64,000 nucleotides of DNA from Pseudoalteromonas sp. XMcav2-N (GTDB lineage: Bacteria > Pseudomonadota > Gammaproteobacteria > Enterobacterales > Alteromonadaceae): contig NZ_JAMXSF010000009.1 in assembly GCF_024124545.1 (NCBI RefSeq), positions 62,001 through 126,000 on the forward strand, given 5' to 3'. The position numbers and the translations under genes are program-made. Under the pieces are notes generated by a model. The model was not told the DNA's origin. It did not search any database and saw only the letters and a list, made by a program, of their open reading frames with translations. Shown here one piece after another: positions 1 to 64,000 of the stretch. Numbering within the stretch: position 1 is the first letter of the stretch; every line of letters starts with the position of its first letter.

Positions 1-144
1 TTCTGTCCTTGTCACGGTTCTAAGTTCGACATGGCCGGCCGGGTATTCCAGGCTGTACCAGCTCCGTTGAACCTGGAGATCCCGCCTTATACCTTTATTG
101 ACGACACTACCATTTTGGTAGGTGAAGAAGAAGGGGTTGCATAA
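1..144 (+). CDS. petA: Rieske iron-sulfur subunit of cytochrome bc1, C-terminal end (partial)
   Basis: The window opens inside this gene; 47 residues and the stop remain. The reading starts [10 protein letters not shown], which is the second cluster-binding box (CPCHGS) of the Rieske 2Fe-2S fold, where the Cys and His bind the iron-sulfur centre. The first box (CTHLGC in the family) and the membrane anchor lie upstream of the window. The tail (PPYTF, then a short acidic end) is typical of proteobacterial PetA. In the complex this subunit moves electrons from quinol to cytochrome c1 on the periplasmic side. Its TAA shares one base with the ATG of petB, so the two are translationally coupled. 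Confidence 0.93.
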
Positions 145-1436
145 TGACTGCGAAGGTTGATAAACCAGGCGCAATCGGCGCTGTGATGAACTGGATTGAC
201 GATCGTATTCCTATGACGCGTGTCTGGAATATGCATATCGCGCAATACCCAGCACCTAAAAACTTTAACTTCTGGTACCTGTTTGGCTCGCTTGCCATTC
301 TGGTATTGGTTAACCAGATCCTGACTGGTATCTGGCTGACAATGAACTATGTTCCTTCAGGCGAAGGCGCATTTGCTTCAATTGAATACATCATGCGTGA
401 TGTAGAGTACGGTTGGTTACTTCGTTATTTGCATTCGACCGGTGCGTCGGCATTCTTCATTGTGGTTTATTTGCACATGTTCCGTGGCATGATCTATGGC
501 TCCTACCAGAAGCCACGTGAACTGCTGTGGGTTTTCGGTATGTTGATCTTCCTGGCATTGATGGCTGAAGCGTTCATGGGTTACTTACTGCCTTGGGGTC
601 AGATGTCATTCTGGGGTGCACAGGTAATCATTTCATTGTTTGGTGCAATCCCGGTGATTGGTGATGACCTGACACTGTGGATCCGTGGTGACTACGTAAT
701 CTCAGGTGCAACCCTGAACCGTTTCTTTGCTCTGCACGTAATTGCATTGCCTCTGGTACTGGTTATTCTGGTATTCCTGCACATTGTTGCGCTACACGAA
801 GTGGGTTCAAACAACCCTGACGGTATCGACATCAAACGTAAGAAAGGCACGGTTGCTGAAGAAGACAAGCCTAAATTTAAATTCCATGAGTACTACACGA
901 GTAAGAAAGACATCGTTGATGCGATCCCTTTCCACCCGTATTACACCGTTAAAGATATTCTGGGTGTGGCTGGCTTCTTAATCCTGTTCTGTTGGGTGGT
1001 ATTCTTTATGCCTGAAATGAACGGTTTCTTCTTAGAAGCGCCTAACTTTGAAGCGGCTAACCCGCTGAAAACACCAGAGCATATTTTCCCGGTTTGGTAC
1101 TTCACACCTTTCTACGCCATCTTGCGTGCAATCCCTGACAAGTTGATGGGGGTTATTGCGATGGGTGTGTCTATCGTGATGCTGGCACTGCTGCCTTGGT
1201 TAGACCGTGGTAAGGTTCGTTCAATCCGCTACCGTAGTGGTATCCACAAGCTGAACATTGCTCAGTTCGTTGTTACCTTCTTCATTTTGGGTTGGGCTGG
1301 TGCAACACCACAAACTGTGACTTCAACAATCTTGTCACAGATTTGTACGGTAACCTACTTCATGTTCTTCGTATTACTGTTTGTGTACTCGAAGAATGAA
1401 AATACTAAGCCATTGCCAACGAGGTTGACGAAATGA
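144..1436 (+). CDS. petB: Cytochrome b subunit of the bc1 complex
   Basis: Membrane core of the quinol:cytochrome c oxidoreductase; it carries two b haems and both quinone sites. The 430 residues are the usual length for the proteobacterial subunit. Haem ligands are visible as H97 and H111 (13 residues apart) and H198 and H213 (14 apart, as in other beta/gammaproteobacteria). The Qo-site motif reads PVWY rather than PEWY, a common variant in this group. About eight hydrophobic helices are present. It sits between petA (1-base overlap) and petC (4-base ATGA overlap), the standard petABC operon order. Identity is secure. Confidence 0.97.
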   Translation: MTAKVDKPGAIGAVMNWIDDRIPMTRVWNMHIAQYPAPKNFNFWYLFGSLAILVLVNQILTGIWLTMNYVPSGEGAFASIEYIMRDVEYGWLLRYLHSTGASAFFIVVYLHMFRGMIYGSYQKPRELLWVFGMLIFLALMAEAFMGYLLPWGQMSFWGAQVIISLFGAIPVIGDDLTLWIRGDYVISGATLNRFFALHVIALPLVLVILVFLHIVALHEVGSNNPDGIDIKRKKGTVAEEDKPKFKFHEYYTSKKDIVDAIPFHPYYTVKDILGVAGFLILFCWVVFFMPEMNGFFLEAPNFEAANPLKTPEHIFPVWYFTPFYAILRAIPDKLMGVIAMGVSIVMLALLPWLDRGKVRSIRYRSGIHKLNIAQFVVTFFILGWAGATPQTVTSTILSQICTVTYFMFFVLLFVYSKNENTKPLPTRLTK

Positions 1437-2170
1437 TGAAAAAGCTACTGATTGGTTTATTCGCATTGCTGCCTACCTTTGCAATGGCAGCCGGTCCGTC
1501 GGTTCCTTTACTGGAAGCGAACCATGACCTGACTGATAATGCGTCTTTGCAACGCGGTGCTAAGTTGTTCATGAACTACTGCCTGGGTTGTCACCAGATG
1601 CAGTATCAGCGTTATGAGCGTACGTTCCGCGATATCGGTATCCCGGTTGAGATTGGTAAAGAGACGCTGATTTTTGATGACTCAAAAGTCGGTGGCCACA
1701 TTCTTAACGCGATGGACACTGATGACGCTGCAAAATGGTTTGGTGCTGCGCCACCAGACCTGACTCTGGTTGCACGTGTACGTGGTGCTGACTGGGTATA
1801 TACTTACCTGAAGTCGTTCTACGTTGACGAAAGCCGTCCGTTTGGTGTAAATAACTCAGTGTTCCCACTGGTTGGTATGCCACACGTTCTGCAGGAGTTG
1901 CAAGGTGTGCCTACTGCAGAGTTCGAAGAAGTAGAAGAGCACGGTGTAAAAGTTCAGAAAGTGAAAAGCATCACAACAGATGGCTCAGGTGAGCTAAGCG
2001 CGGATGAGTATGATCAGGCGGTTCGTGACCTGACTAACTTCCTGGCTTATGTTGGTGAACCTTCACGCCTTCAATCAGAAGCGATGGGTATCAAAGTACT
2101 TGGCTTCCTGGTTATCTTCTTCATTCTGGCATTCCTGCTGAAGAAAGAATACTGGAGAGATGTCCATTAA
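1433..2170 (+). CDS. petC: Cytochrome c1 of the bc1 complex
   Basis: Haem c-carrying subunit that passes electrons from the Rieske protein to soluble cytochrome c in the periplasm. A signal peptide (KKLLIGLFALLPTFAMAA) precedes the mature protein. The covalent haem site is CLGCH at residues 50-54. A C-terminal hydrophobic helix (about 220-238, GIKVLGFLVIFFILAFLL) followed by KKEYWRDVH anchors it in the membrane, as is normal for c1. The 245-residue length fits the family. Last gene of the petABC operon; a strong terminator follows within 30 bases. Confidence 0.96.
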   Translation: MMKKLLIGLFALLPTFAMAAGPSVPLLEANHDLTDNASLQRGAKLFMNYCLGCHQMQYQRYERTFRDIGIPVEIGKETLIFDDSKVGGHILNAMDTDDAAKWFGAAPPDLTLVARVRGADWVYTYLKSFYVDESRPFGVNNSVFPLVGMPHVLQELQGVPTAEFEEVEEHGVKVQKVKSITTDGSGELSADEYDQAVRDLTNFLAYVGEPSRLQSEAMGIKVLGFLVIFFILAFLLKKEYWRDVH

Positions 2171-2194
2171 TCTGGACACTTACCAGCAATTGAT

Positions 2195-2227
2195 GCAATA
2201 GGGGCTTAAGCCCCTATTGCTGTTTTT
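2195..2227 (+). terminator. Rho-independent terminator of petABC
   Basis: A perfect 26-base palindrome (2195-2220, arms GCAATAGGGGCTT and its complement) is followed by TGTTTTT. It lies 25 bases after the petC stop and separates the bc1 operon from sspAB. Confidence 0.9.
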
Positions 2228-2297
2228 ATCGATTTTATTACATAAAATTGGTATTAAAGTGATGTTATTACTTTGTCATTAATTTATGGAGGTAGGC

Positions 2298-2924
2298 ATG
2301 GCCGTTGCTGCCAATAAGCGCCCTGTTATGACTCTTTTCTCCGGTGCAAACTGTATGTACAGCCATCAGGTTCGTATCGTATTGGCCGAGAAAGGGGTAA
2401 GTGTCGATATTCATCTGGCCGAAAAGGACAACTTGCCAGAGGCACTACATGAGATTAACCCTTATGGTACAGTTCCCACTCTGATCGACAGAGAGTTAGG
2501 TCTGTATCAGGCAAATATCATAATGGAATACTTAGATGAGCGTTTCCCTCATCCTCCATTAATGCCTGTCTACCCTGTTATGCGTGGTCGCAGTCGTCTG
2601 ATGATGCACCGTATTGAAACTGATTGGTACAGCCTGGCGGAAAAAATTGCGCAAGGTGGTGCTGATGCTGAGCAAGCGCGTAAAGAGCTGACAGAAGCGT
2701 TACTTGCGATTGCGCCTATCTTTAGCGAAGCGCCTTACTTCATGAGTGAAGAGTTCAGCCTGGTTGATTGTTATCTGGCTCCACTGTTGTGGCGTTTACC
2801 ACAGCTTGGCATTGACTTGTCAGGTGCAGGTGCAAAAGAGCTGAAAGAATACATGCTGCGTTTATTTGAACGTGATTCATTCCAGGCTTCATTGACCGAA
2901 GCTGAGCGAGAGATCCGCAGCTAA
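2298..2924 (+). CDS. sspA: Stringent starvation protein A
   Basis: RNA polymerase-associated protein with a glutathione-transferase fold; known in enterobacteria to support stationary-phase and acid-stress gene expression and phage late transcription. The start MAVAANKRPVMTLFSGANC closely matches known SspA proteins. The ATG at 2298 is chosen over the in-frame ATG at 2286 because the ribosome site GGAGGT (2288-2293) lies between them and would overlap the earlier start. 208 residues. A thioredoxin-like N-terminal half (VRIVLAEKGV, NPYGTVPTL) is followed by a helical C-terminal half. Like SspA elsewhere it should lack GST activity (family knowledge). The stop overlaps the start of sspB by one base. 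Confidence 0.96.
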   Translation: MAVAANKRPVMTLFSGANCMYSHQVRIVLAEKGVSVDIHLAEKDNLPEALHEINPYGTVPTLIDRELGLYQANIIMEYLDERFPHPPLMPVYPVMRGRSRLMMHRIETDWYSLAEKIAQGGADAEQARKELTEALLAIAPIFSEAPYFMSEEFSLVDCYLAPLLWRLPQLGIDLSGAGAKELKEYMLRLFERDSFQASLTEAEREIRS

Positions 2925-3373
2925 TGACTTCAAATCGCCCCTACCTATTACGTGCTTTCTATGACTGGATTGTTGATAACCAGTGTACACCGCATATCGT
3001 GGTTGATGCTGAGTATCCGGCGGTTGAGGTACCACGTCAGTTTGTTCAGCAGGGGCAGATTGTGCTGAATGTGAGTCCTTCAGCAGCTGCTAACTTTTTA
3101 ATGGACAATGACGCACTGAGCTTCAATGCGCGTTTCTCTGGTCAGCCTATGCAGGTATATGTACCGATTGGTGCAGTATTGGCCATCTATGCGCGTGAAA
3201 ATGGTGAAGGTACGATCTTCTCCGAGCCGGATTTACCGCAAGATGATGAGGCTTCAGAAGAACACGCTCAGACTCAAGAAGTGATGACTGAGGAGCCTGT
3301 TGAAGCCCCTTCAACAGAGAAAGAAACGTCTGAAAAGACGAAAAAGCCCTCGCATCTGAGAGTGATAAAGTAG
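2924..3373 (+). CDS. sspB: ClpXP protease specificity-enhancing factor SspB
   Basis: Adaptor that binds ssrA-tagged stalled products and hands them to ClpXP. 149 residues. The folded N-terminal part (residues 1-105; start MTSNRPYLLRAFYDWIVDN, later IPIGAVLAIYARENG) is the ssrA-binding domain. An acidic disordered linker rich in E/D/T (about 106-140) leads to a basic end, HLRVIK, which matches the ClpX-docking tail LRVVK of SspB. The start codon overlaps the sspA stop (TAATG), the usual sspAB operon. Confidence 0.96.
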   Translation: MTSNRPYLLRAFYDWIVDNQCTPHIVVDAEYPAVEVPRQFVQQGQIVLNVSPSAAANFLMDNDALSFNARFSGQPMQVYVPIGAVLAIYARENGEGTIFSEPDLPQDDEASEEHAQTQEVMTEEPVEAPSTEKETSEKTKKPSHLRVIK

Positions 3374-3391
3374 CACGTCAAACAACAAAAA

Positions 3392-3417
3392 AACCTGCCC
3401 TCTGGCAGGTTTTTTTA
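3392..3417. terminator. Bidirectional terminator between sspB and dolP
   Basis: The stem AACCTGCC / GGCAGGTT with loop CTCT is flanked by A-run on the left and T-run on the right, so it can end transcription from both convergent genes. It sits 18 bases after sspB and 7 bases after the dolP stop on the other strand. Confidence 0.88.
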
Positions 3418-3423
3418 TACCTA

Positions 3424-3990
3424 TTATAAGATTTCGAAGGCTTTAACGACTTTAAGCACGCCATGGACATTGCGCGCAATTTCAACCGCGCGATTCGCTT
3501 CATCCTGATTGACCAGGCCCATCAGAAAGACTTCACTGTTCTCAGTCACCACCTTAATATTGCCACCATCGATGTGATCGTCTGCAATCAATTTGGTTTT
3601 AACTTTGGTGGTCAGCCAGCTGTCGTTAGTTTGTGTGGTGATACCGATATTGCTACCGATCCGAAGCTGGTTGTATATGCGTTTAATGCCTTGAACACTC
3701 TGCAGGGTATTGTGTGCCTGTTGTTTCATTTCTGTGGTGCTCACCTGGCCTACCATCAGCACATGGCCGTTGACACTCACCAGGCTTATATTGGCATGGT
3801 TTGCCAGAGCAGGAATACGCTTTAGCGCAAGCGTCCCTTTAATTTCGATATTATTATCATCGATTTGTGAACCTAATGTGCGTCTGTCATTAGCTGAAGT
3901 CACGGCACCAGCCGTTCCCGCGACTACTGCGGCGGCACAGCCTTGGATCAGCAGTACGGAGCAAAGTATCAGTGCAGGTCGTTTTAACAT
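3424..3990 (-). CDS. dolP: BON-domain outer-membrane lipoprotein (DolP/YraP)
   Basis: Outer-membrane lipoprotein with two BON domains; in E. coli it binds anionic lipids at the division site and supports outer-membrane integrity. The lipobox LIQGC puts the lipidated Cys at residue 18. BON1 spans about 48-115 and BON2 about 126-188 (SWLTTKVKTKLI, then VFLMGLV and an ending HGVLKVVKAFEIL). 188 residues, close to the enterobacterial 191. Gene order lpoA-yraN-diaA-dolP matches the conserved gammaproteobacterial block, which supports the assignment. Confidence 0.9.
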   Translation of the reverse strand: MLKRPALILCSVLLIQGCAAAVVAGTAGAVTSANDRRTLGSQIDDNNIEIKGTLALKRIPALANHANISLVSVNGHVLMVGQVSTTEMKQQAHNTLQSVQGIKRIYNQLRIGSNIGITTQTNDSWLTTKVKTKLIADDHIDGGNIKVVTENSEVFLMGLVNQDEANRAVEIARNVHGVLKVVKAFEIL

Positions 3991-3993
3991 CTT

Positions 3994-4578
3994 TTATGCG
4001 TCCTGTGGAAAGAGAATATTATCGATTAACTGGCTCAGGCAGTGTACGGTAAACAGGTGGGTTTCAAGAATGCGGCTCGCTCGCTTGCTGGGTACGCGTA
4101 TTTCTACATCATTTGGCCCCAGCAGGCCAGTCAGCTCTCCGCCATCATCCCCAATCAAGGCGATGACATTCAGGTCATTCGTCAAAGCAGCTTCCACGGC
4201 GCTGATCACACTTTTCTCGTGCCCATCGATGGCAACCACAAAAAGCAGGTCATTTTGATTGGAAATAGCACGAACCTGACGGGCAAAATAGTCATAGCCC
4301 TGGCTTTCTTCAGTGTTGCTGAGGTTGATCTGGGTCTGGCTCAGGGTTAGTGCTGGCAGGCAAGGACGTTCAGTTTCAAAGTAATTGACCAGCAGGTTGC
4401 TAAAGTGATCGGCAATCATGTGGCAGCTTGGCACACCACAACAGATCAGTTTATTGCCGTTAATCAGGCACTGTGCAATGGCATAAGCCGTTGACTCTAA
4501 TACTTCAGGCAGCGCTTCACCTGCGGCAATTTGTGCCTGAATGCTTTCGGTAAAGATCTCTTTTATTGATTCTTGCAT
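3994..4578 (-). CDS. diaA: DnaA initiator-associating protein DiaA (SIS domain)
   Basis: A 194-residue single SIS (sugar isomerase) domain. In E. coli DiaA forms tetramers that bring DnaA molecules together at oriC for timely initiation. The sequence shows the SIS core: NGNKLICCGVPSCHMIADHF near residues 37-57, then LLFVVAIDGHEKSVISA and VIALIGDDGG. The related GmhA (phosphoheptose isomerase) has the same fold, but the neighbours yraN, lpoA and dolP favour DiaA. Only 3 bases separate it from dolP and 1 base from yraN, so the four genes are probably one operon. Confidence 0.85.
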   Translation of the reverse strand: MQESIKEIFTESIQAQIAAGEALPEVLESTAYAIAQCLINGNKLICCGVPSCHMIADHFSNLLVNYFETERPCLPALTLSQTQINLSNTEESQGYDYFARQVRAISNQNDLLFVVAIDGHEKSVISAVEAALTNDLNVIALIGDDGGELTGLLGPNDVEIRVPSKRASRILETHLFTVHCLSQLIDNILFPQDA

Positions 4579-4579
4579 A

Positions 4580-4945
4580 CTAAGTAATATTTCTAATCCA
4601 TTGGATATCTGGGTTCTTATCGCCTTGAATTGCTACAAAGTCTATTCGCAAAGGGACATTGTGCAACGCAGATTGTTGCAGGTAATTATATATACTGCGA
4701 CGTAATTTTTGTAACTTACTTTGACTCAAAGCCTGCAGTGCACCACCAAAACCACCACCTCGGCGAAATTTTACCTCAACAAAGACCCAGGTATCACCAT
4801 CTTTCATGATCAGGTCGATTTCGCCATATCGGCAGAGATAATTGCGAGTTATGCTCTTAAGACCTTGCTTATGTAAGAAAGTTTCAGCAACCCTTTCATA
4901 ATGTTGGCCTTTTTCTCGGCTGTGATTGAATAGGTTGCCAAACAT
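4580..4945 (-). CDS. yraN: UPF0102 family nuclease-like protein YraN
   Basis: A 121-residue protein of the UPF0102 family, which has an endonuclease-like fold of the Holliday-junction resolvase group. The metal-site pattern is visible: E.A..FL at the start, GEIDLI, then FVEVKFR (E-x-K). The enzyme role is not settled for this family. Position between lpoA and diaA is the same as in E. coli. Confidence 0.9.
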   Translation of the reverse strand: MFGNLFNHSREKGQHYERVAETFLHKQGLKSITRNYLCRYGEIDLIMKDGDTWVFVEVKFRRGGGFGGALQALSQSKLQKLRRSIYNYLQQSALHNVPLRIDFVAIQGDKNPDIQWIRNIT

Positions 4946-4948
4946 GAC

Positions 4949-6859
4949 TTATTGCTGCGCCTGATAGTCATCATACAGCTGTTTCATAAACAGCGGGGTC
5001 GGTGCTCTTTGATCCAGACTTACCAGCCTGATTTGTTTCTTGTGATATTGCGCCCAGCTCAATTGACGGCTGATCCGGTTTGCCGCTTTGATTGTGAGTG
5101 CGCCGGTCAGGCCATCAAACTCTTTACCGGGGATTTTGCTCAGCTGTTTAACTTCCGGGATCAAATTGAGCGCATCATAGGCCATGGCAAACAGGCGCTG
5201 TTCGATGTCGGATTGTTCAGGCCACAACTGGGTGTGTTGTTCGCGCAAGCTTTGCGACTTAATCGCGCCTGGTAACATCCAGGGGACTTCAGTGAAGAAT
5301 AGCCCATCGAGATCCCCTTTATCTGTCTTGTCTATCTGTTTGCTGTAACTGCGAGAACTGGCATAAAGCGGAATACGATCGGCAAAGGTGCTGACATTTA
5401 CGTCCAGGTAAGGTTTAAGCAATCGGGTCTCGATGGCATCACCCAGAATGTAAATGGCATCTATATCACGACGTGAGCGCGTTTCGCTTTCCAGTTCGCG
5501 TCTGAACATACGTTTTATGGTCGCTATCCGTTGCTTTGAGCTATCAACTTCGAGCAGCTGGCGAACCACCTGGGCCATGTTTTCACTGTCCGAGTACAGC
5601 CCGACTTCAGGCTGGGTCCCACTGTATCTTTGCCATTGTGTCTCGAAATGATTGATCAAGCGTTTACCAGACGCCGTATCGGGTGCCAGTAGCATCGGTT
5701 TTTGATAGCCCTTAGCCAAAAAGTGCACCATTGCTTGTTCTACTTCGTGCTCGGGATCCAATGCAAAGTAATAGTGGTTGGGGTTGTCTGGCTGTGTTTC
5801 ACCATCAAGCGTATTGAGGAACAGGGCCGGCGTTGTAGTCAAATAGGTACTGGCGGTGAGCTTCTCAACATTACTTTTCAGTAACGGGCCAATCACGAAA
5901 TCGGCCTGGCTCTGCTGCAGCTCCCTGTCTATTTGTGCTACATCTAGTGTTTCATCAATAAAGAAGATCTCTTCGATCCGGTTATTGTCCATGGCGGCTA
6001 AAAATCCATTTTTCAGGGCTCTGCCAAGGCGCTCACTGCTTCCCGAGGCAGGTAATAAAACTGCTAGTCGAGTCACTTCGTATGGAGCCAGGTCCAGTGT
6101 GGCTTTCACTTTCGTCGGAATAATTTCACTACCCGGGTGATTGGTATAGCGACGTTGCCAGTTATTCAGCGCCTGATGAAGCTGCACCGTCGACCCCAGG
6201 TAGATTTGATGATATTTGGCCAGTTTAACCCAGCCTTGTTGTACGACTGTTCCGCGATCAAATCGCTCTAACGCGTATGAAGACAGCTGTTGTAGTGCCT
6301 GCCAGATATCCTGATTCAGCCCGGCAATGTTTAACTGATGTTTGTTGGCCAGGTCTGCACTGTTGAAGTAATGGACCAGGGCTTTTTTGGGAAGCTGTTG
6401 AGCGGCATACACACTCCCCATCAGATACTGATGCCAGGCCTGATGCTCTGGCAGTTTTAATTTACTTTCTAAGGTTTGTAATAAGGCCAGCGCACTGCTG
6501 TATTTTTGCTGTTGCTGTCGGGCCAATGCGGTATAAAGCTTGTTTTGTACATGGTCGACACTGGCCTTACTTTCGAGTTCACTACAGGCCTGTTCCAGAA
6601 TGGGCCAGTTTTGCTCCTCAATGGCAGCCTGTCTTGCCAGATACAGCAACTGAATTTTGCTTGCGCCTTGTTTACGATTGGCTTTATCAAACAAGCCCTG
6701 TGCATCCAGTTGTTCGGCTGGTGCGGTGGTGGTTGCCGCTAATGTCTGTTTGTCTTGTGTTGATGGCGTTTTAGGGGTTGTGCCACAGGCCGATAACCCC
6801 GACAATACCGCAATCACTAGACTTATATTTTTCAGTCGCACTCGCAAACCTTTACTCAT
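4949..6859 (-). CDS. lpoA: Penicillin-binding protein activator LpoA
   Basis: Outer-membrane lipoprotein that stimulates PBP1A during peptidoglycan synthesis. The 636-residue length is normal. Lipobox LSAC with the lipidated Cys near residue 25. The N-terminal half (about 50-250) is helical TPR-like. The C-terminal half (about 260-630) is the periplasmic-binding-protein-like fold (RLAVLLPASGSSERLGRALKNGF motif, then ADFVIGPLL). First gene of the minus-strand block, divergent from rsmI with 45 bases between, the standard arrangement. Confidence 0.93.
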   Translation of the reverse strand: MSKGLRVRLKNISLVIAVLSGLSACGTTPKTPSTQDKQTLAATTTAPAEQLDAQGLFDKANRKQGASKIQLLYLARQAAIEEQNWPILEQACSELESKASVDHVQNKLYTALARQQQQKYSSALALLQTLESKLKLPEHQAWHQYLMGSVYAAQQLPKKALVHYFNSADLANKHQLNIAGLNQDIWQALQQLSSYALERFDRGTVVQQGWVKLAKYHQIYLGSTVQLHQALNNWQRRYTNHPGSEIIPTKVKATLDLAPYEVTRLAVLLPASGSSERLGRALKNGFLAAMDNNRIEEIFFIDETLDVAQIDRELQQSQADFVIGPLLKSNVEKLTASTYLTTTPALFLNTLDGETQPDNPNHYYFALDPEHEVEQAMVHFLAKGYQKPMLLAPDTASGKRLINHFETQWQRYSGTQPEVGLYSDSENMAQVVRQLLEVDSSKQRIATIKRMFRRELESETRSRRDIDAIYILGDAIETRLLKPYLDVNVSTFADRIPLYASSRSYSKQIDKTDKGDLDGLFFTEVPWMLPGAIKSQSLREQHTQLWPEQSDIEQRLFAMAYDALNLIPEVKQLSKIPGKEFDGLTGALTIKAANRISRQLSWAQYHKKQIRLVSLDQRAPTPLFMKQLYDDYQAQQ

Positions 6860-6904
6860 ACCTTTTGTTTGTGGATATCTTACTGACTGACCCTGGAGAG
6901 CTCA

Positions 6905-7768
6905 ATGACAAATGCCGAAATCTCAGACAAAATTGGCACCCTGTATATCGTTGCCACACCCATAGGCAATTTAGAAGACATCAGTGAACGTGCGCTGAAA
7001 GTGCTGGCAGAAGTCGACTTAGTGGCTGCTGAGGACACGCGTCACACAGGTAAATTATTGAGCCACTTCAGCATAAAAGCAAAAACCTTTGCGCTGCACG
7101 ACCACAACGAAAAACAAAAGGCGCAGCAGATCCTGACTTGGCTGGAGCAGGGCATGGACATCGCGCTGGTATCCGATGCCGGCACGCCGCTTATTAGCGA
7201 TCCAGGCTATGCGGTGGTAAACTTATGTCGTGAAGCCGGCGCGCAGGTTACCCCTGTGCCGGGTGCCTGTGCCGCAATTGCCGCGGTGAGCTGCTCAGGG
7301 TTACCAACCGACCGCTTTCAGTTTATCGGTTTTACACCGGCTAAAAGTCAGGCCCGTCAGAGTTTCTTTAAAGAGGCACACGAGTCCGGCATCACCAGCA
7401 TTATGTACGAAAGCACCCACCGTATTATGGCCAGCCTGGCTGACTTACAAACGGCACTGGGTGAGCAGCAGCAGGTGGTGTTCGCCAAAGAGCTGACCAA
7501 AACCTATGAAACCTTTTTCAGTGGGCCTGTCTGTGAGCTAATCGCGTTTCTTGAAAGCGAACCCGAACGCCAGCGTGGTGAGCTGGTGCTGATGCTGCCG
7601 GGTAAAATTCAGGTGAGCAGCGAAATGACGCCGGAAGCGAAACAATTGATCGGCTTGCTGGAAGGGGAAATGCCGCTGAAAAAAGCCTGTGGTATTGCCG
7701 CTGAGTACTTCGGATTGAAGAAAAACGCCCTGTATAAAGCCATCATCGCCGAGCGTGAAGGGGAATAA
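6905..7768 (+). CDS. rsmI: 16S rRNA (cytidine-1402 2'-O)-methyltransferase
   Basis: Methylates the ribose of C1402 in the decoding centre of 16S rRNA using S-adenosylmethionine. 287 residues of the tetrapyrrole-methylase fold. Visible motifs are GTLYIVATPIGNLEDI near residue 12, AEDTRHTGKLL, the SAM loop VSDAGTPLISDPG and VPGACAAIAA. An A-rich ribosome site (GGAGAG, 6894-6899) precedes the ATG. It is divergent from lpoA and directly upstream of rnpB. Confidence 0.96.
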   Translation: MTNAEISDKIGTLYIVATPIGNLEDISERALKVLAEVDLVAAEDTRHTGKLLSHFSIKAKTFALHDHNEKQKAQQILTWLEQGMDIALVSDAGTPLISDPGYAVVNLCREAGAQVTPVPGACAAIAAVSCSGLPTDRFQFIGFTPAKSQARQSFFKEAHESGITSIMYESTHRIMASLADLQTALGEQQQVVFAKELTKTYETFFSGPVCELIAFLESEPERQRGELVLMLPGKIQVSSEMTPEAKQLIGLLEGEMPLKKACGIAAEYFGLKKNALYKAIIAEREGE

Positions 7769-7781
7769 ACGCAAATTAATG

Positions 7782-7810
7782 CTGCGTTTTACGCTAAAGG
7801 TGCGTATAAT
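7782..7810 (+). promoter_or_regulatory. Promoter of the RNase P RNA gene
   Basis: A consensus -10 box TATAAT lies at 7805-7810. The expected -35 position (7782-7787, CTGCGT) is poor, and no better hexamer is seen at the right distance. The -10 is about 9 bases ahead of the predicted mature 5' end. Confidence 0.65.
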
Positions 7811-7816
7811 CGCCCG

Positions 7817-8201
<385 letters not shown>

Positions 8202-8208
8202 ATTTTAA

Positions 8209-8246
8209 TTCCAGCGCTTAACAAGTTGAGCGCTGGAACTTATTTC
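8209..8246 (+). terminator. Probable terminator of rnpB
   Basis: The arms TTCCAGCGCT (8209-8218) and AGCGCTGGAA (8229-8238) form a 10-pair stem, followed by CTTATTTC. The T-run is imperfect. Confidence 0.7.
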
Positions 8247-8341
8247 TTGAATGCATATCTATTCTTTTCACCCTGCAGATAAGCAAACTATTTAGCCTTG
8301 CAGGTATTGAAAAACCGTTTCGCCGTCTATATCTTCACCAC

Positions 8342-8866
8342 ATGAAATGTGAGACATTTGCCAAAATACTGCGGTGTTTAGTGCCGTTTTTGCTGTTATG
8401 TACGCTACTGAATATGGGTAGTCGTGATGCCGTGGCCGCAGATTGGCAAACTCAACCCGTCTCTGTGGTTGTGTTGTCACAGGCCGCGAGTACCGAGCCA
8501 CATACAGAACCAGACGCTAATGATCTCTGGCATAAGGTCACTGACACCGCACTGATAAAGCATTTGCCTGCACCTGTTACTGAGGTGTCGCATTCACAAC
8601 CGGCAAGCTATCCCGCGCAACTGCCGTCACAGAACCGTTTAACGCATCCTAGTTACTTTCTGCATCCGGACCAGCAGCCGGATTATGATCTACTCTATGT
8701 CTTTGCCGACCCCGACTTGTACCGGGTGAGCCAGCAATATATTCATCAACCTTTGACGCGACCCTGGCATCAGTGTGCGACTCGTGCTCGCACGGGGCTG
8801 ATCAATGACTGTCAGCCCGCCAACTTAACCTATCGAGCAAGACTGACTTATCAGCTGAGCGCCTGA
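8342..8866 (+). CDS. Putative exported protein of unknown function
   Basis: I do not recognise this 174-residue protein. It opens with a hydrophobic segment (residues 11-33, LRCLVPFLLLCTLLNMGSRDAVAA) that looks like a signal peptide ending at AVAA. The mature part is rich in Pro, His and Gln, with a Cys pair near the C-terminus (WHQCATRARTGLINDCQPAN), which could form a disulfide in the periplasm. No good ribosome site precedes the ATG, so the start is uncertain. It lies between rnpB and secD, about 115 bases ahead of secD, on the same strand. Confidence 0.6.
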   Translation: MKCETFAKILRCLVPFLLLCTLLNMGSRDAVAADWQTQPVSVVVLSQAASTEPHTEPDANDLWHKVTDTALIKHLPAPVTEVSHSQPASYPAQLPSQNRLTHPSYFLHPDQQPDYDLLYVFADPDLYRVSQQYIHQPLTRPWHQCATRARTGLINDCQPANLTYRARLTYQLSA

Positions 8867-8880
8867 TCTCACCACACAAA

Positions 8881-8901
8881 CCGACCGCAAGATTCGGTCG
8901 G
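8881..8901 (+). other. Hairpin between the exported protein gene and secD
   Basis: CCGACCG and CGGTCGG form a 7-pair stem with a 7-base loop, 14 bases after the upstream stop codon. No T-run follows, so it is not a clear terminator; it may stabilise the 3' end. Confidence 0.45.
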
Positions 8902-8980
8902 ATTACAACACGTTTTATCAGGTAAATAGCGAGAGTGTGAGCGGCCAAATGAGGCAGCTCACCGTTAAGTGAGTCAAATT

Positions 8981-10795
8981 ATGAATAGAAGAACGAACGC
9001 TGCGGGTACGGCCTGGCCGGCGCGGCTTAAACGTCTGCTGGTGGTAGCCGTGATCCTGGTGCTGGGTCTGTGTGCTATGCCCAACTTATATCAAAACACC
9101 ACCCAACTCAGTATCCGTACACTAACATCAGAGCCGGCAGCACCCGGCCCGGACCAGCTTGTGCAGTTGCTGCAAAGTCGCGGCTTTACTGTGGCTGACA
9201 TAGAGTCGGGCGAACCGACTTTAGTCACATTAACTCCACAAACTGCCTCCGCTGCAGCACAAGAGGTATTGGCTGAGGCACTGCGCGGGCAGGCTTCGGT
9301 AACCGTGGTTGAACAAGCTACTGCACCTTACTGGCTGCAACGACTGGGCCTGTCTCCCATTAAACTGGGTCTTGATTTGAACGGTGGTGTACTGTTCGTG
9401 CTGAAAGTCGACACAGAGAAAGCATTGGAAAAGCGCATGGAAAACATTGCGCTGGAGGCCAAAGCGCTGCGGATCCGCGACAAGTTAAAGGGGGTGCGTG
9501 TTGAGCGCAGTTTGGTGTACGGTCTTGAGTTGGTGGCACTTCCTCAGGGAGAGGCGGCCTTGCATCAGTTACAGTCGGCATTACTGGAGCAGTTTCAGCA
9601 CCTGAGTGTCAGTACACACCAACAAGGCAGCTTATTGCGTGCCACCTTAAGCTACGATGAAACCGGCAAGGCGGCTTTTGAAAAACAAACTATGACACAG
9701 GCGCTGACGACGTTGCGCTCTCGGATTGAAGAGCTGGGTATTACAGAAGCTGTAACGCAGCGTCAGGGGGCGAATTATATTCGCATTGAACTACCCGGTG
9801 TGCAGGATCCGGCGGCAGCAAAGCGGATCATCGGTGCTACGGCACAGTTGTCTTTTCACGCCTTGCAGGAATTCGGTGGCAAGCGGGTGAAGGCTGAACA
9901 TGGCATGGTGGGGTTAGATCCACGAGCCATCTTTACCGGGGCCGATATCGACTCGGCACAGGCTGGACGGGACGAATACGGAAAGCCTCTGGTTCAGTTG
10001 TTTCTATCATCCCGGGGCGGCGATAAAATGCTGCGTTTTTCCCGCACGCATGTGGGTCAGCCTATGGCGACTATGTACAGTGAGTACATTGCCGACAGCC
10101 GGGGAGAGATCCGCGAAAGCAGTCAGGTGATCTCAGTGGCTACCATCCAGCAGGTACTGGGGCAGCGCTTCAGTATAACCAATTTAGGGTCGTGGCAAAA
10201 AGCGCAGGATCTGGCACTGTTACTGCGGGCAGGCTCCTTAGACGCGCCCCTGACCATAGTAACCGAGCGCACCATAGGACCGAGTTTGGGTGAGCAGAAC
10301 ATCAGCAGCGGCTTTGCGGCACTGGCACTGGGCCTGTCACTGACGCTGGGTTTTATGTTGCTGTGGTATCGTAAACTGGGCGTTATTGCCTGCGTGGCGC
10401 TGGTGGCAAATCTGGTGTGTTTAGTCGGTCTGATGTCTTTGTTACCCGGCGTAGTGCTAACCTTGCCGGGGATTGCGGGACTGGTCCTGACCATTGGCAT
10501 GGCAGTCGATACCAATGTGATTATCTTTGAGCGGATCAAAGAAGAAAGGCGCAAGGGAAGCAGTATACGCGTGGCGTTACAACGTGGCTATCAGCAAGCG
10601 CAAAGTAGCATCATAGATGCCAATCTGACTACCATGATCACTGCATTGGTATTAATGTCCATTGGCTATGGCCCGGTTAAGGGCTTTGCCATCACCCTGG
10701 CACTGGGGATTATGACCAGTATGTTTTGCGGTGTGGTGGTCTCCGGGCAACTGTCTCAGTGGTTCTATCGAACCAAACCGGTAAAAGGAGCCTGA
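8981..10795 (+). CDS. secD: Protein translocase subunit SecD (probable second copy)
   Basis: RND-family membrane protein that, with SecF, uses the proton gradient to pull exported proteins through SecYEG. An N-terminal helix (about 20-40) is followed by the periplasmic P1 domain (LGLDLNGGVLFVLKV motif near residue 125), and then five C-terminal helices with the conserved AGLVLTIGMAVDTNVIIFER stretch bearing the proton-path Asp. About 604 residues, near the E. coli length. An in-frame GTG at 8969 is possible, but its GTGAG can serve as the ribosome site for the ATG at 8981. Neither yajC nor tgt, the usual SecD neighbours in gammaproteobacteria, is present, which suggests an extra paralogue. 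Confidence 0.92.
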   Translation: MNRRTNAAGTAWPARLKRLLVVAVILVLGLCAMPNLYQNTTQLSIRTLTSEPAAPGPDQLVQLLQSRGFTVADIESGEPTLVTLTPQTASAAAQEVLAEALRGQASVTVVEQATAPYWLQRLGLSPIKLGLDLNGGVLFVLKVDTEKALEKRMENIALEAKALRIRDKLKGVRVERSLVYGLELVALPQGEAALHQLQSALLEQFQHLSVSTHQQGSLLRATLSYDETGKAAFEKQTMTQALTTLRSRIEELGITEAVTQRQGANYIRIELPGVQDPAAAKRIIGATAQLSFHALQEFGGKRVKAEHGMVGLDPRAIFTGADIDSAQAGRDEYGKPLVQLFLSSRGGDKMLRFSRTHVGQPMATMYSEYIADSRGEIRESSQVISVATIQQVLGQRFSITNLGSWQKAQDLALLLRAGSLDAPLTIVTERTIGPSLGEQNISSGFAALALGLSLTLGFMLLWYRKLGVIACVALVANLVCLVGLMSLLPGVVLTLPGIAGLVLTIGMAVDTNVIIFERIKEERRKGSSIRVALQRGYQQAQSSIIDANLTTMITALVLMSIGYGPVKGFAITLALGIMTSMFCGVVVSGQLSQWFYRTKPVKGA

Positions 10796-10796
10796 T

Positions 10797-11699
10797 ATGC
10801 GCGATTTATGGCAAACACTTCGAACCTCAGGCTTACTGCTGAGTCTGATTGCGATGATACTCAGTTGTGTGCTTATCAGTCAGCGTGGTCTTGAGCTCGG
10901 ACAGGATTTTACAGGTGGCTATGTCACAGAATTCCAGCTTGCTCAGGATATACCCGATGATGAATTACAACACCAACTGGCACCTCATGTGAGTGGAGAG
11001 TTTCGTTTATCTGCTCAGGGGGCACTTCACTGGCAAGTATTCCAGTCGCCACACAATGACAGCCCGACGCCGCTTAACTGGCACACTCAGTTACCCGACA
11101 ACCTGGGGGTGGAGATCCTCGACAGCCGTTTTGTGGGTGCCCAGATTGGTGCTGAACTCATTGAGCAGGGCGGCCTGGCATTACTTGTTAGCGTATTGGC
11201 CGTAGGCCTGTATTTGATTGTTCGGTTTGAGTGGCGCCTGGCTGTGTCGGCAAGTCTGGCCTTGCTGCACGACGTGTTGATTACACTGGGCTGGTTTGCA
11301 TTCACCGGCATGGAGTTTGATCTGACGGTGCTGGCCGCTTTGCTGGCTATCATTGGTTACTCACTGAATGATTCTATTGTGATTGGCGACAAAGTCCGGG
11401 AGTTGGTGCGTGCCAGGGGAGATTGCAAGGTCGGCGACACCATCAATGCGGCACTTAGCAGTACACTGGGCAGAACCATCATTACTTCTTCAACCACGCT
11501 GACAACCATAGCAGCATTATGGTGGCTCGGTGGGGCCAGTTTGCAGGGATTTGCGAGTGCCTTGTTTATCGGTGTTGCGGTGGGAACCTGGTCTTCTATT
11601 TTTGTCAGTGCCACTTTACCGCAGTGGCTGGGCCTGAGTCATCGTAATTATCAGCGTTCGTTGAGCGAAGAAGAACAGCAGCAGCTGGCAGAGCCTTAA
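10797..11699 (+). CDS. secF: Protein translocase subunit SecF (probable second copy)
   Basis: Partner of SecD in the translocation motor. 300 residues, slightly shorter than the E. coli 323. An N-terminal helix (about 12-29) leads to the periplasmic loop with GQDFTGGYVTEFQL. Five helices follow, with the family motif LAAIIGYSLNDSIVIGDKVRE and the ending IFVSATLPQWLG. It begins one base after the secD stop, so the two are coupled. A strong terminator follows. Confidence 0.93.
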   Translation: MRDLWQTLRTSGLLLSLIAMILSCVLISQRGLELGQDFTGGYVTEFQLAQDIPDDELQHQLAPHVSGEFRLSAQGALHWQVFQSPHNDSPTPLNWHTQLPDNLGVEILDSRFVGAQIGAELIEQGGLALLVSVLAVGLYLIVRFEWRLAVSASLALLHDVLITLGWFAFTGMEFDLTVLAALLAIIGYSLNDSIVIGDKVRELVRARGDCKVGDTINAALSSTLGRTIITSSTTLTTIAALWWLGGASLQGFASALFIGVAVGTWSSIFVSATLPQWLGLSHRNYQRSLSEEEQQQLAEP

Positions 11700-11713
11700 A
11701 AAGCGTGTTGTTT

Positions 11714-11741
11714 AAAGGGCAGGTGGCGGGCTGCCCTTTTT
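11714..11741 (+). terminator. Terminator of secDF
   Basis: AAAGGGCAG (11714-11722) pairs with CTGCCCTTT (11731-11739), followed by more T. It sits between the converging secF and regulator genes and may act in both directions. Confidence 0.88.
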
Positions 11742-11751
11742 GAGTTTCTGC

Positions 11752-13866
11752 TTAGTCCGCCAGCAGCAATTCCACCACTTCTTTGCGGGATGTAAGCTGT
11801 TTGATTAACAAGATTTGTTGATCGTTGACGGCCGAAATGCGGACAATATCATTTGCCAATGTGGTTAAGATCTCAAAATCACCGCTGTGTAGATCGTAAG
11901 ACCACAATTGTGCATTTTCATTAATCCCATAAAGAGTATTGCCAAATGCAGTAAAGCGCCGCTCGCTGCCCTGATCCAGAAGTGGCTCAATCAGCTCGTC
12001 TTCAACCGGGCCGGATCGCCAGAAGCGATCCATATGATCGGAATAGATCAAAGTGCCATCGGTGGTTTTCAGTGCCCAGCTGACCTCGCGGTCGTTCAGA
12101 ACACGTATGGCTGAGTCTGTCAGGTTCAGCTCGGCAAACGTGAGCACCCCATTTATTTTGAGCTGGGCAAGTGCCCTCTGAGCGCGGCTGTTCCAGTAAA
12201 ATAATTGCTCTACCGGGTGCGCCAGGGGAATGGCGTGCGCAGTGCCATCCAGAGAGAGCTTCACCAGCGCTTTGTCGGCGTTGGTTAAAAGCTCAGTGCC
12301 ATCGGCTGACCAGTGGGTTTCGTATAAAAAGGTATCCATCGGGAAGTTACTGAGCTGACGGGGGACCTGCCCGTCGCTGAGCCAGATCTGCATTTGTCCG
12401 GAGCGTGCGGAATTAAAGGCGAGCAGGTCACCACCCGGCTGAAATATCGCATTGCTTTCTTCCTTAGTTGAACGTTCAATGATCTTTGCTTGTGATGTTT
12501 GTAGCGAGGCGTCATTGCCAAACGGCATAGTGAGGATATCACTGTCATATTGTCCCTTGATCACCAGCATGCGGTGACCGTCGGGATGGAACACCGGTGA
12601 GCCCATAGGTTCATCAACTGGCAGGGTCACGGGGCTGACTTGTCCCTGATAGGTGAGGGTATATAACTGCCGTCCGGTGCTGAAGGCTAGCTGGTTTTCA
12701 TAGGGCGAAAAATTGGGATAGATGGGCCTGAATCGGGCTATGGTATTTGGATAGTGAATGCGGTGACTGGATACCTGCTCGCCATCGGGCCTCAGCATAT
12801 CAAGATAGTAGTGCTCACCCTCACCAAGGCGCACCACCGCCAGCAAGCCGTCTTTACGGGAATAATCATAGCTGATGATGTCGCCGTCGTTGACCTCATA
12901 CAGGGGCGCGCTGCTGTTATCTGTCATTGAGTAGCGGATCAGTTTCCAGCGCTCATCTGTTTTTTGTAGCAGTGCAATATGCTCGCTATCCAGCCATTGC
13001 GGCTCTCTGATCTGTGAGTTTTTGCATTCCAGCACGCGAGTAGGGGTTTGCGGTGTTTGCAAGGCTTTATCGAAATCCAGCGTCATCAGGTGATAACAGA
13101 GTTTCTGGGTTATGGGCTGCGCACAGGTTGAGGTTTGCACGAATGCCAGTGTTTTGCCATCGGGTGAAAATTGATGCTGTCCGTTGATATCCAGGTTATC
13201 CGTCAGGCGAAATTCCTGCTGGGTGTCGATACGTTTTGCCCAGATATTGTTACGACATAGTTCTGTGGAGTAACGGTGAAACACAATATATTCGCCGTCG
13301 GGCGAGTAAACCCCGGCCACTTCGCGATTGTCGGTGGCCGTCAAAGGTCGAAACTCGCTGATCGTCAGCTGTTCGCCTGAACTTGGTTCAAACAACACAG
13401 AAGCCGCAAGGCCAACAATAAAAAATGCCGCCGCAAACAGGGCAAAACCGAATTGCGAGCGCGAACGTACCTGAGTTGGCGCAGGTGTTCGACTTGGTTC
13501 GGGGTGAGTGTCTTCTGTGTGCTGTTCAGACGCTGCGCTTGGCGGCTGGGTTTGCCAGCGTACTTCACATTCCAGACTATAGCCCTGCTTGGCATGGGTC
13601 TTAATGATATGCTGCTCTTTGCCATCATCACCCAGTGCTTTTCTTAACTGGGCAATGCAGCGCTGCAAAGTATTTGGCGAGACCACGGTATCCTGCCAGA
13701 CCTGATCCAGCAGAGCATCCTGACTGAGTACCTGACCCTGATGCTGTGCCAGTACGGTAAGTACAGACAGTGCTTTGGGGGCTAAGGTTTTTATCTCTTC
13801 TTTGACAGTGATTTGATTGCGCGATAAGTCTACAAAAAACTCACCAATCCAGTATTGCTGTGTCAT
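11752..13866 (-). CDS. Membrane-anchored winged-helix regulator with TolB-like propeller (CadC type)
   Basis: 704 residues. Residues 5-105 form an OmpR/PhoB-type winged helix without a receiver domain (LAPKALSVLTVLAQHQGQVLS..., NTLQRCIAQLRKALGDD, and the wing HIIKTHAKQGYSL). A Pro/Ser/Thr-rich linker leads to one membrane helix at about 140-160 (FGFALFAAAFFIVGLAASVLF). The periplasmic part (about 170-700) carries repeated blades such as SPDGEYIVF, FSPDGKTLAF and FHPDGHRMLV, typical of TolB/PD40 propellers. The layout is that of CadC/ToxR-like one-component sensors: DNA binding in the cytoplasm, sensing outside. It is divergent from the PD40 gene at 14058 and may control it through the inverted repeat between them (inference). 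Confidence 0.87.
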   Translation of the reverse strand: MTQQYWIGEFFVDLSRNQITVKEEIKTLAPKALSVLTVLAQHQGQVLSQDALLDQVWQDTVVSPNTLQRCIAQLRKALGDDGKEQHIIKTHAKQGYSLECEVRWQTQPPSAASEQHTEDTHPEPSRTPAPTQVRSRSQFGFALFAAAFFIVGLAASVLFEPSSGEQLTISEFRPLTATDNREVAGVYSPDGEYIVFHRYSTELCRNNIWAKRIDTQQEFRLTDNLDINGQHQFSPDGKTLAFVQTSTCAQPITQKLCYHLMTLDFDKALQTPQTPTRVLECKNSQIREPQWLDSEHIALLQKTDERWKLIRYSMTDNSSAPLYEVNDGDIISYDYSRKDGLLAVVRLGEGEHYYLDMLRPDGEQVSSHRIHYPNTIARFRPIYPNFSPYENQLAFSTGRQLYTLTYQGQVSPVTLPVDEPMGSPVFHPDGHRMLVIKGQYDSDILTMPFGNDASLQTSQAKIIERSTKEESNAIFQPGGDLLAFNSARSGQMQIWLSDGQVPRQLSNFPMDTFLYETHWSADGTELLTNADKALVKLSLDGTAHAIPLAHPVEQLFYWNSRAQRALAQLKINGVLTFAELNLTDSAIRVLNDREVSWALKTTDGTLIYSDHMDRFWRSGPVEDELIEPLLDQGSERRFTAFGNTLYGINENAQLWSYDLHSGDFEILTTLANDIVRISAVNDQQILLIKQLTSRKEVVELLLAD

Positions 13867-13905
13867 AACACCCCTAGTGCGCTTGGCGCTTTCTGCATCT
13901 GTACC

Positions 13906-13938
13906 AAAACCTTACACTGAAATTTTATGTAAGATTTT
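13906..13938. promoter_or_regulatory. Inverted repeat, candidate operator between regulator and PD40 gene
   Basis: AAAACCTTACA (13906-13916) and TGTAAGATTTT (13928-13938) are complementary at 10 of 11 positions with an 11-base spacer. One helical turn between half-site centres suits a dimeric winged-helix protein. It lies 40 bases before the regulator start and about 120 bases before the divergent gene. Confidence 0.5.
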
Positions 13939-14057
13939 GATAGTAATGCTTTTTATGGTTTACAGATTAAAGTCAGCGAGAAGTCACTATAAAGCCCAGT
14001 TTTAATTTTTGAAACGATTAAGGTGAAGGCTTATCTATCCGCTTACATGGAGAATAT

Positions 14058-14951
14058 ATGATGAAGTCTGAATTACCAAAGTTACTTTTTTCTGTTGTTA
14101 CCCTGCTGCTGTGCAGCAACAGCCATGCTCAAGGTGTGCTGGCCGGATTGAACGGCCCTTATCTGGGCCAAAACCCTCCCGGGCTCACACCCAAAGTGTT
14201 TGCCCCTGGCATCGTATCGACACTCGATTGGGGAGATGCGGTGCATTTCGCACCTGATAAAGAACTGCTTTATGTATCTCGATGGCGGGTGGCCAATGGC
14301 CAGCGTGAAACGGCTCATGTGGTATTCAAACGAGTTGCCGAAGGCTGGCAAAAAGTTGTGACTGAGCACACAGGTCGTGCGGCGTATTACAGCCCGGATG
14401 GACAAATGGTGTTTTACGGCAAGCAATATAAAACGCGCACCTCAGACGGATGGTCTGAGATGAAAAAGCTCGGCCCTGCTTTTGATGATATCCCTTTGAT
14501 GGGGCTTAAAATGTCGCGAAAGGGCACGTTAGTGTTCGACGAGTTTACTCGTGACGGTAATGGCGTACTGAGATACTCAAAATGGGATAAGGGTGAGTGG
14601 CAGGCACCAACAGCGTTTAGCACAGCAATCAATACAGGTAAGTGGAATGCCCATCCGTTTATTGCACCTGACGAGTCTTATGTTATGTGGGATGGTGAGC
14701 GGGAGCAGGGGTTTGGCAGTTCAGATCTGTATATTAGCTTTCGCCAGCGCGATGGCTCATGGGGTGAAGCGATTAATTTGGGAGCGCGAGTTAATACGGC
14801 TGCCGAAGAAGGAGGACCTCAGGTAACACCGGATGGTAAATATCTGTTTTTCAACAGAATGGTTAAGTCTAAGGGGAGAGCTGGTGAAGCACAGTCCGAC
14901 TTGTTCTGGGTTGATGCAAAAATTATTGATGAGCTCAGGCCCGTTGACTGA
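14058..14951 (+). CDS. Exported PD40 beta-propeller protein, paralogue 1
   Basis: 297 residues with a signal peptide (LLFSVVTLLLCSNSHA, cleavage after about residue 25). The mature protein starts with GPYLGQNPPGLTPKVFAPG and then shows PD40-type blades: HFAPDKELLYVS, YYSPDGQMVFYG, PFIAPDESYVMWDG, QVTPDGKYLFFNR. Such propellers bind partner proteins or ligands; no catalytic residues can be assigned. It is about half identical by eye to the protein at 20386, most strikingly in the C-terminal block with SDLYISFRQ and GSWGEAINLG. A second ATG directly follows (14061) and is equally compatible with the GGAG at 14049. Function unknown. Confidence 0.8.
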   Translation: MMKSELPKLLFSVVTLLLCSNSHAQGVLAGLNGPYLGQNPPGLTPKVFAPGIVSTLDWGDAVHFAPDKELLYVSRWRVANGQRETAHVVFKRVAEGWQKVVTEHTGRAAYYSPDGQMVFYGKQYKTRTSDGWSEMKKLGPAFDDIPLMGLKMSRKGTLVFDEFTRDGNGVLRYSKWDKGEWQAPTAFSTAINTGKWNAHPFIAPDESYVMWDGEREQGFGSSDLYISFRQRDGSWGEAINLGARVNTAAEEGGPQVTPDGKYLFFNRMVKSKGRAGEAQSDLFWVDAKIIDELRPVD

Positions 14952-15023
14952 GGTCCCGAGCGGTCAGATTTGCACGAACGGTGACGTTCATCGACGGCTA
15001 GATTGTCATGGATGTTCGACCTG

Positions 15024-15086
15024 AAGTAAAAGATATTTGACATAAGTGGAATTTTCAACCAGTATTAAGTCAAATATTTTTTACTT
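15024..15086. promoter_or_regulatory. Long imperfect palindrome upstream of the membrane protein/XRE pair
   Basis: The 22-base arms at 15024-15045 and 15065-15086 are complementary at 20 of 22 positions with a 19-base spacer. The left arm contains TTGACA (15037-15042), which could be the -35 box of the downstream promoter, so a bound repressor would cover it. Arm ends (AAGTAAAA) lie 20 bases ahead of the start codon. The XRE protein two genes on is the likely binder (inference). Confidence 0.6.
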
Positions 15087-15105
15087 TGAGTTAAGGATGG
15101 TAGTC

Positions 15106-15615
15106 ATGACAAGCAATGAAAAATTGAAAGTGCTCAAGGCGCTGCTCGACTCGCTGAGCTTTCGGGATCTGACTTTGAGCTTAGATCTGTTGGTAACCGG
15201 TGCTGTAGTCTATTTCTACGCCTCCAGTCTGATGATGGCTACAGCAGAACAGCTCGCCAGTGGGGTTTGGATATCCCAGCTGCTCGTCAAAGTTGTGGGT
15301 GTTTCGATTGCTTTGTCTATTGTCAGTCAGCTATTGCTGGAGCTGGTCAGTGATGGCGAAGTCGATCAGCCTATGGATGAACGAGAAAAACAGGTGTCGC
15401 TGGTAGGTAATAAATATGCACTTTGGACGCTTCAGGCCGGGGTCTGTTTTGCGATTGGACAATATGCTTTTGAGCAAAACGGTATGGGTATTGCTGAGCG
15501 TGCGCCGTTGCCGTTTTTCACGTTACACATCATGGTTGGCGCCTTTTTATTGGCGGAGCTGGTTAACTACGCCACTCAATTGATCAGAAACCGTATGGTG
15601 ACCCTCTATGGCTGA
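15106..15615 (+). CDS. Small integral membrane protein paired with an XRE regulator
   Basis: About 169 residues with four predicted helices (near 25-45 LDLLVTGAVVYFYASSLMMA, 55-80, 105-125, 135-155) and a charged loop (EVDQPMDEREKQVS) in the middle. The ATG at 15106 is chosen because AAGGA (15093-15097) sits 8 bases before it; longer in-frame starts at 15046 and 15097 would run through the palindrome or the ribosome site. It overlaps the XRE gene by 8 bases. Membrane protein plus short XRE regulator pairs are common in bacteria, where the membrane partner is usually of unknown role; a similar relation is likely here. Confidence 0.75.
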   Translation: MTSNEKLKVLKALLDSLSFRDLTLSLDLLVTGAVVYFYASSLMMATAEQLASGVWISQLLVKVVGVSIALSIVSQLLLELVSDGEVDQPMDEREKQVSLVGNKYALWTLQAGVCFAIGQYAFEQNGMGIAERAPLPFFTLHIMVGAFLLAELVNYATQLIRNRMVTLYG

Positions 15616-15829
15616 GTGCGCTATCACAAATCAAATCAAAACCCTCAGATTTATGGCTGGCGAGATGACGCAGAAAGAACTGGCTGAGCGTGTTGGCGTG
15701 ACCCGGCAGACTATTATGGCGATTGAGGCAGCAAAATACTCACCATCACTGGAGGTCGCGTTTAAAATTGCTCAGGTATTTGGCGAGCCGCTGGAATCTG
15801 TTTTTCAGTATCAGCATCGTGAGCTGTGA
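15608..15829 (+). CDS. Short XRE-family transcriptional regulator
   Basis: 73 residues, essentially a single helix-turn-helix domain: IKTLRFMAGEMTQKELAERV, recognition helix VTRQTIMAIEAAKYSPS, then EVAFKIAQVFGEPLESVFQY. This is the common stand-alone XRE type with the RQTI..IE.GKY.PSL pattern. It overlaps the upstream membrane protein gene and probably represses the shared promoter through the palindrome at 15024. Confidence 0.9.
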   Translation: MAECAITNQIKTLRFMAGEMTQKELAERVGVTRQTIMAIEAAKYSPSLEVAFKIAQVFGEPLESVFQYQHREL

Positions 15830-15879
15830 AAAAAGTCGGTACGCGAATAAAATTAGCTAGGTAAAATGGATGGTTTTCT

Positions 15880-15895
15880 TGGCACCTTAATTGCA
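15880..15895 (+). promoter_or_regulatory. Sigma-54 (RpoN) promoter
   Basis: TGGCACCTTAATTGCA matches the -24/-12 consensus TGGCAC-N5-TTGCA exactly, with GG at 15881-15882 and GC at 15893-15894 exactly 10 bases apart. Start of transcription would be near 15906, leaving a leader of about 75 bases before the gene at 15981. No activator site was identified. Confidence 0.75.
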
Positions 15896-15980
15896 TTAAC
15901 AAAATGTAAATAGCGGGCCTGCTTAGTTTGCCGTTGAGAGATGACCCGCCCTAATCTCCACCAATGGAAGGATATCATCA

Positions 15981-16436
15981 ATGAACGCAATTAATGCAAG
16001 CGCTGGCGCCAGTGCAGCCAGCCAGGTCTACGCGACACGCGCAACTTACACGGCCGACGAGCAAACCGCTGAGACAACCAAAACTGCAAGTGATACTGTC
16101 ACGCTCAGTGACAAAGCCAGGCAGGCGGAAAACAAGTGGCAAGAACTTGCAGCCAACTATGATGTACACAATATGTCGGCAGGTGAAATGCGCAGTCTGT
16201 CACGAGAGCTATTTGATGGGGGCTTTATCGGCACGGGTGAAATGATGGTGATAGGCGCACCGACTGCCATGAATGAAGATCCGCTCAAGAAGCACGATTT
16301 ACTGAACGATATGCGTCATACCTATCAACTATCGTCCGCCATGGGTGGGCACAGCAAAGAGTCCAGTGAGCTGTATCTGAAATCTATCGAAGTGCTCGAA
16401 AGATTGGGTAAAACCCGCTCTGATCCCGCGGCTTAA
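15981..16436 (+). CDS. Hypothetical cytoplasmic protein behind a sigma-54 promoter
   Basis: 151 residues, no signal peptide. The N-terminal third is low complexity (Ala/Thr/Ser). Residues 33-48 read TASDTVTLSDKARQAE, a VTLSDKAR segment that recurs in many uncharacterised proteobacterial proteins and resembles the stretch seen near flagellar regulators such as FlgM; this likeness is weak. The rest is helical and polar. AAGGA at 15968-15972 gives a good start. The RpoN promoter hints at a flagellar, biofilm or nitrogen-related regulon, but the function is unknown. Confidence 0.7.
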   Translation: MNAINASAGASAASQVYATRATYTADEQTAETTKTASDTVTLSDKARQAENKWQELAANYDVHNMSAGEMRSLSRELFDGGFIGTGEMMVIGAPTAMNEDPLKKHDLLNDMRHTYQLSSAMGGHSKESSELYLKSIEVLERLGKTRSDPAA

Positions 16437-16480
16437 CAAAATGGGTGCATAACAGCTGAATGCACCCAGTGTTCAAAACA

Positions 16481-17053
16481 CTAGTTGATGTACAGAGAGT
16501 CACTCCAGTAACCAAACGGAGAAGCCACTGAATTCGCCGAGGCTTTTACCTGACCTGCAGACTGACCGGTGAAATCCCAACCATACAACCAGCCAGTGAC
16601 AGTTTCCCCTGCCTGACAGCGATGTAAATTAGAGCCGCATCGCGCCTCTCTGAGCGCAGCAGACTTCGACAGGCCATTCATGGTAGCGTTATTTGGATTA
16701 CCGTAGCCGACTTGCCAGGCATACACAAATAAGTAGCTACCACCATGATTTGTGCTGCCGGTTGAGAAGTCACCCGCCAGAATGGTTTGGTCGTCACCTT
16801 GCTGTGATCGCACCAGACCAAATTCAAAGTAGGAGATACCTGTGGCAGGGGCCATAGGTTGAACGTCAAAGCGAGGGTATTGCTTGGTCGTTTCTCTGAA
16901 TTCCGGTGCCTGTTTTACGAGGTCTGACGTTGAGAACTCTATACCGTAGTAGTTTTCTGCATTTTTCATAATGCCGTTTTCAATGTCACCGGCCAGTGCC
17001 GAAACCGACATAACTGCAGCCAGACCCAATACAGTGTTTCGCAAATTTTTCAT
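16481..17053 (-). CDS. Small secreted protein, possibly DUF4879/YolA-like
   Basis: 190 residues with a clear signal peptide (NLRNTVLGLAAVMSVSALA, cleavage near residue 22). The mature protein carries SYFEFGLVRSQ, then TNHGGSYLFVYAWQVGYGNPNN and an end FGYWSDSLYIN. The NHGG...GYG arrangement and the SxLYI ending recall the DUF4879 (YolA) family from memory; a profile search would decide. Two Cys (ARCGSNLHRCQAGE) may form a disulfide. A GGAC-type ribosome site precedes it. Single gene, convergent with the upstream hypothetical. Confidence 0.72.
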   Translation of the reverse strand: MKNLRNTVLGLAAVMSVSALAGDIENGIMKNAENYYGIEFSTSDLVKQAPEFRETTKQYPRFDVQPMAPATGISYFEFGLVRSQQGDDQTILAGDFSTGSTNHGGSYLFVYAWQVGYGNPNNATMNGLSKSAALREARCGSNLHRCQAGETVTGWLYGWDFTGQSAGQVKASANSVASPFGYWSDSLYIN

Positions 17054-17323
17054 AAAATTGTCCTTTTTAATTAGTGTGTCTGTGACGCAAAGTGCGTCAC
17101 AGATGTATTGTTTACTTTTTGTGAATCAATTTAAACTTTTATTTTACATTTGTTGTGGCGAGCTTGCTTTGGATCAAGAAGGCTGGGTGTCTAAGTATGT
17201 GTGTCAAGACCACAACAAGGTTGTTTATCTGGTATACAGACTTATTACGTATCTGATAAGGTGACAAATGAGCGGCTATTCAGGTCGTCAGTACAGGACA
17301 AAAACAATTAAAAAGGAGTGAAT

Positions 17324-20134
17324 ATGCGTCATAAAACACATGCCCGCTGGTTGGGTGGCGTCGCCTTATCGGCGATTGCTGCAGCGGTCATTTACGCAAA
17401 TCATCAACCCACCATTCACGATATAACCCCCACAGTAAAAGTTCACGAGAAAAATATTCGTGAACCCGATAAGTCGATGCAGAGCCTGATCCGCGTTAAT
17501 CCTGCACGTCAGGTCGATATACAGGCGCGATATGACCAGGCATTCAAGCAGGTCCAGGCACACAGAGCGCAGGAATACTCAGACACCCAGTGGCAAAACC
17601 TGGGGCCAGAAATGGTTGGTGGTCGAACCCGGACCCTGGTATTTCACCCGCAAAACCCCGACGTTGTGTTCACTGCCGGGATTTCCGGAGGAATATGGAA
17701 ATCTGTGGATGGCGGAGAAAACTGGCAGCCGGTTGCCAATGACCTGCCCAGTATGGCGATAGGCACTCTGGTCTTTGACCCTGCCGACAGTAATCGCCTG
17801 TTTGCGGGCAGCGGTGAAGGAGTCTACGTGGGTCGTGGATTCACAAACAGCATCGGCTTTGCCGGTGATGGCATCATGACATCTGAGGATGGGGGCGAGA
17901 CCTGGTATCAGTTGGAGAGCACCAACAATAATGTCAATTTCCAGTATGTAAACAAGCTCCGTTTTGGAGCCAAAGGCCGCTTGTATGCGGTGACGAATAC
18001 CGGGATTTGGCTGTCTGATGACAAAGGTGAGCGCTGGCAACTGGCACTGGATCAAAGCGAGGTGGTGGGCGGTTGTCTGGAACTGGCGGTGAGCCCATTA
18101 AGTGACGAGCAGGATCGTATCCTGGCAAGCTGTGGCAACTTTGGCGAGGGCGGTGCAGTCTATTTGAGTCTGGACTCGGGACTGAGCTGGCAGACGGTGA
18201 TTACAGAGCCTAATCAGGGGCGGACGACTTTGGCCTTTGCACCGTCTGACCCAAACACGGTTTACGCACTGGCTGCGTTTAACGCTCGGGGAGATATACC
18301 CCATGCGCTGCAGGGCTTGTATAAATCGGTGGACGGAGGTGAAAACTGGACGCTGGTCACAGGTCCGCAACACGAAGACATACTGGGCCGGTATGTGCTC
18401 TCTAACCCCGCGACACTGAATTGTGACGATCCACAGCGGAGTTTCATTTATGGTCAGGGCTGGTTTGATAACACGCTGACTATAGATCCCACAGATGCGA
18501 ATGTGATCTGGGTTGGTGCGGTTGAGTTGATGCGCTCCGTAGATGGTGGTCAGAGCTGGCAGCAGATGTCGTTTTATTATAGTGGCGAGGCGCTCCCGCA
18601 TGTGGATCACCATGGACTTTATTTTCACCCCAACTACGATGGGGTCAATGAAACCCGACTATATAACGTCAATGACGGTGGTATTGCCCAGACTAATAAT
18701 CCCTTTGCGTCAGGGGTGAGTGCCTGTGCAGAAGAGACTGCTGAGATCTCCTGGCGCTCTTTGAACTCAGGTTACAATGTCACTCAGTTTTACCACGGCG
18801 ATGTATCGGAAGATGGCAGCCGGGTAGTCGGTGGCGCTCAGGACAACGGCAGCTGGATGTATACCCCGGATATGGGGTGGCAGGATGTCGGAGCCGGTGA
18901 TGGTAGTTATGCGTTTTTTATTGATGAAGCACGTACGCTGATGTCCAGTCAGAACGGCACTTTGTTCCTGCGTGAAAACGGAGAAAACCGCTATATACAA
19001 AAAGCGGACTATGAAAATGCCCTGTTCATTGCACCGTATGTGGTCGACCCGAATTACTCTGAACGAGTCTGGCTGGGCGGGCAGAGTTTATGGCGTCTGG
19101 ATGAGCTGGCCGATGGTCAGTTTGAGCGCGCATCTGAGCGGTTTACCGAGGAGTATCGTCGGGGGATCACTGCGCTGGCGGTTAAACCAGGAGACAGCAA
19201 CACCGTTGTTTACGCACAAACGGACGGCGCGCTGAAGCGCATGACTAATGCGCTGAGCGCAGACAGCACGACCATAGGGCAAGATATCAGTTTCTCTGAC
19301 ACCGCCTATGTGCGCGAATTACACTATAGCCTGCATAACCCCGCACATATGTATGCGGTCACATCCACATTTGATGAAAAACACATCTGGAAGAGCGAAG
19401 ACGACGGGACCAGCTGGCGAGCACTCGACGGCGAAGGGGAAGGGGCGTTTCCTGATTTACCGGTACATACTTTGGTTGAGCTCAAAGAAGACCCGGATAC
19501 CTTGTTCATTGGCACAGATTATGGTGTGTATCACACGGATAATGGCGGCGAGCACTGGCAGCCATTCATTCACGGGCTGCCCAATGTCGCTGTGTATCGC
19601 ATGGTATTGAGGCGTATTGAGCACATCAACTATCTTTATGCATTCACATATGGTCGTGGTGTATATCGTATTGCGCTGGATGTACCGAACCAGGCACCAC
19701 AATGGCGTCAACAGCCTGAGACACTGACTGTCAGGCAGGACGAGCCCATAACGCTAGAATTGATCGAGCTGGTGGTTGACTTGAACGGGGATGACTACCA
19801 ATTTAGTGCGACTGAGTTACCGCAAGGGTTCGAATTGACACCATGGGGGACTCTGAGCGGGCAGTTTTCCCAACCGGGCGAGTACAAGGTGACTATTGAA
19901 GTCAGTGATGGTGAACTCAATCAACCGCTTGAGCTGGAGTTTGATGTTGAAGCATCCAGTGATAGTTCAGGCGATGGTTCAGGCGATGGTTCAGGCGATG
20001 GTTCAAGCAGTGACTCGGGTGACGATACAAGCGAAGTCAAACCAGGTGGCAGTAGCGGTATGCTCAGCACGCTGCTAGCTATGATTGGAGGCGCAGCCTG
20101 GTTACGCAGAAGAAAAGCCATACGGGCATCTTAA
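17324..20134 (+). CDS. Secreted BNR/sialidase-type propeller protein with GlyGly-CTERM anchor
   Basis: 936 residues. N-terminal signal/anchor (about 9-27), then a long array of BNR/VPS10-type blades whose Asp-box repeats are plain: SVDGGENWQ, SEDGGETWY, SDDKGERWQ, SLDSGLSWQ, SVDGGQSWQ, SEDDGTSWR, TDNGGEHWQ. Next is a cadherin-like/putative Ig domain (about 795-885), a Ser-Gly-Asp linker encoded by a 12-base tandem repeat, and a C-terminal GlyGly-CTERM signal: GGSSGM, a hydrophobic helix, then RRRK. That signal is processed by rhombosortase and goes with type II secretion in Alteromonadales and vibrios. The ATG at 17324 is used because AAGGAG overlaps the GTG at 17318. The ligand or substrate is unknown; no sialidase catalytic set was found. 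Confidence 0.85.
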   Translation: MRHKTHARWLGGVALSAIAAAVIYANHQPTIHDITPTVKVHEKNIREPDKSMQSLIRVNPARQVDIQARYDQAFKQVQAHRAQEYSDTQWQNLGPEMVGGRTRTLVFHPQNPDVVFTAGISGGIWKSVDGGENWQPVANDLPSMAIGTLVFDPADSNRLFAGSGEGVYVGRGFTNSIGFAGDGIMTSEDGGETWYQLESTNNNVNFQYVNKLRFGAKGRLYAVTNTGIWLSDDKGERWQLALDQSEVVGGCLELAVSPLSDEQDRILASCGNFGEGGAVYLSLDSGLSWQTVITEPNQGRTTLAFAPSDPNTVYALAAFNARGDIPHALQGLYKSVDGGENWTLVTGPQHEDILGRYVLSNPATLNCDDPQRSFIYGQGWFDNTLTIDPTDANVIWVGAVELMRSVDGGQSWQQMSFYYSGEALPHVDHHGLYFHPNYDGVNETRLYNVNDGGIAQTNNPFASGVSACAEETAEISWRSLNSGYNVTQFYHGDVSEDGSRVVGGAQDNGSWMYTPDMGWQDVGAGDGSYAFFIDEARTLMSSQNGTLFLRENGENRYIQKADYENALFIAPYVVDPNYSERVWLGGQSLWRLDELADGQFERASERFTEEYRRGITALAVKPGDSNTVVYAQTDGALKRMTNALSADSTTIGQDISFSDTAYVRELHYSLHNPAHMYAVTSTFDEKHIWKSEDDGTSWRALDGEGEGAFPDLPVHTLVELKEDPDTLFIGTDYGVYHTDNGGEHWQPFIHGLPNVAVYRMVLRRIEHINYLYAFTYGRGVYRIALDVPNQAPQWRQQPETLTVRQDEPITLELIELVVDLNGDDYQFSATELPQGFELTPWGTLSGQFSQPGEYKVTIEVSDGELNQPLELEFDVEASSDSSGDGSGDGSGDGSSSDSGDDTSEVKPGGSSGMLSTLLAMIGGAAWLRRRKAIRAS
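19965..20005 (+). repeat. 12-base in-frame tandem repeat
   Basis: Three perfect copies of GTTCAGGCGATG (19965-20000) and a partial fourth encode the SGDG linker ahead of the GlyGly-CTERM signal. Copy number may vary between strains without breaking the frame. Confidence 0.9.
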
Positions 20135-20198
20135 CCGGCAAGTCTGTTGCTGCCGACACTCTACCTTGGCACATTAAATGTTGAGTGTGACTTTGATC

Positions 20199-20226
20199 AA
20201 GCCACCTTAGTCGGGTGGCTTTTTTA
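20199..20226 (+). terminator. Terminator of the BNR/GlyGly-CTERM gene
   Basis: AAGCCACC (20199-20206) pairs with GGTGGCTT (20214-20221), followed by TTTTA. Confidence 0.9.
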
Positions 20227-20385
20227 TGCGTTTTATCAGTGTTTATGCCGATATCAATCTGATTCTTATGCTTTTTTATTATTCATAAAGACATCAGCAA
20301 AACATCATGTAATGGCCGGCCCGTTCGTTAACCTTGCTGTATACCAGTGCCAAAAAACAACACGATTTAGTCCGGGAGTTCAGCA

Positions 20386-21252
20386 ATGAAAGCGATGTCA
20401 ATATTCACTGTATCCTTCTCACTCTTAATAATGAGTTCAGCCAGCATGGCCAATCAGGTATCGGAGACGTTAACAGGGCCCTACCTGGGGCAAAAAAAGC
20501 CGGGGAATGTCCCTCAGGTATTTGCTCCGGGGGCAGTCTCTACCAAGCACAGGGATTACAATGCCTTTTTCTCACCCGATATGACGGAGTTTTATTTCAC
20601 CCGCAGAGATAACGATACGGGTAACTGGACCTTAATATCCTATGTCCAGCAAAACAATCAATGGCATGAACAGGTAGTTGGCCCACGGGTAGGGCGTCCG
20701 TTTCTGGCTCCGGACGGACAAACCATGCATCTTGGAAAATACTATATGGCGCGTACAGCCTGTGGCTGGGGATCGTTGCAGGTGTTAGGCCCCATGTTTG
20801 CTCGCAATGATTGGGGTATTATGCGCCTGACTTCATCCCGCAAGGGCACTTATATTCTGGACGACTACAAAAGCGGGGATGTCATTCGTGTGTCAGAAGT
20901 GGTTAATGGCAAGCGACAGCCTCCTGTTGCACTGGGTCCGGAGGTCAATACCGGCAAGTATAATGCACATCCGTTTATAGCGCCTGATGACTCTTATATT
21001 ATCTGGGACGGTCAGCGAGAAGAGGGGTATGGTGACAGCGATCTGTATATTAGTTTTCGACAAAAAGACGGCAGCTGGGGGGAGGCCATAAACTTAGGGG
21101 CTCCAGTGAATACTGCCGGCAGGGAAGCATCAGCCAGCGTCACGCCCGATGGTAAGTATTTGTTCTTTAACCGTGATGCCGAATCCGCAGAAGGGGATAT
21201 CTATTGGGTGGATGCACAGGTGATCGAGCGATTGAGACCAGTTCAAGACTAG
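20386..21252 (+). CDS. Exported PD40 beta-propeller protein, paralogue 2
   Basis: 288 residues, signal peptide ending near NSASMAN (about residue 22; hydrophobic run FTVSFSLLIMSSASMA). The mature start LTGPYLGQKKPGNVPQVFAPG and the blades FFSPDMTEFYFT, FLAPDGQTMHLG, PFIAPDDSYIIWDG and SVTPDGKYLFFNR match paralogue 1 at 14058. GGGAG at 20374-20378 places the start. It is followed by the small peptide gene at 21357 with about 100 bases between. Role unknown; a ligand-binding or scaffold function outside the inner membrane is the simplest reading. Confidence 0.8.
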   Translation: MKAMSIFTVSFSLLIMSSASMANQVSETLTGPYLGQKKPGNVPQVFAPGAVSTKHRDYNAFFSPDMTEFYFTRRDNDTGNWTLISYVQQNNQWHEQVVGPRVGRPFLAPDGQTMHLGKYYMARTACGWGSLQVLGPMFARNDWGIMRLTSSRKGTYILDDYKSGDVIRVSEVVNGKRQPPVALGPEVNTGKYNAHPFIAPDDSYIIWDGQREEGYGDSDLYISFRQKDGSWGEAINLGAPVNTAGREASASVTPDGKYLFFNRDAESAEGDIYWVDAQVIERLRPVQD

Positions 21253-21356
21253 CCTGAGGAAGCATGTTTTTGTACTTTTTTTGTACCAATCAGAGAGGTT
21301 CTGTGTTAAACCTGATTGGCCACTTAAGGCATTCATATTTTGATTAAGGAAGGATT

Positions 21357-21509
21357 ATGAAACTGAAATTGAATAAAAAAGCAGTCAAAACTCTTCAGGA
21401 CCATGGCTTAAACAAAGATCAGACTAAAGCAATTGCTGGCGCGGGTAATCAGGCAAGTGTTGATATTTGCTGGACACACCCAGCCTATGCTGCCTGTAGA
21501 ATGCACTAA
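21357..21509 (+). CDS. Small precursor-like peptide (MKLKLNKK leader), 50 residues
   Basis: A short gene with a strong ribosome site (AAGGAAGG, 21346-21353). The product has a charged leader, MKLKLNKKAVKTLQDHG, then QTKAIAGAGNQ and a short core with two Cys, SVDICWTHPAYAACRMH. The same plan (MKLxLNKK start, IAG(A/G)G junction, Cys-bearing tail) appears in the peptide at 36655. Small proteins of this build are often annotated as class I lanthipeptide or other natural-product precursors in Gram-negatives (family knowledge). No modification enzyme or dedicated exporter lies next to it, so maturation is unproven. A clean terminator follows. Confidence 0.72.
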   Translation: MKLKLNKKAVKTLQDHGLNKDQTKAIAGAGNQASVDICWTHPAYAACRMH

Positions 21510-21545
21510 GCGCTCATTGTGTATTAATACAATAAACTGAGATAG

Positions 21546-21569
21546 ATGCCCGCATTTTGCGGGCATTTT
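21546..21569 (+). terminator. Terminator after the first small peptide gene
   Basis: ATGCCCGCA (21546-21554) and TGCGGGCAT (21558-21566) form a 9-pair stem with a TTT loop, followed by TTT. The stem is 8 bases from the end of the converging ABM gene and may serve both strands. Confidence 0.88.
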
Positions 21570-21577
21570 CGTGTGCC

Positions 21578-21910
21578 TTACACGTCGAGCTCAGTCATAA
21601 AGTGGAGTTCTATGGGGGTTGCCAGAGCCTGCTCATAAAGTTGATACACTTTTTGGGTGTAGGGCTGAGCATGGTGGAAATCAAAGTCATGGCGTCGTGA
21701 AAATCGCTCTATCAGCGTGAGCTGTGATTGCTCCTTGTTTTCATAAAGCTCAAAACGCTGGCAGCCCGGTTCACATCGTGTCACTTCGATAATTGCCTCA
21801 ATCGCGGCTTTGCAATCTTGGTAGCTGTCAGCTTTTGGACTAATATAGGCAATCAAATTGACGGCGTCATCATGTTGGGGCAAGTCATTAAGTGCGTTGT
21901 CATGTGTCAT
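21578..21910 (-). CDS. Antibiotic biosynthesis monooxygenase (ABM) domain protein
   Basis: 110 residues forming one ABM/YgiN-type ferredoxin-like domain: VNLIAYISPKADSYQDCKAAIEAII, GCQRFELYENKEQSQLTLIERF, then the family pattern H..QPYTQKVYQLYE. Members oxidise quinols or small aromatic compounds, or detoxify aldehydes; the substrate here is not known. GGAGG 6 bases before the ATG supports the start. It overlaps the DUF2798 gene by 11 bases and is divergent from a LysR gene, a typical regulator/target layout. Confidence 0.85.
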   Translation of the reverse strand: MTHDNALNDLPQHDDAVNLIAYISPKADSYQDCKAAIEAIIEVTRCEPGCQRFELYENKEQSQLTLIERFSRRHDFDFHHAQPYTQKVYQLYEQALATPIELHFMTELDV

Positions 21911-22121
21911 TGAAGACCTCCAGAATACAGTGTGTGAGTGTTTGAACAGGGCCGCTTAGCAGATATGCGGTGATCAGTGCCACAGGCCAGGCGTGTAAAA
22001 ATGCGCTGAACCAGTGTGGTACAAACTCAGCGTCAATGCCCAGGTTTAAGTACGTGACCCAACCAGATACCAATGCAGACAGGCAAAATGAGAAGAGGGT
22101 CGTAAATATCAGTTTTTGCAT
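21900..22121 (-). CDS. DUF2798 small membrane protein
   Basis: 73 residues, two membrane helices: KLIFTTLFSFCLSALVSGWVT and an AWPVALITAYLLSGPVQTL segment. The FxxxWxxAFLxAWPxALxxA pattern marks DUF2798. The ATG at 22121 is preferred over 22142 because AAGGAG lies 5-6 bases upstream of it. First gene of the two-gene unit with the ABM protein; the LysR regulator at 22209 reads away from it. Confidence 0.82.
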   Translation of the reverse strand: MQKLIFTTLFSFCLSALVSGWVTYLNLGIDAEFVPHWFSAFLHAWPVALITAYLLSGPVQTLTHCILEVFNDT

Positions 22122-22208
22122 CTTGGCTCCTTGGTTACCCACCCATCATATCCACCGCCGAAAAAAGTGGAATATCAGAAATCGAAAGTTAAGATTAAGG
22201 AAATCCCT

Positions 22209-23069
22209 ATGCTTGATGATCTCTTGCTCTTTGTTGAAGTTGCTCGGCGTGGTAGTTTTGCCAAAGCGGCTGAGGCGTTAGCACTCAGTGCGCCTACGTT
22301 GTCGAAACGCCTCGCCGGGTTAGAAGCCAGGCTTGGGTACAGCTTGATGATCCGCTCCGCACGGGGCGTGCTGCTCACGTCTCACGGACATGCGGTGTAT
22401 GATAAGGTTGCAACAGAACTATTAGCACTGAACGCGCAATGCACTGAGTTACTTAATCCGCAGGTCAGAGCGTTTCATTTGTTGTGTCCGCAGAATTTGA
22501 TCAATGGCCCGCTGTATTCTGTGGTTGAGACTTTTCAGCGTGCTTATCCAGATCTGACACTGCATATTGAGCCAGATAATACCAATGTGCTGCTGAGTCA
22601 GAAGCGATTTGACGTGATCATCCGGGTGGGTACATTGCAAGACTCCAGTTGTTTTCATACCCGGGTAGGCCAGATTGGGGTCAAATGTGTGGTATCAGCG
22701 CAGGCAGGCGAGGTAAGCACTTTGTTTATGCCCTTTAAAGCCGAGCAAGTACCGGATTCAGCCTCCTGGCGTTCACTGTTGGCACGTTTTGATCAGGTTT
22801 CGTATGTGGGGGATATCACTCTGGCCAGGCAAATGGTCTCATCCGGGTTAGGTGCGGCCATTTTACCTATGACGGAAGTCGCGCAGCTGGATCAGCCATT
22901 TCACTACCTTGGAGAGTGGCAGCACATGCGCCCGGTATATGCCCTGTGGGCAAATACAAGAAAACCGCCGGCTATGGTACAGATTTTCATCAATCAGCTG
23001 AAAGCGTTTTGTGCCGACTCGAAAGTGCTACAAGGCGCAATATGTGAAGGGTCAAAAGACCTGAAATAA
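22209..23069 (+). CDS. LysR-family transcriptional regulator
   Basis: 286 residues. The N-terminal winged helix (residues 1-60: MLDDLLLFVEVARRGSFAKAAEALALSAPTLSKRLAGLEARLG) is typical of the family. The rest is the two-lobed inducer-binding domain. AAGGA at 22197-22201 places the start at 22209; the longer frame from 22116 would overlap the divergent DUF2798 start. It probably controls the divergent DUF2798-ABM unit and itself, as LysR proteins commonly do. Confidence 0.92.
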   Translation: MLDDLLLFVEVARRGSFAKAAEALALSAPTLSKRLAGLEARLGYSLMIRSARGVLLTSHGHAVYDKVATELLALNAQCTELLNPQVRAFHLLCPQNLINGPLYSVVETFQRAYPDLTLHIEPDNTNVLLSQKRFDVIIRVGTLQDSSCFHTRVGQIGVKCVVSAQAGEVSTLFMPFKAEQVPDSASWRSLLARFDQVSYVGDITLARQMVSSGLGAAILPMTEVAQLDQPFHYLGEWQHMRPVYALWANTRKPPAMVQIFINQLKAFCADSKVLQGAICEGSKDLK

Positions 23070-23090
23070 GAGTGAGGGTTAAGACAGAGA

Positions 23091-23115
23091 AAACGCGCAC
23101 TTAATGTGCGCGTTT
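23091..23115 (+). terminator. Terminator of the LysR gene
   Basis: AAACGCGCAC (23091-23100) pairs with GTGCGCGTTT (23106-23115), loop TTAAT. Confidence 0.8.
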
Positions 23116-23227
23116 ATCAGTGCCGTCGCGAAGGGGATTGTTTAGTACACCGTACTGCGAACCCTTCATTCTATAAAACGAATGCGCCGGTTATCCGGAT
23201 CACTCATTTTTAATTTTTTTGTCAAAT

Positions 23228-24259
23228 TTACAGATTCAGTCCGAGCCGGACTTTGCCCTCCTCACGATAGGTGATTTGGGTATCTGTCTCACCTTGCACC
23301 GCCAGATAGCAACGGCCGTAACTGTCTGGTACCTGATAATTGTTTACGGGAAGCTCGCTAAAGCGTTGGTAACCATTTTGGCAATATAAAGCCACGGCAC
23401 TCGGGTTGCCATTTTCTGCACTGAGTGAAATAGTACTGCGGTTGAGAATATGACGCCAGGTACGCGACTGAACCAGTTTGGATGTCACTGTATTGACTGG
23501 CTGCGCCGCCAGTTGTTCATGTAATTGTGCCTTAAATTCAGTGACGGTCTGCTTAGATAACTGTTTGTTCTTGATGTGGCGCATCTTTAGTAGTGTCTGC
23601 AACGCATTACCATATTGCTGATTGTAAAGTTCCAGGTTCATCAGGCTTTGCATAGACATCAGAGCAAGATCAGGTTCTAAAAAACTATGCATGTCCGTCG
23701 CTTTGCGAAGCTGCAGCTCGTAATTGTGCCAGTCCTGAATATTGTAGAAATAAGCGCTGGATAGCCAGGCTGTGTATGCTTGCTCAGCGATATTCTTAGT
23801 ATATTTCTCGGTCAGTTCAGCCAATGCAGGTTTGGCTTCACTCAATTTATTCCCGGCGATTAATTGTTTGGTTTGATCAAAGTTTTTGGTATAGGTAGTG
23901 GATACGTTGTTGTTTGAGTGTCTTGTGAAGGTTTTATAGTGTCGTAAATAGAACTGTGATGAGGACGCTATTTTTTCTCCATTCAGGCTGGCTACGGCGT
24001 AGTTAAGTTGTTGCAGGTACAGCTTGGTTCGACCAAAGTATCTGGGATCCTCCGACTCGAGTAAAACATGCATCGGTTTACCATCCAGTCCGACCATAAA
24101 ATCTGAATTTACCCAGGCCTCATTGCGGCTGCCGTCTTTGGTTTCTGCAAAAGCGCTGGTATTGGCGTTGTCTGCTAACTTTGGTGGGGTAAACAGTGGT
24201 TTTGCGTGTGCTGTTGCTGACAATGTACAAATAAGCAGAGAAAGGATCCGTTTGTTCAT
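23228..24259 (-). CDS. Exported protein of unknown function with helical repeats
   Basis: 343 residues. Signal peptide MNKRILSLLICTLSATAHA with cleavage after AHA. The middle (about 110-260) is helical and TPR-like (AEQAYTAWLSSAYFYNIQDWHNYELQLRKA). A small beta-rich end has two Cys (LYCQNGYQRF, YGRCYLAVQG) that may form a disulfide. The ATG at 24259 is preferred to 24277 because AGGA sits 7 bases ahead of it. I do not recognise a family. Single gene, its 3' end facing the LysR gene. Confidence 0.72.
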   Translation of the reverse strand: MNKRILSLLICTLSATAHAKPLFTPPKLADNANTSAFAETKDGSRNEAWVNSDFMVGLDGKPMHVLLESEDPRYFGRTKLYLQQLNYAVASLNGEKIASSSQFYLRHYKTFTRHSNNNVSTTYTKNFDQTKQLIAGNKLSEAKPALAELTEKYTKNIAEQAYTAWLSSAYFYNIQDWHNYELQLRKATDMHSFLEPDLALMSMQSLMNLELYNQQYGNALQTLLKMRHIKNKQLSKQTVTEFKAQLHEQLAAQPVNTVTSKLVQSRTWRHILNRSTISLSAENGNPSAVALYCQNGYQRFSELPVNNYQVPDSYGRCYLAVQGETDTQITYREEGKVRLGLNL

Positions 24260-24606
24260 TTTAAATTCCTGACACACTTAACTTCGTTTGAATAAGTGCC
24301 GATTAATTGCTTTGTGTAATTTTCCACAATTATACCTAATTTGAGTCAGCTATGTGTACGCGCGTTTTACTTTTTCTCTGAACGTGCGTTCCGACCTTGA
24401 CTTTCACCTCTCATGTTGATACGGCCGTTATGCAGTGCCATGTTTGTGTTAAGCGGATTTAATGAAGTACGCGAGACCGGGTTAACGCGCTCCGGCTGCC
24501 AGAATATTATTTTTTCTATAATGACAATTTATTTAATCAGCTTTACAGCGTAAAGTCCTGAGACTAACTTTGAACTTTCAATATGTTGCTATCATGGAGG
24601 CACAAT
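24260..24606. other. Intergenic region between divergent exported-protein and chemoreceptor genes
   Basis: No gene is visible. It must hold both promoters. A TATAAT (24517-24522) faces the chemoreceptor but has no good -35 at 17 bases. No FliA-type (TAAA-N15-GCCGATAA) motif was found, although many chemoreceptor genes have one. Confidence 0.4.
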
Positions 24607-26250
24607 ATGGTGCAGTGGTTAATGGGGCTGTCGGTGAAAAGTCGACTGGTAGTGGGGTTTGGTATTGCGCTGGCGTTGCTGGTAGTGATGACCATTATTG
24701 GCAGCAATCGGGTGGCCTTTATCGATCATACATTAACAGAGATCACCGATGTCAACTCGGTTAAGCAACGCTACGCCATTAACTTTCGGGGCAGTGTACA
24801 CGATAGAGCAATTGCCATTCGTGACGTGGCGATCGCCAGAAGCGCGTCAGAGGTGGCTGAGTATGAGCGGGAAATCGATCGGCTGGCACGTTTCTATCAG
24901 GATTCAGATGCTAAGATGACGCAAATGATTAACTCCGGCGGACACTTCAGCGCCCGAGAGCGGGAGATCCTGGCCCGGATCGAACGGATTGAGTCCAGTA
25001 CACTGCCGCTGATCCGCACCATACTCAGTAATAAAAAAGCCGGTCAGCCTGTTGATGCGCTGGTACTGGATGAGGCCCGTCCGGCATTTATTACCTGGCT
25101 CAACGTGATTAACGAGTTTATTGACTATCAGGAGCAGCAAAATCAATCACTGACGCCGGCAGCGCGAGAAGCCGCAGGCGGGTTTTCGCAGCTTATGTTG
25201 TGGTTTACCGTTATTGCCGTTGCGATTAGTGTGCTGGTGGGATGGGCTATTGAGCGCAGTTTTCAGCGTTCTTTAGGTGGCGAGCCACAGGATGCAGCCG
25301 CTGCTGTGACACGTATATCCGGAGGCGACCTGACAGGGCAGATCCAGACCGACTACCCAGACAGCATGTTAGACTCTGTATGTCGGATGTCCGGTGAACT
25401 AACCCGTATTGTGACCAGTATTAAAGAGGTGTCCGAACAGCTGTCTGTGCAGGCTTCGACTGTATCTGGAGCTTCCGGTGAAATTTATGACGCAGCACAG
25501 CATCAGGCGGAGGCCACCAGCAAGACTGCAAATATGCTCGACGCTTTGCGAGAAAACATGATGCGGGTGAGTGATATCGCCAAGCAAACAGAAGAAAACT
25601 CCACACAAACGGTGACTTTTGCTGATCAGGGACGCCAGGCAATTCGTAATACCGCTGAGGCAATGGATACGATTGCGCAGACAGTGGACGGTACGGTGTC
25701 ACAAATTCAGAAACTGGCTGAGCAGACCAAGCAGATCGGCGGTATTGCCAATGTGATCAGTGGGATCTCTGAGCAGACCAACCTGCTGGCACTGAACGCC
25801 GCTATTGAAGCTGCACGGGCTGGTGAATCTGGCCGTGGTTTCGCTGTGGTGGCTGATGAAGTGCGCCAGCTGGCACGCCGAACCTTTGAAGCCACAGATC
25901 AGATTGAAACCATGATCCGGGAAGTACAAAGTGAAACCTCTGCCACGGTGGCGGCGATGGAAAAAACCCAACCTCAGGTTGAGCATGGCCGTACGCTGAC
26001 GTTTGAAGCCACCGAGCTACTGGAACAAATAGATACCCAGGCACAAAACTCCTTGTCTCAGGTTGGAGAGGTCGCCAGCGTCGCTCAGCAGCAGGCATCG
26101 GCAATCAACGAGGTGGCGTCAAACATGGAAGAGATCACACTGGCCGCTCAGGATGCGATGAGCGCGTTGAACGACAATAAACAGGCTACCAGTAAGCTGA
26201 CAGAAATGTCTGGTGTGTTGGGTAAAAATATTGGCTTCTTTCGGATCTGA
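24607..26250 (+). CDS. Methyl-accepting chemotaxis protein
   Basis: 547-residue chemoreceptor. TM1 lies near residues 14-33 ([20 protein letters not shown]), followed by a periplasmic four-helix-bundle sensor (about 35-180), TM2 (about 193-212, [20 protein letters not shown]), a HAMP domain and the long signalling hairpin. The tip [19 protein letters not shown] is intact for CheA/CheW binding. The C-terminus (NIGFFRI) lacks the CheR-docking pentapeptide. GGAGG at 24596-24600 places the start at 24607 instead of 24583. The ligand is unknown; a role in attraction to nutrients fits the nearby polymer-use genes only loosely. Confidence 0.94.
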
Positions 26251-26335
26251 GTGTACTTAGCACAGTGTGCGGGATAAAATTCGGGGTCAAAATTAACCCG
26301 TCGGATTGCTGGTATGAAAAAGCACTGGAGCAGTT

Positions 26336-26824
26336 ATGCGTTTGAGTCGTAAGGCCTGGAATAATGTGGTGATCTTTTCCATGTTGATCATGATCTTTTT
26401 TCTCAATGGGATTCACCAGAAAATGAACCCTTCGGATGAGGAAATGGGTAGCATGCCGCTTTTTGAGCAGCAGAGCTTTGTGCTGGCATTGGGCTTTCCG
26501 GGTTACAAGATTGAACGTATTGGCACCTCCTGGCGGCTCAGCGCTGATGCCGAGGCCACCTGGCAGGCACAACCGGCCACACTGGATGCGTTAGTTACCC
26601 GGTGGCAGGAAAGTGAGCTGGCATTGACTGACAGTCCGGGGTTGCCAGCCAGTGCAGCACTGAGTGTGGCTCAGTTCTGGCTGGCTGGCAGCGAATTACC
26701 TGTCAGCTATCAGCTGTACCGCCAGCAGCAGCGCTATTATCTTTTTGCCAGACAATCACAACGTTGGTTCAGCCTGAGCAAAACCCAGGCACAACAATTA
26801 TTCGCCCCTATAGAGTTGAAGTAA
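26336..26824 (+). CDS. Single-span membrane protein of unknown function upstream of mutM
   Basis: 162 residues: one N-terminal helix (about 8-26, [19 protein letters not shown]) and a roughly 130-residue periplasmic domain, Trp/Gln-rich. GGAG at 26327-26330 gives a good start. The stop shares a base with the mutM ATG, so the two are cotranslated. Similar small membrane proteins precede mutM in related genera, but no function is known to me. Confidence 0.72.
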
Positions 26825-27633
26825 TGCCAGAATTACCTGAAGTAGAAGTGAGCCGTTTAGGCATTGAACCCCATATTCTGAATCAAACTGTCACTAAAGT
26901 TGTGGTGCATCAGCGCCAGCTGCGCTGGCCAGTCCCAGAGCAAGTGAGCCTGCTAGAAGGACAACACATACAGGGTGTCCATCGGCGGGCCAAATACTTG
27001 CTGCTTGAGAGTGCGCTGGGTACGGCTATTTTGCATTTAGGCATGTCGGGCAATTTGCGGGTGGTTGATAAGGACAGCCCATTAAAGAAACACGATCATG
27101 TCGAATTTCACTTTGCAAATGGGCTGGCCTTACGCCTTAATGATCCGCGTCGCTTTGGTGCATGTTTGTGGCAATCACCGGATGAGGCGCATGCGGTGTT
27201 TGCAAAGCTGGGCCCTGAACCACTGACAGAGGCGTTTACGGCCGAGCACTTGTATTCGGCCAGCCGGGGCAAGAAAGTCGCGATTAAACAGTTTATTATG
27301 GACAATCATGTGGTGGTGGGCGTCGGTAATATTTATGCCAATGAGTCTTTATTTAAAGCGGGGATCCACCCAAAGCGCGAAGCAGGTAAAGTGTCTTTGC
27401 AGCGCTATCAACGCCTGACACCCATTATCAAAGACACACTGGCAAGCGCCATAAAACAAGGTGGGACGACCCTTAAGGACTTTGCGCAAAGCGACGGTAA
27501 GCCAGGCTACTTTGCGCAGGAGTTGCTGGTCTATGGGCGTAAAGGCGAACCCTGTGTCAGCTGTGAGACTGAACTGAAGGAGATCCGCCTGGGTCAGCGC
27601 AGCACCGTCTATTGCTCCCAGTGTCAGCGCTAA
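26824..27633 (+). CDS. mutM: Formamidopyrimidine-DNA glycosylase MutM (Fpg)
   Basis: Base-excision repair enzyme that removes 8-oxoguanine and opened purines and cuts the abasic site. 269 residues. The catalytic N-terminus PELPEVE (Pro after the initiator Met is the nucleophile, Glu next) is exact. The central helix-two-turn-helix contains the [10 protein letters not shown] signature. A C-terminal zinc finger, CVSC...CSQC, is intact. It overlaps the upstream membrane protein gene by one base and its tail overlaps the opposite-strand M20 gene by four bases. Confidence 0.97.
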
Positions 27634-28760
27634 CTGTCACTGCTTAACTCAGCTTCCGGTTCGGCCTGATAACACAGGCTTGCCAGGATCTGAGTGACCT
27701 GTTCAATACGCAGCGCAAAACTGGATTTGATCGCGCGTTCATGAATGGTGTGATCCCCATCACCATAGGGTCCAAAGCCATCCAAAGTCGGCGTCCCCGT
27801 AGCGGCTGCAGTATTGGCATCGGACACCCCGCCACGATGTTCCACGGGCAGATCATAACCCAGAATCTCATTGATCTCATTCAATAAGGCTGATTGCTTA
27901 TCCGTTGGTGCCATCACACCCCGTTGCAATCCCCCTTCTAACTTAACCGACACTCCTGTGACCTCAATGGCCAGGCAGATGTTTTCTATGCCCTCGAGTA
28001 AGCGCTGTTGTTCAGAGGCTTTGGTAAAGCGTGCTTCTACTACCATAGTGGCCGATGGAGAAATGGTGTTGGCACCAATGCCTCCCAGGATTTTACCCAC
28101 ATTGACGGTGCTGCCACGTTTGAGGTCGGTCAGGGCCGACATTTCCATCAGCATGTTTGCCAGTGCAAAGTTCGCATCAATACCATCCCGGTAATGGTTA
28201 CCGGCATGTGCCGCCTTACCCGTAATGGTAATGGTATAAGTGGCAATGCCTTTGCGAGCCACCACCAGTTCGTGGTTTTTTCCTGCTGCTTCGAACACCA
28301 GGCAGGCATCATACTGTTTCGCAATTTTACTGGTCAGCGCCTTGCTGTCGTCACTGCCAATTTCCTCATCGCTGACCAGCAGCCAGTCAATGTTGTTGAG
28401 CGTGCCATAGGTACGCTTCAATTGCCGTAATGCATTCAGCGCTACCCAGTTACCGCCTTTCATATCGCACACACCCGGACCATACACACAGTCATCGTCC
28501 TGGCTGAATTCGACGAATGTATCGGGTGGATACACCGTATCCAGATGACCCAGCAAGAGGATCTTTTTACCCGTGCTTCTTGGCGCACGCAATAATAAAT
28601 GATCACCAATATGTTCCCGCTGATAACGGGTGAGCGTATACCCCAGCGGTGCAGCCAGCTCAATCATTTGCTCGCCGTGTGCATCCACACCGGCTTTATG
28701 CTTACTGTAAGAATTACAACGAATTAAAGACGCGAGTTCATTAAAGTCCAGACTATCCAT
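27630..28760 (-). CDS. M20-family metallopeptidase (carboxypeptidase G2-like)
   Basis: 376 residues, no signal peptide, so probably cytoplasmic. Zinc ligands and catalytic residues of the M20 fold are visible: [10 protein letters not shown] (His, Asp), [10 protein letters not shown] (bridging Asp), SDEEIGS (general base Glu and ligand Glu), and [14 protein letters not shown] near the C-terminus (His). The dimerisation lid lies at about 180-295. The family includes enzymes that cut C-terminal glutamate or dipeptides; the exact substrate is open. It is divergent from the ATP-grasp/M14 genes (about 190 bases to the next start), which suggests a shared pathway. Confidence 0.88.
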
Positions 28761-28948
28761 AACAGGTCCCTGCGGTAATTTTGGCCCATCGTGGCGATTT
28801 TCGATGACAGTCAGGTGACGGAATTATGAACAGTTTTTGGATCCCGACAGGTACAGAAAAACGATCAAAAATCTGTCACACAGTGCCCTGTAAAATAGCG
28901 TTTCTGACCAAATTTTATGCACCTGTTCAAGGACCAAGGAGATACTTT

Positions 28949-29896
28949 ATGACACGCTCTGTCGCGGCGCCGCACGTTGGCATCTGGATGTACGAAAATG
29001 GTGGAGGGCGCGATATTGAGCAGCGCCTGGTTCACGCGTTGGCTGAACGCGGGATCCAAACCAGTACCGGGCTCAATCTGCGTGACGCCCGGGCGAAAGA
29101 TGGCCAGATCATCTGCAATGGCGTAGTGATGGAGCAGCTGGATGCGTTTTTGAGCTACAACGCAGGCCAGCAAACTCAGTTCCAGGTGTATCTCTATCAG
29201 GCGTTGAGCCAGGCGATCCCGACACTGAATAACTACGAGGCGTTTGCGCTGGCGGAAGACAAATTTCGCACCTCTCACTTGCTCAATAGCCAGAGTATCT
29301 GCACGGCGGATTATCGTTTGTGCCACAAGAACGATATGGATGGCCTGAAACAGGCATTGAGAGATTTTGGCGGCAAGCTGATCTACAAGCCCACCGATGG
29401 CTGGGGTGGCGTCGGCATTGTCAAAATTGACAGTGAGCAGGCACTGGACATGCTGCTGCCGTTTTTGAGCCGTACCGACTTACGTTACTTCTATGTTGAG
29501 CGTTTTATTGACTACGACAACACCGACTACCGCATTGATGTGGTGGATGGCAAGTTTGTCGGTTGCTATGGCCGAAAAGCACCGAAGGATGACTGGAAAA
29601 CCAATATCACCAGTGGCGGCTCTGTGTTTGTTCGAGAGCCTGACGAGGAGGTGGTTGAGCTGGCGATCCGGGCTGCTAATACCTTAGGGCTGGAGATTGC
29701 CGGTGTTGATCTAATCTACGATCGCGAGCGCGAAGAATACGTGGTGCTGGAAGTAAACACCATTCCTGCGTTTGCGACACCTGAACAAGAAGCATTGGGG
29801 CTCAATTTTAACCAGGCCAAGATAGATGCCATGGTGGAGCTGATCGAGCGCACAGCGACCCAAAAAAGCGCCCTGCATACGCACAAAGTGGCCTGA
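28949..29896 (+). CDS. RimK-like ATP-grasp ligase
   Basis: 315 residues of the ATP-grasp fold, which joins a carboxylate to an amine through an acyl-phosphate. The nucleotide and Mg sites are complete: KLIYKPTDGWGGVGIVKI, FYVERFIDYDNTDYRIDVV, KTNITSGGS, EIAGVDLIYD, and VLEVNTIPAF (the E-x-N metal motif). The N-terminal domain (GIWMYENGGGRDIEQRLVHAL) is pre-ATP-grasp-like. AAGGAGAT before 28949 fixes the start; the longer frame from 28826 has no ribosome site. The family adds amino acids such as glutamate to proteins or peptides (RimK) or makes small peptides; the acceptor is unknown. First gene of the ATP-grasp/ATP-grasp-HhH/M14 cluster. Confidence 0.88.
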   Translation: MTRSVAAPHVGIWMYENGGGRDIEQRLVHALAERGIQTSTGLNLRDARAKDGQIICNGVVMEQLDAFLSYNAGQQTQFQVYLYQALSQAIPTLNNYEAFALAEDKFRTSHLLNSQSICTADYRLCHKNDMDGLKQALRDFGGKLIYKPTDGWGGVGIVKIDSEQALDMLLPFLSRTDLRYFYVERFIDYDNTDYRIDVVDGKFVGCYGRKAPKDDWKTNITSGGSVFVREPDEEVVELAIRAANTLGLEIAGVDLIYDREREEYVVLEVNTIPAFATPEQEALGLNFNQAKIDAMVELIERTATQKSALHTHKVA

Positions 29897-29954
29897 TGGC
29901 CATGCGACCGACTTATTTTACTAACCCATTAATTTTGCCAAGGTGGCCCGAGCA

Positions 29955-31349
29955 ATGACTGCAAAACCCAAACTCCCAAAGATTGGACTTCTGTATCTGG
30001 ATTATGTCTTACGCTTTTTCGACAAATCCAACTTTAAAGGTTGGCCAGATAAAATCGAAACTGTGGTATATCACTGGGGCAACGACAAAGCGCGTTTTAT
30101 TGCCGAAGTGAAACAAAAGAAAATCGATGTGCTGATTGGTAATATTCCTGCTACAGCGTATGAGACGTTCCGTGAAATTGCCCGTGCGTTGCCACATGTA
30201 CGTTTTTTACCCTCGCTGGATAGCCAGTTTTCAAACAAGTCAAAAGAAAACGTGACCCACTTCTGTCGTAAGTACAAGTTGCCGGCGCCACATACCGAAA
30301 TCTTTTACGTCCCTGAAAAAGCAAAGCGTTATCTCAGTCAGGCCACCTACCCAAAGATCATCAAGCGCTCGTATGGTCCCTCAAATTACGGCGGCTACTT
30401 TGTACATAAAGTGGATAATTACGACGAAGCAATGGCACTCCTGACGGAGAAAAAATACTACCCGGCTTATGTACAAGACTTTGTGCCTATGGAAGCAGAC
30501 ATTCGTGTCATGCTGGTAGGCCATAAGCCGGTATGCGCTTTTTGGCGTCGTCCACCGGAAGGTGAGTGGCTGACCAATACCAGCCAGGGTGGCAGCATGG
30601 ATTATCAGGCAGTACCAAAATCAGTGCTTAAGCTGGCCACTGCTGCTTCGAAAGCGGCGAATGCGGAATACTGGGCGTGCGATATTGCGCTGGGCAAAGA
30701 TGGCAAGCTACGCATTTTGGAGTGTGCCACGGCATTTGCTGCGTTCCCATATATTCGAGATTGGATAGGCCAGTATCTGATGTGGCTGCTCTCTGATGGC
30801 CATTTCCGTAAGCCGAGCATCCCGCTGTACAACTGGGAGGAGCTGGGCAAAATCGATTCACGTTTGCTGCGTACTATGCGTCATATTGGGTTTTCCAGCT
30901 ATACGCCAAGTCAGGACTGTGGCGAGACCTTCCACGGTATGGATGAACAACAGTTTCCAATTCTCGATACCCAATATCAGCGTGTCGAAGAGTGGCCCAG
31001 TGAGATCTGGAATCTGCAAGACAACTTCGTGCTGCAAGCCAAATCGGCACAAGCCAAAGCTCTGCAACCCATTCCGGGCAGCGATGAGCAGGCGGGTATG
31101 GCGCTCAACAGCTATCCGGCCCCGATGTTTGATGATGCCCAGATCCGGGAGATCCTGGCGCAGGTGAAAGGGATCGGCGACAAGATGATCGACGAGATCA
31201 TGGCCACCTTTGGTGCACATGGTGTGGTTGAAGCCCTGAATACCGAGCCACAGCAGTTATGTGTCGTAAAAAACCTGAAGGATAAGAAACTGGAGAAGAT
31301 TGTTGCTCACTGGCAACAGGTGATGCCCGCCGGGCTGACCACACATTAG
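29955..31349 (+). CDS. ATP-grasp protein with C-terminal helix-hairpin-helix domain
   Basis: 464 residues. The ATP-grasp domain spans about 1-280: YPKIIKRSYGPSNYGGYFV, YVQDFVPMEADIRVMLVG, CAFWRRPPEGEWLTNTSQGG, EYWACDIALG. The expected E-x-N metal motif reads ILECATAF, so the Asn is replaced by Ala. Residues about 400-460 carry a helix-hairpin-helix: VKGIGDKMIDEIMATFG, a fold that usually binds DNA or RNA backbone. Joining a ligase fold to an HhH is unusual. ATG 29955 is preferred over GTG 29943 since AAGGTGG lies between. Either it is a ligase with altered chemistry or a non-catalytic partner of the ligase next door. Confidence 0.85.
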   Translation: MTAKPKLPKIGLLYLDYVLRFFDKSNFKGWPDKIETVVYHWGNDKARFIAEVKQKKIDVLIGNIPATAYETFREIARALPHVRFLPSLDSQFSNKSKENVTHFCRKYKLPAPHTEIFYVPEKAKRYLSQATYPKIIKRSYGPSNYGGYFVHKVDNYDEAMALLTEKKYYPAYVQDFVPMEADIRVMLVGHKPVCAFWRRPPEGEWLTNTSQGGSMDYQAVPKSVLKLATAASKAANAEYWACDIALGKDGKLRILECATAFAAFPYIRDWIGQYLMWLLSDGHFRKPSIPLYNWEELGKIDSRLLRTMRHIGFSSYTPSQDCGETFHGMDEQQFPILDTQYQRVEEWPSEIWNLQDNFVLQAKSAQAKALQPIPGSDEQAGMALNSYPAPMFDDAQIREILAQVKGIGDKMIDEIMATFGAHGVVEALNTEPQQLCVVKNLKDKKLEKIVAHWQQVMPAGLTTH

Positions 31350-31364
31350 TGCTTTCTGGCTGTA

Positions 31365-31387
31365 CCGGATCAGCTAGTCTGATCCGG
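31365..31387 (+). other. Hairpin between the ATP-grasp-HhH and M14 genes
   Basis: CCGGATCAG (31365-31373) pairs perfectly with CTGATCCGG (31379-31387); a weak T-rich stretch (CTTTTTAT) comes only 13 bases later. It may attenuate or process the transcript inside the cluster. Confidence 0.55.
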
Positions 31388-31424
31388 GTTATGGCATGTC
31401 TTTTTATGCAACTGAGCAACCGCT

Positions 31425-34016
31425 ATGAAAATCCAATATGCGTCCTATCAGGACACCATAGAGTTCCTGCAAAGCGCCATGAGCGCACATCCCCATTTGA
31501 TCCGTTTACAAAGCATAGGTGAGACCTGGGAAGGTCGACCGATCATGCTGGTGACCATTTCCCTGGATGTGACCTATGCCGATGATAAACCGGCCTTACT
31601 GTATACTGGGTCCATTCATGCGCGGGAATGGATTGGCAACGAACTAGCGGTGAAGTTTGTTCAGTATGTGATTGATAACTATCGTTTCAATCCTAAGCTA
31701 CAACATGCATTGACCCGTAACACCCTGTACATGGTGCCTTGTCTGAACCCCGATGGCTTTGAGTATTCCCGCAATCATTTTTCGTTCTGGCGCAAAAATC
31801 GGCGTAACAACGGCGATGGTACCTTTGGGGTGGACTTGAACCGTAACTTTGATGCCAAATTTATGCGCAATCAGAATACCGGCTCGAATACCTATGGCGG
31901 TCCTCATGCCTTTTCTGAGCCGGAAACCTGTGCCATTCGCGATTTTGTGGAAAGTCATGAGAATATCCGCATTGCACTGGATTATCACTCTCAGGGTAAC
32001 GTGTTTTTCCCCGCCCATAAGTTTAATCATGAGGTCGAGATCGAAGGCACGGATCTGAATGTGCTGTGCGCTAACATGAACCACGAGATCAAAAAGGTCA
32101 CGGGACGTCAGTATGGGATCCACCGTGGCAAGCCGCCGGCTCAGTTGATCCACGGCAGTGGCCGCGAGTATTATTATCGCAAAGGGATCATCGCCACTGT
32201 GGTGGAAGTGGGTACGCGAAACATTCCGGATTATATGAAAAACATGTCCGAGAGTGTCGCCGAGAATATTCCCGCCGTACAATATGCACTGAGTGAAGCG
32301 ATTAACTATTCGCCGCTGGCGCCTAAGCGGGTTGAAGGGTTCACCATCAAATCCGTGGCCCATGACAGTGTCGAGCTGGAGTGGCAGTATGAAGATCGGG
32401 ATGACATCTACTTTGAAGTCTATCGCAGTCAGCACAACAAAAACCCTTGCGGCGAAGAAACTCTGGTGGCGATCACCAAAACACTGGGCTTTATCGATCG
32501 CCAGCTGCAAAGCGGACACAGCTATTTTTATAACATTCGCGCCGTCGATAAAGTCACTAAAATAAAATCCCCGTTCAGCCCGGAATTGCGCCTGAAAACC
32601 CGCCTGGGCCGGACCGAAAGCGCCCGTACCTTGTTCCCTTCTCGCGAAACTGTGGGTTATTTATCGCAAAACAATCAGGCCAAGAACAAGGAGCATTTTG
32701 GTTATAACTCCATGTTTATCGGCGTCGATAAAAAGCGTGGGATCAGCATGGGCGTGGTGCAGTTTGATCTCAGCAGTATTGTGGAAGGCTCGCAGATCTT
32801 AAGCGCCCAGTTCTTTATCTATCCAATGAACCGGGTGGCCGCCAAAATTGAAAAATATGGCGAGTGGTCGGTGGCGATTCTCGATGCCGATCAGGTTGAG
32901 GACATCTATGACTACAGCAGTATTGCCGATGCTAAGCCATTGCATACGCTGGGACAAACCATAGAATCCGACAAGCTCACCCAGGGGATCTGGATGAAAT
33001 GGCTGTTTAACGGGGTTGAGCGCAGCCTGCTGGCCAAGTTGCTCAAGCAGAAGCGCTTACTGCTGCGCTTACAGGGACCCAAGAAATTGCCACTGGGCAA
33101 AGACTCTCAGGTGATGCAATTCGATATTGGCTACGGCTCGTTTGGCAGTGGTCTGCACTATCGGCCCAACCTGGAGCTGGTCTATCAGCTACCCGAGCAA
33201 CAGCTCGCCCTGAGCCCGCTGTCCTGCAATACCATTTACAAAGACAAAGTAGTGGCCGACAAGCTGGCATCGGGATTCGATTCCGAAGGCGATATTGTTT
33301 ACGGACAAATGGCGTTTGATCTGAATGTGGATTTGCCCGTTGATCGTACCGTATTTACCAATGCCTGCCTTACTGTGCGCTGTTGTAATTCCATTGCATC
33401 TGCACGGGATGTGCGTTTTACCATCGAGCTGGTGGAGCTCAGAGATGTGGACTACCAGCATGTTAAACAGCGCCAGAAGATTGAATATATCGGCTATGAG
33501 GTCAGTAATGAGCAACTCAGAGAGCGTGCTGAACATCACTTTATTTTCGACAGCTACAGCTTGCAGGAGCTGGAACGTCTGCATCAGGCACAGACGCCAT
33601 TTTACTTTATTATTCGTGCCACCGCGGAGTCGCAGGCTACCGATGCACTGGTAAACTGGACCAACTGTCAGGACCAGCAGCCGGCACAGCTGAAGATCGA
33701 TTATATCGAGCGCCGTAAACATCCGGTGGCTGCGCCCCATAACCTGCAAACTCAGGTCGAAAATGGCGTGGTTAAGCTGACCTGGGACAATGAAGAAGAC
33801 GAGGATCTGGTCGGCTTCTTTGTGGTGCGTAACCGTTTTCATCCGCCGCGCTCGCCGTTTGATGGGGTGAAGTTGTACGGTGGTCGGGACAATTATACGC
33901 TGGATAACTTTGGTACGCCGGATATTGCGAAGTATTATGCGGTATTTAGCTATGATGATGTGCCCAATTACTCGCAGCCAGTGACGATTTACTACGCGGG
34001 CAAAACTGAGGGCTGA
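31425..34016 (+). CDS. M14 zinc carboxypeptidase with accessory beta domains, no signal peptide
   Basis: 863 residues. The peptidase domain (1-290) has the full M14 set: SIHAREW (zinc His and Glu), LNPDGFEYS, DLNRNFDAKF, NTYGGPHAFSEPE, ALDYHSQGN (zinc His) and TVVEVGTR (catalytic Glu). Then come an FnIII-like domain (about 300-395), two beta-sandwich segments resembling DNRLRE/CBM96 modules (about 400-585 and 590-770) and a C-terminal FnIII-like domain (about 775-863). There is no signal peptide, odd because most bacterial M14A enzymes are secreted; this one is probably cytoplasmic. Its setting beside ATP-grasp ligases recalls tagging/untagging pairs such as tubulin ligases and cytosolic carboxypeptidases (inference). 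Start has weak ribosome-site support (GAGCAAC). Confidence 0.88.
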   Translation: MKIQYASYQDTIEFLQSAMSAHPHLIRLQSIGETWEGRPIMLVTISLDVTYADDKPALLYTGSIHAREWIGNELAVKFVQYVIDNYRFNPKLQHALTRNTLYMVPCLNPDGFEYSRNHFSFWRKNRRNNGDGTFGVDLNRNFDAKFMRNQNTGSNTYGGPHAFSEPETCAIRDFVESHENIRIALDYHSQGNVFFPAHKFNHEVEIEGTDLNVLCANMNHEIKKVTGRQYGIHRGKPPAQLIHGSGREYYYRKGIIATVVEVGTRNIPDYMKNMSESVAENIPAVQYALSEAINYSPLAPKRVEGFTIKSVAHDSVELEWQYEDRDDIYFEVYRSQHNKNPCGEETLVAITKTLGFIDRQLQSGHSYFYNIRAVDKVTKIKSPFSPELRLKTRLGRTESARTLFPSRETVGYLSQNNQAKNKEHFGYNSMFIGVDKKRGISMGVVQFDLSSIVEGSQILSAQFFIYPMNRVAAKIEKYGEWSVAILDADQVEDIYDYSSIADAKPLHTLGQTIESDKLTQGIWMKWLFNGVERSLLAKLLKQKRLLLRLQGPKKLPLGKDSQVMQFDIGYGSFGSGLHYRPNLELVYQLPEQQLALSPLSCNTIYKDKVVADKLASGFDSEGDIVYGQMAFDLNVDLPVDRTVFTNACLTVRCCNSIASARDVRFTIELVELRDVDYQHVKQRQKIEYIGYEVSNEQLRERAEHHFIFDSYSLQELERLHQAQTPFYFIIRATAESQATDALVNWTNCQDQQPAQLKIDYIERRKHPVAAPHNLQTQVENGVVKLTWDNEEDEDLVGFFVVRNRFHPPRSPFDGVKLYGGRDNYTLDNFGTPDIAKYYAVFSYDDVPNYSQPVTIYYAGKTEG

Positions 34017-34098
34017 GTTTTTTGACCATAAACTAACAGGGCCAGCCTGAGTGAACTAAGCTTTAACCATTCTGAACGCGGTGGTTAAGGCGACAGGT

Positions 34099-36573
34099 AT
34101 GCAGTTTGAATCTGGCATTCTGGTCCTGGTGTTTTTGATCCTGGCCCTGTTTATCGGGGCGCTGACTCGCCATGCCCTGAAAAATACCCAAATCCCTTAT
34201 ACTGTAGCGCTGCTGGTCATAGGGATCTGTATCGGGCTGGCGCAGCGGGGTGAGGCATTCACTGGTGATATGCAGATGGTCGGCGATACCCTGACGCTGG
34301 TGGCTGACATCGACCCGCATCTGTTCCTCTTTCTATTTTTACCTACTCTGATCTTCGAAAGCGCGTTTGCCATGGAAGTGCATTTATTCCGGCGCATGTT
34401 TACGCAAATTGCCATTCTGGCGGTGCCAGGTCTGATGCTGGCCATTTGGCTGACTGCTGAGTTATTGCATGTGAGCGTGCCTGAACACTGGCAGTGGAGC
34501 TGGGCCATGTGCCTGATGTTTGGTGCCCTGATCAGTGCCACCGATCCGGTGGCTGTGGTGGCTTTACTGAAAGAAGTGAGCTCGCGCAAACGTCTAGAAA
34601 CCCTGATTGAGGGCGAGTCTTTGCTTAATGATGGGACCGCCATTGTGTTTTTCAGCTTGTTTTATGTCTGGGTACTGGCCAGCAGTGGTGGTGAAGGCGC
34701 GGCGATGGCCTCGCCCTGGCAAGCGGTAGGCCAGTTTGCCGGGGTCGTCTTGGTGGGGCTGGCGATAGGGCTGGTGTTGGGCGGATTATGTATTATGTGG
34801 ATCGATCGGGTGTTTAACGATCCCATGATAGAGATCACTCTGACCATAGCAGCGGCGTACTCGGCCTTTTTTATTTCCGAGTCGTTCCATGTATCCGGAG
34901 TGGTGGCAGTGGTGACGCTGGCGCTGGTACTGGCCAGTGTCGGGCGGACCCGGATAAGCCCGGAGGTTGCCGGATTTTTACATCATTTCTGGGAAATGAT
35001 GGCGCATATTGCCAACACCTGTATTTTCCTCCTGGTGGGGATCCTGGTGGCCATTCGGGTGCCCCTGGACGACCTTCAGGCATGGCAGACGCTGGGTATC
35101 TTGTACGCGGGGATCATGCTGATCCGGGGGACTTCCATCACAGTGTTCACACCTTTGTTAAGCCGTATAGGCGTGGGCATTACCTTTGAAAAAGCCAGTG
35201 TATTATGCTGGGGGGGTCTGCGTGGCGCAGTCTCATTAGCGCTGGCCCTGACCGTGGCTGCCAGCGAGGCGATCCCAAAGGAGGTAAGCGATCGCATGTT
35301 GTTTTTATGTGCCGGGATTGTGGTACTGACGATTTTAATTAACGGCGGCACTATGGGCATGCTGCTGAAGTTTCTGCGTCTCGATAGCCTGCCTCCGGCT
35401 AAACAGGCTACGGTGGACAAAGCCAATCAGCAGGTCGCCAATACCCTGCAAACCATGTTGCCGACCATGATGAACAGCCCGTTTTTACTGGGCGCTGACT
35501 GGCAACAGGTGAAAGCACAGGTCAAGCTGGGCGCGATGGCACAGTCAGACGCCGCAACACCAATAGATAAGGACGATCTCAATACCGCTTTTTTACGTCG
35601 TCTGCTGGAGACGGAACGAAAACACTACTGGACACAGTTTGAGCAAGGGACCCTGGGTAAGCGAGCAACCAACTTGCTGGTTGAAGCTGTGGAGCAGGCA
35701 CTGGATGGCGAGCCCTGCATTGGGCCGCGCGATACTCTGTTTGCGACCTGGCAAGTACCGGGTTGGCTTGAACGACTGCGTGGCAGTGCCTGGTTAGAGC
35801 GGGCGTTATTGAGATTGTACTTTGAGCGTCTGGTGGTGGGGTACGATGTGGCACGGGGTTTTATTCAGGCGCAGGAAGCACTGGAAAGTCACATTGATAC
35901 CTTATCGCCAAACACACAAATAGCGGATCAGGTGCGTAAGCAGGTTGAGGGTAATATTGCTCAGACCATAGCGCGCATCAATGATCTTCAGGAGACGTTT
36001 CCGGATATCGTTCAGGCACTGCAATCCCAGGCGGCTACCCGATTGCTGCTTAACCGGGAGCGTGCGGTGATTAATGAGCAACTAAAGCTGGCAGTGCTCG
36101 ATAAACCCGAAGCCAGTCGTTTGCTGGAAAGTGTCGAAAAGCGTATGGCGGCACTGCAAAAAGTGTCCATTTTTCGCCAGACCGAGGCGGCGCAGCTGGA
36201 TCAGCAGATCCCCTGGCTGCATGGCGTAACACACACCACCCGGGAGCAAATAAGCAGCTGCCAGGAGCGGGGCATTTATGACGCCGGGCAGGCTTTGATC
36301 AAGCGGGGTAAGCCGCTGAATAAACTGGGGGTCATTTATCGAGGGAGCGTACGAGAAGTCGGCGCTGGCACTGACGGAAGTAGTCAGGCTGTGGTTCGGG
36401 GGCCGGGTGAGGCCCTGGGGGTTACGGCCTTGCTGACAGGCACTTCGGCGCTGGATTATCTGGCAGAAACGCCCTGTGAAGTGATGTGGATCCCAGTTGA
36501 TAAGCTGAAGTTACTGATGCAGGACGACCCCGCGCTGATGCGTATACTTTGCCAACAGCTGGCGCAGGGCTAG
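34099..36573 (+). CDS. CPA1-family sodium/proton antiporter with cyclic-nucleotide-like C-terminal domain
   Basis: About 824 residues. The first 400 hold some twelve helices with CPA1 motifs GALISATDPVAVVALLKE and LIEGESLLNDGTAIVFF (ion-binding Asp). The long soluble tail (about 400-824) is helical, then ends in a Crp-like cNMP-binding fold (about 700-820: GQALIKRGKPLNKLGVIYRGSVREV, then RGPGEALGVTALLTG). This build resembles the plant SOS1 class of antiporters. ATG 34099 is preferred to GTG 34081 by the AAGG 8 bases ahead. About 80 bases separate it from the M14 gene, with no terminator seen, so cotranscription is possible. Confidence 0.9.
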   Translation: MQFESGILVLVFLILALFIGALTRHALKNTQIPYTVALLVIGICIGLAQRGEAFTGDMQMVGDTLTLVADIDPHLFLFLFLPTLIFESAFAMEVHLFRRMFTQIAILAVPGLMLAIWLTAELLHVSVPEHWQWSWAMCLMFGALISATDPVAVVALLKEVSSRKRLETLIEGESLLNDGTAIVFFSLFYVWVLASSGGEGAAMASPWQAVGQFAGVVLVGLAIGLVLGGLCIMWIDRVFNDPMIEITLTIAAAYSAFFISESFHVSGVVAVVTLALVLASVGRTRISPEVAGFLHHFWEMMAHIANTCIFLLVGILVAIRVPLDDLQAWQTLGILYAGIMLIRGTSITVFTPLLSRIGVGITFEKASVLCWGGLRGAVSLALALTVAASEAIPKEVSDRMLFLCAGIVVLTILINGGTMGMLLKFLRLDSLPPAKQATVDKANQQVANTLQTMLPTMMNSPFLLGADWQQVKAQVKLGAMAQSDAATPIDKDDLNTAFLRRLLETERKHYWTQFEQGTLGKRATNLLVEAVEQALDGEPCIGPRDTLFATWQVPGWLERLRGSAWLERALLRLYFERLVVGYDVARGFIQAQEALESHIDTLSPNTQIADQVRKQVEGNIAQTIARINDLQETFPDIVQALQSQAATRLLLNRERAVINEQLKLAVLDKPEASRLLESVEKRMAALQKVSIFRQTEAAQLDQQIPWLHGVTHTTREQISSCQERGIYDAGQALIKRGKPLNKLGVIYRGSVREVGAGTDGSSQAVVRGPGEALGVTALLTGTSALDYLAETPCEVMWIPVDKLKLLMQDDPALMRILCQQLAQG

Positions 36574-36654
36574 CTTTGCATCTGGTTGAAATATATGCAA
36601 TGGTGGTTAAGTGCCTACGAGCACACACTACAGATACCAATAAGGAAATAAACT

Positions 36655-36828
36655 ATGAAACTACAGTTAAACAAAAAATCGATAAAGCAGCTTGGCAAAC
36701 CGGCACGTACGCTTGCTGGTGGCGAAACACCTCAGATTGCGGGTGGTGCATATCGTACCGCATGGTCCACCTGTAACACGGCAATCGACCAGTGCGATAC
36801 TTTCCATTTCAGAAGTTGCCTTTGCTAA
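36655..36828 (+). CDS. Small precursor-like peptide (MKLQLNKK leader), 57 residues
   Basis: A short gene with AAGGAAA (36642-36648) before the ATG. Leader MKLQLNKKSIKQLGKPARTLAGG is followed by TPQIAGGAYRT and a Cys-rich core, WSTCNTAIDQCDTF then HFRSCLC, with four Cys in the last 18 residues. The start MKLxLNKK and the IAGG junction match the peptide at 21357. The double-Gly plus Thr/Ser/Cys-rich core fits a ribosomally made, processed peptide or small bacteriocin (family knowledge). No maturation enzyme lies beside it. It is followed by its own terminator, so it is a monocistronic unit or the end of the antiporter operon. Confidence 0.75.
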   Translation: MKLQLNKKSIKQLGKPARTLAGGETPQIAGGAYRTAWSTCNTAIDQCDTFHFRSCLC

Positions 36829-36847
36829 AGGCTGATTGGTATTACCT

Positions 36848-36870
36848 GTGGCTCAGTTCTGAGCCACTTT
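36848..36870 (+). terminator. Terminator after the second small peptide gene
   Basis: GTGGCTCA (36848-36855) pairs with TGAGCCAC (36860-36867), followed by TTT. It lies 20 bases from the peptide stop and 20 bases from the converging DUF3299 gene. Confidence 0.78.
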
Positions 36871-36888
36871 CTGATAAATGGCCAGGGC

Positions 36889-37383
36889 TTACAGCTCAAA
36901 TGGTGCGACGCCAACCGCGTCCATTTGATATCCAGTTTGTGCCAGGTCACCTTTCCAGGTTGCAACTTTCATAGTGCCAGTCACGGTAATGGCATCATAC
37001 AGGCTGTCGATGGGCACGCCGTTCTTGATTTTAACGTGGACAATCTGATTGGGTGGCGGCGGTGGCACGTGGATACAAGCGCCAAAGTAGGGCACCAGCA
37101 GGAATTCGGTGATCACTTCACTGTCGCCTTCCAGCGGTACCACAAACCCGGGTAAGCTCACTTGTTTGCCATCCAGGCTTTTGACCACGGGCGCATCCAG
37201 ATCTGGCTGTACCCAGTTTTGCTGATCGCCATCGTGGCTGGCTGAGGCATCCTGATCGCTGAGTTCATAGCCTTTTGGTAGCAGGTCATCCCAGAAAATT
37301 TCTTTCGGGGGTCCAGCCTGAACTTGTACTGAAATTAGCAATAGCGCAGTGTATAGCCAGAAAAAAGTGCGTATTGGTGTCAT
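36889..37383 (-). CDS. DUF3299 periplasmic protein
   Basis: 164 residues with a signal peptide (FFWLYTALLLISVQVQA, cleavage near residue 23). The DUF3299 pattern is clear: FWDDLLPKGYE, VKSLDGKQVSLPGFVVPLEGD, EFLLVPYFGACIHVPPPPPNQIV with a lone Cys-His, and VTGTMKVATWKGDLAQTGYQMDAV. Function is not established; members often sit beside FtsX-type ABC genes linked to zinc. Ten bases downstream of the permease gene, same strand, so the three form an operon. Confidence 0.88.
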   Translation of the reverse strand: MTPIRTFFWLYTALLLISVQVQAGPPKEIFWDDLLPKGYELSDQDASASHDGDQQNWVQPDLDAPVVKSLDGKQVSLPGFVVPLEGDSEVITEFLLVPYFGACIHVPPPPPNQIVHVKIKNGVPIDSLYDAITVTGTMKVATWKGDLAQTGYQMDAVGVAPFEL

Positions 37384-37393
37384 TCAAAACCTC

Positions 37394-38842
37394 TTATAGC
37401 TTAATGCTCATGCCATCGCTGAGCGAATAGAAATAGGCCCGGGTTGCAGGCAATATGCCCATCAAAGTGCCGGCCGCCATGATAACGCCGATCAACATCA
37501 GTTCATAGTGACTGAGCAGTGAAATACTCAGACTGATCCCAAACTGACTTTGCAGTGTGCCCTGAGCCAGGGCGATCAGCGCGTAAAACAGGGCAATGCC
37601 CAGTGCGCAACCGGCGGCTGTGATCAAGATGGCCTCGCTGCTCATGAGTGTAAAAATATGCCGGGGTCTGGCGCCAACAGAGCGCAAAATGGCCAGCTCA
37701 CGGCGACGCTGGTTGAGGGTTGCCAGTAACGTAGTGAGCATACCCAGCAGGCTGATGAGTACCACTACGCCTGAGAACAGCAACAGGATCTTCTCTACCA
37801 GGCCTAACATACGCCACAGCTCACGTAGTGTGACACCGGGCATGATGGCCAGCAGTGGCTCCGCTTTGTAATTATTGATGTTTCGACGGATCTGCAAGGT
37901 ATAGAGCGGTGAATCCAGCCCCATCAGAAATGCGGTGATCTGTTTTGGCTCGCCGATCAGGTCGCCATGCAAATGTGCGGGTGCTGGTACGGCGACCGCG
38001 ACGGTGTCGGGCTGCTCATGACCGTGGTTATGCTCGTCTGTATGGCCATGATCGTCATTATGTCCATGCTCATCCGCATGGTCATGGCTGCCATTGTGCT
38101 TATGCTCATCCGCATGGCCGTGGTCATGACTGTGATTGTGTTCATGCGTATCATCATGATCAGTGGACTGTTTAGGCTTACCTATCATGCGGGGCGCTGA
38201 TTTAGGCTGGCTATGCATGGCCTCAATGGCTGCCAGTGGCACGTGTACGGTTTTGTCGACGGGTGTACCGGTAGGCGCCAGGATCCCCACTATGGTCATC
38301 GGATTATCGTCGTGATGGTGGAAGCTGGTATTACCCATACCATGTGAGATCACAATTTGCTGGCCAAGCCGATAATGCATTTTGCTGGCAACCTCGCTCC
38401 CCAGTACCACTTCCTGCGCATTAACAAACGCGCGGCCGGCGGCAAAGGCCAGGTTTTGTTTTTTGCCATAGCGAAAGTGTGTAAAGTACGCGCTGTCGGT
38501 GCCCAGCACTGCGTGGCCTTTATGGCTGTCGCCTAAGCTGATGGGAATGGCCCAGCTTACGCCGCGCTGAGCCTTGATATCCTGATAGCTTGCCCAGCTG
38601 ACGCTGTTATTGGCATGGCCGATACGAAATACACTGGAAAGCAGGAGCTGAATATCACCGCTGCGTGCGCCGACAATCAGATCGGTACCCGACACGGTAT
38701 TGCTGAAACTGCTTTTGGCTTCCTGACGCACCCGCTCAATGGAAAGCAGCAACATCACACTGATGGCAATGGTAAACAGGGTCAGCAGTACACTGGCCTT
38801 GCGATTGAGCATACTTTTGGTTGCTAACGTGACTAACCTCAT
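37394..38842 (-). CDS. FtsX-type ABC permease with a histidine-rich loop
   Basis: 482 residues with MacB/FtsX topology: one N-terminal helix (about 16-34), a large periplasmic domain, and three helices at the C-terminus (about 350-370, 400-425, 440-470). Residues about 227-275 form a loop made almost wholly of His, Asp, Glu and Gly (for example HEHNHSHDHGH), which should bind zinc or another soft metal. It overlaps the ATPase gene by four bases. The set ABC ATPase + His-rich FtsX permease + DUF3299 resembles the Vibrio cholerae Zrg zinc-uptake locus (family knowledge), though the DUF2796-type zinc chaperone is absent here. Direction of transport is not known. Confidence 0.87.
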   Translation of the reverse strand: MRLVTLATKSMLNRKASVLLTLFTIAISVMLLLSIERVRQEAKSSFSNTVSGTDLIVGARSGDIQLLLSSVFRIGHANNSVSWASYQDIKAQRGVSWAIPISLGDSHKGHAVLGTDSAYFTHFRYGKKQNLAFAAGRAFVNAQEVVLGSEVASKMHYRLGQQIVISHGMGNTSFHHHDDNPMTIVGILAPTGTPVDKTVHVPLAAIEAMHSQPKSAPRMIGKPKQSTDHDDTHEHNHSHDHGHADEHKHNGSHDHADEHGHNDDHGHTDEHNHGHEQPDTVAVAVPAPAHLHGDLIGEPKQITAFLMGLDSPLYTLQIRRNINNYKAEPLLAIMPGVTLRELWRMLGLVEKILLLFSGVVVLISLLGMLTTLLATLNQRRRELAILRSVGARPRHIFTLMSSEAILITAAGCALGIALFYALIALAQGTLQSQFGISLSISLLSHYELMLIGVIMAAGTLMGILPATRAYFYSLSDGMSIKL

Positions 38843-39525
38843 TGATTCACCTCGTTTATTTCAACCAGACTCAATTGTTTATCAAATAAAGGCGCCAGGC
38901 TATTGTCATGGCTGACAAATAGGATAGTGGCACCATACTGGCTGGCTTGCTGGAACAGCAGCTCAATAAAGGTATTGCGATTGTCGGCATCCAGTGCCGA
39001 GGTGGGTTCATCTGCGATTATCAGTTCCGGCTGACCGATAAACGCCCGGGCAGCTGCGACTCGCTGTTGCTGGCCTATACTCAGCTGCGACACTGAACGC
39101 GACATAATCTCGGGGCTCAGGCCGAGCGCGTGTAGCAGCTGTTGGGCTTGCTGGGTCAGTGTGTTACCAGAAGCACTGACTCGCTGAGTGCGGAGTTTAG
39201 AAAAATTGCACCCCAGCATCACATTCTCAATTGGGCTGAGATAGGGCAGCAAATTAAAATTCTGAAATATGGTGCCGATGTGATCGGCTCTGAATTTGTC
39301 TCTGGCGGCATCGCTGAGGTTTGCCAGATCAGTATCCAGTAATCGGATATGTCCAGACTCAGGCTTGCTTATACCGCTGAGCAACCCCAGTAAAGTGGAT
39401 TTTCCGCTGCCGCTTGGGCCATGTAAAAACACCCGCTCACCAGCGGCTACCTCAAGTTTAGGTATGTTGAGTGTGGCGTCTGTCTGGCCTGGCCAGCGAA
39501 ATATCAGGTTATTAATTTCTAGCAT
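38839..39525 (-). CDS. ABC transporter ATP-binding protein (LolD/MacB type)
   Basis: 228 residues. Walker A GPSGSGKST (about 36-44), Q-loop FQNFNLLPYL, signature LSIGQQQRVAAARA, Walker B LIIADEPTSALD and the H-loop FVSHD are all intact. The type pairs with FtsX-family permeases that do mechanical work across the envelope rather than classic import. First gene of a three-gene unit divergent from purC; no Zur-like box was recognised in the 195-base gap. Confidence 0.92.
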   Translation of the reverse strand: MLEINNLIFRWPGQTDATLNIPKLEVAAGERVFLHGPSGSGKSTLLGLLSGISKPESGHIRLLDTDLANLSDAARDKFRADHIGTIFQNFNLLPYLSPIENVMLGCNFSKLRTQRVSASGNTLTQQAQQLLHALGLSPEIMSRSVSQLSIGQQQRVAAARAFIGQPELIIADEPTSALDADNRNTFIELLFQQASQYGATILFVSHDNSLAPLFDKQLSLVEINEVNQ

Positions 39526-39720
39526 AGTCTCACATCAATGGCGGATCACACCCGCATCATAAAATACTTGTGCCTCAAGCTAAACCTGCCTGCGGCATAT
39601 CGCCGATCAGTGCGGTAAAGCAATTGTGATTTAGCGGCTGCTCGACTATCATACACCGCTCTAACCCCCTCTGTATTTTGCGTCCTTTAGCAAGACGCAG
39701 CCGTTCTCTATGGAGATACA

Positions 39721-40824
39721 ATGAGTAGCTACAAAGTTCTAGACGTCAATGACGATCTACCCATTCGCACCAAAGGTGCTGTGCACAGTGGTAAAGTACG
39801 TTCAGTTTATTGGTTAACCGACCAGGACAGCGCCCGTTTAATTGAAGAAAAAGGCTATGATGTTCCAACCGGAACTGAGCTGGCGATCATGGTGATCTCG
39901 GATCGCATCTCCGCATTTGATTGCATCTGGCAGGGCGAAAACGGCCTCAATGGTGTGCCGGGTAAAGGTATCGCACTAAACAGTGTGGCCGCCCATTGGT
40001 TTAAGTTGTTTGATGAAGCCGGACTGGCCGGCAATCACATCGTGGATATTCCACACCCTTACGTGTGGATCGTGCGTAAAGCCAGCACAGTGCGCGTCGA
40101 AGCCATTGCCCGTCAGTATATCACTGGCAGCATGTGGCGCGATTACAGCAAAGGTGTACGCGAGTTCTGTGGCATCAATCTGCCAGAAGGCCTTACGGCC
40201 CATCAAAAGCTGGATGAGGTATTGATCACCCCGTCAACCAAAGGGATCATTCGTGGTTTAGCAGATGTACCGGAAGTGGACGACGTGAACATCACCCGTC
40301 GCAATATCACAGATAATCTGGATGCGTTCAACTTTAAGTCTGAAGACGATGTCGCACTCTATGAAAAGCTGCTGAGCGAAGGCTTTGCGCTCATCTCTAA
40401 AGAGTTGGCTCAGCTGGACCAGATTTTTGTTGATACCAAATTTGAATTTGGTTACGTGGAAGACAAAGATGGCACCGAACGCCTGATCTACATTGACGAA
40501 GTAGGAACACCGGATTCATCGCGGATCTGGGATGGCCCGGCCTACCGCGACGGTAACATTGTCGAGAACTCAAAAGAGGGCTTCCGCCAGCTGCTGATCA
40601 ACAATGTTCCTGACAGCGATGTTCTGCTGAACAAAGACCGCATGGATGAGCGTGAGCAGCTGGCTGCCAGTTACAAACTGCCAGAGCAGGTAATGATGTC
40701 TGTATCTGATACCTATGTCGGCATTGCCAGCAAAATAGTTGGTCGGCAGTTAAGCATACCTCAAAGCCCGCGTGACGAAGTGATTGCGGTGTTAGATAAA
40801 GAGTATGCTCTGATCGACGCCTGA
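39721..40824 (+). CDS. purC: SAICAR synthetase (phosphoribosylaminoimidazole-succinocarboxamide synthase)
   Basis: Purine pathway step 8: joins aspartate to CAIR with ATP. 367 residues, the longer form found in Alteromonadales and vibrios, compared with 237 in E. coli. Visible motifs: [50 protein letters not shown] and [17 protein letters not shown] at 39712-39715 precedes the start. Followed by a strong terminator; a PurR operator was not recognised. Confidence 0.95.
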
Positions 40825-40846
40825 GTCACCTGATACGACTCTTCTG

Positions 40847-40872
40847 AAAAAGCGGCCCGGTGCCGCTTTTTC
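40847..40872 (+). terminator. Terminator of purC
   Basis: AAAAAGCGGC (40847-40856) pairs with GCCGCTTTTT (40862-40871), loop CCGGT. Confidence 0.92.
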
Positions 40873-41037
40873 ATTTTGACGTACCAAGCACTTTCAAGCC
40901 AGAGCTAAAAACATACCCTTGGCGCCGATTTTCCTGCGTGTTTACGTATTATCTGAACGTGAATTCGTGTTAGTCCTTGCTTTTCTTTTCAGCGTCACTT
41001 TTACTTAAGAGTATGCAAGTGGCTCAGGCAAATATCC

Positions 41038-41775
41038 ATGAACGTCAGCGGGCATAACCCGGTAAGGATCGCACAAGGGCGTCTGAACGTGATCAGACGA
41101 ACCGTAGGGGGCGTATGGGCTGCATTCAGCATGACCCTGTTTGGTTGCTGTGCGGTGGTTCTTATGACTGGCGTTGCCTATGGAGCCGAGAGTGGTAACG
41201 GTAGCGGGTACACCCTTCAATTACGCGACCAGCATGGTGCTCCATTGCCCGATGTAGTAGTCGAGGTTATTGCCCCTCTGCGTGCAGGCTCTGTGCAGCA
41301 GATAGCGATAATGGATCAGATTGATAAACAGTTTCATCCTCGGCTGCTTACCATTATGCAAGGCCAGGCGGTCAGCTTTCCAAACAGCGATGATATTCGC
41401 CATCATGTATATTCCTTCTCTGATACTAAACGATTTGAACTCAAATTGTATGCCGGCACCCCCATTCAACCGATACGATTTGAACAATCTGGTGTCGTTG
41501 TTTTAGGATGTAATATTCATGATTCAATGGTCGGCTATATCTATGTTTCTAAATCAAAAGATGTGCTTACAACAAATCAGCAGGGAACTGTGCAAATACC
41601 AGCATACGCCCAGCAAGTAGCCATCTGGCACGCACTGCAAACACAGGATATCGACACTCGCAGGGTAGTGGCGGTGGCAGAATTACAACAATCCGGGTCT
41701 GTTATTGTAGAGATACAGGCACCGGCACCCAGAAACACATTCTCTGAGATGTTTAAGGAGCATCATGGGCACTAG
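41038..41775 (+). CDS. Cupredoxin-like exported protein (methylamine-utilisation type)
   Basis: 245 residues. A hydrophobic signal (about 26-49, VWAAFSMTLFGCCAVVLMTGVAYGA) leads to a single plastocyanin-like domain. Copper ligands of the type-I site are in place: DDIRHHVYSF (His), and VVLGCNIHDSMVGYIYV (Cys, His, Met). It should carry copper and shuttle electrons in the periplasm. An internal Met at residue 32 could be the real start; neither has a good ribosome site. It overlaps the GGDEF-EAL gene by 11 bases, so it is the first gene of a four-gene operon with DUF3034 and a truncated haemoglobin. Confidence 0.85.
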   Translation: MNVSGHNPVRIAQGRLNVIRRTVGGVWAAFSMTLFGCCAVVLMTGVAYGAESGNGSGYTLQLRDQHGAPLPDVVVEVIAPLRAGSVQQIAIMDQIDKQFHPRLLTIMQGQAVSFPNSDDIRHHVYSFSDTKRFELKLYAGTPIQPIRFEQSGVVVLGCNIHDSMVGYIYVSKSKDVLTTNQQGTVQIPAYAQQVAIWHALQTQDIDTRRVVAVAELQQSGSVIVEIQAPAPRNTFSEMFKEHHGH

Positions 41776-44080
41776 TTTTAAAAATCGCATTATCGCGCTG
41801 TGCGTCGGGTTAGTGCTGTTAACAGCCATAGCCAGTTTGGCCAGCTTTTGGTGGTCCACCAGCCAGTTTAATGAACGCAAAGTGCAGCAGGATATACAGG
41901 TAGCACAAAATGTCTATCAGCAGTACCTGAGTGCAAAAGAGCGCTTACTGGTCACAGCTGCGACTGTGCTGACACAGGATTTTGGCTTTAAACAGGCCGT
42001 TGCAACCCGGGATGCCCCCACCATAGAAAGCGTGTTGTTTAATCACAGTCAGCGAATTGATGCTGACTTGATGCTATTGCTGGATGTCAGAGGGCAGCTG
42101 ATTTCCGCTAATCAGGCAGAAATTGAATTGGCTGAAGATTTGCGCCCGCTGCTCAGAGAGCTGTTGAATCACACAGAACAGTCGGCCTTTGTTAGCCTCG
42201 ACAAACAGTTGTATCAAGCCATTATTCTTCCGGTTAAGGCGCCCAGGACCATTGCCTTTGCCATCGTTGGTTTTGCGGTAGATACAGAGGTCGCAAGACA
42301 GCTGCGTGAACTGACTGGCATGGAGATGAGTTTTATCGGCCATGGTGAGCAGATCAAGGCCAGTTCTTTGAGTTTACCGGACTCACAGGATCTGTTTGCT
42401 TATTTACACGAGCAAAAAATAACCCGGTGGTTGAGTGAGTTTCCGATTTATATCAATGCCGAAGTGGCCTTGCCTGCGCTCAGCTCTTCGCCGGTGAGCC
42501 TGGTATTGAGTGCCGATATGACCAAAGACTATCAGGAGTTTGATCAGCTGGTGCTGACTATCATCTTGTCGTCGTGTGTGACTATGCTGTTTGGCTTTGT
42601 GGCCAGTGGCTTTTTGGCCCGCAATCTGGCAACTCCCTTGCAGCAGTTGACTGTGATGGCGCGCCGCTTTGCCCTGGGAGATTATGAAGCGACTGTACAT
42701 GAGTCTCGGCCTACCAAAGAGATTTGCCAGCTGGTGGATGCCTTTCATGAAATGGGCGACGACATTCAGGCGCGGGAAAAGCAAATTCGCTATCAGGCCA
42801 GTCATGACGGTCTGACGCGTTTTTACAACCGGGCTGCGGCTATGGAGAAACTCACTCGGTTGTTGCAAGATGGTCGTGTTTATTACCTGCTGGTTGTGGA
42901 CATTAAAGGCCTCAGGCACATTAACGATAAACTGGGACCGCGCGTTGGGGATAGCTGTATTCAGGCCGTTGCACAGCGCATTGAACAGATAGGTGCCAGT
43001 TTTGAAGGGCTCAATGCCCGTCTGGGAGGCGATGAGTTTTTAACTGTGCTGGCAGCCAAAGAAGACAGCTCCATGGAGGGCTGTGTTGCGGGGTTTTTAA
43101 GTGCGCTTAACCAGCCATATCAGGTACAAAAACTGGAGATCAACCTGCGATTTAGCGTGGGCGTCGTGCATTACCCTGAGCAGGCAGACGATCCTGAAGA
43201 TCTCGTGCGACGGGCACTGATTGCAGCCGATAATGCCGCACAGCAGGGCAATAACTCGGTTTATTTCTATCAGACTGGTGAAGACGAAGCGTATCTTGAA
43301 CGCTTGCTGATCATCGATGAACTAAAAGCCGCATTGCAAAGTGATGATGGCCAGTTGTTTATGACTTATCAGCCCAAGCTGAACATGCACAGTCAGCAGG
43401 TCGATAAGGTTGAATCACTGATCCGCTGGCAACGGCGCAATGGAGAATGGGTCTCGCCTGAGTTCTTCATTGATCTGGCTGAGCAGTCCGGCTTGATTGT
43501 TGAGCTGACTCAGTGGGTGCTTAAAACCGTAGTGGCTCAGGTGGCCAACTGGGTTGAACAGGGGATCACCATGAAGGCAGCCATCAATGTGTCGGCGCAG
43601 GATATTGCCGATCCCGACTTTGTGCCGCACCTGGAAGCCATGTTAGACCGCTATCAAATATTTCCATCGCTGATCACCATAGAGCTGACCGAGCGGGACA
43701 TGATAGAAAATGAAGAAAAAGGTATAGCTGCGCTTAAAGTACTCAAAGAAATTGGTGTACATATATCTCTGGACGATTACGGGGTAGGGCAAACCTCGCT
43801 GGGCCGCTTAAAAATGCTGCCCATTGATGAACTTAAGCTGGATAAAGTGTTTATTCTGAAACTTGCTGAAACCCATCAGGATCAATGTATTGTGCGCTCC
43901 ACCATCAGTCTGGGTCATCAGCTGGGTTTCTCTGTGGTGGCCGAAGGCGTAGAAGACAAAGCCTCTTTGGAGCTGCTTAAAGAAATGGGGTGTGATTACG
44001 CGCAGGGTTACTATCTGAGTAAGCCATTAAAAGCGGATCTACTGACTCAATGGCTTGGCCAATATCATGAAGCAGGCTGA
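41765..44080 (+). CDS. Membrane GGDEF-EAL cyclic-di-GMP signalling protein
   Basis: 771 residues. TM1 near 9-28, a periplasmic sensor (about 35-255), TM2 near 262-287, HAMP (about 285-340), GGDEF (about 345-510) and EAL (about 525-765). The cyclase active site is canonical (LGGDEF). The EAL motif reads ESL (KVESLIRW), but the other phosphodiesterase residues are present: INVS, ELTE, LDDYG, LKLDK, VVAEGVE and YAQGY. The periplasmic part probably senses redox or copper state, given the overlapping cupredoxin gene (inference). Net effect on c-di-GMP cannot be read from sequence. Confidence 0.92.
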   Translation: MGTSFKNRIIALCVGLVLLTAIASLASFWWSTSQFNERKVQQDIQVAQNVYQQYLSAKERLLVTAATVLTQDFGFKQAVATRDAPTIESVLFNHSQRIDADLMLLLDVRGQLISANQAEIELAEDLRPLLRELLNHTEQSAFVSLDKQLYQAIILPVKAPRTIAFAIVGFAVDTEVARQLRELTGMEMSFIGHGEQIKASSLSLPDSQDLFAYLHEQKITRWLSEFPIYINAEVALPALSSSPVSLVLSADMTKDYQEFDQLVLTIILSSCVTMLFGFVASGFLARNLATPLQQLTVMARRFALGDYEATVHESRPTKEICQLVDAFHEMGDDIQAREKQIRYQASHDGLTRFYNRAAAMEKLTRLLQDGRVYYLLVVDIKGLRHINDKLGPRVGDSCIQAVAQRIEQIGASFEGLNARLGGDEFLTVLAAKEDSSMEGCVAGFLSALNQPYQVQKLEINLRFSVGVVHYPEQADDPEDLVRRALIAADNAAQQGNNSVYFYQTGEDEAYLERLLIIDELKAALQSDDGQLFMTYQPKLNMHSQQVDKVESLIRWQRRNGEWVSPEFFIDLAEQSGLIVELTQWVLKTVVAQVANWVEQGITMKAAINVSAQDIADPDFVPHLEAMLDRYQIFPSLITIELTERDMIENEEKGIAALKVLKEIGVHISLDDYGVGQTSLGRLKMLPIDELKLDKVFILKLAETHQDQCIVRSTISLGHQLGFSVVAEGVEDKASLELLKEMGCDYAQGYYLSKPLKADLLTQWLGQYHEAG

Positions 44081-44909
44081 GTCGTGGCTGCTTTTGCTGA
44101 CCAGTTGTGTGCTGTGTGTGAGTACACACAGTATCGCAGGATCCGGTAAGTTACTGGCCACACCGGGCGTTTCTCAGGTAGAAGGAAGCGCTGGGGGTGG
44201 GATCGTGCCCTGGGCACAACTTGCAGGTTATGCCAGCGAAGTTCAGTGGAGTCTTGGGGGATTTTGCAGCCGTGCCAGCGTCGACGACTATCGCCTCGAT
44301 GTGTGTGGCATTCAGGCTAACCTGTTTGATCGAGTCGAGCTGAGTTATGCCGAGCAAACCTTTGCGGTGCCAGCACTCAATACAGATATTGAACAGTCGG
44401 TAAGTGGTGTTAAAGTGCGCCTGTATGGGGATATCGTTTACAGTACCTGGCCACAATTAAGCCTGGGCCTGCAACACAAGTCGTTAAAAGACGATGCGGT
44501 TGCCGCTTTACTGGGCGCGGAAGATGACAGCGGCACCGATATTTATTTAGCTGCCAGCAAGCTGCATCTGGGCATGCTTGGCGGCTATAACGCATTTTGG
44601 AATATCACGGCGCGTCATACGAAGGCCAATCAGTTGGGTCTGCTGGGTTTCGGTGGTCAGCACGGCAGTGAACGCATTTACCTTGAAGCCAGTACGGCCA
44701 TTTTTCTTAGCCAGCACCTGGCTTTGGGCTACGAATATCGTGAAAAGCCTGACAACCTCGGATTGGGCGAGCAACAGTGGCAGGATGTGTTTGTTGCCTG
44801 GTTTATCAATAAGCAGGTCAATATCACCGCAGCCTGGTTGGATTTGGGCAGTATCGCAGGTCAGCCGGGTCAAACCGGTTGGTATGTGTCTGTTACCGGA
44901 TACTTTTAA
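44067..44909 (+). CDS. DUF3034 family outer-membrane-like protein
   Basis: 280 residues with a signal peptide (SWLLLLTSCVLCVSTHSIAG). Starts maturely with GKLLATPGVSQVEGSAGGGIVPWA and contains alternating amphipathic strands and a final aromatic residue (YVSVTGYF), suggesting a beta barrel. DUF3034 is the best fit; function unknown. The ATG at 44067 lies inside the EAL gene (14-base overlap). Homologues are commonly found beside cupredoxin, GGDEF-EAL and truncated haemoglobin genes (family knowledge). Confidence 0.82.
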   Translation: MKQAESWLLLLTSCVLCVSTHSIAGSGKLLATPGVSQVEGSAGGGIVPWAQLAGYASEVQWSLGGFCSRASVDDYRLDVCGIQANLFDRVELSYAEQTFAVPALNTDIEQSVSGVKVRLYGDIVYSTWPQLSLGLQHKSLKDDAVAALLGAEDDSGTDIYLAASKLHLGMLGGYNAFWNITARHTKANQLGLLGFGGQHGSERIYLEASTAIFLSQHLALGYEYREKPDNLGLGEQQWQDVFVAWFINKQVNITAAWLDLGSIAGQPGQTGWYVSVTGYF

Positions 44910-44918
44910 GGGATTAGG

Positions 44919-45371
44919 GTGAATAATAAAGCACATCACATGACCCGCAACCTTGTAGCCAGTCTGATAGTCTTGCTAGCCTGCGTCTGGATGGGTGGCT
45001 GCCAGTCCGCTGCCCGGCCGACTCTGTATCAAAAAATTGGCGGTGAGGCCGGTCTGGAGCGACTGGTTGATCTATTTATTCAGGAAATAGGACGGGATAA
45101 AGCCATTCTGCCTTACTTTGCTAAGGCCAATGTAAGCCGCTTTCGTCAGGGGTTTATTACTCACCTGTGTGATACCCTCGACGGCCCCTGCGATTATCAG
45201 GGGGATTCTATGATACAGATTCACACCGGCATGCAGATCACCGAAGCCGACTTTAACCGGGTCGTTGAGCTATTGATTAACGCCATGACCGAAGCGGGCA
45301 TTGACCACACCACGCAAAACCAGATCCTCGCCAGACTGGCACCGTTGCGCGGTGTGGTGATAAAGATGTGA
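44919..45371 (+). CDS. Lipoprotein group I truncated haemoglobin
   Basis: 150 residues beginning at a GTG with AAGGG 7 bases upstream. A lipobox (VWMGGCQSA, Cys near residue 28) marks export and lipidation, unusual since most truncated haemoglobins are cytoplasmic. The globin core follows: LYQKIGGEAGLERLVDLF, the F-helix region with the proximal His in QIHTGMQIT, and LINAMTEAGI. Such proteins bind O2 or NO. Last gene of the operon with cupredoxin, GGDEF-EAL and DUF3034 genes, pointing to gas or redox sensing at the envelope tied to c-di-GMP (inference). Tail to tail with FkbM (no gap). Confidence 0.88.
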   Translation: MNNKAHHMTRNLVASLIVLLACVWMGGCQSAARPTLYQKIGGEAGLERLVDLFIQEIGRDKAILPYFAKANVSRFRQGFITHLCDTLDGPCDYQGDSMIQIHTGMQITEADFNRVVELLINAMTEAGIDHTTQNQILARLAPLRGVVIKM

Positions 45372-46181
45372 TCACTCAAACGCCAATGAGTAATCCGGTT
45401 TTTTCGGGTTGTTTGGAAAGTCTAGTCCTTCAACCGGGTAAGAGAGTTGGGAAACCGTCGCATCAGGCGCCAAAGCTTTATTGATAAATGTAATTTCAAC
45501 AGTTTCAGGGAAATCAATCGAGTCTGCGTATTTACCATAGTTGTTACCATGAATATGAACAACATGAAAATGCGCTTTTATCAATTCAATAAAGTGGTTA
45601 AAGTCAGCGGTCTGCGTGTCCAGGTGATGAAACTCTGCGGCAACGACATTGATCCTGTCGGCATGTTTACACAGGTCATCGATAACCTGGTATTCAGCCC
45701 CTTCGATATCCATTTTAAGAAAAATGATGTCATCTTTCGCCCCACAATGCTGGTTGATTAATTCATCCAGGCTGATATCCAATTGATCTGAAGCCTTACT
45801 GACACGGCGTTGTAAATGGCAGTTTTTGCCGCGGAAAAAGCTGTAAAAAAACACACAGTTTAATAAACGCGTCCAGTACTTCTGGCGTTTGTCATGGCGA
45901 AACAACAATGTATTGATCAGAGACTTGAGGCTATTTTGCAGGGTTTTTCGAACGATAAAGCCAAGCCCGACGGTATAGTCTACCCCCACAACCCGGCAAT
46001 CTGGATTGAGCGCCTGAAATTCTTTGTCAAACCGCCAGTCATCATTGATACCCAGCGAGAGCAAAACATCAGTTTCTTCTATATGGCTTTTGGGCACGAT
46101 GTATCCACCATCAAAGTGGTTACCCATACGGATTAAGTCTGGACAGTGATTTGGGCGCAGGGCGTGTTTGTTGATTTTCAT
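45372..46181 (-). CDS. FkbM-family methyltransferase
   Basis: About 269 residues. The SAM-binding fold shows VLLSLGINDDWRFDKEFQ and the family hallmark IIFLKMDIEGAEYQVIDDL. FkbM enzymes O-methylate sugars in glycans, lipopolysaccharide or metabolites. ATG 46181 (MKINKHALRPN) is preferred over 46232: CGGAA lies 8 bases before it, and the extra 17 residues look like AT-rich leader. Near a heptosyltransferase-type gene, suggesting surface glycan modification. Confidence 0.82.
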   Translation of the reverse strand: MKINKHALRPNHCPDLIRMGNHFDGGYIVPKSHIEETDVLLSLGINDDWRFDKEFQALNPDCRVVGVDYTVGLGFIVRKTLQNSLKSLINTLLFRHDKRQKYWTRLLNCVFFYSFFRGKNCHLQRRVSKASDQLDISLDELINQHCGAKDDIIFLKMDIEGAEYQVIDDLCKHADRINVVAAEFHHLDTQTADFNHFIELIKAHFHVVHIHGNNYGKYADSIDFPETVEITFINKALAPDATVSQLSYPVEGLDFPNNPKKPDYSLAFE

Positions 46182-46380
46182 GTAGATATTCCGGCAGTTT
46201 ATTATTATTTGTTCGACTTTACGTTCCGGCATTAGTAGAACATTTTTTTTCGTTAAAGTTCACTTATATTTTAATTGTTTTAATTATTTGTGCTCGGTGT
46301 GCGTTGGTAACACGCGTCTATTCCTGGCTGTGATACGTGTTTTTGTACAAGATTTTGGTTTTTCTTATTTTTATTTCTGT

Positions 46381-46407
46381 TTCACCGCCATGAGGAGTGG
46401 CGGTGAA
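46381..46407. other. Hairpin between FkbM and GT9 genes
   Basis: TTCACCGCCA (46381-46390) and TGGCGGTGAA (46398-46407) form a perfect 10-pair stem with a 7-base loop, 14 bases after the GT9 stop. No clear T-run on either side; it may still stop or protect the GT9 transcript. Confidence 0.6.
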
Positions 46408-46421
46408 GGAGACGGGTTGTG

Positions 46422-47435
46422 TTAGGTTTTAGTGTGAGCGAGTAGCGCAATATACTGGTGCGCAATCATTTCTGGGCTTATGTCATTGATGATCTCATGT
46501 TCTTTCAAGCTGGTTGATGGGCTTTCCAATGCCATAAGGTTTTTTTGTAGTGGCCTTACGATAGACCAGGGGGAGGTACCTAGCCCTACTAAGGCCAGGC
46601 AAGGTACATTACAGGCTGCTGCAATATGCATCGGGCCAGAGTCTATGGAAATCATAGTGTCCATAGCGGCGATTGTATCAACTAGTTCCCCAAGCGTGGT
46701 CTTGCCAGCCATGTTAGTTACAGAAATCTTATTTTGTGTTAACGCCTGACATAAACGGACTGCGTCTTCTGACTCGGATGGATCCCCCACAATAAAAAAA
46801 TGGGTCTCTGTCGATTTTGCTATACGGGTGAGGGCATCCACACTTTTTGCTATGTCATAGTGTCGGGTTCCTTTGTTCTTGCCACCTATGTAGACCGCTG
46901 TTCTGTGCACGTGCTCCGGTAACTTAGTGGTGCGTGGTAACAAGGTGGGTAACTCAAAGTGAGAAAAAGGGCGATTGTGAACGTCATTCACCAGACGGCA
47001 ATACCGATGAATATAATGATGGCATTCGTTGAGTTTTAGCGCATGGCTGAGTAGTGGTTTACGGCCGTTCTGTGCATAACCAACAATCAGATTTATACGA
47101 GCCAGTTTAGCGAGTAGTGCTTCACGTATTGAACCTCTGAACAACACTGCCAAAGCATAATTGTTCTTTCTCAGTGTACGTGCAAAAGAAAACATACCTT
47201 GCTTGTGTTCTTTGCAATAGCGGTTATCCGCAATCAACTCAATGTTGTAATGTGCTGCACGCTCAAGTACTTCAAGCATGTAGGGGCGTGCCAGTAGATG
47301 TATAGGATGCTCGGGATATAGAGATCTGAGCATAGCAATTGCTGGCAAAGTATTGATGGCATCACCGATAAATTTAGGCAAAACCACCAGGATTGGGCCA
47401 CGTACATTGTCTTGTGTGATTGTTTTCGAGGACAT
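46422..47435 (-). CDS. Glycosyltransferase family 9 (heptosyltransferase-like)
   Basis: 337 residues, GT-B fold. The N-terminal motif VVLPKFIGDAINTLPAIAMLRSLYP and the C-terminal DTMISIDSGPMHIAAACNVPCLALVG are hallmarks of GT9. These enzymes add heptose or other sugars to lipopolysaccharide core. It stands alone here, away from a full core operon, with FkbM 240 bases downstream on the same strand; acceptor and sugar are open. Confidence 0.9.
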   Translation of the reverse strand: MSSKTITQDNVRGPILVVLPKFIGDAINTLPAIAMLRSLYPEHPIHLLARPYMLEVLERAAHYNIELIADNRYCKEHKQGMFSFARTLRKNNYALAVLFRGSIREALLAKLARINLIVGYAQNGRKPLLSHALKLNECHHYIHRYCRLVNDVHNRPFSHFELPTLLPRTTKLPEHVHRTAVYIGGKNKGTRHYDIAKSVDALTRIAKSTETHFFIVGDPSESEDAVRLCQALTQNKISVTNMAGKTTLGELVDTIAAMDTMISIDSGPMHIAAACNVPCLALVGLGTSPWSIVRPLQKNLMALESPSTSLKEHEIINDISPEMIAHQYIALLAHTKT

Positions 47436-47658
47436 AACGTTACAAATAATCGACGGAATTCGTCGAGTATAACCTGTCTAAAAAGGGAGGTCATCACTGT
47501 GTGTTTTTGGGTGTAGAAGTGTTTTGTTATTAGGTAGGTAGTGGAGTTGCTACGAGTTTGCAGTAATAGAGTGAGTATTCGCAAAAATAAGTCGAGCTCA
47601 GTGTGATAATTGGGTACAATTAGGGTTTTGATTTTTAAGGGAAAAAGGCGATTTATTT

Positions 47659-48285
47659 ATGAACAAGTACATGCTCGGCTGTGCTTCATTATTACTCTGC
47701 AACGCTTCAGTGGTAGCACATCAGGTAGATTACAACTACATAGAGCTTGGCCATAAAACCTTTGACTTTACAGATGATTCATCGGGGTTCTCGTTTGCTG
47801 CTGTGGGTCGGAATGATAGTATTTATTGGGAAGCACAAGTTGACAGGACCAAAGATGAGTCGGGTTATCACGTAGAAGGTGAATTCAACGAATCGGCACA
47901 GACAATCAAGCATTTGCGTTTGGGAGTGGGTCAGGTTGTTGATCTCAGCAATCGCTCAGCCGTTGATTTTGGTATTCAGTTAGGGCGTTATACGTTTGAG
48001 CACAGTCTGAAATACAAAAACGCATTCAGAAGCGTCAGTAACGTGTGGCATGATCATGCAGATATTTATGGCGCTCGTGTTCAGTATCAACGTGTGTTTG
48101 CAGAAAAATGGGAAGCCAAACTGGGTATTGGCTTTGAGCATATTTCAGGAGAAGGAGCTGATGACAACGCGTTTTTTCTTGCCGGTTTAGGTTATCGCTT
48201 TAACTCGAACTTGGCGTCGAATTTGGTTTATCGCGACGCGGGTGATTATACGTCGACCACGCTGAGCCTTAGGTTTGCTTTCTAA
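47659..48285 (+). CDS. Small outer-membrane beta-barrel protein
   Basis: 208 residues. Signal peptide MNKYMLGCASLLLCNASVVA, then alternating hydrophobic/polar strands (VDYNYIELGHKTF, IYWEAQVDRTK, KHLRLGVGQVV, EAKLGIGFEHIS, FLAGLGYRF) and a C-terminal SLRFAF ending in Phe, the BAM signal. About 8 strands, OmpX/OprF-like size. Function unknown. GGGAAAAAGGCG precedes the start. Confidence 0.8.
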   Translation: MNKYMLGCASLLLCNASVVAHQVDYNYIELGHKTFDFTDDSSGFSFAAVGRNDSIYWEAQVDRTKDESGYHVEGEFNESAQTIKHLRLGVGQVVDLSNRSAVDFGIQLGRYTFEHSLKYKNAFRSVSNVWHDHADIYGARVQYQRVFAEKWEAKLGIGFEHISGEGADDNAFFLAGLGYRFNSNLASNLVYRDAGDYTSTTLSLRFAF

Positions 48286-48312
48286 TCAACAGGCCCCTAC
48301 AAAGTGATGTCC

Positions 48313-48337
48313 CAGAGTCAGAATTTAACTGACTCTG
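48313..48337 (+). other. Hairpin between the barrel and sulfurtransferase genes
   Basis: CAGAGTCAG (48313-48321) pairs perfectly with CTGACTCTG (48329-48337), loop AATTTAA, 28 bases after the barrel gene stop. No T-run follows directly; a terminator or 3' end stabiliser. Confidence 0.6.
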
Positions 48338-48416
48338 TACAATATCCAATTGTTTCTGCCATATTTCCCATCTAGTATTAGTGGCATACTAAAACAGTCA
48401 ATACAATTCATTCAAA

Positions 48417-49253
48417 ATGAAAAACATCAAAAGCTGTCACTGGTTACTAAAGAACCTCGACCGAGTTGTGGTACTCGATTGCGGCATGCTCAAACCCGGG
48501 GCAACAGGAAAGTATCAGCCTGCGGGGATCATCGCGGGTGCAAAACGGTTTAATATCAGCCAGACGTTTAGTGATCCCGATGGCAGGTTTCCCAGCACTA
48601 TGTGCAGTGCTGAGCAATTTCAGCATGAGGCTAGGTTGTTGGGGATCAACCAGCGGGATACCGTGATTGTTTATGATAACTTTGGCTTGTTTAGCGCGGC
48701 CCGTGCCTGGTGGATGTTTAAGGCCATGGGGTTTGAGCAGGTTTATGTGCTGGATGGGGGCCTGGTCAAATGGCTGGAACTGGGTTTGCCCGTGGCGCCA
48801 GACTATGCACAGAGCCCACAGTCTGGAGAGTTTGTTGCTCAGCCTCAGGCTGGCTATTTTATAGATAAACAGGCGGTACTGGCAGCAATAGACGATCCCA
48901 GTGTTTTATTGCTGGATGCCCGCAGCCCGGCAAGATTCAGTGGTCAGGAAAGTGAACCCAGAGAGGGGATGCGTAGCGGACATATTCCGGGCAGTGCCAA
49001 TGTCCATTATGCCAGCGTACTTGATGACAGCGGCTTGTTAAAGTCCAGGACGCAGTTAAGAGCGCTACTGAGCGACGCGGGTGTCACTCATCAGGCCTTG
49101 CAGTTTAGCTGTGGCTCCGGGATCACTGCCTGTATTCTGGCCATGATTGCTGATGAATGCGGGTTCCATCCATTGTCTGTATATGACGCGTCCTGGAGCG
49201 AATGGGGGCAAGATTCGGAGGTACCGGTTGCGACACTTGCCCCTGAGAGTTAG
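48417..49253 (+). CDS. sseA: Sulfurtransferase of the 3-mercaptopyruvate/thiosulfate type
   Basis: 278 residues, two rhodanese domains. The first (about 1-130) is structural; the second holds the active loop CGSGITACI (Cys near 237), matching the CGSG(V/I)T loop of mercaptopyruvate sulfurtransferases rather than the CRxGxR of thiosulfate rhodanese. Other motifs: VVLDCGMLKPG, YDNFGLFSAARAWWMF and SGHIPGSANVHY. The symbol is by family likeness. Its end overlaps the converging ROK gene by four bases. No clear ribosome site. Confidence 0.85.
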   Translation: MKNIKSCHWLLKNLDRVVVLDCGMLKPGATGKYQPAGIIAGAKRFNISQTFSDPDGRFPSTMCSAEQFQHEARLLGINQRDTVIVYDNFGLFSAARAWWMFKAMGFEQVYVLDGGLVKWLELGLPVAPDYAQSPQSGEFVAQPQAGYFIDKQAVLAAIDDPSVLLLDARSPARFSGQESEPREGMRSGHIPGSANVHYASVLDDSGLLKSRTQLRALLSDAGVTHQALQFSCGSGITACILAMIADECGFHPLSVYDASWSEWGQDSEVPVATLAPES

Positions 49254-50431
49254 TAAACCAGTTCCTGAAGCTCACTGGGCAGGCACAGGGCTGGAAAATA
49301 CAAGGTTTGCATATTTTTGGCGCTGAGTGCGCTGTGTAGTGGTAGGGTCGCTACTCCTTTAAGCGCAATATTTGCCACATCTGGGGTTTTGACCAGGCGT
49401 ACTACCTGCCGCTCACCAAACTGCGCAATGGATGGGATAAACGGGCGCAGTTCTGATGTCAGTTTATCCAACAGCCAGTCATTAATGTCTCCTCCTAAAA
49501 TAATAGTCTGAGTATTCAATAACGACTCTATGCTGTGAATGGCGATCCGCATCGGTTCCGCGGCTTGCTCAAGCCAGCGGTCGATCACTGGGTGTTCCTG
49601 TAGCTGGTGGTGTAGCTCTTCTGTGGAACAACCCGGTCGTCCCAGGTGTTGTTTCAATGCATTGAGTGAGGCAAAGTCATTCAGTCTGCCTAATTCTGCG
49701 GTATCATCATCGGTTTCGGGTGTCACAAACAAGTCACCTAAGGCGCCTGTAAGGCCATTTTGTCCGAGCAGTATCCGACGGTCGTACACCACCGCAGATT
49801 CAACCTGATTACCCAAATGTACGTATACAAAGCTATCGAGCAGCCGGGCTTCGCCAAACAGCATCTGAAAGCTGGCACAGGCGGATGCGGTGGTTTCGAG
49901 CGCAACCGGAACCGCCAGTGTATCGGCAAGCAGCTGCTGTAATTGTCGATTGTGAGCAAAGATCTCGACACCTTTAAGATGACTCAGTTGCACCGACAAC
50001 CCGCAGCCAAGCACCTGAGACACGGTCAGGCTGGCCACTGTCAGCAGGGTATCAATCAGATATTTGACTTTCTCGAGTGGTGTATCGTTTGTGTCTAGTC
50101 GGGTATGCAGCCGGTTTAGCAGTTCACCGTTGAGGTAAAACAAGCCAACTTCCAGCTCACTATCGACAATCCGTACGGCCAGGGTATACGCCGCCTTCTT
50201 ATTCAGAACCAGCATTTTTGAGGGTTTACCTGCCCCTTCAGATTTCTTTATGCCGGTTTCTTCGACAAGCTGAACGCTCAGTAATTCTTCGACCATATTG
50301 GTAATGGTTTGTTTGGTCAATTGTGTATTGCGGGCAATCTCTACACGGGAGATCGGCCCCTGCGTGACAATCTGAGCGAGTACAAGACGCAAATTTATCG
50401 ATTTATTCTGTTTTGCGTTGGAGCCTTTCAA
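49250..50431 (-). CDS. ROK-family transcriptional regulator
   Basis: 393 residues. An N-terminal winged helix (about 12-65: LRLVLAQIVTQGPISRVEIARNTQLTKQTITNMVEELL) is followed by a ROK sugar-kinase-like fold. The zinc/ligand motif CxCGxxGCxE of NagC/Mlc is degenerate here: only GRPGCSTEEL remains. Family members repress sugar genes and release DNA on sugar binding. Divergent from the sugar ABC transporter and upstream of GH3 and TonB receptor genes, so it likely governs this amino-sugar locus through the repeats at 50585 and 55380 (inference). Confidence 0.88.
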   Translation of the reverse strand: MKGSNAKQNKSINLRLVLAQIVTQGPISRVEIARNTQLTKQTITNMVEELLSVQLVEETGIKKSEGAGKPSKMLVLNKKAAYTLAVRIVDSELEVGLFYLNGELLNRLHTRLDTNDTPLEKVKYLIDTLLTVASLTVSQVLGCGLSVQLSHLKGVEIFAHNRQLQQLLADTLAVPVALETTASACASFQMLFGEARLLDSFVYVHLGNQVESAVVYDRRILLGQNGLTGALGDLFVTPETDDDTAELGRLNDFASLNALKQHLGRPGCSTEELHHQLQEHPVIDRWLEQAAEPMRIAIHSIESLLNTQTIILGGDINDWLLDKLTSELRPFIPSIAQFGERQVVRLVKTPDVANIALKGVATLPLHSALSAKNMQTLYFPALCLPSELQELVY

Positions 50432-50584
50432 TGTGTTCGCCTTACTATTTGAATCTGATTACGGGGTTCTAAACATCATACAACCCCTGTTAATGTGTCA
50501 TATGTACCTGCTTATACAACACATTCTCCTTGAACTAAGCCGATCATCTTACTCGATCATGATGCTAAACCGAATAAAAAATAA

Positions 50585-50606
50585 TTAGTCAAACTATTTG
50601 ACATAA
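50585..50606. promoter_or_regulatory. Inverted repeat, candidate ROK operator upstream of the sugar ABC operon
   Basis: GTCAAA (50588-50593) and TTTGAC (50597-50602) are perfect complements around CTA. TTGACA (50598-50603) inside it may be the -35 box. The flanking AATTAGTCAAA (50583-50593) recurs upstream of the TonB receptor gene. Confidence 0.5.
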
Positions 50607-50726
50607 GCGGTTTGTTGGCTGAATATGACTATAAATACAACAAAACAGATCCTAAATGCCAGTATTAAAAAGGCAGTTAGGATATTCGCGAGTGCGAATT
50701 TTAATAATCAACAGCAGGATCTACCT

Positions 50727-51812
50727 ATGTCTACAGGAACTCAGATAAAGGGCCATCGTAGCCGGGCGTGGTTGAGCGGGATGTTTGCCGCTGCTGCACT
50801 GTGCGCAACGTCGATGAGCTGGGCAACGCAAAGTATCGACTGGAGCAAAGCGGCAAAATCCAGTGATATTCACCTGAGCGAACAGCAGAGCCAGGCAATT
50901 AAATCAAAAGATTTGACTGCTGCACTGGTATGGCATGGCGCCAGCCCCTGGGTGGCTGCGGTATCACGTGGTGCGCGTGCTGAATTTGAAAAGTTAGGCA
51001 TTAAAGTGGTGGCAGCAACCGACGCCCAGTTTGATCCTGCCAAGCAAGTGGCTGATCTCGAAAATATTGCGGCATTAAACCCCGACATCATTTTGTCACT
51101 GAGTGTAGATGGCGTAAGTACGAAACAAAGCTATGCGAAAGCCATTGAGCGGGGCGCCAAACTGGTGCTGCTCAGCAACCCCATCCCCGGATTTGAGCAG
51201 GGCAAAGATTTTGTCGGCATTGTAACCGATGACATGTTCGGTATGGGTAAGGCGGCAGCTGACCTGACGGCCAGTGCGCTGGATAACAAAGGTAAAATTG
51301 GCATGATCTATCATGATGCCAGCTATTTTATCACCAACAACCGCGATAATGCCTACCGCACAGGGCTCAAAGCCTACCCTGAACTCGACGTGATCATCGA
51401 GAAGGGGTTTATCAAAGAGCATGAGACAAGCAATGTGGCTGCTGCCATGGTGTTACAGCATCCTGAGCTGGAGGCGATTTATGTTTCCTGGGATGCTGCC
51501 GCTGAAGGCGTTGTCGAAGCACTGCGCTCTTTGGGTCGGCGCGATATAAAAGTGATCACCCATGACTTAGGGGTCAATAATCTGCTGGATATGGCTATGA
51601 ATGGCAACGTGCACGGCACCATTTCGGATCGCCCATTTGATATCGGCCAGACCATGGCCAGGCTGGGTGCGGCTGCAACGCTGGGTTTACCAGCACCGCA
51701 CTTTACTCTGGTGCCGTTTGATACGGTGAAACGAGACAATATTGCTGAGATCTGGCAGCGCGCGTTCCAGTCGCCTCTGCCCAGACTCCTGAATTTAGCG
51801 TTAAAACAATAA
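50727..51812 (+). CDS. Periplasmic sugar-binding protein of an ABC importer
   Basis: 361 residues. Signal peptide in residues 15-37 (AWLSGMFAAAALCATSMSWA). The fold is the ribose/rhamnose-binding type (peripl_BP_4): AALVWHGASPWVAAVSRGARAEFEKLGIKVV, FDPAKQVADLENIAALNPDIILSLSVDG, and IYVSWDAAAEGVVEAL. ATG 50727 is used because CAGGA lies 8 bases upstream; the 34 residues before it look non-coding. The sugar is unknown, but the GH3 glucosaminidase-like enzyme downstream suggests an amino sugar or short oligomer. Confidence 0.88.
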   Translation: MSTGTQIKGHRSRAWLSGMFAAAALCATSMSWATQSIDWSKAAKSSDIHLSEQQSQAIKSKDLTAALVWHGASPWVAAVSRGARAEFEKLGIKVVAATDAQFDPAKQVADLENIAALNPDIILSLSVDGVSTKQSYAKAIERGAKLVLLSNPIPGFEQGKDFVGIVTDDMFGMGKAAADLTASALDNKGKIGMIYHDASYFITNNRDNAYRTGLKAYPELDVIIEKGFIKEHETSNVAAAMVLQHPELEAIYVSWDAAAEGVVEALRSLGRRDIKVITHDLGVNNLLDMAMNGNVHGTISDRPFDIGQTMARLGAAATLGLPAPHFTLVPFDTVKRDNIAEIWQRAFQSPLPRLLNLALKQ

Positions 51813-51820
51813 GGAATACC

Positions 51821-52789
51821 ATGAGCGTTAATCAACTACCTTTGCAGCAGCTGAAGTTGCTGGCAGTAAAACGAGAGTTCTTTATCTACTATATATTCCT
51901 TGCAGTGATGCTGATTTTTGCAGTTGCGCTGCATGATACGGGCTTTTTTAGCCTGACCAATTTTATGAACATTGTGCGCCAGACTGCGCCCATTACTGTG
52001 ATGGCAGTGGGCTTGACCTTTGCACTGGCGGTGGGTCATATCGATCTGTCCATAGGCTCGGTTGTCGCTTTATCAGCCCTGGTTGGCGCTCTGCTATTAC
52101 AACATGTGGGTATTCCGCTTGCGGTCCTGGGGGCGCTCAGTGTGGGCCTGGTCGTGGGTCTGATCAACGGGTTGCTGATTGAGCGGTTACAGGTATCTTC
52201 TTTGTTGATCACCCTGGGCACTATGGGCGTGATCACGGGTCTGTCGCGTCAACTGACCAATCTTGAATCGGTACCTATCATAGATCAGACGTTCACTGCG
52301 TTTTTTGGTGCTGGTGAGCTGTTTGGTATTCCATCGCTATTTATCTGGACACTGGTGATCGCGGCTCTGGGTTATGTGGTGCTCACTAAATTAGCTTTTG
52401 GTAAGCACTTACTTGCGGTAGGTGGTAGTCCTAAAGCAGCACTGGCGATGGGGATTAAGGTGACTCAGGTGCGTATTTACGCTCTGGTTATCTCATCTAT
52501 GGCTGCTGCGCTGGCGGGACTCTTGTATGCCGGCCGCCTGCATGGTGCCCGTTACACTTTGGGTGAGGCGGATCTGTTGACCGTTATCGCCGCGGTAGCG
52601 ATTGGCGGGACCAGCCTGTTTGGTGGCCGGGCCTGTATTATCGGTGCCATTCTGGGCTCCTGGTTGATGGGCATGATCAACAATGGTCTGATCTTGTCCG
52701 GGTTTTCTACAAATGAACAAATGATAGCCCGCGGCGCTATCCTGATTGTGGCAGTGGCAATTGGTGTCAAGGAGTTGAAAAATGGTTAG
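51821..52789 (+). CDS. Sugar ABC transporter permease (RbsC/FrcC type)
   Basis: 322 residues with about 8-10 helices. Family motifs: PITVMAVGLTFALAVGHIDLSIGSVVALSALVGA and the cytoplasmic coupling region GKHLLAVGGSPKAALAMGI, and GGTSLFGGRACIIGA. AAGGA precedes the start. Eight bases after the binding-protein gene; overlaps the ATPase gene by eight bases. Confidence 0.92.
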   Translation: MSVNQLPLQQLKLLAVKREFFIYYIFLAVMLIFAVALHDTGFFSLTNFMNIVRQTAPITVMAVGLTFALAVGHIDLSIGSVVALSALVGALLLQHVGIPLAVLGALSVGLVVGLINGLLIERLQVSSLLITLGTMGVITGLSRQLTNLESVPIIDQTFTAFFGAGELFGIPSLFIWTLVIAALGYVVLTKLAFGKHLLAVGGSPKAALAMGIKVTQVRIYALVISSMAAALAGLLYAGRLHGARYTLGEADLLTVIAAVAIGGTSLFGGRACIIGAILGSWLMGMINNGLILSGFSTNEQMIARGAILIVAVAIGVKELKNG

Positions 52790-53555
52790 AAGTGCATTGG
52801 ATCAAATCGCCCTCGAAGTCAGGGATGTACATAAGCGCTTTGGCGGCGTTCACGCCCTTAAAGGGGTCAGCTTTACCATTAATAAAGGCGAAGTGGTTGG
52901 CTTACTGGGTGACAATGGTGCCGGTAAATCGACTCTGGTGCGTTGTATCTCCGGGATCCACCCGCCGGATGAAGGCGCGATTTTGGTCAACGGCCAGCCG
53001 GTACATATCGACTCGCCGCTGGCTGCGCGTGAGACAGGGATAGAAACGGTATTTCAGGATCTGGCCATGGTGCCCGAGTTCGATATCACGGAGAACCTTT
53101 TTCTTAATCGCGAGATCCTGCACAAAAATCCGATCCTGCGCCGACTGGGCTGGCTGGACAAAAAAGCCATGGAGAAACGGGCGAAAAAAGCTCTGAACCG
53201 ACTGAACAGCCGCATTCCAAGTTATCAGGAGCAGATCCACCGCTTGTCTGGTGGTCAGCGTCAGGCTGTGGCCATTGCCCGTGCCGTGAACTGGGGCGCT
53301 GACATCGTGATTATGGATGAGCCAACCGCAGCACTGGGTGTTGAGCAAAGTGCCCAGGTCAATGAGCTTATCAATGTGATCAGTTCGCAGGGCGTAGCGG
53401 TGCTGCTGATCAGCCACAACATGCAACATGTTGTAGAAACCTGCGATCGTGCAGTAGTGCTTTATCAGGGTCAATCGGTGGCAGATGTGTCTGTCAGTGA
53501 TGTGACCAAAGAAGATCTGGTCGGGTTGATCACCGGTGCCAAATCTGCGGCATAA
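52782..53555 (+). CDS. Sugar ABC transporter ATP-binding protein, single-domain
   Basis: 257 residues, one ABC domain instead of the fused double domain of RbsA, as in the FrcA class. Walker A GDNGAGKST, signature LSGGQRQAVAIARA and Walker B IVIMDEPTAALG are complete; H-loop LLISHNM. GGAG at 52771-52774. Completes the importer; a 196-base gap, without a clear terminator, leads to the GH3 gene. Confidence 0.93.
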   Translation: MVRSALDQIALEVRDVHKRFGGVHALKGVSFTINKGEVVGLLGDNGAGKSTLVRCISGIHPPDEGAILVNGQPVHIDSPLAARETGIETVFQDLAMVPEFDITENLFLNREILHKNPILRRLGWLDKKAMEKRAKKALNRLNSRIPSYQEQIHRLSGGQRQAVAIARAVNWGADIVIMDEPTAALGVEQSAQVNELINVISSQGVAVLLISHNMQHVVETCDRAVVLYQGQSVADVSVSDVTKEDLVGLITGAKSAA

Positions 53556-53751
53556 CTTTTATCGATCCCGAACAAGTTTTATCAATTAAATGGCAGTGAC
53601 AGACGCTTTGTGCGCACTGAAAAATTGATGGATGTATAACACGGATTGATATCAACCTCGGGGTGCAACTGCGCACTCCTTTAATCTGAACATTGTTTAA
53701 ATCGGCGCAGTGGCGCTGAGGGCTTTGCTTTGCCGAAAATCAGAGGGCAGT

Positions 53752-55350
53752 ATGGATATTGAAAAGAAAGTTGCACAACTCATAGACACGCTTTGCATAG
53801 AAGAAAAAGTCGGACAGTTGTTTGTACTGGCATTTGCCGGAGAGGACCGGGACTACGCAAAGGCGCTGGTCAAGGAGCGTCATATCGGCGGGTTTTATAT
53901 TACCGACGACAATGCAGCCAACCCCACAAGTGCAGCGCAGTTAGCGCAGGACTTACAACACGAGGCATCACTGAGAGCCTGCGATGCACCTTTGTTATTG
54001 GCCGTCGATCAGGAGGGCTCCTGGGGGATCCTTACTCAGTATACCGATCTGGGACCCGGTAATCTGGGTCTGGGTAAGGCCGACAACACGGCACTCACCG
54101 CAGATATGTATCAGGTCTTTGCGGAGCAAATGCGGGAAGTGGGATACAACACACTGCTTTCACCTTGTGCGGATGTGAATGCGGATCCCGACAATCCCAT
54201 CATTGGGCTGCGCGCCTTTGGTGAGCAAAGTCATCATGTTGCCCGGCATGTTGCAGCCGCCGTACGCGGTGTAGAGCGCAGCGGTAGTTTGAGTTGTGCT
54301 AAGCATTTTCCGGGGCACGGAGATACCCACAGCGATTCACATCAGACTCTCCCTGTAGTGGATAAATCATTGCAGCAGCTGATGCGCGAAGATCTCTTAC
54401 CTTTTAAGGCTGCCATTGAATCGGGTGTGCCGCTGATTATGACCAGTCATATCAGTTATCCGCAAATTGATGCCGACCATCCTGCAACCTTATCATCGAC
54501 GATTTTGCAGGGGGTGTTACGTCAGCAATTAGGCTTTGAAGGCCTGATCATTACCGATAGCATGAATATGTGGTCGATGCGCAAAAACTATGCCCCGGAA
54601 GAAGCAGCCATTTTGGCCTTGCAGGCTGGTGCCAATCTGGTGATGCTGAGTGAAGAGCACTACGAGAACAGTACCACACCGTATAAAGCCATTCAGGCGC
54701 AAACCATTGATGGCGTCATTGCAGCGGTGAAGCAAGGTCGCTTGCCAGAATCTGTCGTCGATGCACGTTTGCAGCAGGTACTGGCATTTAAGTATCAACA
54801 TTTTGCGGCTGCACCTAACCCGACCGCCAGTGTTCTGGAAGGGGCCAATCAACTTGCACGCGAAGCGGCTGAGGCCGCCATTCGGGTCGTTCGTAATCGT
54901 CATCAGCAGTGGCCGCTGGCTGGCCGCGCGTTTACCCTGGCATTTGCCGCAGATCCCAAAGGCTATGACAGCATAGTAAATAGCCGGGGAATAGGTCCGA
55001 ACGATCCTAATTCAGCACGAGATGTGATCCTCGAAACATTAGCTGAACGGGGGCGTGAGTACCGACTCTGGCAGCACGATCAGCTGCTGGCTGCACTTCA
55101 GGCACCGACTGAACCTATGGCTGAGCCTTTGGTGCTCATCACAGAAGACTACCCGCTGCCCGGAGAGAGTTTCGACGTAGCTGCGCAACAACAGCGTGTA
55201 AAACAGGCGCTGCAAAAATGGTCTGATAACGTCATTGTGATTGCCATGCGCTCTGACTATGAGGTGACGCAATATACTGATTTATCGACTTATGTTTGTG
55301 CATACTCGAGCCGAGCCGTCAGCGCCCGGGCAATGGCTGAGCTGCTTTAA
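53752..55350 (+). CDS. GH3 family beta-N-acetylhexosaminidase
   Basis: 532 residues, no signal peptide, so cytoplasmic. The NagZ-type loop KHFPGHGDTHSDSH (Asp/His acid-base dyad) and the nucleophile motif GLIITDSMNM are intact. The extra C-terminal half (about 350-532) is longer than E. coli NagZ (341 residues) and resembles the GH3 C-terminal domain. It should release N-acetylglucosamine from chitobiose, chito-oligosaccharides or muropeptides; context favours chitin oligomers. ATG 53752 follows GAGGG; the earlier frame start at 53710 lacks a ribosome site. Confidence 0.9.
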   Translation: MDIEKKVAQLIDTLCIEEKVGQLFVLAFAGEDRDYAKALVKERHIGGFYITDDNAANPTSAAQLAQDLQHEASLRACDAPLLLAVDQEGSWGILTQYTDLGPGNLGLGKADNTALTADMYQVFAEQMREVGYNTLLSPCADVNADPDNPIIGLRAFGEQSHHVARHVAAAVRGVERSGSLSCAKHFPGHGDTHSDSHQTLPVVDKSLQQLMREDLLPFKAAIESGVPLIMTSHISYPQIDADHPATLSSTILQGVLRQQLGFEGLIITDSMNMWSMRKNYAPEEAAILALQAGANLVMLSEEHYENSTTPYKAIQAQTIDGVIAAVKQGRLPESVVDARLQQVLAFKYQHFAAAPNPTASVLEGANQLAREAAEAAIRVVRNRHQQWPLAGRAFTLAFAADPKGYDSIVNSRGIGPNDPNSARDVILETLAERGREYRLWQHDQLLAALQAPTEPMAEPLVLITEDYPLPGESFDVAAQQQRVKQALQKWSDNVIVIAMRSDYEVTQYTDLSTYVCAYSSRAVSARAMAELL

Positions 55351-55379
55351 AAAGCGCAGCAAAACGAAATAATAAGTGC

Positions 55380-55396
55380 TTGACAATTAGTCAAAA
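55380..55396. promoter_or_regulatory. Inverted repeat, candidate ROK operator upstream of the TonB receptor
   Basis: TTGAC (55380-55384) and GTCAA (55390-55394) are complementary with a 5-base spacer. The right part extends to AATTAGTCAAA (55385-55395), identical to the segment before the sugar ABC operon. It lies about 120 bases before the receptor start. Confidence 0.45.
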
Positions 55397-55517
55397 TGAT
55401 TTAATAAATACTTAGTATATCAATTTTACTAATAAAAAATGACAGTTTGATAATAATACAAGCCCGTCGACTCACTGGGAATGAACGGCTTGGGAAAAAG
55501 GCAAAGGGGAGAAGAGC

Positions 55518-58109
55518 ATGAAAAATCAGGGCTCAAAGGTAAATATCAGTTATCTGAAATCTAGTTATCTGGCGGTATGTGTAGCAACGGCGTTATCTGG
55601 TATGTCGTTTGGTGCAATGGCTGAACAACAGGAAGGTGCGAATAAGGAAATTGAAACAATTGAAGTCAGAGGGATCCGACGCAGTCTGACCGAGGCGCTG
55701 AATACTAAGCGTTTTGCTAATTCTGTCGTTGACTCGATTTCTGCTGAAGACATAGGTAAGTTTCCGGATAAGAACATCGGTGATGCAATGCAGCGGATCC
55801 CGGGTGTGACTGTGGTCAGAACCTTTGGTGAAGTGAGCGGTGTAACGGTTCGTGGTACTGCGCCGGAGCACAGTATGGTGCTGCTTAATGGTCAGAACGT
55901 AGCCAGTGTTGGCTGGTTTGACTTAGGCGGAATGAACCGTAGCTTTAACTTTGAGATGCTGGCATCGGAGCAGATCTCGGGTATGGATGTCTATAAATCC
56001 GTTGAGTCTGATATCAACGAAGGGGCGATGGGGGGAACAGTCAACCTGAAGACCCGTAAGCCGCTCGATATGGACTCAGGCACTGTTTTTGCGTCGGTAG
56101 AAAATGCCTATCATAGCAATGCAGAAGACTGGTCTCCTGCCTATTCAGGTCTGGCGAGCTGGAAAAATGAGCAAGAAAACTTCGGTATTCTGGTAGCTTA
56201 CTCAAATGAAGAGTCGAAAGTATACCGTGAAACCCTGTCGACGTTCGGGCCTCCTGGTGCATCTGAGCTGGAAGACAGCGCTGGTATTTTAAGAAAAACC
56301 TCATGCTGTGCTTCGTCGATTATCTTTGACGAAGACAGGGAGCGTAGCAGCAGCCAGATCAGTGTTCAGTACGCGCCCAGCGAGACACTGACATTAGGCC
56401 TGGATTACAATTTGTTTGAGCTGGAAAACGATCACATTAACTCGGCCATGTTTGCCATCATGAGTTCGGGAACGTTGCAAAGTGACACCGTCAGCGTCAA
56501 TGAACAGGGCATAGTGACCGGCGCGACTGTGACGGCCTCGGGCCCGGGTGGTGCGCCATTGTTTAATAACAGCGTATTGCGTACGCCCAAGATGCAATCG
56601 GATGTGCTCAACTTTACCGCCAATTATCAGTCCGACACCTGGTCGGCAGACTTCGTGCTGGGTAAGTCAACTGCCGAAGGTCGTATCGGCCAGACAAGTA
56701 CCTGGTGGGGTGACATTACCGAGCGTGCTAACTCAGGCTTTTCTTACAATGTGGATGGGCCGCTGGAATTACAACCTGTCAACTCAGACTACCTGAGCAG
56801 CCACGATAACTTGGAGCTGTTCCATGAATACACTTACATCAACTATGAACGCGATAATGAAATAGATTATATTCAGGCCGACTTCACTTTTGAGCTGGAC
56901 TCGCCAGTGATCACCTCTATTCAGACAGGGATTAAGTTTCAGGAGCAGGTTTTCTCTTATCAGGAAAACAACCAGGACCTGAGTGTTGATGCTATTCGTG
57001 CGGGTGGCGAGCGATTGACGCTGGGCGACTTTAACGGCGGATTTGTCTCTGGCCTGCACAGTGCGCAAGGACGTGCTGGCAGTTTGTCGTCGTTCCCGAT
57101 TGCGACACGTGCCCTGTGGGATTACGCGCGTAGCAATGCGCCTGGTACTGTCACGGTCAAAGATGCTTTTTCCATTGAAGAAGACATTGCCGCAGCTTAT
57201 GTGAAGGCCAATTTCTCAGGCGAAGGTTTCCGCGGTAACTTGGGCCTGCGAGTAGTGGAAACCGACATTCTCTCTAAAGGCGAAATCAATGGCGTAAAAG
57301 GTGAAGTGGATAAAACCTACACCAACTATCTGCCAAGCCTTAACTTAGCCATCGACCTGAGTGAAGACATGATCTTCCGTTTTGCTGCCGGTTCAACGGT
57401 TTCGCGCCCTGATTATGATGACATGAAAGTGGCAGATATCATCTCCGAAAGCTTTAAAACGGCGAATGTCGGTAGCCCGGATCTGGACCCGTATAAGTCA
57501 GATCAATACGACATGGGCGTTGAATGGTACTTTAATCCGTCATCCGTCCTTGGGGCAACCTTATTTGTAAAGAACATCAGTGACTATATTGAGCAAACGA
57601 CTGCTGCTGAGTTTTATCCGGGATGTGGCGAAGGTTGTCTGGTAACGCGTTCACGTAACGTTGGCACGGCCGATGTACGTGGTATTGAGTTGCAATATCA
57701 GCATGCATTTGAAAATGGTTTTGGGGTGCAGGCAAACTACACCTATACCGATAGCAGCCGCACCGACTCGACGGGTAAGGAAATGCCGATTGAGGAAGTA
57801 TCGCAAAACTCCTACAACCTGTCGGGTTACTACGAAAACGACCTGTTCAGCGTGCGCCTGGCGTATAACTATCGTGATAACTGGGTCAGGCAACTTAACG
57901 GCAGTGGCCTGGATAGCCTGAACGATGCTTATGATCAGCTTGATGCCTCTATTGTCTGGCATGTGACAGACAACATCGATGTGTCGCTGGAAGCGGTTAA
58001 CTTGCTCAATGAAGCGCTGGTACTCAGACAGCCAACTGCGGGTAATATTGTTCATGCTGTAGATGAATTTGGTACCCGTTACTTTGTGGGGGCAAGCGTG
58101 CGCTTCTAA
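55518..58109 (+). CDS. TonB-dependent outer-membrane receptor (carbohydrate type)
   Basis: 863 residues. Signal peptide (SYLAVCVATALSGMSFGAMA), TonB box region ETIEVRGIRRSL, plug with GKFPDKNIGDAMQRIPGVTVVR and VTVRGTAPEHSMVLLNGQN, then a 22-stranded barrel ending YFVGASVRF. This plug style is that of receptors for oligosaccharides in Alteromonadales and Xanthomonadales, not of siderophores. GGGGAG (55505-55510) precedes the start. With the ABC importer, GH3 enzyme and chitin-binding protein it likely brings chito-oligosaccharides through the outer membrane. Confidence 0.93.
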   Translation: MKNQGSKVNISYLKSSYLAVCVATALSGMSFGAMAEQQEGANKEIETIEVRGIRRSLTEALNTKRFANSVVDSISAEDIGKFPDKNIGDAMQRIPGVTVVRTFGEVSGVTVRGTAPEHSMVLLNGQNVASVGWFDLGGMNRSFNFEMLASEQISGMDVYKSVESDINEGAMGGTVNLKTRKPLDMDSGTVFASVENAYHSNAEDWSPAYSGLASWKNEQENFGILVAYSNEESKVYRETLSTFGPPGASELEDSAGILRKTSCCASSIIFDEDRERSSSQISVQYAPSETLTLGLDYNLFELENDHINSAMFAIMSSGTLQSDTVSVNEQGIVTGATVTASGPGGAPLFNNSVLRTPKMQSDVLNFTANYQSDTWSADFVLGKSTAEGRIGQTSTWWGDITERANSGFSYNVDGPLELQPVNSDYLSSHDNLELFHEYTYINYERDNEIDYIQADFTFELDSPVITSIQTGIKFQEQVFSYQENNQDLSVDAIRAGGERLTLGDFNGGFVSGLHSAQGRAGSLSSFPIATRALWDYARSNAPGTVTVKDAFSIEEDIAAAYVKANFSGEGFRGNLGLRVVETDILSKGEINGVKGEVDKTYTNYLPSLNLAIDLSEDMIFRFAAGSTVSRPDYDDMKVADIISESFKTANVGSPDLDPYKSDQYDMGVEWYFNPSSVLGATLFVKNISDYIEQTTAAEFYPGCGEGCLVTRSRNVGTADVRGIELQYQHAFENGFGVQANYTYTDSSRTDSTGKEMPIEEVSQNSYNLSGYYENDLFSVRLAYNYRDNWVRQLNGSGLDSLNDAYDQLDASIVWHVTDNIDVSLEAVNLLNEALVLRQPTAGNIVHAVDEFGTRYFVGASVRF

Positions 58110-58153
58110 CTCCCAGTTTTCCGGGCAGCAACCTAAGCTGTCTGGTGTTTGAA

Positions 58154-58314
58154 TAAGGGAGGTGCCCGCTTCCCTTAGGCCAGTTCGGTTTTAACTGGTC
58201 AATCCGCGCGTAACCTGGCAAGGAAGACTTTACAGGTGCGCGGATAGGGGTGCAAACCTGATATTTCCGGCATCTTTGCCGGACAGGTTCTGTGTACCCA
58301 CACTTCTACTCGGT
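58154..58314 (+). ncRNA. Structured intergenic segment (candidate RNA element)
   Basis: Downstream of the receptor stop at least four helices follow each other. Helix 1: TAAGGGA/TCCCTTA (58154-58160/58171-58177). Helix 2: GGCCAGTT/AACTGGTC near 58178-58200. Helix 3: ATCCGCGC/GCGCGGAT (58202-58209/58238-58245), extended by ACCTG/CAGGT (58213-58217/58233-58237). Helix 4: AACCTG/CAGGTT plus TCCGGCA/TGCCGGA (58255-58289). No known riboswitch consensus was recognised. It could be a receptor 3' UTR, a small RNA, or a leader for the chitin-binding protein gene. Confidence 0.4.
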
Positions 58315-58356
58315 TAAGGCAGGTTTGCCCGGCTTGCCTTATTTCTTGCCTTTTTA
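58315..58356 (+). terminator. Terminator closing the structured segment
   Basis: TAAGGCA (58315-58321) pairs with TGCCTTA (58335-58341), then TTTCTTGCCTTTTTA. It probably ends the receptor transcript, about 230 bases after its stop codon. Confidence 0.7.
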
Positions 58357-58650
58357 TAATTGATTTTATACGTGAAACTTTATTGCAATAAATTTTGTAA
58401 AAACAATTGACTTATTATTTTGTGAGCGCTAGCTTGTATATTAGTTGAGCAAATAGAAATGCCTGTTTTGCACATTAAGCAAGATAGGCTTGCTCACTGC
58501 CTCAGTGATATTAGCCCGCAATAGATAATTAATGCGGGTTTATTGGTAGGCGGCTTGGGTTGGGTCGCGGTTGTTCATTAAAATTGTTGCTCTAATCGGG
58601 TTGGTATTGCTGGGTTTGTTTCGATTAAAAAAATAATGAGGAAACACCTA
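58357..58650. other. AT-rich promoter region of the chitin-binding protein gene
   Basis: About 290 bases without a gene. It contains TTGACTTATTATTTTG (from 58409) and a palindromic GAGCGCTAGC stretch near 58424; TTGACTTATT is a weak, opposite-strand relative of the AATTAGTCAA motif of this locus. No other feature is evident. Confidence 0.4.
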
Positions 58651-60825
58651 ATGAAATTGAAAATGACAGGATGTGCAGCCGCCGTGATCTTAAGTTGTTC
58701 CGCGTCAGCGGGAACGGGCGTGCAGGATTTTTTGGACAGCTTAAGAAACTTCGAATCGGGTATTAACCCTGCGCTTGCAGACTTTTACCTGAAGAACCTG
58801 AATAACCCGGTTTACAAGTATGCCAAAGTCTCTGCACCCGGTCGTATGGTGCGTGACTGCTCGACCGGGAGCATGATCCCTGAAGATACCACCATCAATC
58901 AGTTTTTTACCAAGCTGGGTATTGACGGAATCTATAACTCACAAACTCCGTATAGTGCTGAGATGTTTAAAACTATGCAGTATAACTCCATGAATGCCTG
59001 GGGATTTGTGGGTTATCAGCTGGGTGAAGCCGTTCTGATTGATGCTGGCTACTATAGCCCGAAAGTGGTGACGATTGATGGCAAAGAGTACGACAGCTTC
59101 TACGTGTTTGTGGAAGACAGCACCTGGATTGGCTGTAAAACCGAGGCCCTGGTTGAGATTGTCGGCTCTGGTGGTAACCAGATCCAGGCAACAGATGTGA
59201 ACCGCTGGGAAGGCACCTTTGTCGGTAAGAATGGCGTCAACTCATTCGCTGACCTGCTGATCCCGGATAATCAGGAACTGGTGATGCGCGATGCCATGCG
59301 GTTTAACTATGGCGTGATGACGCAGTTGCTGACCGATGCCAACATGACCTGGGAGCAGGCACTGGCGAAGAGCTGGCCGGGCACAGACGACAATGGTAAT
59401 CCAATCACAGTGCAGGCGACTATGTCTGGCTTGCTGGCTGCGGCTCACTTACGTGGCGCCTGGGGTACTGCACGATTGCTGACCAAGGATGAAATCACCT
59501 GTGATGAGCTGGGCACCTGTATCACTAAGTATGTACACAAGTTTGGTGGTTACAACACTATCTTCGACACGCCAGCGGATGATGTGATTGAAGGGTCAAA
59601 GTACGATGAAAAGCTGTCTGCGGGCTGGGGTAACGATTTAGTGCTGCCCGGTGGTGGTGTGGATGTTATCGAGCTGCATGAGCAAAGCGGCTCTGTGACC
59701 ACAGTGCGCGATTTCACCGTGGGTGAAGACCGTATTATTCTGCGCGACTGGCAAACGGCTGCACCGCTGAGTAACCTGTCAGTCTCTGATGTGGCTGCCG
59801 GTGCTGAGCTGGCATTTGCCGGTCAGCGTGTGGTACTCGAAGGCGTATCGGCTGCTGCCGTTAATGTGAACACCGAAGCGGTGATTGCCCAGTCGGATAT
59901 CTATGAAATTGCCTGGTCAGGCAAGCAGACTGTGACCGGCTTTAATCCGCAATTGGATAAAATTCGTGGCACGGCGGGCATTGGCTTTAAACATCTTAAA
60001 GCGTATGAGACCGATACGGCATTAGTGGTGGGTGTGCAGGCCAAAGATGGTGGTATCTACAGTTCGGTTGAGCTGGTTGGTCTGACGATTGCTGACTTGA
60101 CACCAGACATGTTTGATAACGTCACCGGTGGTTACGACCGTCTGGGCTTTATTGTGCCGCTGAACAGTCAGAACTGGGGCTGGAATATGGCACTGACCGT
60201 GAACAGCTTTGACCCGGCCAAAACTGTGATCAGCATGCCGCTGTTCAACTATACCTTCTCTATGCTGGTGCTGACGCAGGAAGGCGCGGATACGGTGATC
60301 ACACTGGACGAAACGGCATCAAAAGGCGATCAGAAACGTCTGGTACTGAAAAACACCGATGTGAACAGTCTGAGTGCTGCCAACTTTGACTATGTGTCTG
60401 GTAACTTTACTGACGTGGTGATTGACGTACCGGTATTCTATGACATCACGGCCACAGTGGTGGGTACGGGTGGCAGCATTTCGCCGACACCAGATGCAAA
60501 CGGGGTGATCAGCGCTAAGGGCAACACCGACTTCACACTGACCTTTGTACCAGACAGCGGTTATCGCGTTGCGACATTGAAAGTCGATGGCGTGAGCGTG
60601 ACAGCGCAGTCAAGCTACACCTTCCCGGCACTGTCTGCTGCGCACAGCGTAGAGGTGACCTTTGAACCTGGTAATGCCTGTCCGGCACCCTGGAATGCAG
60701 CAGATGTCTATACGACGGGCGATCAGGTGACCTTTGAAGGCAAAACCTATGAAGCTAAATGGTGGACGCAGGGTAATAACCCGGCCTCACTGGGCCCATG
60801 GAAAGAAATTGCCAATTGTCAGTAA
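58651..60825 (+). CDS. Secreted multidomain chitin-binding protein
   Basis: 724 residues with signal peptide MKLKMTGCAAAVILSCSASA. An N-terminal domain (about 20-300: NFESGINPALADFYLKNLNNPVYKYAKV, later AWGFVGYQLGEAV) resembles lysozyme-like folds by its early Glu and GYQ segment, but this is tentative. A hemolysin-type calcium-repeat-like stretch follows (about 310-375, DDVIEGSKYDEKLSAGWGNDLV). A repeat domain (about 590-670, TATVVGTGGSISPTPD) of the InlB-B-repeat type precedes a C-terminal CBM5/12 chitin-binding module (680-724: APWNAADVYTTGDQVTFEGK, AKWWTQGNNP). GAGGAAA is 8 bases before ATG 58651. It should act outside the cell on chitin or peptidoglycan; the catalytic role is unproven. 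Confidence 0.8.
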   Translation: MKLKMTGCAAAVILSCSASAGTGVQDFLDSLRNFESGINPALADFYLKNLNNPVYKYAKVSAPGRMVRDCSTGSMIPEDTTINQFFTKLGIDGIYNSQTPYSAEMFKTMQYNSMNAWGFVGYQLGEAVLIDAGYYSPKVVTIDGKEYDSFYVFVEDSTWIGCKTEALVEIVGSGGNQIQATDVNRWEGTFVGKNGVNSFADLLIPDNQELVMRDAMRFNYGVMTQLLTDANMTWEQALAKSWPGTDDNGNPITVQATMSGLLAAAHLRGAWGTARLLTKDEITCDELGTCITKYVHKFGGYNTIFDTPADDVIEGSKYDEKLSAGWGNDLVLPGGGVDVIELHEQSGSVTTVRDFTVGEDRIILRDWQTAAPLSNLSVSDVAAGAELAFAGQRVVLEGVSAAAVNVNTEAVIAQSDIYEIAWSGKQTVTGFNPQLDKIRGTAGIGFKHLKAYETDTALVVGVQAKDGGIYSSVELVGLTIADLTPDMFDNVTGGYDRLGFIVPLNSQNWGWNMALTVNSFDPAKTVISMPLFNYTFSMLVLTQEGADTVITLDETASKGDQKRLVLKNTDVNSLSAANFDYVSGNFTDVVIDVPVFYDITATVVGTGGSISPTPDANGVISAKGNTDFTLTFVPDSGYRVATLKVDGVSVTAQSSYTFPALSAAHSVEVTFEPGNACPAPWNAADVYTTGDQVTFEGKTYEAKWWTQGNNPASLGPWKEIANCQ

Positions 60826-60846
60826 TGACGCAATTTGATTAAGGGC

Positions 60847-60881
60847 AAGCCATGGCCTGCGCAAGCGACCATGGCTTTTTT
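60847..60881 (+). terminator. Terminator of the chitin-binding protein gene
   Basis: AAGCCATGG (60847-60855) pairs with CCATGGCTT (60869-60877), followed by TTTT. Confidence 0.88.
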
Positions 60882-61006
60882 GATCTGTGTGGCATGGCAC
60901 CTGATTACAGCGAATCTGGATGGGGTCGTCATCTAGTGAAGCGCTGTGGTGATTAGCCACTTCTGCCAACTGCAAAAGAAGGTTATAAGGAGAAAAAAAG
61001 AGGGAG
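60882..61006. other. Intergenic stretch at the base-composition boundary
   Basis: No gene or known signal seen. From about 60970 the sequence turns AT-rich and stays so into the large minus-strand gene. Confidence 0.4.
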
Positions 61007-61040
61007 ATAAAAACGCCATGGCGGACTTATCATGGCGTTT
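61007..61040 (-). terminator. Terminator of the large minus-strand gene
   Basis: AAACGCCATG (61011-61020) pairs perfectly with CATGGCGTTT (61031-61040). On the minus strand the stem is followed by TTTTATCT, so it should end transcription coming from the gene at 61253, about 210 bases away. Confidence 0.7.
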
Positions 61041-61252
61041 AGAGCATGTGATATTCCATACCTGCTCTTGCTGTTCTAGTGAGTAGGTTAGACTTCATCT
61101 GACAGGCAGTATGAGCGAGAAACGGACAGTCTGACAAACACGTTTGTGGACAGAAACGTGATAGATTAATTGCTCAATAACTAGTTATATGGATTAGAAA
61201 AAGTATCAATAAATTAAAGAGCCAGAGGCAAAACCTACAAGCTACATCAGTT

Positions 61253-64000
61253 TTACTTAGGTTTAGAAACATCCAGAACAAAGACATCAATTAGCCCTTT
61301 TAGTTCTGCGGGCAATTGTTCTTCAATACTGCTTTTTAGTTCCTGAGCACTACTTATCTCATGCCTTTTTCGCCCTGCAACCTCTTCATCTACACCAAAC
61401 CAAATAACAAGGTAAATACCTTGATGTTCAGCATCAGGGTGGATTGAGTAACGTTCGAATAGCTGAGCAGAGGCAGCCGAATATAACTCACTATGCCATT
61501 GTCCCTTTGCCTCTATAACGAGTAACCGCCTTTTACCGTCAATCATCTTAGTTGCAGTTATATCAATCCTATTTTGATTCTTGGTCTGATGTTCGGGCGT
61601 AACTGAGATACTTTGAGGGTGGAGTACCAAGTTCAGTCGTTCGGCAATGATCTCGACAGAATTAACTTCATTTAAATGTATATCACACCCATTTTTATCT
61701 TTCGTATAAAAACGACTTGCCGTATTGAACTCGCCTCCGTCAATATCCTTTTGATAGTTTATCAACTCTTGAATAACGAGTTGGCGTAATCCTTCAACCG
61801 TAACTACAGCGTTATTGTTCAATAAATCTGCTATTTTTTGAGGGGTAGGGGGGGCGAAATCTCTTAGAGCTTTCTTACGCAACTGCTCTGCCTGTATGCT
61901 TGTTAACTCTCTATAAATATCAACATAACGTTTATCTTTTAAAAGTCGACTAAGAACAGAGATTGCTGCATCGTGACTGTCGTTACCAATTGTCCAAATG
62001 AGCTCTGTCAGAAACCTATATGCCGTTTCTCCAACAGGGCTTCCAGTTCCCCAACTGCTAGGAAGGTACACCTTTGGCCATTGTTTAAAGTAGGCTTCAA
62101 GAATAGCTTCTACCTTCTCAGATGTTAGCTCAGGCCAATATGAATGGTGGCTCCGATTCATTCGACCTGAACGCTCATTAAACAAAAGTACTGAGTTTTT
62201 ATCAGACCTTAACCAATTCAAATACGGTTTTGCCACTTCTATATCCAGGAAGTAGAATGCTCGAACAAACCAGAATTTACGCCTTTGTTCGAGTTTTTCA
62301 TCAGCTGTTGCATCGGGCCACTTAGATAAAAATTCAGAACAACGAACAAGAATGATTTCATTCAGTTCTTCTCGTTTTCCGTAATGAGCCGCGAGTTCAA
62401 AAAGAGAGTCCAGTGCATAGGGTTCAATCGCATTGAAACGACCAAGCCACTCAATTGATAACTTTGCTCGTAAAGGACTGAATATGTTGTCGTACTTTAA
62501 TAAGTCGACCTCAGGGTGGGCACACTTAGATTGCGCCAATTGAGGCTCAACGTATTGACGTAGAAATTGCTCGGCAGATTCAATATCAGGAAAAATTAAG
62601 CGATCAACTTCAGTTCTAAGAGCATCGCGTTCACCTTCATCAACAGCAGAATGTCCCATACTTAAGTTTGTTCTCAGTGCAATTAGCAACGAAGACTTGA
62701 CGCCTTCCAAGTTTCCACAATCACGCATGATTTCAAGGCAAGCCGCGAAAAGGATGGTTTCAACGAATAAGCCCTTAGAAGCGCATTGCAATTCAGCTAG
62801 CTTTTGCAGATTAGGAACATCTGATTCAATAAAGTCGAGGCAGTTTCTCAGCGCATTTCGAACAAGCGTTTCATCACCAAACTCAGGTTCTATACGCTCT
62901 GGTTGCTCCAGTACGAGTCCAGCAAAACGAACCAAGCAATGCCAATGTCGTCCACCTTCAATCAGAGCACGGTTTTCCTGAACAAATTCGATATTTTCCA
63001 CATGAATTTGTCTAGTTTTCTTGTCATGGCGTTTTATTAGTCGGCGATGTTTGAAATTCCACTCTCGATCTTCCTTTTTGTCCCAAATAGCCGTTTGCCT
63101 ATTTTGAAAAGCCCAGCGCCTCATGAATTCAGTTTTTTTAGAGGCTTGAACACGCATATGTCGACGCAAATAATCAGGCCCTAAGTCTTCCTGTGCACGG
63201 TGATAATTATGTCGCGGCATAAAACTCACCCACAATTCGAGGTTATCGCTCATAAACGCCAAATCAACAATAAACTTATGATCATCAAGATTTAGACGAA
63301 GACCGGCATGTGAGCAATGCCCACCAAACTTGTGTACTTTAGTTTGGAAAATCTGATCTCTATCAGTTAGCTTACCGAAAACATGAGCAATAATTTCTTG
63401 ACGTAGGGCATTATCTTCCCGAAGTAATTTAACCGAGTTGATATCTTGAGTATTTACTTGTTCTGGAAAATTAAGATTTTCAATCCATTGCCAGACACGC
63501 AACGGCTCAAAAGGTGGTTTAGCTAACTCAAAATAGCGATCCAGCATTGAACCAATGATTTTGCTCACCCCAGTTCGACAGTCACATTCATACGCTTTTT
63601 TTCCACAGGTGCAGGCTAAGCCTTTACTCAATGAATCTAACAGCCATTCGATGACCTCCAAAGTTAAACAAGATATTAAACGCTTAACAAAATAACGCCC
63701 TCCTATTTCTCTCTCAAAACGCTCTTTATGACTAGGATATAGGTTGATGCAACTTAGAAAGAACACTTCAAGCTCATCCGGACTAAATGTGTCTGGACCA
63801 AGTGTTTTGATTACATCTGCTGCTATATTCAGAGATGAATGACTAGCTTCAGCAATCAATTCTTTCAAATCTAAACGGAAGTCGTAATCATCAATCATTA
63901 ACAGGCAGCTCTTAGCTAATACTCGAACTTGTTTAGTTTCACTTGATGCTAATAATAACTGACGTAACTCTTTGACTAACCACTTTGCGGCCTTAGAGCC
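61253..64000 (-). CDS. Large helical protein with C-terminal PD-(D/E)XK nuclease-like domain (5' partial)
   Basis: At least 915 residues are visible. The frame stays open from the in-frame ATG at 63898 to the window edge (it reads WLVKELRQLLLASSETKQ upstream), so the true start is outside. Most of the protein is helical and repeat-like. A Cys cluster near the start (LACTCGKKAYECDC, about 93-107 counted from 63898) may bind zinc. The C-terminal 150 residues hold RIDITATK and RLLVIEAKGQW, the D...ExK pattern of restriction-type nucleases. The gene is more AT-rich than its neighbours, which suggests transfer. This build is typical of anti-phage defence effectors; an NTPase part may lie upstream. 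No named family was recognised. Confidence 0.78.
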   Translation of the reverse strand, partial: GSKAAKWLVKELRQLLLASSETKQVRVLAKSCLLMIDDYDFRLDLKELIAEASHSSLNIAADVIKTLGPDTFSPDELEVFFLSCINLYPSHKERFEREIGGRYFVKRLISCLTLEVIEWLLDSLSKGLACTCGKKAYECDCRTGVSKIIGSMLDRYFELAKPPFEPLRVWQWIENLNFPEQVNTQDINSVKLLREDNALRQEIIAHVFGKLTDRDQIFQTKVHKFGGHCSHAGLRLNLDDHKFIVDLAFMSDNLELWVSFMPRHNYHRAQEDLGPDYLRRHMRVQASKKTEFMRRWAFQNRQTAIWDKKEDREWNFKHRRLIKRHDKKTRQIHVENIEFVQENRALIEGGRHWHCLVRFAGLVLEQPERIEPEFGDETLVRNALRNCLDFIESDVPNLQKLAELQCASKGLFVETILFAACLEIMRDCGNLEGVKSSLLIALRTNLSMGHSAVDEGERDALRTEVDRLIFPDIESAEQFLRQYVEPQLAQSKCAHPEVDLLKYDNIFSPLRAKLSIEWLGRFNAIEPYALDSLFELAAHYGKREELNEIILVRCSEFLSKWPDATADEKLEQRRKFWFVRAFYFLDIEVAKPYLNWLRSDKNSVLLFNERSGRMNRSHHSYWPELTSEKVEAILEAYFKQWPKVYLPSSWGTGSPVGETAYRFLTELIWTIGNDSHDAAISVLSRLLKDKRYVDIYRELTSIQAEQLRKKALRDFAPPTPQKIADLLNNNAVVTVEGLRQLVIQELINYQKDIDGGEFNTASRFYTKDKNGCDIHLNEVNSVEIIAERLNLVLHPQSISVTPEHQTKNQNRIDITATKMIDGKRRLLVIEAKGQWHSELYSAASAQLFERYSIHPDAEHQGIYLVIWFGVDEEVAGRKRHEISSAQELKSSIEEQLPAELKGLIDVFVLDVSKPK

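Follow-up and report, generated by a model that had tools for sequence, protein, structure and literature searches.

Two ATP-grasp proteins and two metallopeptidases form a linked bacterial gene set predicted to add and remove acidic residues at a carboxyl end

What joint task could unite two ATP-grasp proteins and two metallopeptidases in one bacterial locus? The window analysed here, 64,000 nucleotides of Pseudoalteromonas sp. XMcav2-N (GCF_024124545.1, NZ_JAMXSF010000009.1, positions 62,001-126,000), a host close to P. rubra, contains four intact, leaderless genes. An M20 metallopeptidase resembling carboxypeptidase G2 (376 aa, window positions 27630..28760, minus strand) diverges from three plus-strand genes encoding AG1, a RimK/MptN/ArgX-like ATP-grasp ligase (315 aa, 28949..29896), AG2, a second RimK/LysX-like ATP-grasp protein (464 aa, 29955..31349), and an M14 carboxypeptidase (31425-34016). 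The initial annotation had placed four such ORFs here, two of RimK fold and two metallopeptidases, and Pfam agrees, with all matches over cut-off (Peptidase_M20, PF01546, and M20_dimer, PF07687; RimK, PF08443, twice; Peptidase_M14, PF00246). We propose, with a probability of about one half, that their products form a cytoplasmic four-enzyme system that reversibly extends one acceptor at its carboxyl end by an acidic residue, likeliest glutamate.

Two gene starts were corrected. AG1 most likely begins at the ATG at 28949, behind AAGGAG, rather than at the first ATG of its ORF at 28826, and AG2 most likely at the ATG at 29955 rather than at the GTG at 29943. The divergent region between M20 and AG1 (28761..28948, no strand) keeps short non-coding blocks in an alignment of six Pseudoalteromonas sequences and might conceivably be a shared control region. 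A palindrome suspected there by eye was rejected, as a repeat search of the window copy returned no inverted repeat.

The linkage of the four genes is real and goes beyond chance. In a tblastn tally all four were present in 88 of the 93 loci with enough flank, meaning one shared locus, in most cases a stretch of about 22 kb or less, with side-by-side order taken from locus maps; the 93 are not independent because about thirty are from Pseudoalteromonas. Conserved co-occurrence across Alteromonadales had been named as a check, and by this tally the genes stay neighbours in related genomes, also outside that order. M20 is divergent in 76 and co-directional in 12 of the 88 complete loci, and four-gene loci were found in Gammaproteobacteria and Campylobacterota. 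Eight short-flank loci stand outside the 93; six hold all four genes, and within the DNA examined M20 was not seen in L076 and neither M20 nor M14 in L107. A scan of genome contigs gave 241 AG2 relatives, of which 80 were kept, and the whole-genome searches covered samples of Pseudomonadota and Campylobacterota genomes.

In genome G181 a single protein combines M14 and M20. In genomes G643 and G523 AG2 lies alone elsewhere in the genome and M20, AG1 and M14 stand together. M14 was present in 11/11 AG2-bearing genomes tested, in one only as a contig-end piece, and AG1 in 10/11, being absent from that same fragmentary genome; the AG2-bearing genomes of L106 and L108 also have M14. Presence is patchy: among 148 genomes of the order, 8 carry the cluster at >=60% identity, and among 60 of the genus, 25 carry it. 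Its flanks differ outside Pseudoalteromonas. Judged by record titles, most of the named carriers belong to marine or salt-water genera. A Pfam scan of 119 flank proteins (119 of 120 from 32 loci, at most two per side, 120-900 residues, MutM of L032 omitted) gave no common extra partner, the largest family occurring in only 4, and no acceptor gene travelling with the cluster.

The M14 protein matches PF00246 with 193.2 bits (cut-off 21.6, E 1e-56) over a catalytic domain at 31425..32324 (plus strand). Its zinc ligands H65, E68 and H188 and the catalytic E261 are found in 90/90 rows; here and below, residue counts use one ORF per locus, the window row included, with minimum lengths of 700 (M14), 280 (AG1), 310 (AG2) and 340 aa (M20). 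The M14 and M20 ligands were assigned by reference to CPA and CPG2 and read off the alignments. As read from its sequence M14 is leaderless, since it opens straight at the catalytic domain and Met1-Lys2 is invariant in 32/32 aligned sequences, in keeping with the lack of signal peptides noted before.

In an alignment with CPA4, Arg247 (codon 32163-32165, plus strand) falls at position 255 in CPA numbering. The arginine is present in 90/90 cluster rows and in 0/24 other M14 proteins of the order; 13 nearer control proteins carry D, A, Q or E at this pocket position, and eleven distant ones (378-486 aa) show S or T, with an unsure pocket alignment. Arg255 confers acidic specificity on carboxypeptidase O (CPO) (PMC9925722), so that the M14 enzyme is predicted, as a leaning, to be CPO-like with a preference for acidic C-termini. 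Arg255 is an imperfect guide: other pocket positions contribute, cleavage of C-terminal Glu is seen in a paralogue with Gln255 as well (PMC9925722), and CPO accepts polar residues too, as stated in the title of PMC6214572. The AlphaFold model is uncertain around the active site (pLDDT <50 at residues 64-66, 119-126, 130-163 and 235-245), and the pocket therefore rests on sequence alignment.

Two thirds of the M14 protein, residues about 300-863 (32325..34013, plus strand), form a conserved beta-rich region, apparently fn3-like, then DNRLRE-like, followed by further beta domains. AlphaFold places strands there with pLDDT mostly 75-95. The fn3 and DNRLRE matches are below cut-off in the window protein, and fn3 is just over it in the M14 of L139 (26.2 vs 25). 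A profile comparison of the tail with PDB sequences yielded no clear relative, only weak matches of which most were to fn3 (best E 0.04); when the complete M14 model was used for structure searches, the rows listed cover mainly the catalytic domain.

The M20 and dimerisation domains of the second peptidase score 76.7 and 54.5 bits, both over cut-offs. Its dinuclear metal ligands H72, D99, E132/E133, E157 and H337 are present in 91/91 rows, so that the complete metal sites ascribed to both metallopeptidases by the initial annotation are borne out. The nearest solved structure is 1cg2, carboxypeptidase G2 (E 8e-29), a folate hydrolase, and M20 is predicted from sequence to remove a C-terminal amino acid. 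Among 25 of 53 NCBIfam models listed, all below cut-off, the best is PRK07338 (227.3 of 357 bits). CPG2 Lys208 aligns with Glu163 of M20, and a glutamate preference of the M20 pocket is thus not supported by the alignment. In a salinity transcriptome of Photobacterium damselae, raising NaCl from 1% to 3% goes with a 27-fold increase in the M20 gene A0J47_RS07600, whereas a RimK changes the opposite way (PMC10308900). A0J47_RS07600 could not be equated with the cluster M20, and this carries no weight here.

AG1 matches PF08443 with 72.6 bits (cut-off 21) and retains D254, E268 and N270 of the D ... E-x-N metal site, together with R195 and R209, in 95/95 rows. It lies below the cut-off of every NCBIfam model listed (25 of 31), the best being MptN (NF040720, 128.3 bits, cut-off 350) and rimK_fam (TIGR00768, 126.2 bits, cut-off 143.4); the RimK S6-ligase model NF007764 gives 67.9 of 331 bits. 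Two RimK residues that touch the final glutamate resolved, R189 and N262 (PMC10092738), have their counterparts preserved in the aligned AG1.

AG2 is the unusual member. The earlier description of two ATP-grasp proteins stands in so far as AG2, like AG1, exceeds the PF08443 cut-off (42.9 bits, cut-off 21) and keeps D243 and E256 in 99/99 rows, but its E-x-N motif is incomplete. It reads E256-C257-A258 (codons 30720-30728, plus strand), with Ala for the usual Asn in 99/99 rows, and AG2 may be no ligase. Scores against NF007764 and TIGR00768 are 16.0 and 64.6 bits, under their cut-offs, and the AG2 model is nearest to ArgX 3vpb (Z 21.0 and rmsd 3.0 over 261 aligned residues), with RimK and LysX equally near.

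HHH_5 and HHH_3 profiles point to a helix-hairpin-helix region at the AG2 C-terminus (31152..31316, plus strand). In the window's AG2 the HHH_5 match is weak and under the cut-off (E 0.008, 17.1 of 27 bits), and HHH_5 reaches E 0.01 or better in 28 of 34 aligned AG2 copies (best E 4e-10); HHH_3 scores 82 to 95 bits (cut-off 27, E 3e-23 to 4e-27) in AG2 of L141, L143 and L144. L138 AG2 gave no helix-hairpin-helix match, and the region is missing from short AG2 forms. The initial annotation had passed over both this region and the beta-rich part of M14.

In the system that we propose, AG1 would use ATP to activate the acceptor carboxylate and then couple the amino acid, like RimK, MptN and MyfB. 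AG2, which has the same fold, would also bind ATP; it would either make the first, acceptor-specific bond or hand the acceptor over to AG1, and in many lineages its nucleic-acid-type helix-hairpin-helix module would assist. M14 would remove C-terminal acidic residues stepwise, and M20 would remove or recycle the last one. Glutamate as the residue, the direction of each reaction and this division of labour are what we infer; the sequences lean to glutamate through the M14 arginine, the RimK contacts of AG1 and the nearness of M20 to carboxypeptidase G2. There are precedents: the polyglutamate of methylofuran is handled by two successive ATP-grasp ligases (PMC8141765), and the glutamates that RimK adds are taken off again by RimB (PMC11957791). 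The initial annotation had suggested that the cluster writes and erases a tag, or builds and trims a small peptide, inside the cell. This fits the features found, with a residue that is probably acidic, but a protein tag and a small-peptide or cofactor tail are indistinguishable by them. Within reversible addition, a protein or peptide acceptor is slightly favoured over a cofactor or small peptide, with about an even share of that hypothesis. An unlikely special form would be a counterpart of the tubulin code, in which one DNA- or RNA-bound protein of the ribosome or nucleoid is reversibly glutamylated at its C-terminus. Here AG2 would be steered by its helix-hairpin-helix, AG1 would extend the tail, and the paired M14 and M20 would be dedicated erasers of tail and first residue.

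Among other explanations, we regard as quite possible, if tentative, that the product of the ligases is an acidic cofactor tail, or a short glutamyl peptide serving as osmolyte, store or cofactor, and that the peptidases recycle it, by analogy with the glutamates of methylofuran, tetrahydrosarcinapterin or folate. The best AG1 model, MptN, is a cofactor glutamate ligase (128.3 bits), M20 is nearest to carboxypeptidase G2, and the sea or salt-water habitats of most named carriers would suit such a compound. MyfA and MyfB provide a two-ATP-grasp precedent (PMC8141765). Against it, no other biosynthetic gene is common among the 119 flank proteins, the conserved 560-residue M14 tail and the putative AG2 helix-hairpin-helix would be unexpected in enzymes that act on small molecules, and the patchy presence in order and genus is unlike that of an essential cofactor. 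Far less probable is a carrier-protein pathway like LysW/LysX/LysK, in which the ligases would attach an amino acid to a small carrier and M20 would release the product. The acceptor loops of AG1 and AG2 do align with those of ArgX and LysX, the AG2 model is closest to these two together with RimK, and LysK is an M20 enzyme too, the [LysW]-lysine hydrolase NCBIfam model being among those listed, far below cut-off. However, LysW had no match in 8/8 cluster genomes searched, in a search whose control found it in 4/14 known genomes, and M14 is not known to have a role in that pathway.

We give marginally less credence still to a graspetide-like maturation, in which the ligases would cyclise or extend a precursor peptide trimmed by the peptidases, even though a survey reports branches of ATP-grasp enzymes that are accompanied by peptidases and lack a visible precursor (PMC8939145). 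M20-AG1 gaps exceed 300 bases in 9 of 76. Between AG1, AG2 and M14 the space for a precursor looks scant (gaps <=251 bases), the 119 flank proteins share neither a transporter nor a further modifying enzyme, the GRASP_SAV_5884 model gives AG2 a score of 21.7 (cut-off 350), and M14 and M20 go unmentioned in the main text of PMC8939145. Patchiness across two phyla would also suit an anti-phage defence or a selfish module spread by transfer. This is very improbable: PADLOC gave no convincing match for the four proteins (one hit, M20 vs Cas12a at E 0.05) and scattered flank matches (<=3/119 per model), and AG2 had no match in 50,697 phage records. Finally, that four unrelated genes are neighbours by chance is refuted by the 88/93 loci, the M14-M20 fusion, the co-occurrence of the genes when split and the flanks differing outside Pseudoalteromonas; no point supporting it was found.

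Few reversible amino-acid ligations are known from bacteria, and this four-gene set, of which the literature searched gave no description, is apparently undescribed. It is compact, nearly always together, spans two phyla and occurs in culturable marine strains, with acidic C-termini as a residue-level prediction. If reversible addition is correct, four proteins filed as separate generic peptidases and ligases in family libraries would share one joint role: with a protein as acceptor, a reversible protein tag would be added, and if the acceptor is a metabolite, sea bacteria would contain a glutamyl compound not described before.

How does the cluster compare with known systems? In RimABK, too, a RimK-fold ligase writes alpha-glutamates on a C-terminus, that of S6, and a peptidase erases them, and AG1 shares two glutamate contacts with RimK. 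However, the RimABK eraser is retropepsin-like whereas the cluster peptidases are M14 and M20, RimABK has one ligase instead of two, and AG1 falls far short of the S6-ligase cut-off (67.9 vs 331 bits). A separate RimK is over cut-off in 7 of 12 cluster genomes and none was found over it in the other five, the window's own included. MyfA/MyfB and MptN share two ATP-grasp ligases acting in turn, yet the word peptidase is absent from the main text of PMC8141765. MptN is AG1's best named model, at 128.3 against a cut-off of 350 bits. The LysW system resembles the cluster in ligase acceptor loops and in its use of an M20 hydrolase; it differs in that none of the eight cluster genomes searched gave a LysW match and that M14 is present. 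Tubulin is glutamylated by TTLL ligases and trimmed by cytosolic carboxypeptidases (see also PMC6214572). The likeness lies in an ATP-grasp writer, an M14 eraser, acidic specificity and the cytosol. In contrast, the cluster M14 is of CPA/CPT type with C-terminal beta domains, and no tubulin-like target is linked to it. CPO comes from vertebrates and has a signal peptide, whereas the cluster M14 is bacterial and leaderless and carries a conserved 560-residue tail. What the two have in common is Arg at position 255, and the acidic C-terminal preference is that of CPO (PMC9925722).

The stretch between nucleotides 27630 and 34016 encodes four ORFs, whose family assignments by Pfam and NCBIfam confirm the cluster of an M20 peptidase, two ATP-grasp proteins and an M14 carboxypeptidase described in the initial annotation. 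The M20 gene (27630-28760, minus strand), which matches the M20 family with its dimerisation domain, is divergent from AG1 (plus strand, best start at ATG 28949 with AAGGAG ahead, to 29896), one of the two RimK-like ATP-grasp proteins. AG2, the other RimK-like ATP-grasp protein (plus strand, best start at ATG 29955, to 31349), and the M14 gene (31425-34016, plus strand) complete the set. Among the matches listed, none of the four proteins reaches an NCBIfam cut-off (best 25 of 53 for M20 and 25 of 31 for AG1). Of the named relatives, M20 is closest to carboxypeptidase G2, AG1 to MptN and rimK_fam, AG2 to LysX and M14 to CPA/CPT.

The cluster is real and old. We mapped the four genes by tblastn in 101 loci, comprising 80 kept from 241 stretches that encode an AG2 relative (GTDB species genomes, pattern-based protein scan), one plasmid record and 20 stretches from whole genomes. 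Flanks of at least 2.7 kb upstream and at least 0.7 kb downstream of AG2 are available in 93 loci, and 88 of these carry all four genes, many of the loci being close kin of each other. The neighbourhood is thus kept in related genomes, with M20 divergent in 76 of the complete loci and co-directional in 12. Pairwise protein distances among the four correlate with r of 0.79-0.84 (84 sets), as would be expected under joint inheritance, values that species relatedness alone gives too. No common partner was seen among 119 flank proteins.

Five of the 93 loci are exceptions. L106 and L108 have no M14 nearby (nor has L106 an M20 there), and a search for M14 located it on another contig of each genome. 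In L147 and L148 (genomes G643 and G523) AG2 is solitary, followed by a gene that we take to encode DNA polymerase III alpha, while M20, AG1 and M14 lie together elsewhere in the same genomes. L146 holds fragments of AG2 and M14 at a contig end, and AG1 was not found in its genome (G551). Veronia pacifica (G512) has a second cluster copy with interrupted frames. In this locus (L187) as well as in L055 and L081 M14 is broken into several frames, as is AG2 in L187; these look like decay or misassembly.

Strong AG2 matches occur in 25 of 60 genomes at the genus level, 8 of 148 at the order level (at least 60% identity) and 5 of 398 at the phylum level. In the phylum to which the Sulfurovum genome G506 belongs, 18 of 200 genomes have one. 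Among the named carriers are Pseudoalteromonas, Photobacterium, Veronia, Alteromonas, Colwellia, Shewanella, Halomonas, Endozoicomonas and Sulfurovum. AG2 is 98-99% identical to the window copy at four loci, three of them from strains of Pseudoalteromonas rubra and the fourth from a Pseudoalteromonas sp.

The spacer between M20 and AG1 (28761-28948) contains short blocks conserved across six Pseudoalteromonas sequences. One such block lies around TTATGAACA and another around TCAAAA...TGTCA, and they may form a shared control site. Ahead of mutM lies a 162-residue ORF (26336-26824), unmatched in Pfam and NCBIfam at E 0.1, which stays beside mutM in the mapped Pseudoalteromonas loci having mutM there. 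Downstream of M14 lies a sodium/proton antiporter that carries a cyclic-nucleotide-binding domain fused at its C-terminus (34081-36573); of the loci mapped, only L032-L035, from P. rubra and a single close relative, have it in this place. Among the ORFs mapped, neither mutM nor the antiporter was seen as a cluster neighbour outside Pseudoalteromonas. In the window as a whole, the only Rfam match at gathering score is a class A RNase P RNA (7819-8201), and an 881-residue ORF (61253-63898, minus strand) has no Pfam match at 1e-5.

To describe the active sites we use the residue numbers of the window copy, which is counted in with the aligned homologues. In AG1, R195, R209, D254, E268 and N270 are conserved in 95 of 95 rows. 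In Pseudomonas aeruginosa RimK, R189 and N262 contact the last resolved glutamate (excerpt of PMC10092738); counted along the alignment, these correspond to AG1 R195 and N270. AG2 conserves D182, R184, R198, N208, G212, G213, D243 and E256 in 99 of 99 rows and carries Ala258 in place of the expected Asn in all of them. Thus, AG2 keeps the arginine while the asparagine is absent.

The predicted AG2 model (pLDDT 72.7) matches ArgX 3vpb with Z 21.0 and an rmsd of 3.0 over 261 aligned residues, with RimK and LysX tied. Its core spans about 320-360 residues, and three distant Pseudomonadota copies are 322-349 residues long. Beyond the core, HHH_5 is matched by 28 of the 34 copies aligned and three further copies of the Campylobacterota group match HHH_3 (E down to 4e-27), which indicates a nucleic-acid-type module in at least two forms; the 444-residue L138 protein matches neither. 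In L150 and L151 (about 400 residues) the alignment ends at query residues 382 and 369. In one of them, from genome G009, the profile match extends beyond stop codons to position 451, so the C-terminal module may have been lost by truncation. A motif EEWPSE.WN.Q (residues 345-355, window 30987-31019) shows little or no variation across the aligned AG2 copies, within a linker otherwise variable and poorly predicted, and is missing from the other AG2 types examined (L135, L136, L138, L143). It is reminiscent of the acidic tail of LysW.

The M20 metal ligands are conserved in 91 of 91 rows. In M14, the zinc ligands H65, E68 and H188, the catalytic E261, the residues R123, N139 and R140, which we take to bind the substrate carboxylate, and Arg247 are all conserved in 90 of 90 rows. 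In a HMMER alignment Arg247 pairs with the Ile of GSSIDW in CPA4, which is CPA residue 255. This position sets specificity, being hydrophobic in CPA, Asp in CPB and Arg in CPO, which acts on acidic C-termini, and other pocket positions also contribute (excerpt of PMC9925722). As a control, 30 M14 loci listed for this order were aligned. Arg occupies the position in all six cluster-type proteins, every one from an AG2-bearing genome, and in 0 of 24 others, 11 of which diverge too far to be aligned with confidence at the pocket. The predicted M14 model (pLDDT 80.0, unsure around the active site) matches CPA4 (Z 28.3, rmsd 2.9, 274 aligned) and CPO 5mrv (Z 26.5, rmsd 3.3, 275 aligned). The C-terminal 560 residues are conserved and beta-rich, with only fn3-like and DNRLRE-like hints as to their identity.

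The RimK/MptN-like ligase, the Arg255-type M14 and the G2-like M20 each give a weak and separate pointer to glutamate. Taken together they suggest, as the predicted function of the cluster, that an acidic residue is reversibly added to an acceptor in the cytoplasm, at its carboxyl end. The earlier proposal of an intracellular system that writes and erases a tag, or builds and trims a small peptide, is thereby partly supported and sharpened to an acidic residue, as a prediction from sequence. AG1 would be the most probable catalyst of the ligation. AG2 may either act as the priming ligase, its metal site being altered, or serve as an acceptor-recognising subunit, and the strong conservation of its core argues for a precise partner. 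In genome G181 M14 and M20 are fused in a 1243-residue protein (M14 at 15-249, M20 at 935-1229), which suggests that the two peptidases share a substrate or work successively. The acceptor could be a protein, in line with the long M14 tail and the helix-hairpin-helix of AG2, or a small molecule, in line with the kinship of AG1 to MptN and of M20 to G2.

We recognised no description of the four-enzyme set in the open literature searched, most subscription journals lying outside that search, and it is apparently an undescribed variant within known chemistry. By its logic the nearest analogue is the pairing of TTLL ligases with cytosolic carboxypeptidases. A search of 12 cluster genomes found a RimK over cut-off, separate from the cluster, in 7 of them and none in the other 5, so the cluster as a rule neither replaces nor needs RimK. 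Among bacterial write-erase pairs RimK/RimB comes closest (excerpt of PMC11957791), but there a retropepsin does the erasing, in contrast to the M14 and M20 enzymes of the cluster. Two ATP-grasp ligases acting in turn are known from MyfA/MyfB (excerpt of PMC8141765).
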